DNA from: Mailhella sp. | GTDB taxonomy: Bacteria > Desulfobacterota > Desulfovibrionia > Desulfovibrionales > Desulfovibrionaceae | DNA: 11,459 nucleotides | Direction of reading: 5' to 3' | NCBI GenBank assembly: GCA_017522745.1 | Contig: JAFWYI010000028.1 | Coordinates: forward strand, 1 to 11,459 | Part shown: piece by piece, positions 1 through 11,459 of the stretch | Position numbering within the stretch: the stretch's first letter is position 1 | Layout: each line of letters starts with the position of its first letter | Translations under genes and position numbers: made by a program | Notes under the pieces: generated by a model | What the model was told of the DNA's origin: nothing | Database searches by the model: none | Seen by the model: the letters and a program-made list of their open reading frames with translations, nothing else

Positions 1-1
1 C

Positions 2-310
2 GTGTCCAGCGTAAAGAAAAGGATAAGTTTCAAGGCTGTGCTTGTCGCGGCTATGCTGTCAGGCTGTTTTTTCTGGCATGGCTCGGCCTCCGCTTCTGAA
101 AACGAACGCTACAAAGCTATTCCTGCCAGTCCCGGCGGCCCTATCCTCATCATTGATACGAAGGAAGGCCACCTCTGGACGTGGAATAATAACGGCGTCG
201 AAGAAACGGATGCGGCTGGCGTTAATCCTCGTATTCGATATCAGGGGAATGTTCGAAAGAATATGAATCCGCCAAAGAGGCCGACACCTACGTTATCTTC
301 GCCACGGTAG
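2..310 (+). CDS. Small putative lipoprotein of unknown function
   Basis: This is a 102-residue protein if it starts at the GTG at position 2. The true start may lie upstream, because the window begins one base earlier and no ribosome binding site can be seen. The N-terminus has a basic stretch (KKR), a hydrophobic core and a lipobox L-S-G-C with the cysteine at residue 22, so signal peptidase II processing and membrane anchoring are likely. A type I cleavage after SASA is an alternative. The mature part holds a short segment of beta character (PILIIDTKEGHLWTW) and ends in a proline-, lysine- and arginine-rich tail. I do not recognise the family. It is separated from the next gene by about 210 AT-rich bases, so it is probably not in the same transcript, although it shares with the downstream small proteins a short secreted body and a basic tail. 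Confidence 0.6.
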   Translation: MSSVKKRISFKAVLVAAMLSGCFFWHGSASASENERYKAIPASPGGPILIIDTKEGHLWTWNNNGVEETDAAGVNPRIRYQGNVRKNMNPPKRPTPTLSSPR

Positions 311-523
311 TATTATTCAACTTTTTATAAAATGTTTTAATAGTCGTGAGAATTAAAATTATATTTTTAAAATTTGAATTTAATGAGTTTAATATTGAAA
401 ATAATGAAATATTTGAAGATATAAATTATAAGAATACTATCTAATAAAATACATTGCTATATTCACAAGAGGCTCGAAGGTTTTCCCTTCTTTGTATAGT
501 TACCTTTAACATTGGAGTACAAC
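311..523. other. Very AT-rich intergenic stretch, probable operon promoter region
   Basis: No convincing gene lies here. Bases 361-420 have only 7 G or C in 60 by hand count, far below every coding region in the window. Such AT-rich DNA is common upstream of strong or silenced promoters. A TATAGT at 495-500 could be a -10 element for the gene at 524, but I see no good -35 at the right distance, so no promoter is called. A weak GAAGG/CCTTC hairpin with a short T run sits at about 476-493. The ribosome binding site TTGGAG at 512-517 serves the ATG at 524. Confidence 0.5.
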
Positions 524-838
524 ATGAAGAAGCTCAGCTTCGCTCTTGCTCTCGCTGTGGCCCTTATCGCTGGTCAGGCTCATGCCGCCAAGAAAATTGA
601 AATGACTGCCCCCAATAACACCAACAAAAGCACCATGACCAATACGATCAACGAAACCACGGTTAAGGATTCTACCATCGTTACCGCTGGCAAAAACGCT
701 GAGACCAACATCGGTGTCATTGACAACAAGGGTGGTACCATGACCAATACCGTCAATGAAACCACTGTCAAGAATTCCACTGTTGTTACCGCTGGTGAAG
801 GCGCTAAGACCAATATCGGTCGCATCTCGAATCAGTAA
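524..838 (+). CDS. Small secreted two-repeat protein, candidate curli-like amyloid or export substrate
   Basis: This is a 104-residue protein. The ATG at 524 is chosen over the in-frame TTG at 512 because GGAG at 514-517 is correctly spaced for it, and it begins a clean Sec signal peptide (MKKLSFALALA... QAHA, cleavage after residue 21). The mature 83 residues are almost only two tandem repeats of 35 and 33 residues (37-71 and 72-104). Each runs T-M-T-N-T-[IV]-N-E-T-T-V-K-x-S-T-[IV]-V-T-A-G, then A-x-T-N-I-G. The alternating Thr/Asn/Val pattern suggests stacked beta strands, as in amyloid subunits or beta-solenoids. The curlin signature with Gln-x-Gly and Asn at fixed steps is absent, so it is not a recognisable CsgA. 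It is the first gene of a run that includes a CsgG-like pore, which is the main reason to think it is exported. A hairpin directly downstream would let it be made in excess over later genes. Confidence 0.75.
   Translation: MKKLSFALALAVALIAGQAHAAKKIEMTAPNNTNKSTMTNTINETTVKDSTIVTAGKNAETNIGVIDNKGGTMTNTVNETTVKNSTVVTAGEGAKTNIGRISNQ
632..835 (+). repeat. In-gene tandem repeat, period 105 bp
   Basis: Two copies, 632-736 and 737-835 (the second lacks the last two codons). They are similar at the DNA level as well as in protein; for example ACCATGACCAATAC starts both. Differences are mostly at third codon positions (ATC/GTC, ACG/ACT, AAC/AAT), which points to an old in-frame duplication kept under protein-level selection. 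The repeat unit is the 35-residue Thr/Asn/Val-rich block of the encoded protein. Confidence 0.85.
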
Positions 839-845
839 GCATTTC

Positions 846-886
846 ATAAAGGAGGAAGAGCATCCTATGCTTTTCCTCCTTTATTT
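846..886 (+). terminator. Strong hairpin after the first operon gene: terminator or attenuator
   Basis: A perfect 12-bp inverted repeat, ATAAAGGAGGAA at 846-857 and TTCCTCCTTTAT at 873-884, has a 15-base spacer and ends in a short T-rich run (TTTATTT, 880-886). It lies 8 bases after the stop of the small repeat protein and 17 bases before the next start. The tail is not a pure T run, so partial termination is more likely than complete. It can also act as a 3' stabilising hairpin. Its left arm contains a perfect Shine-Dalgarno (AGGAGG), which the stem would mask. Confidence 0.75.
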
Positions 887-902
887 ACAATGCGAGGTGG
901 AT

Positions 903-1193
903 ATGCGTTATCGATTATTTGCCTTTCTGGAAATTCTTATTTTAGGCATAGCCCCTTGCAGAGGTCTTGCTATCGATACAGACAAGTCAGATAAAACTCA
1001 AATCATCATTGATGGTAAGCCTCTTGGTCAGTGGATAGAGGAGCAAAAGAGCACCGGACGCGTTATAACCGGAGATGAAGCTTCTCGTATTGGTGTCATA
1101 GAAAATGATGGCAGAGAGCTTGTGAATGTCAAACGGCGTACTGTCATTCAGGATTCCATTGTAATCCCCAATCCAAAGAAGAAAAAAGACTGA
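903..1193 (+). CDS. Small secreted protein with one copy of the shared beta module
   Basis: This is a 96-residue protein starting at ATG 903, preceded by GAGGTGG. An in-frame ATG at 867 would add 12 residues and lies behind the AGGAGG in the hairpin arm, but the 903 start gives the better Sec signal peptide (MRYRLFAFLEILILG... RGLA, cleavage near residue 23). Residues 63-88 align without gaps to residues 63-88 of the upstream repeat protein with 10 identities in 26 (I-G-V-I-[DE]-N ... T ... S-x-V), so one repeat-like unit is present. A second short piece, G-Q-W-I-E-E (42-47) followed by K-S-T-G, resembles G-A-W-A-E-D in the next gene product. The protein ends in a basic PNPKKKKD tail. No known family is recognised. 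It could be a minor subunit, nucleator or chaperone-like partner of the first protein; this is inferred from context only. Confidence 0.7.
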   Translation: MRYRLFAFLEILILGIAPCRGLAIDTDKSDKTQIIIDGKPLGQWIEEQKSTGRVITGDEASRIGVIENDGRELVNVKRRTVIQDSIVIPNPKKKKD

Positions 1194-1250
1194 GCTCGGC
1201 TCGGAATATTCTTTGGTATAGCTTTCACTCATAACAGTTTGGAACTAGCA

Positions 1251-1592
1251 ATGAAACGCATCATTTTTTTGACCACTGCACTATGTTTTATTTTTCAGAG
1301 CAATTTTTCATATGCCGATGATGATCCCTATGCCGCTGCCATGAACGAACATAATAGCATTCGATCGCAAAAGGCCGATGCTCACGCAACAAAAGTTTAT
1401 GGAGCTTGGGCAGAAGATATGGCCAATCAAATCAAGTCGGGCAAGAAGGAGGGGCTGGTCTATGACGGAGAAAATGGCATAGGCAATGTTACCATTGAAC
1501 GAGGCTCAAAGGTAACTGGACCTATAATTGTCAATCCTAAAATTGATAACTCAACCGTCATTTTTACTTCTCCAAAAAAATCGCGCTTCTAG
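1251..1592 (+). CDS. Small secreted protein, third member of the shared-module set
   Basis: This is a 113-residue protein from ATG 1251. The in-frame TTG at 1239 is rejected because the ATG begins a standard signal peptide (MKRIIFLTTALCFIF... SYA, cleavage near residue 22). The ribosome binding site is weak (TTTGGAA). The mature protein has a charged, probably helical first half (about 25-65, with Y-G-A-W-A-E-D at 50-56) and a beta-type second half. Residues 77-104 run I-G-N-V-x-I-E-R-G ... D-N-S-T-V-I and align with the module of the two upstream proteins if a two-residue gap is allowed. The tail is basic (SPKKSRF). The gene sits 57 bases after the previous one and 23 before the CsgG-like gene, so cotranscription is likely. 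Function is unknown; the context suggests an exported subunit or accessory factor. Confidence 0.7.
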   Translation: MKRIIFLTTALCFIFQSNFSYADDDPYAAAMNEHNSIRSQKADAHATKVYGAWAEDMANQIKSGKKEGLVYDGENGIGNVTIERGSKVTGPIIVNPKIDNSTVIFTSPKKSRF

Positions 1593-1615
1593 GTTGACCA
1601 ATTAGGGGGTATTTC

Positions 1616-2872
1616 ATGCGTATATCTACAATATTGCTCCTGCTGGGGCTTTGCGCTGGTGGTCTTTCAGGATGTATTAATGCTGAAGCTCCAGTTCTTC
1701 CTTCAATGGAGGTTTCTAAGCCCAGTCAGTCGATATATACTTCTGCATTGCAGGAATTAGATACTATATTACAGTGTTATTATCCCCCAGACACCAGTGT
1801 AGTATATTATTATGTAAAGCCTATTAATGATGCTACCGGCCTTTCAGGGACAGGTGAAATTCCAGGAAGCATCACTACAATGGTGCGTGATGCCATCTCT
1901 CAGATTTCGTACAAAGTACGTTATGTTGAGCAGTATGATGCTTCCGACTTCAATCATCTTCAGGTTGAACAGCTGTTGAGACAGGCATCCAAAATTCAGA
2001 CTCAGACCCCCATGGCTCTACGTCCAACTGCCGATTACACCATTACCGGTGCCATCTCCATGTTCGACCGCAATCTCAGTTCTTCTTCCGATGAAATGAG
2101 AGGTATGGCGGCTATAGGTGGAGGCAGCAGTCAAGCTCAGATCGACGGTTTTGCCAAAAACAGCACTAGTTTTTCTAGGCTAGGAGTTTCATTTAATCTC
2201 TTTTTGAGCAACGGTGTTTCCATTCCCGGAAAGTTCGGTGGAGAAATAAACGTAATGTTGGCCAAAAACTCCAAGGACTTAGGCTTTTCCATTAAAGGGG
2301 TTGGCTTCGGTATTGGCTCTGAAGCAGTTGCTATGCATGGACGTCATCAAGCCCTAAAAATGCTTACGGAATTCAGTGTGGTACAGATTGTTGGCAACAC
2401 TATGAGTGTACCATATTGGAGAGTTGGCAATCAGCATAGAATCTTTTCAGAAGATCCCCATGTTATAAGGGCTATGAGAAGTGAATTTGAAGACTATAAA
2501 ACTGATCCCCCACGTCTTATTGCCTATATGCAGGCTCAGTGTATCGCTAACGGCGATAAAAATATAAGTGTTAACGGCGTGTTGGATGATGCTACACAAA
2601 GAGCCTTTGAGAAGTTTGGCGAGCAGTACAATGTTCCTGCCGGAATTAATTTCTCCATGTTCAAGGCGTTGGAACTCAATAGAATTCTTGATGTGAATAT
2701 CGCTTCCGAAGCCTGGTCTGCCTATGCGGCTTACAAGAATGGTATTGTGACTCCCCCTGTAGACCCCGTTCGTGTTCCTTCCCCAAAAACTTCTGTTAAG
2801 GCTTCTCCCAAACCCACCGCACCTGCTCCGTCCAGCCCCGACTACGACAGCGCCCTCGAAGGGCTTCTCTAG
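1616..2872 (+). CDS. CsgG-family outer-membrane lipoprotein with C-terminal peptidoglycan-binding-like segment
   Basis: This is a 418-residue protein with a good ribosome binding site (AGGGGG) 7 bases before the ATG. A lipobox L-S-G-C places the lipidated cysteine at residue 20, and Ile at +2 favours outer-membrane sorting. Residues about 60-270 resemble CsgG, the curli secretion pore: I-N-D-A-T-G near residue 70 matches the CsgG I-x-D-x-T-G strand, Y-T-I-T-G-A-I near 142 matches the V-E-G-S-I strand, and a helix (HQALKMLTEFSVVQIVG) precedes the end of the domain. CsgG forms a nonameric outer-membrane channel for unfolded subunits. Unlike CsgG of about 260-280 residues, this one continues with a segment (about 305-360) containing V-N-G-V-L-D-D-A-T-Q-R-A-F-E-K-F, which looks like a PG_binding_1 fold. 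It then ends in a Pro/Ser/Lys-rich tail. The pore role is inferred and depends on the CsgG match holding in a profile search. Confidence 0.7.
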   Translation: MRISTILLLLGLCAGGLSGCINAEAPVLPSMEVSKPSQSIYTSALQELDTILQCYYPPDTSVVYYYVKPINDATGLSGTGEIPGSITTMVRDAISQISYKVRYVEQYDASDFNHLQVEQLLRQASKIQTQTPMALRPTADYTITGAISMFDRNLSSSSDEMRGMAAIGGGSSQAQIDGFAKNSTSFSRLGVSFNLFLSNGVSIPGKFGGEINVMLAKNSKDLGFSIKGVGFGIGSEAVAMHGRHQALKMLTEFSVVQIVGNTMSVPYWRVGNQHRIFSEDPHVIRAMRSEFEDYKTDPPRLIAYMQAQCIANGDKNISVNGVLDDATQRAFEKFGEQYNVPAGINFSMFKALELNRILDVNIASEAWSAYAAYKNGIVTPPVDPVRVPSPKTSVKASPKPTAPAPSSPDYDSALEGLL

Positions 2873-2913
2873 TCGTTTCGGCATTCAGTCGCCACTGCTC
2901 ATTCTGGTGAAGT

Positions 2914-4884
2914 ATGAAACATATCCCCGCCATTCTCTGTTCTCTGGCTCTGCTTTTCGGCGCAAGCGAGTATGCCTCTGCCCGTGAACCTCTTCTTGTT
3001 CCCGGCAAGACAACGCTCTACCAGCGCGTTATAAGCCACCCCGGAACGGTGTCGTATAAAAGTCCGAACGCGGAAATCACGGGTGTTGTGGATTCGTTCA
3101 CGCCGCTCTATGTGTACGACAAGAAGGTCGTCAACGGCGAAGAATGGCTGGAAGTGTCTCCTTCTTCCGGAGCCTCCTCGACTCAGTGGATCCGCAGTCT
3201 GAACGGTTCCCGCTGGGACAAGGCGCTTTCCCTTACGTTCACGGAAAGAATGGGGCGCGATCCCGTCATGTTTTTCCGTTCCTACGACAGTTTGAACCAG
3301 CTCATCACCTCGGAAAAGCTCAGTGACGAACTGACCAGACTCGTCCGGGAGTATCGGCACGATACCCTTGACGCGTCGTCCCCTCTCATCGCCCTTGAAC
3401 CCAAGGCTTCGGCGGTTCCCCGTGAGCAGTTCTATCTGATGCCCATATTCGACCATTCCCTTGAATATGAGCAGTATGGTCTCAAAATGCTCAAGGTGGG
3501 CTGTATCAATCCGGGCTCTGGAGAAGTCGCCCCTAAGACGGTTGCCGTCCCTGAACCTCGCAAGTTCAAATCCGGCGTGGCCTTCGTCATCGATACGACG
3601 ATATCCATGAAGCCCTACATTGAGAAGACGAAGGAGTTCATTCACAACACCTATAATGCTCTTGAGAAGAGCCCCCTGGCCGAAGACTTGTCTCTTGGTG
3701 TCGTGGCCTATCGAAACAGCACTCGGCATGACCAGAACATCGAGTATGTCTCCCGTGTCGTTTCTCCTCTGACTCCGGTCTCCGGCAGGCAGGTCATGGA
3801 ACGTGGCTTGAATGATTTGGACGAGGCTAAAGTTTCCACCCACACTTTCAATGAGGATGCTTTTGCCGGTATCATGTCGGCTATCGAACGGCTCGACTGG
3901 AATCCTTACGCGGTCAAGCTTGCAGTCCTCATCACCGATGCCGGTGCCATTCGCAACGACGACAAGTATTCTTCTACTGGTCTGAACGAAGAGGAAATGC
4001 GCGACCTGCTGGCCCAGAAGGGGATACGCCTTCTGGTCGTCCACCTGCAGACGGAAGCTGGAAAGCGGCACGGCTTGACGAAAACGGAAAAGCAGTACCG
4101 TACTCTCACCAGTGTAAAGGATGCCAACCTTAAGAGTGTGTACCTCCCTCTTCCAGCCTATAGTGCCCAGACTGCCAGTCAGCAATTTGGCAAGCTCTCC
4201 AAGGCTATGGTCAACATCCTTCTCAAGATCATGAAGCAGAATGCCGAAGGGCAGATGACCCAGAAGCCTGAGGCTGTGGCGGCTGCGACTCCAGAAGAGA
4301 AAATGGCTCAAATAGCTCAGTGCATCGGCTATGCCGCTCAGCTTGAATTCGTGGGCAGTGAAAAGAATACTCAGGCTCCCAGAATGCTCGAAGCCTGGGC
4401 CGTCGATAAGGACCTGGTCAGTCTTTCCGAAGGCAAACCTACGGAAGCGCTCTCTGTGACCGTTCTGCTTAACAAGCGTCAGCTCGACAGTCTGGCTTAT
4501 CAGCTTCAGACCGTTGTCGATGCGGCAAAGAGTGCTCGTGATATCGACAGCAGTCAGCTGTTCCAGCGCATAGTTTCTCTTTCCGCGCAGACCGTGCGTG
4601 ACCCGAACAAGCTTCAGGAAGGCGGTTCTGCGGCCAATATCGCGGAACTTGGGGTTCTGCCGGAGTTCCTCGAAGGGCTTCCCTATGTAAGTTGGATTAT
4701 GGGCATGACCGCTGAAGGTTGGAGCGCCATGAGCTCCATGGAGCAGGATGCGAAGATCCGTGAACTGGAGTCTAAGATTCAGCTCTACAAGGAATACCAT
4801 AACGACACCGCCAACTGGAAGAGCTTCGGAAGCCCAGATCCTGCCGACGCCATGTATAGGGTTCCTTTGACTTCGCTGCCGTAA
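2914..4884 (+). CDS. Periplasmic SH3-like plus vWA protein, like the periplasmic half of PpkA
   Basis: This is a 656-residue protein. Its signal peptide (MKHIPAILCSLALLFG... ASA) is cleaved near residue 23, so it is periplasmic without an anchor. Residues about 30-105 look like an SH3-type domain (E-E-W-L-E-V, Q-W-I-R). A von Willebrand A domain spans about 218-420, with a MIDAS of D227-x-T229-x-S231 (F-V-I-D-T-T-I-S-M), a third loop near D315 and D342 in L-I-T-D-A-G, so metal-dependent binding is plausible. The C-terminal third is helical and ends with G-L-P-Y-V-S-W-I-M-G-M-T, an L-E-S-K-I-Q-L-Y-K-E-Y-H segment and V-P-L-T-S-L-P. From memory these resemble the vWA-containing C-terminus of T6SS kinase PpkA. 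No kinase domain is present. The gene lies 41 bases after the CsgG-like gene and 3 bases before the ABC gene. A sensor or scaffold role with the FGE-domain protein is inferred. Confidence 0.75.
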   Translation: MKHIPAILCSLALLFGASEYASAREPLLVPGKTTLYQRVISHPGTVSYKSPNAEITGVVDSFTPLYVYDKKVVNGEEWLEVSPSSGASSTQWIRSLNGSRWDKALSLTFTERMGRDPVMFFRSYDSLNQLITSEKLSDELTRLVREYRHDTLDASSPLIALEPKASAVPREQFYLMPIFDHSLEYEQYGLKMLKVGCINPGSGEVAPKTVAVPEPRKFKSGVAFVIDTTISMKPYIEKTKEFIHNTYNALEKSPLAEDLSLGVVAYRNSTRHDQNIEYVSRVVSPLTPVSGRQVMERGLNDLDEAKVSTHTFNEDAFAGIMSAIERLDWNPYAVKLAVLITDAGAIRNDDKYSSTGLNEEEMRDLLAQKGIRLLVVHLQTEAGKRHGLTKTEKQYRTLTSVKDANLKSVYLPLPAYSAQTASQQFGKLSKAMVNILLKIMKQNAEGQMTQKPEAVAAATPEEKMAQIAQCIGYAAQLEFVGSEKNTQAPRMLEAWAVDKDLVSLSEGKPTEALSVTVLLNKRQLDSLAYQLQTVVDAAKSARDIDSSQLFQRIVSLSAQTVRDPNKLQEGGSAANIAELGVLPEFLEGLPYVSWIMGMTAEGWSAMSSMEQDAKIRELESKIQLYKEYHNDTANWKSFGSPDPADAMYRVPLTSLP

Positions 4885-4887
4885 GCC

Positions 4888-6894
4888 ATGTTCCCGGTTC
4901 TGGAGATAGAAGGTCTCAGCAAGACCTATCGGAGTTCCGATTCTGTGTTCTGCCTGAAGGCTGACGCCTTGAGCGTCGGCCTTGGGCAGACGTGGGGGAT
5001 TATTGGCCCCAGCGGATGCGGAAAAAGTACCTTGCTGGAAATGCTGGCTCTTCTTTCCAGACCTGACGAAGTCTCCCGCTTTTCGCTCCATGACGCTTCC
5101 AGAGACGTCATTTCCATTGATGATCTGTGGCGAAAGAACGAGCATGACAGGCTTGCCGCCCTGCGAAGGAATAATTTCGGCTTTGTCCATCAGGCTGGCA
5201 ATCTCTTTCCCTTCCTCTCAGTTCGAGAGAACATCCTCATGCCGTATCGCCTGCGGTTCGGCGCAGGAGGCGAACCGCGCTTGCATGAGCTGGCCGACAT
5301 GCTCGGTATCACGCGTCTCCTCGACCATAAGCCCGAACAGCTTTCCTATGGCGAACGTCAGAGAGCCGCCATCGCTCGCGCCCTGATCCATTCTCCTCGA
5401 CTGGTACTCGCCGACGAACCAACGTCTGCCCTTGACCCGGAAACGGCTCGTCAGGTCATGTCTCTCTTTAAGAAGTGCGTGGAGCATACCGATACCGCAC
5501 TGCTTCTTGTCAGCCACGATCACGCACTGCTGAAAGATTCCTCTGTTCCCACTTTGGAAGTTCGCCGAGAGGATGCAGGTCTGGACGCGTCTAGCAATGG
5601 CACTTGCTGGACGCTCACCCCTTCTTCTCGGGGCGATAAGGAGGAGTCTCCAGTGGAGTGTGCAGTTTCAAAGCCGTCCCGTACCAGCTCGTCCAGAGGG
5701 CTTTCTCTGTTTATGGCGTGGAAGGATTTTCTCCACGAGCATCTTCTTTCGTTCTGTGGAGTCCTTGCTTTTGCCGCTGCCCTCACCCCCATCCTTCTGC
5801 TGGCTGGATTACGTTTCGGCATTGTAGATACCCTTTCTCAGCGGCTTCTGAACTCTCCTGCCACGTTGTCCATCACGCCGTATGGCAGTGTTCGTTTTAC
5901 TCAGGAACGTCTTACAGAGCTGGCCTCTCACCCCAGCGTCTCCTTCCTCGTTGCCCGGACAAGAACGCTGGCCGCCAGCGTGAACTTGGCAGGAGCAGAA
6001 GAGAAAAGGCTTTCTGCCGATCTTGTCCCCACAGCTGAAGGCGATCCGCTTCTGGGTTATGCTGATATTACCTTTTCGGAAAAGGGCGTTGTCATTACCC
6101 GACAGCTTGAAAGAAGTCTTTCCGCTGTAGAAGGGGAGCGTTCCCTTGAGCTGTTCGTCAGCCGTATGCATGGCGGACGTTTGGAAAGAGTCTCTGTCTC
6201 TGTCCCCGTCTTAGGCGTCCTGCCTGATTCGGCAGACTGGAAATCTCACATTTATGCGCCGCTCAGTTTTACCGAGGCTGTGGAACGCTATCGTGACGGC
6301 TTTTCGGTTCCTGAATTTGGATGGACTGGCAAAGAAGGTTCTCCCGAAAGGACGTATGCTGGGTTCCGCATGTATGTAAAAAGTCTGGATGACGTTGTGG
6401 TCATGCGGGATTTTCTCATGCGCGAAGGCATCGAGTCCTATACCTCTGCTCGTGAGGTTGAAAATATACAGGCTCTGAAGCGTACCCTTTCCTTTGTGAC
6501 CATACTTATCGGAGGCGTCACCATCGTCGGCATGATGATGTCACTTGCCAGCTTTGCAGTCTCTAATGTGAACCGCAAGGAGCATTTTTTTGCCCAGGCC
6601 CGCCTGATGGGCTTTTCCGGATACTCGCTCCTGCTGTTTCCTGTCGGGCAAATGATTCTTTGTGCAATATGCGCCTCTTCGTTATCGCTTCTCTTTTATG
6701 GCGGTGCGGCCGTCATTTTTGATGTCGTATGCGCATCGTATCTCCAGCATGGGGAGTCGATATGCCGTATTCCGGCCATCTACACAGCGATGCTTTATTC
6801 TGGCGCACTTATTCTTTCCCTCATATGCTGTGTCGGTGCGGGTAGAAAACTGCTCCGTCTTCAGCCTGCGGAGGTTCTTCGCCGTCATGTCTAG
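4888..6894 (+). CDS. Fused ABC transporter ATPase-permease, MacB/LolCDE type (TagT-TagS-like)
   Basis: This is a 668-residue protein with the ATPase first. Residues 1-225 hold Walker A G-P-S-G-C-G-K-S-T (40-48), Q-loop Q102, signature L-S-Y-G-E (152-156), Walker B L-V-L-A-D-E-P (172-178), D-loop S-A-L-D (180-183) and switch His210. After a polar linker (225-275) comes an FtsX/MacB-type permease: TM1 about 285-310, a large periplasmic domain 311-530, then three TM segments near 535-560, 580-612 and 630-652, ending in L-Q-P-A-E-V-L-R. Members of this class use ATP to move lipoproteins or to drive periplasmic conformational changes rather than to move small solutes. In the T6SS phosphorylation pathway the ATPase (TagT) and permease (TagS) are separate; here they are one chain. 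A lipoprotein-sorting or efflux role is the alternative. It starts 3 bases after the vWA gene and its stop overlaps the next start, so translation is probably coupled. Confidence 0.88.
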   Translation: MFPVLEIEGLSKTYRSSDSVFCLKADALSVGLGQTWGIIGPSGCGKSTLLEMLALLSRPDEVSRFSLHDASRDVISIDDLWRKNEHDRLAALRRNNFGFVHQAGNLFPFLSVRENILMPYRLRFGAGGEPRLHELADMLGITRLLDHKPEQLSYGERQRAAIARALIHSPRLVLADEPTSALDPETARQVMSLFKKCVEHTDTALLLVSHDHALLKDSSVPTLEVRREDAGLDASSNGTCWTLTPSSRGDKEESPVECAVSKPSRTSSSRGLSLFMAWKDFLHEHLLSFCGVLAFAAALTPILLLAGLRFGIVDTLSQRLLNSPATLSITPYGSVRFTQERLTELASHPSVSFLVARTRTLAASVNLAGAEEKRLSADLVPTAEGDPLLGYADITFSEKGVVITRQLERSLSAVEGERSLELFVSRMHGGRLERVSVSVPVLGVLPDSADWKSHIYAPLSFTEAVERYRDGFSVPEFGWTGKEGSPERTYAGFRMYVKSLDDVVVMRDFLMREGIESYTSAREVENIQALKRTLSFVTILIGGVTIVGMMMSLASFAVSNVNRKEHFFAQARLMGFSGYSLLLFPVGQMILCAICASSLSLLFYGGAAVIFDVVCASYLQHGESICRIPAIYTAMLYSGALILSLICCVGAGRKLLRLQPAEVLRRHV

Positions 6895-8623
6895 ACTCAT
6901 TCTTATTTTATGCGCTGCCCTCATGTGGGCTTCACCAGTGGAGGCCGCAATAAAGTTCAAGCCTAAAAGTGCGATGCTGAATGCCGCTCAGGTTTCCGAA
7001 CCCCATCCCGCCCAGGGGGATGTTATTCTTCCCATGCCGGGTGGACTGGGAATGACGCTGCGCCCAGTGTGCATTCCTGGCTCAGGATATCTTGATGCCA
7101 CGGATATCCAGCAAGGTGTCCAGCTCTCATCTTCTGCGGGGGCAGCGACGGATGGCAACGGGGATAGGGGGCAGTATGCAGAGCAGAGGCACACGCTGTC
7201 TATCAGCGCTCCTTTTGAGCCGGAAAACATCCCATCTGCCTGGGGAAAAGGCATCGTTGAATTCCTTCAATCCGACAAGGTGTATTCGGAAGCTCGCAAT
7301 TCGGGCATTACCCCCTATGTCTACTTTATAGGCAAATACGAAATTTCTAGGGCGCAATGGCGAGCTGTAATGGAGCCGTCAGCAGAGGGAGCTCCCTTCA
7401 AGTTTGAAGCAGACGACTATCTGCCCATGACGAAAATATCTTGGTTCGATGTTCTTGAGTTTACCCGCCGTTACTCTGAGTGGCTGATGCAGAACCATCC
7501 AGAGGCATTGCCGTATTTTGCTCAGGAACAGCGTTCATCCTTCATTCGCCTCCCGTCTGAGGCCGAATGGGAATTCGCGGCTCGTGGCGGGCATAAAGTA
7601 AGCATTGCTGAACGCAGCCAGACATCACTTCATCCCATTCCTGAGGGAGAAGATTACCGGGAGTATATCACAGCGCAGCTATACGATTCATCCCTGCATG
7701 GGCTTTCTCCTATCGGTGCAAGAAAGCCCAATCCCCTTGGTCTTTACGATATGCTTGGCAACTGTTCGGAAATGATTCTTTCTCCTTTCCGACTTGTAGC
7801 AGGAGGCAGGCAGATAGGAAGCTACGGCGGCTTTGTCATGAAGGGCGGAAGCTGGCGTTCAACCACACAGGAAGAACTTCACCCAGGGCATAGAGTGGAG
7901 GCCGCCTATTATGTGGACGGAAAGGCTCAAGTCCGTGACGATATGGGATTCCGAATCGTTTTGGGCAGTATTCTTACCCCAAAGGAACGCCGGGACAGCC
8001 TTTTTGAAGAATGGAAAAACAGAACTGCCCCCAAGGCTGCCCAAGCCACCGAAAAAGACGACGTGCGTACCGTTATTCGCCACATCACCACTTTTGTGGA
8101 AGATCCCGCATTAAAGCAGAGACTCGCACAGGCTGAGGCAACGGCTTCGCTCTACCACGAAAAGGTCAATGAGAGTGAAGAACGTATGATACGTGAGACT
8201 CTTGTGGGAGCGTTATTCTCGCTTGAAACCATCGCTAATTACGGCTCTCGTGGGTATCAGCTTGCAAGTCTTTTGGAGGCCTACGGAAACCTCGCCCGAA
8301 AAGATTCATCTGAACATAATGCGGAAAAAGAAAAAATGGAAAAGGATATCCGAGGATTCATGGAAGGCATCCAAAGCGCACTGTTTTATTACTTGGCGAT
8401 GGTAAAAGAATGCAGTCGATTTGAGCAATCTCGAATCATGCCGCAGCTCAAAAAAGTATCCCTGCAATTCGCTCACGATGATGGATTCAGCAGAAGTATG
8501 ACACGTCGCGTCCGGGTTCTTGAAAAGCATCTGAGCGCCGATGTACAAGTGTTGGATGAAAAGAGTGCCCTGCGCGACATTCTTCCTGACTGGCTTTTGA
8601 AAAAACTAAATACCTATTGGTAG
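6887..8623 (+). CDS. Periplasmic FGE/SUMF1-domain protein, TagR-like, probably non-catalytic
   Basis: The ATG at 6887 overlaps the ABC gene's end by 8 bases and has GGAGG upstream at 6870-6874. The open frame extends 75 codons further upstream inside the ABC gene, but only this start gives a signal peptide (MSRLILILCAALMW... VEA, cleaved after residue 20). The product has 578 residues. Residues about 140-360 form a formylglycine-generating-enzyme-like domain: Y-F-I-G-K-Y-E-I-S-R-A-Q-W, R-L-P-S-E-A-E-W-E-F-A-A-R-G-G, L-Y-D-M-L-G-N-C-S-E-M, M-K-G-G-S-W and D-D-M-G-F-R. The active-site cysteine pair expected between G-G-S-W and G-F-R is missing, so sulfatase activation is unlikely and a binding role fits better. 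A C-terminal helical part (about 360-578) is extra. TagR with this domain acts on PpkA in the periplasm; here the vWA protein two genes upstream is the natural partner. Confidence 0.8.
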   Translation: MSRLILILCAALMWASPVEAAIKFKPKSAMLNAAQVSEPHPAQGDVILPMPGGLGMTLRPVCIPGSGYLDATDIQQGVQLSSSAGAATDGNGDRGQYAEQRHTLSISAPFEPENIPSAWGKGIVEFLQSDKVYSEARNSGITPYVYFIGKYEISRAQWRAVMEPSAEGAPFKFEADDYLPMTKISWFDVLEFTRRYSEWLMQNHPEALPYFAQEQRSSFIRLPSEAEWEFAARGGHKVSIAERSQTSLHPIPEGEDYREYITAQLYDSSLHGLSPIGARKPNPLGLYDMLGNCSEMILSPFRLVAGGRQIGSYGGFVMKGGSWRSTTQEELHPGHRVEAAYYVDGKAQVRDDMGFRIVLGSILTPKERRDSLFEEWKNRTAPKAAQATEKDDVRTVIRHITTFVEDPALKQRLAQAEATASLYHEKVNESEERMIRETLVGALFSLETIANYGSRGYQLASLLEAYGNLARKDSSEHNAEKEKMEKDIRGFMEGIQSALFYYLAMVKECSRFEQSRIMPQLKKVSLQFAHDDGFSRSMTRRVRVLEKHLSADVQVLDEKSALRDILPDWLLKKLNTYW

Positions 8624-8632
8624 GAGTGATCT

Positions 8633-9631
8633 ATGTCGTTGTCTAAAGTTTTCTCGCTGATCAGTTTCAATCGATTCATGCTCATTCCTTTTATGATTAT
8701 ATCTCTCATGATGCCAGCGTGTATGCCAACGCCATCTATCATGAAGATGAAACCAGAATATTACCCCCAGTGCTACCAGCCTTTTGAAGACTTGGAGCAG
8801 GCTAAAAGAGATCTCATCAGCCGCACTCTCATTGGTGCCGGTCTGGGTGCTGTTAGTGGTGCCGTTGTGGGAGGAGTTGCTACAGGCAATGTGAAGGGAG
8901 CTGCGATCGGTGCTGGTATTGGTGCGCTTGGTGGTGCCTTGGTAGGCTATGTACATGCAAAAAGATCACAATATAAAAACGATAAGGAGCGTATGCGCAG
9001 TTATCAGGCCGATATGAATGCCGATATGCGCAATGCAAGCCGCGTCGAGCAGTATGCTATGGCAAGTCTGCAATGCTATACGAGAGAATTCAATACGCTT
9101 CTGAAAAAATATAAGAAGGGTGAATTTTCCAAGGAAGAGGTGCAGGCACGCTATAAGGAAATTCGTGAAGGCATGACTTATATTGCTGAAATTTTGAAAG
9201 ACTCGAAAGATAAACTCGTTCAGCGAGATGAAGAGTATCGTGAAGCCTTTGCCTTTGAAGCCAGGACGAAAAATCGCCCTGCTCCAGAAGTAGCCAGTCT
9301 GGAAAAGAAGCGTGAAGCCGCCGCGAAAAGGCGTCCCTCAGCAAATGTAAAGGGCGATGGCAGTCGAGAGCTTCGGAAGGTCAGTGCCGAAGCCAACACT
9401 CGTAAAGTACAGGCTGAGCGCAACGCCCAGAAAGTCGAAAAGCAGGAAGCCGCAATGGTCGCGGCGGCCGAAAAGAAAAAGGGAACTTCAAGTATCAAAA
9501 CCGTTTCCAAGTATTACGAAAAGCAATACCTCAACAGTGTTGTTAGCCTTGAAGAAGCAGAAAACGTAAACGATCGAACGCTGGCGGCCATGAGTGTTGC
9601 AGCCAAGCACGCTGGCATTGATATGGTGTAG
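8633..9631 (+). CDS. Glycine-zipper outer-membrane lipoprotein, TagQ-like
   Basis: This is a 332-residue protein. AGGAG at 8622-8626, overlapping the previous stop, is well placed for the ATG at 8633. A long hydrophobic N-terminus leads to M-P-A-C, with the candidate lipidated cysteine at residue 30; the lipobox is imperfect, and Met at +2 does not signal inner-membrane retention. The mature part opens with C-Y-Q-P-F-E-D-L, then a glycine zipper at about 66-106 (repeated G-x-x-x-G, e.g. G-A-G-L-G-A-V-S-G-A) that could form a hairpin in the membrane. A long charged coiled-coil region (about 110-310), rich in Lys, Glu, Arg and Ala, would reach into the periplasm. In the P. aeruginosa pathway, TagQ is the outer-membrane lipoprotein that holds TagR at the membrane. 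The match here rests on position next to a TagR-like gene and on general build, so it is less certain than for the ABC or FGE proteins. Confidence 0.65.
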   Translation: MSLSKVFSLISFNRFMLIPFMIISLMMPACMPTPSIMKMKPEYYPQCYQPFEDLEQAKRDLISRTLIGAGLGAVSGAVVGGVATGNVKGAAIGAGIGALGGALVGYVHAKRSQYKNDKERMRSYQADMNADMRNASRVEQYAMASLQCYTREFNTLLKKYKKGEFSKEEVQARYKEIREGMTYIAEILKDSKDKLVQRDEEYREAFAFEARTKNRPAPEVASLEKKREAAAKRRPSANVKGDGSRELRKVSAEANTRKVQAERNAQKVEKQEAAMVAAAEKKKGTSSIKTVSKYYEKQYLNSVVSLEEAENVNDRTLAAMSVAAKHAGIDMV

Positions 9632-9659
9632 CCGAGAAGGACAAAAGGTTCTTGTTGGA

Positions 9660-9724
9660 CTGAGGTATATTCCCATGTTTCCCGTTGTTCTGAGTATTAT
9701 TGCTTATGTGGGAATATACCTCAG
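9660..9724. repeat. Perfect 16-bp inverted repeat between convergent genes
   Basis: CTGAGGTATATTCCCA at 9660-9675 is the exact reverse complement of 9709-9724, with a 33-base spacer. It lies between the stop of the TagQ-like gene (9631) and the stop of the XRE gene (9732), so it could act as a bidirectional terminator or 3' stabilising hairpin for both transcripts. The arms are AT-rich in the middle and no T run follows on either strand, so it is not a textbook intrinsic terminator. A binding site or a recombination end is possible. Confidence 0.7.
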
Positions 9725-9731
9725 CTACAGG

Positions 9732-9950
9732 TTATTCTTCTGGCCGTTTTGCCAATCCCAGTACAGTGGCTATCCGTTTGAATACGGTCAATCCCATATC
9801 AACTTTGTCGTTTTCGATGTCGAACATATGGGAATAAGAAATATCGGTTTCGTCAGCCAAATTTCTTTGCGTCATATCTTTGGCCTGACGAGCTTGAATA
9901 ATGGTAGTGCTGGTATTGTTAAGAAGATCATAAAGGTCAAATGATTTCAT
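9732..9950 (-). CDS. Small XRE-family (Cro/C1-type HTH) regulator
   Basis: This is a 72-residue protein on the minus strand. On that strand AAGGAG sits 6 bases before the ATG, a strong ribosome binding site. Residues about 15-66 form a Cro/C1-type helix-turn-helix: I-I-Q-A-R-Q-A-K-D-M-T-Q-R-N-L-A-D-E-T-D-I-S, then H-M-F-D-I-E-N-D-K-V-D-M-G-L-T-V-F-K-R-I-A-T-V-L-G-L, which has the usual helices 2-3 and the final hydrophobic helix. It has almost no other domain, like antitoxin regulators of the HipB kind and small phage repressors. No toxin or second gene follows it: the stop is 100 bases from the convergent operon end. Palindromes just upstream (9975-9990 and 10027-10040) are candidate self-control operators. 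It may regulate the neighbouring operon or be a remnant of a mobile or toxin-antitoxin locus. Confidence 0.8.
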   Translation of the reverse strand: MKSFDLYDLLNNTSTTIIQARQAKDMTQRNLADETDISYSHMFDIENDKVDMGLTVFKRIATVLGLAKRPEE

Positions 9951-9974
9951 TGGATTCTCCTTGGTGACGGGTTG

Positions 9975-9990
9975 TCCCAGAGCTCAGGGA
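9975..9990. promoter_or_regulatory. Imperfect palindrome upstream of XRE, candidate operator
   Basis: TCCCAGAGCTCAGGGA is symmetrical except for one A/A pair. It lies 25-40 bases upstream of the XRE start codon on the minus strand, so a bound repressor would block an early transcript or start site. Operator function is inferred from position and symmetry. Confidence 0.35.
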
Positions 9991-10026
9991 ATCCATTAGT
10001 TTCGCAGAGTATTATTGAGGAATGAA

Positions 10027-10040
10027 TCGTCTATAGACGA
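10027..10040. promoter_or_regulatory. Perfect 14-bp palindrome upstream of XRE, candidate operator
   Basis: TCGTCTATAGACGA is a perfect palindrome 77-90 bases upstream of the XRE start. On the minus strand a TAATAC that could be a -10 element follows after 12 bases, so the palindrome would overlap the -35 area. Cro/C1-type dimers commonly bind sites of this size. No second exact copy was noticed in the window. Confidence 0.45.
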
Positions 10041-10090
10041 TGGCTTCTTGGGTAGATGTTTGATAAGCTTAGGTGGGGTTACCTTAAATA

Positions 10091-10118
10091 CATCTGGCCG
10101 CCCGAAGGCGGCCTGATG
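10091..10118 (-). terminator. GC-rich hairpin with UUCG loop, probable terminator or stable 3' hairpin
   Basis: On the minus strand GGCCGCC and GGCGGCC form a 7-bp GC stem closing a UUCG tetraloop, the very stable C(UUCG)G type. The stem extends by four more pairs (CATC/GATG) after one T-T mismatch. Only a short T-rich piece (TATTT) follows. It points in the direction of der transcription and lies between der and the XRE gene, so it would insulate the two. Confidence 0.6.
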
Positions 10119-10129
10119 ACGTTAACAGC

Positions 10130-10151
10130 AAAAAGAGGGGATAGCACCTCT
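10130..10151 (-). terminator. Short intrinsic terminator candidate for der
   Basis: On the minus strand AGAGG (complement of 10147-10151) pairs with CCTCT (complement of 10134-10138) over an 8-base loop and is followed directly by a run of T (complement of 10130-10134). The stem is only 5 bp, but the T run makes it a plausible intrinsic terminator about 190 bases past the der stop. Confidence 0.45.
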
Positions 10152-10181
10152 GCGAGAGATGGTTGAAACCAAGAGAAGGAT

Positions 10182-10245
10182 ACTCACATTCATCCAAAGG
10201 AATCCACTCACATCTTTTTAATTTGTGAGTATTTTGGTGAGTATT
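10182..10245. repeat. Four copies of an ACTCAC/GTGAGT motif, two in each orientation
   Basis: ACTCACAT occurs at 10182-10189 and 10206-10213, and GTGAGTATT at 10225-10233 and 10237-10245. The inner pair forms a 7-bp inverted repeat (10206-10212 with 10224-10230). Starts of like copies are 24 and 12 bases apart. The arrangement suits a multi-site binding region for a regulator or a folded 3' transcript of der; no family is recognised. Confidence 0.5.
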
Positions 10246-10252
10246 CTGTTTT

Positions 10253-10303
10253 ATATTTGTAAATTAATTATTATATTTCAAAGTGATATAAATTTACAAA
10301 TAT
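10253..10303. repeat. AT-rich perfect 13-bp inverted repeat downstream of der
   Basis: ATATTTGTAAATT at 10253-10265 is the exact reverse complement of 10291-10303, with a 25-base spacer. It begins 35 bases after the der stop on the minus strand. AT richness makes some such repeats likely by chance, but 13 perfect pairs is long. It may be a weak 3' hairpin or a binding site. Confidence 0.5.
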
Positions 10304-10337
10304 TTCTACAGAAAGTTCCCTTCCCTCCCCCTGCCAA

Positions 10338-11459
10338 CTACTTCTTCTCCTTCTTACCATGCGAGGAACGCAGGTGCAGGCGCATGGGGGCGTGCTTGAT
10401 GCCGAAGATGCGGCGCAGGGAGCGTTCGAGGTAACGGGCGTAGGATTCGGCCACGCGGTCGGCGTCGTTCACGAAGCAGACGAAGGTCGGCGGTTCGCTT
10501 TCGGCCTGGGTGAGATAGAAGAACTTCGGACGCACGCGGCGCACCACGGGGGCCTGATGGCGGGTGAGGGTCTCTTCCATGGCGCGGTTGAGCAGGCCGG
10601 TGGAGACGCGGGTACCGCATTCCATGTAGATGCGTTCAGCCAGCGGGATGAGCTTGTCGAGACCTTCGCCGGTGCGGGCGGAGGTGGGCACCACGGGCAC
10701 GTGATAGCAGAAGCTCAGTTCTTCCTGGAAGTTCTTCATCAGCTGGGTGCGGGCCTTCGGGGGGATGAGGTCCATCTTGTTGACGATGATGAGGAAGGGC
10801 GTCTTGCGTTCGTCCAGCAATTCGATGAGGCGCTTATCCTGAGCGGTGAGACCTTCGGTGGCATCGAGCAGCAGGAAGGTGACATCAGCCTTGGTGGTAC
10901 TCTTGAGCGAGGAGTTAACGGAGAAGCGTTCCACGGTGTCCGTGATGCGGGCACGGCGGCGCACACCGGCGGTATCCACGAAGGTGTATTTCTTGCCGTT
11001 CTTCTCCACGGTGACGTCCACGCTGTCGCGGGTAGTGCCGGCCATGTCGCTCACGATCATGCGGTCTTCACCGATGAAAGCGTTGGTCATGGAGGATTTG
11101 CCCGCGTTGGGGCGGCCCAGCATGCAGAGCTTCATGCTGTCGCCGAGCTTGCGGCGGCGCACACCGGGCTTGTCGCGGTCTTCTTCGAGATCGGCGGGAA
11201 GAGCGTCCTCGTTCTCCTCTTCCTCGAACTCATCGGGTTCGGGCAGAAGATCACGCAGTTCACCTTCGAGAGCGCGAAGGTTGAAGCCGTGTTCGGCGGA
11301 GCAGGCAAGCACAGGGAAGCCGAGACCGTGGAATTCGGCCATCATGAGTTCTTCCTTTTCAGCGCCGTCCACCTTGTTCACCACAAGGAGGATAGGCTTG
11401 TCGCATTTGCGGAGATAGGCGGCGAGATGCTCGTCAAAGGGCATGAGCCCATCGCGGCC
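10338..11459 (-). CDS. der: Ribosome-assembly GTPase Der (EngA), N-terminal part outside the window
   Basis: The reading frame is open to the right edge: the codons before the first in-window ATG read G-R-D-G-L-M-P-F-D-E-H-L, so that Met is internal, not the start. Der has two tandem GTPase domains plus a KH-like domain and acts in 50S subunit maturation. Visible here are the end of the first G domain (N-K-V-D, G4), an acidic linker (EPDEFEEEENEDALPADLEE), the whole second G domain (G-R-P-N-A-G-K-S-S Walker A; T-T-R-D switch; D-T-A-G G3; N-K-M-D G4; T-S-A-R G5) and the C-terminal KH-like domain ending in a basic SSHGKKEKK tail. The second Walker A has Ala where Val is more usual. It is noticeably GC-rich (about 63 percent in 10441-10500 by hand count) compared with the operon to its left, which marks it as ordinary core genome next to a likely accessory region. 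Confidence 0.95.
   Translation of the reverse strand, partial: GRDGLMPFDEHLAAYLRKCDKPILLVVNKVDGAEKEELMMAEFHGLGFPVLACSAEHGFNLRALEGELRDLLPEPDEFEEEENEDALPADLEEDRDKPGVRRRKLGDSMKLCMLGRPNAGKSSMTNAFIGEDRMIVSDMAGTTRDSVDVTVEKNGKKYTFVDTAGVRRRARITDTVERFSVNSSLKSTTKADVTFLLLDATEGLTAQDKRLIELLDERKTPFLIIVNKMDLIPPKARTQLMKNFQEELSFCYHVPVVPTSARTGEGLDKLIPLAERIYMECGTRVSTGLLNRAMEETLTRHQAPVVRRVRPKFFYLTQAESEPPTFVCFVNDADRVAESYARYLERSLRRIFGIKHAPMRLHLRSSHGKKEKK

Follow-up and report, generated by a model that had tools for sequence, protein, structure and literature searches.

In gut-dwelling relatives of Desulfovibrio, a conserved set of genes links a curli-type pore and small fiber-like proteins with an envelope module familiar from type VI secretion (T6SS). 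In the 11,459-nt stretch of Mailhella sp. DNA analyzed here (contig JAFWYI010000028.1; “the window”), eight tightly spaced forward-strand genes occupy 524..9631 (Table 1): three for small secreted proteins and one each for a CsgG-fold lipoprotein, a vWA protein, an ABC fusion, an FGE-domain protein and a lipoprotein resembling TagQ. This is the composition that the first-pass annotation had described. A further gene, s0, is probably the first of the set. We lean, by a modest degree, toward reading the whole as a curli- or Hfa-like export system in which a recruited Tag-type trans-envelope module controls or energizes the pore.

Table 1. Features of the gene set in the window
Feature	Position	Strand	Description
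s0	2..310	+	small secreted protein, ERYKAIP...LIIDTKEGHLWTWNN...YQGNVR; contig end may truncate 5' end
s1	524..838	+	104 aa; two repeats of ~35 aa; N-terminus reads as Sec signal-like
hairpin	839..893	+	long, directly 3' of s1 stop; inner 18-bp stem 846-884
s2	903..1193	+	small secreted protein; one s1-type motif copy close to C-terminus
s3	1251..1592	+	small secreted protein; C-terminal s1-type motif
CsgG-like lipoprotein	1616..2872	+	predicted CsgG-type core with long hairpins, then helical C-terminal domain
vWA protein	2914..4884	+	secreted; vWA about residues 209-381; without kinase domain
ATPase-FtsX-type permease fusion	4888..6894	+	TagT-TagS-like; Walker A, Walker B and signature motifs read as intact
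FGE/SUMF-domain protein	6887..8623	+	TagR-like; FGE cysteines absent
TagQ-like lipoprotein	8633..9631	+	glycine zipper; NF041250 match, 5.1e-35

Small secreted proteins and the hairpin behind s1

The small proteins bear repeats, as had been proposed from the sequence. The s1 repeats reach a score of 119, where shuffled sequences gave 51 at most, and are present in 8/8 copies from seven genomes (G081, whose contig starts too late, and L013, a weak match at 6e-4, were left out of the s1 statistics). AF2 predicts a two-coil beta-solenoid for s1 (block pLDDT 86-96, residues 41-104), which is probably the main exported subunit. By hhalign, s1 pairs with s2 at 94% probability and with s3 at 79%; between s2 and s3 there is no match (only 5%). 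No Pfam family exceeds its cut-off for s1, no curlin repeat was found in s1-s3 at E<=1, other repeats being present, and PHROGs returned no match for s0-s3. The s1 model retrieved nothing from the PDB at E<=0.001; the FapC amyloid, listed as a structural match at E 3.3, is not evidence. At least one s3 relative lies immediately upstream of the pore gene in 9/9 close loci, while s0 relatives stand upstream of the CsgG-like gene in 5/8 other close loci and in three of ten distant CsgG loci.

The hairpin that follows s1 (-29.7 kcal/mol, z -6.7) recurs as a structure rather than as a sequence: each of the eight s1 genes examined is followed by a strong hairpin no more than about 100 nt past the stop, with unlike sequences. 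Mean z after s1 is -6.0 (weakest -2.0; for the first s1 copy of L011 the automatic pick differs from the stem seen by eye) versus about 0 after s2, s3 and the CsgG-like gene. A canonical intrinsic terminator was rejected, there being no T run and no hit at this place in the terminator scan.

The CsgG-like pore protein

Pfam CsgG matches the product at 14.2 bits, under the curated cut-off of 20.8, and a search of the window's own genome (G000, 84.8% complete) with that family found nothing, so the claim was taken to relatives and to the fold. Among 48 relatives (of 70 CsgG-like proteins, those that were aligned), seven match Pfam CsgG at E<=0.1, the best at 7.6e-5, and one (P0039) is named “CsgG/HfaB family protein” by NCBI. 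The predicted fold is clearly that of CsgG, with low confidence in hairpin parts 155-183 and 218-239. A lipobox, LSGC, read from the translation, ends the signal-like N-terminus, and most displayed relatives with a full N-terminus have a cysteine at that place. An alignment profile of the CsgG-like proteins did not find CsgG among PDB sequences; its match to chloroplast L23 (E about 0.01) is taken as chance. Assignment to the CsgG family stands by predicted fold and lipobox and falls short by Pfam score, and an open channel is putative.

The vWA, ABC, FGE and TagQ-like module

Parts resembling TagQ, TagR and TagS/T had been recognized in the first-pass annotation, and profile searches bear this out. 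The ABC protein is of the LolD/FtsE/DevA type (ABC_tran 6.6e-26, above cut-off), and its permease half has matches in a Srf locus, to permeases with the annotation FtsX-like. ATPase and permease are fused in the window and in 5/5 other CsgG-linked loci having the gene; they are split in the 18 other loci with both. The FGE protein (PF03781 8.1e-29, above cut-off) has SUMF2 as its best PDB relative and carries KGGSWRSTTQEELHPGHR where true FGE has its cysteine-bearing motif. At 121 bits against an equivalog cut-off of 300, the TagQ-like protein is a relative, not an equivalog; searched against genome contigs it gave 49 stretches fitting a pattern and 0 relatives, and against plasmids no match.

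The vWA protein has weak TssR_VWA/VWA_2 matches in Pfam, and relatives among the best 120 of 358 matches carry the JGI label PpkA; the PpkA link is drawn from these labels and from PMC3608642. Neither the protein nor its own genome (84.8% complete) has a Pkinase match, in keeping with the proposed PpkA-type vWA protein lacking a kinase. Anti-phage defense was set aside: PADLOC, run on five proteins, matched only the ABC protein, and these were taken as generic ATPase matches. Query A1 found six loci in genome contigs and no match in viral contigs.

Conservation of pore and module

Co-occurrence of pore and module had been named as the test of a real system. In 8/9 close CsgG loci, which come from two families and include the window, the vWA gene is next after the pore gene, with identities of 34-55% to the window's vWA protein. 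Four of the eight module carriers belong to one genus and two to another; the record title of at least one carrier gives goat rumen as its source, and Mailhella is a gut genus. Downstream parts are truncated by contig ends in two loci (G059, G081) and by the end of the fetched stretch in L013, and G221 is cut near its contig start. Among 146 flanking ORFs of >=100 aa from eight loci (G081 omitted, 1.8 kb of the window used), there was no homologous pair between loci at E<=1e-8. Identities of the CsgG-like proteins correlate with those of the vWA proteins (Mantel r 0.91; 3/5000 permutations as high), and the CsgG-linked vWA proteins form one group with 100/100 support in an unrooted tree of 28 rows, where L013 is a fragment covering 29% of columns. 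The first-pass annotation had staked its proposal on a CsgG match in the pore gene product and on the module adjoining the pore in other genomes; a match exists, below cut-off, and the adjacency recurs.

Each half also occurs alone. G086 (96% complete) has s0, s1, s3 and the pore gene but neither an adjoining module nor, in the whole genome, a vWA relative; at ten distant CsgG loci the fetched stretch has no vWA relative. CsgG-type export as such therefore does not require the module. Conversely, vWA, ATPase, permease and FGE genes stand together without CsgG in nine Srf loci and five others of the family. In all, vWA relatives occupy 27 places in 22/99 genomes: four CsgG-linked, ten Srf-linked (in one, L052, the ABC and FGE genes are not in view), six with neither partner in the fetched stretch (one, L055, begins 1.2 kb upstream of the vWA gene and displays no other part) and seven without wider context.

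Known relatives: curli, Hfa, T6SS and Srf loci

The set resembles curli in its CsgG-type fold and lipobox, its small secreted repeat proteins and the predicted open beta-solenoid of s1; unlike curli, it lacks CsgE, CsgF and the curlin repeat and has a helical C-terminal domain and a Tag-type module. CsgE was found in 0/10 genomes and CsgF in 0/8, with a positive E. coli control (G000 is 84.8% and G081 76% complete). A further parallel, by description, is Caulobacter HfaABD, where, according to the portion of PMC6707917 available, the CsgG-like HfaB is required to display small proteins, the amyloid-like HfaA and also HfaD, on the surface; that portion mentions no vWA-ABC-FGE-TagQ module.

With TagQRST-PpkA of the Pseudomonas aeruginosa H1-T6SS, the window shares a TagQ-like lipoprotein, FGE protein (TagR), ATPase (TagT), FtsX-type permease (TagS) and PpkA-labeled vWA relatives, a likeness set by domain, profile and label rather than by P. 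aeruginosa sequences. It differs in lacking a kinase and an adjoining T6SS, in the ATPase-permease fusion and in its CsgG partner. The description “without T6SS” stands for the neighborhood and for the window's own genome: Pfam found no T6SS core gene in the window, and TssC and TssK were not found in G000 (84.8% complete). It does not extend to the relatives, since 5/8 pore-gene genomes have a core gene elsewhere, as do 4/7 of those that also have the module. Two carriers listed as 100% complete, G120 and G221, lack both a TssK and a Pkinase match.

TagQRST/PpkA-type genes without T6SS are themselves already published: PMC3608642 places them beside srfABC in host-associated Deltaproteobacteria. 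In ten loci of the vWA family srfB/srfC adjoin the vWA gene, nine with ATPase, permease and FGE in the same order as in the window, and such linkage extends to plasmids of Enterobacter sp. 638, Cereibacter and Gluconobacter (plasmid vWA matches came from 125 records, 114 of them Klebsiella; six records of other genera were inspected, two unannotated). The Srf-linked vWA proteins, at 38-42% identity inside the family, neighbor the CsgG-linked group in the unrooted tree. Apart from the SrfABC partner, these loci differ in having the ABC transporter as two genes and a TagQ-like match in just two of 13 loci scanned. The window has no srfB/srfC, and SrfB was not found in G000; in G087 and G059 a separate copy of the module is linked to srfB/srfC, as expected if every copy has its own partner. 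A CsgG-type pore linked to a Tag/PpkA/SrfABC module was not found in the literature among the matches listed, where PMC13198692 and PMC5664417, in the text available, name CsgG and Tag or PpkA/SrfABC terms as separate, unlinked gene lists or loci.

Proposed mechanism and alternatives

In the export system that we favor, s1 would cross the inner membrane by Sec, leave across the outer membrane through an oligomeric CsgG-like lipoprotein pore, and stack at the surface into a curli- or HfaA-like beta-solenoid polymer, with s2 and s3 as possible minor or cap subunits. CsgE/CsgF would be replaced by a TagQRST/PpkA-periplasmic type of trans-envelope module, comprising the outer-membrane TagQ-like lipoprotein, FGE and vWA proteins as periplasmic adaptors, and the inner-membrane ATPase-FtsX protein, whose ATP cycle may be transmitted mechanically across the periplasm to gate or energize the pore, probably in response to a cue from the envelope. 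A bolder form of this, which we hold tentatively, is an ATP-driven outer-membrane exporter: the ATPase-FtsX protein would push via the vWA, FGE and TagQ-like proteins on the CsgG-type pore, firing or gating release of a beta-solenoid fiber, and a single portable trans-envelope module that acts mechanically, here kinase-free, would serve three clients: T6SS, SrfABC and the window system.

The first-pass annotation saw the module as a sensing arm, and it may be one; an energizing or gating role is as likely as sensing because 4/8 genomes with the pore gene have no Pkinase match, and in those four phosphorylation of the PpkA type is an unlikely output. A pure regulator, sensing contact or damage as Pseudomonas TagQRST does and turning on fiber production without a role in transport, is a somewhat unlikely reading. 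It would fit the statement, in the portion of PMC6657622 available, that T6SS baseplate assembly requires TagQ and TagR while TagS/T merely modulate, and the same parts beside SrfABC suggest a general switch; against it, no kinase, phosphatase or FHA domain exceeds cut-off in the 10 window proteins covered by the Pfam scan, the Pkinase match is missing from half the pore-gene genomes, and the vWA protein is secreted, so an output domain is not visible.

If pore cassette and module were two adjoining operons that do unrelated jobs and stay neighbors through shared descent or mobility, this would account for the halves that occur singly and for the s1 hairpin dividing the set. We consider this reading improbable given the 8/9 adjacency at such divergence between unlike flanks, the gap of 41 nt between pore and vWA genes in the window and the single group of CsgG-linked vWA proteins. 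In another reading, the CsgG-like protein would form a structural outer-membrane ring with a fold like that of LptE, TolB or FlgT instead of a protein pore, with s1-s3 as periplasmic or adhesin parts, which we think quite improbable.

Significance

The export system favored here, with its module shared among T6SS, Srf and CsgG-linked loci, suggests a control module that is portable between secretion machines. Curli-type export is regarded as a passive pore that CsgE and CsgF assist. Coupling of a CsgG-type pore to an inner-membrane ATPase would, if true, add a new means of powering or switching such export. TagQRST-type genes would be recast as a general portable module, and a system in which no kinase was detected lets the roles of TagQ, TagR, TagS and TagT be examined alone. 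For these gut bacteria, a surface fiber could bear on host association.

Gene set and conservation of the pairing

The window is the complete contig of a 1.68-Mb draft genome that is 84.8% complete, and its vWA protein has Mailhella sp. as nearest named relative among the matches listed (98%), which makes a gut member of the Desulfovibrionaceae the likely source. After the gene of the CsgG-like pore follow those of the vWA protein, an ATPase-FtsX fusion, an FGE-domain protein and a TagQ-like lipoprotein, together called the module here. The small secreted protein s0 is probably part of the set, because relatives of it also lie upstream of CsgG-like genes in both close loci (5/8 others) and distant ones (3/10).

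Features of the window
Feature	Position	Strand	Remarks
s0	2-310		probable ninth gene of the set, from recurrence upstream of CsgG-like genes elsewhere
eight-gene set	524..9631		all in the same direction; gaps 3-64 nt, one overlap of 8 nt
Cro/HipB-type HTH gene	9732-9950	-	ordinary, outside the set
der (ribosome GTPase)	10338-11459	-	ordinary, outside the set; truncated by contig end

The first-pass annotation had proposed a CsgG-like pore and a TagQRST/PpkA-type module in one operon, and this co-occurrence is borne out. Nine close CsgG loci were compared (the window, G059, G081, G086, G087, G120, G205, G221 and the Desulfobulbaceae contig L013), and all except G086 have a vWA gene behind the pore gene, in L013 with one small ORF between the two. 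The ABC and FGE genes come next in the window, G081, G087, G120, G205 and G221 (the FGE genes of G081 and G221 are cut short), and the TagQ-like gene is present in the window, G087, G120 and G205; the remaining downstream parts are cut by the end of available DNA. Identities of CsgG and vWA proteins correlate between loci (Mantel r 0.91; 3/5000 permutations), and no between-locus homologous pair (E<=1e-8) was found among 146 mechanical flank ORFs of eight loci. The co-occurrence is real, and old enough for these loci to have a vWA group and a gene fusion of their own as well as unlike flanks. In Desulfovibrio sp. ZJ369 an ORF that reads like a tyrosine recombinase (L010 5890-6990) precedes the set; together with the unlike flanks it hints that the set may be mobile. 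Two extra ORFs not seen in the window accompany the TagQ-like gene in other loci (L090 15868-17095, L091 10672-11862, L010 17298-18737); the L010 pair has no match among the NCBIfam families.

Across the order, a CsgG-like match occurs in 17/297 genomes, 7 of them close and 10 distant. No vWA relative was found in the stretches fetched for the ten distant loci (two on short contigs), and 7/10 have a small s3-like gene of the L015 type, so that pore and small proteins look like the core and the module like a later addition. The distant group itself (L093-L100, L014, L015), in which seven of the 10 genomes have a small secreted gene close by, is possibly another undescribed CsgG-dependent export cassette.

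The module and its other partners

The TagQ match of the window lipoprotein is strong yet under equivalog level. The FGE domain, in the window and in relatives, is without the cysteines of true FGE, judged against the cysteine-bearing motif of that enzyme; its best solved relative is SUMF2.

Among 99 genomes of the family, vWA relatives occupy 27 places: 4 are CsgG-linked, 10 lie beside srfB/srfC (9 of these also with ATPase, permease and FGE), 6 have neither in view, and the context of 7 was not fetched. The eight CsgG-linked rows form one group (100/100) in the unrooted vWA tree, adjoining the family's Srf-linked rows. ATPase and permease are fused in the window and in 5/5 other CsgG-linked loci with the gene, and are two proteins in 18/18 other loci holding both; G087 and G059 contain both kinds of locus. 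The single vWA group, the confinement of the fusion and the presence of both kinds in these genomes fit a single recruitment of the module followed by specialisation.

Enterobacter sp. 638, Cereibacter and Gluconobacter have the SrfABC-vWA-ABC-FtsX-FGE arrangement on plasmids. On a Thiodictyon plasmid, matches to permease and FGE, and weak ones to the TagQ-like protein, lie close to T6SS tip genes, and an Azospirillum plasmid (L108) carries all five parts, vWA-ABC-FtsX-FGE-TagQ-like, with no Srf or CsgG match. Upstream of the L108 set, beside vWA at 14839, an ORF (10928-12766, minus strand) reads like a putative protein kinase. Of 125 plasmid records with a vWA relative, 114 are from Klebsiella (~32% identity; H1-H15, H28-H81, H85), and an FGE relative is likewise found on Klebsiella plasmid records. 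Loci L061 (G056:C58) and L062-L065 have vWA-ABC-permease-FGE, and the stretches fetched for them show no Srf and no CsgG; a calcineurin-like phosphoesterase gene lies upstream in L061 and a weak TagQ-like match past FGE in L062-L065. For such sets, further partners may exist.

Relation to T6SS and kinases

The first-pass annotation also held the operon to be without T6SS or kinase. The window vWA protein indeed has no kinase domain, and neither TssC nor TssK was found in its own genome, G000 (84.8% complete). The T6SS part does not extend to all relatives: TssC is present in G059, G081, G086 and G087, the others searched for it, and TssK in G205, though not in G120 or G221. Pkinase has no match in G000, G059, G120 and G221, exceeds the cut-off only in G081 and G086, and gives sub-threshold matches in G087 and G205. 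No vWA relative lies in the 14-20 kb T6SS stretches fetched from four genomes. From these stretches and the carriers with no TssK or Pkinase match, the set seems not to need T6SS or a PpkA-type kinase.

Linkage of Tag genes to srfABC has been described by Campbell et al. 2013. That paper (PMC3608642) places tagQ, ppkA and often tagR, tagS and tagT beside srfABC in host-associated Deltaproteobacteria, only one of which has T6SS machinery; a Tag-type module without T6SS is therefore already published and not new. The literature search, with most subscription papers outside its coverage, found no CsgG-type pore with Tag-type genes, and two surveys containing both sets of terms draw no link between them in the sections available (PMC13198692, PMC5664417).

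Small proteins and the export reading

The small protein s1 has two repeats of ~35 residues, and its halves match each other far above shuffles in 8/8 copies from 7 genomes (119 in the window versus a shuffle maximum of 51). Its predicted model is an open beta-solenoid of two coils, of high confidence over residues 41-104, with no match at E<=0.001 among solved structures. One s1-type motif occurs in s2 (hhalign 94%) and one in s3 (79%), s2 and s3 share none detectably (5%), and none of the three matches the Pfam curlin repeat. Were s1 the main subunit and s2 and s3 its caps or starters, s1 would be expected to have two equal coils and open ends, and its partners a single motif each.

An 18-bp stem stands directly 3' of the window s1 stop (z -6.7), and a strong hairpin of unlike sequence lies within ~100 nt past this stop in 8/8 copies examined (mean z -6.0, every copy -2.0 or lower). 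Past s2, s3, CsgG, vWA, ABC and FGE the mean z ranges from -0.5 to +0.9; it reaches -2.4 past s0 and -2.5 past TagQ, contributed by some loci only. The s1 hairpin is absent from the terminator scan's list; as a 3' stabiliser or partial attenuator it would let s1 be made in excess of its partners, which fits a structural subunit.

The display of small amyloid-like proteins by a CsgG-like protein has its model in HfaB (PMC6707917), and baseplate assembly in P. aeruginosa needs TagQ and TagR and is modulated by TagS and TagT (PMC6657622). The best reading of the system is curli/Hfa-like export that a Tag-type trans-envelope module would control or power. Against this reading count the weak CsgG sequence match, the close relative G086 without the module, and a narrow taxonomic range, four of the eight module carriers being of one genus and two of another.
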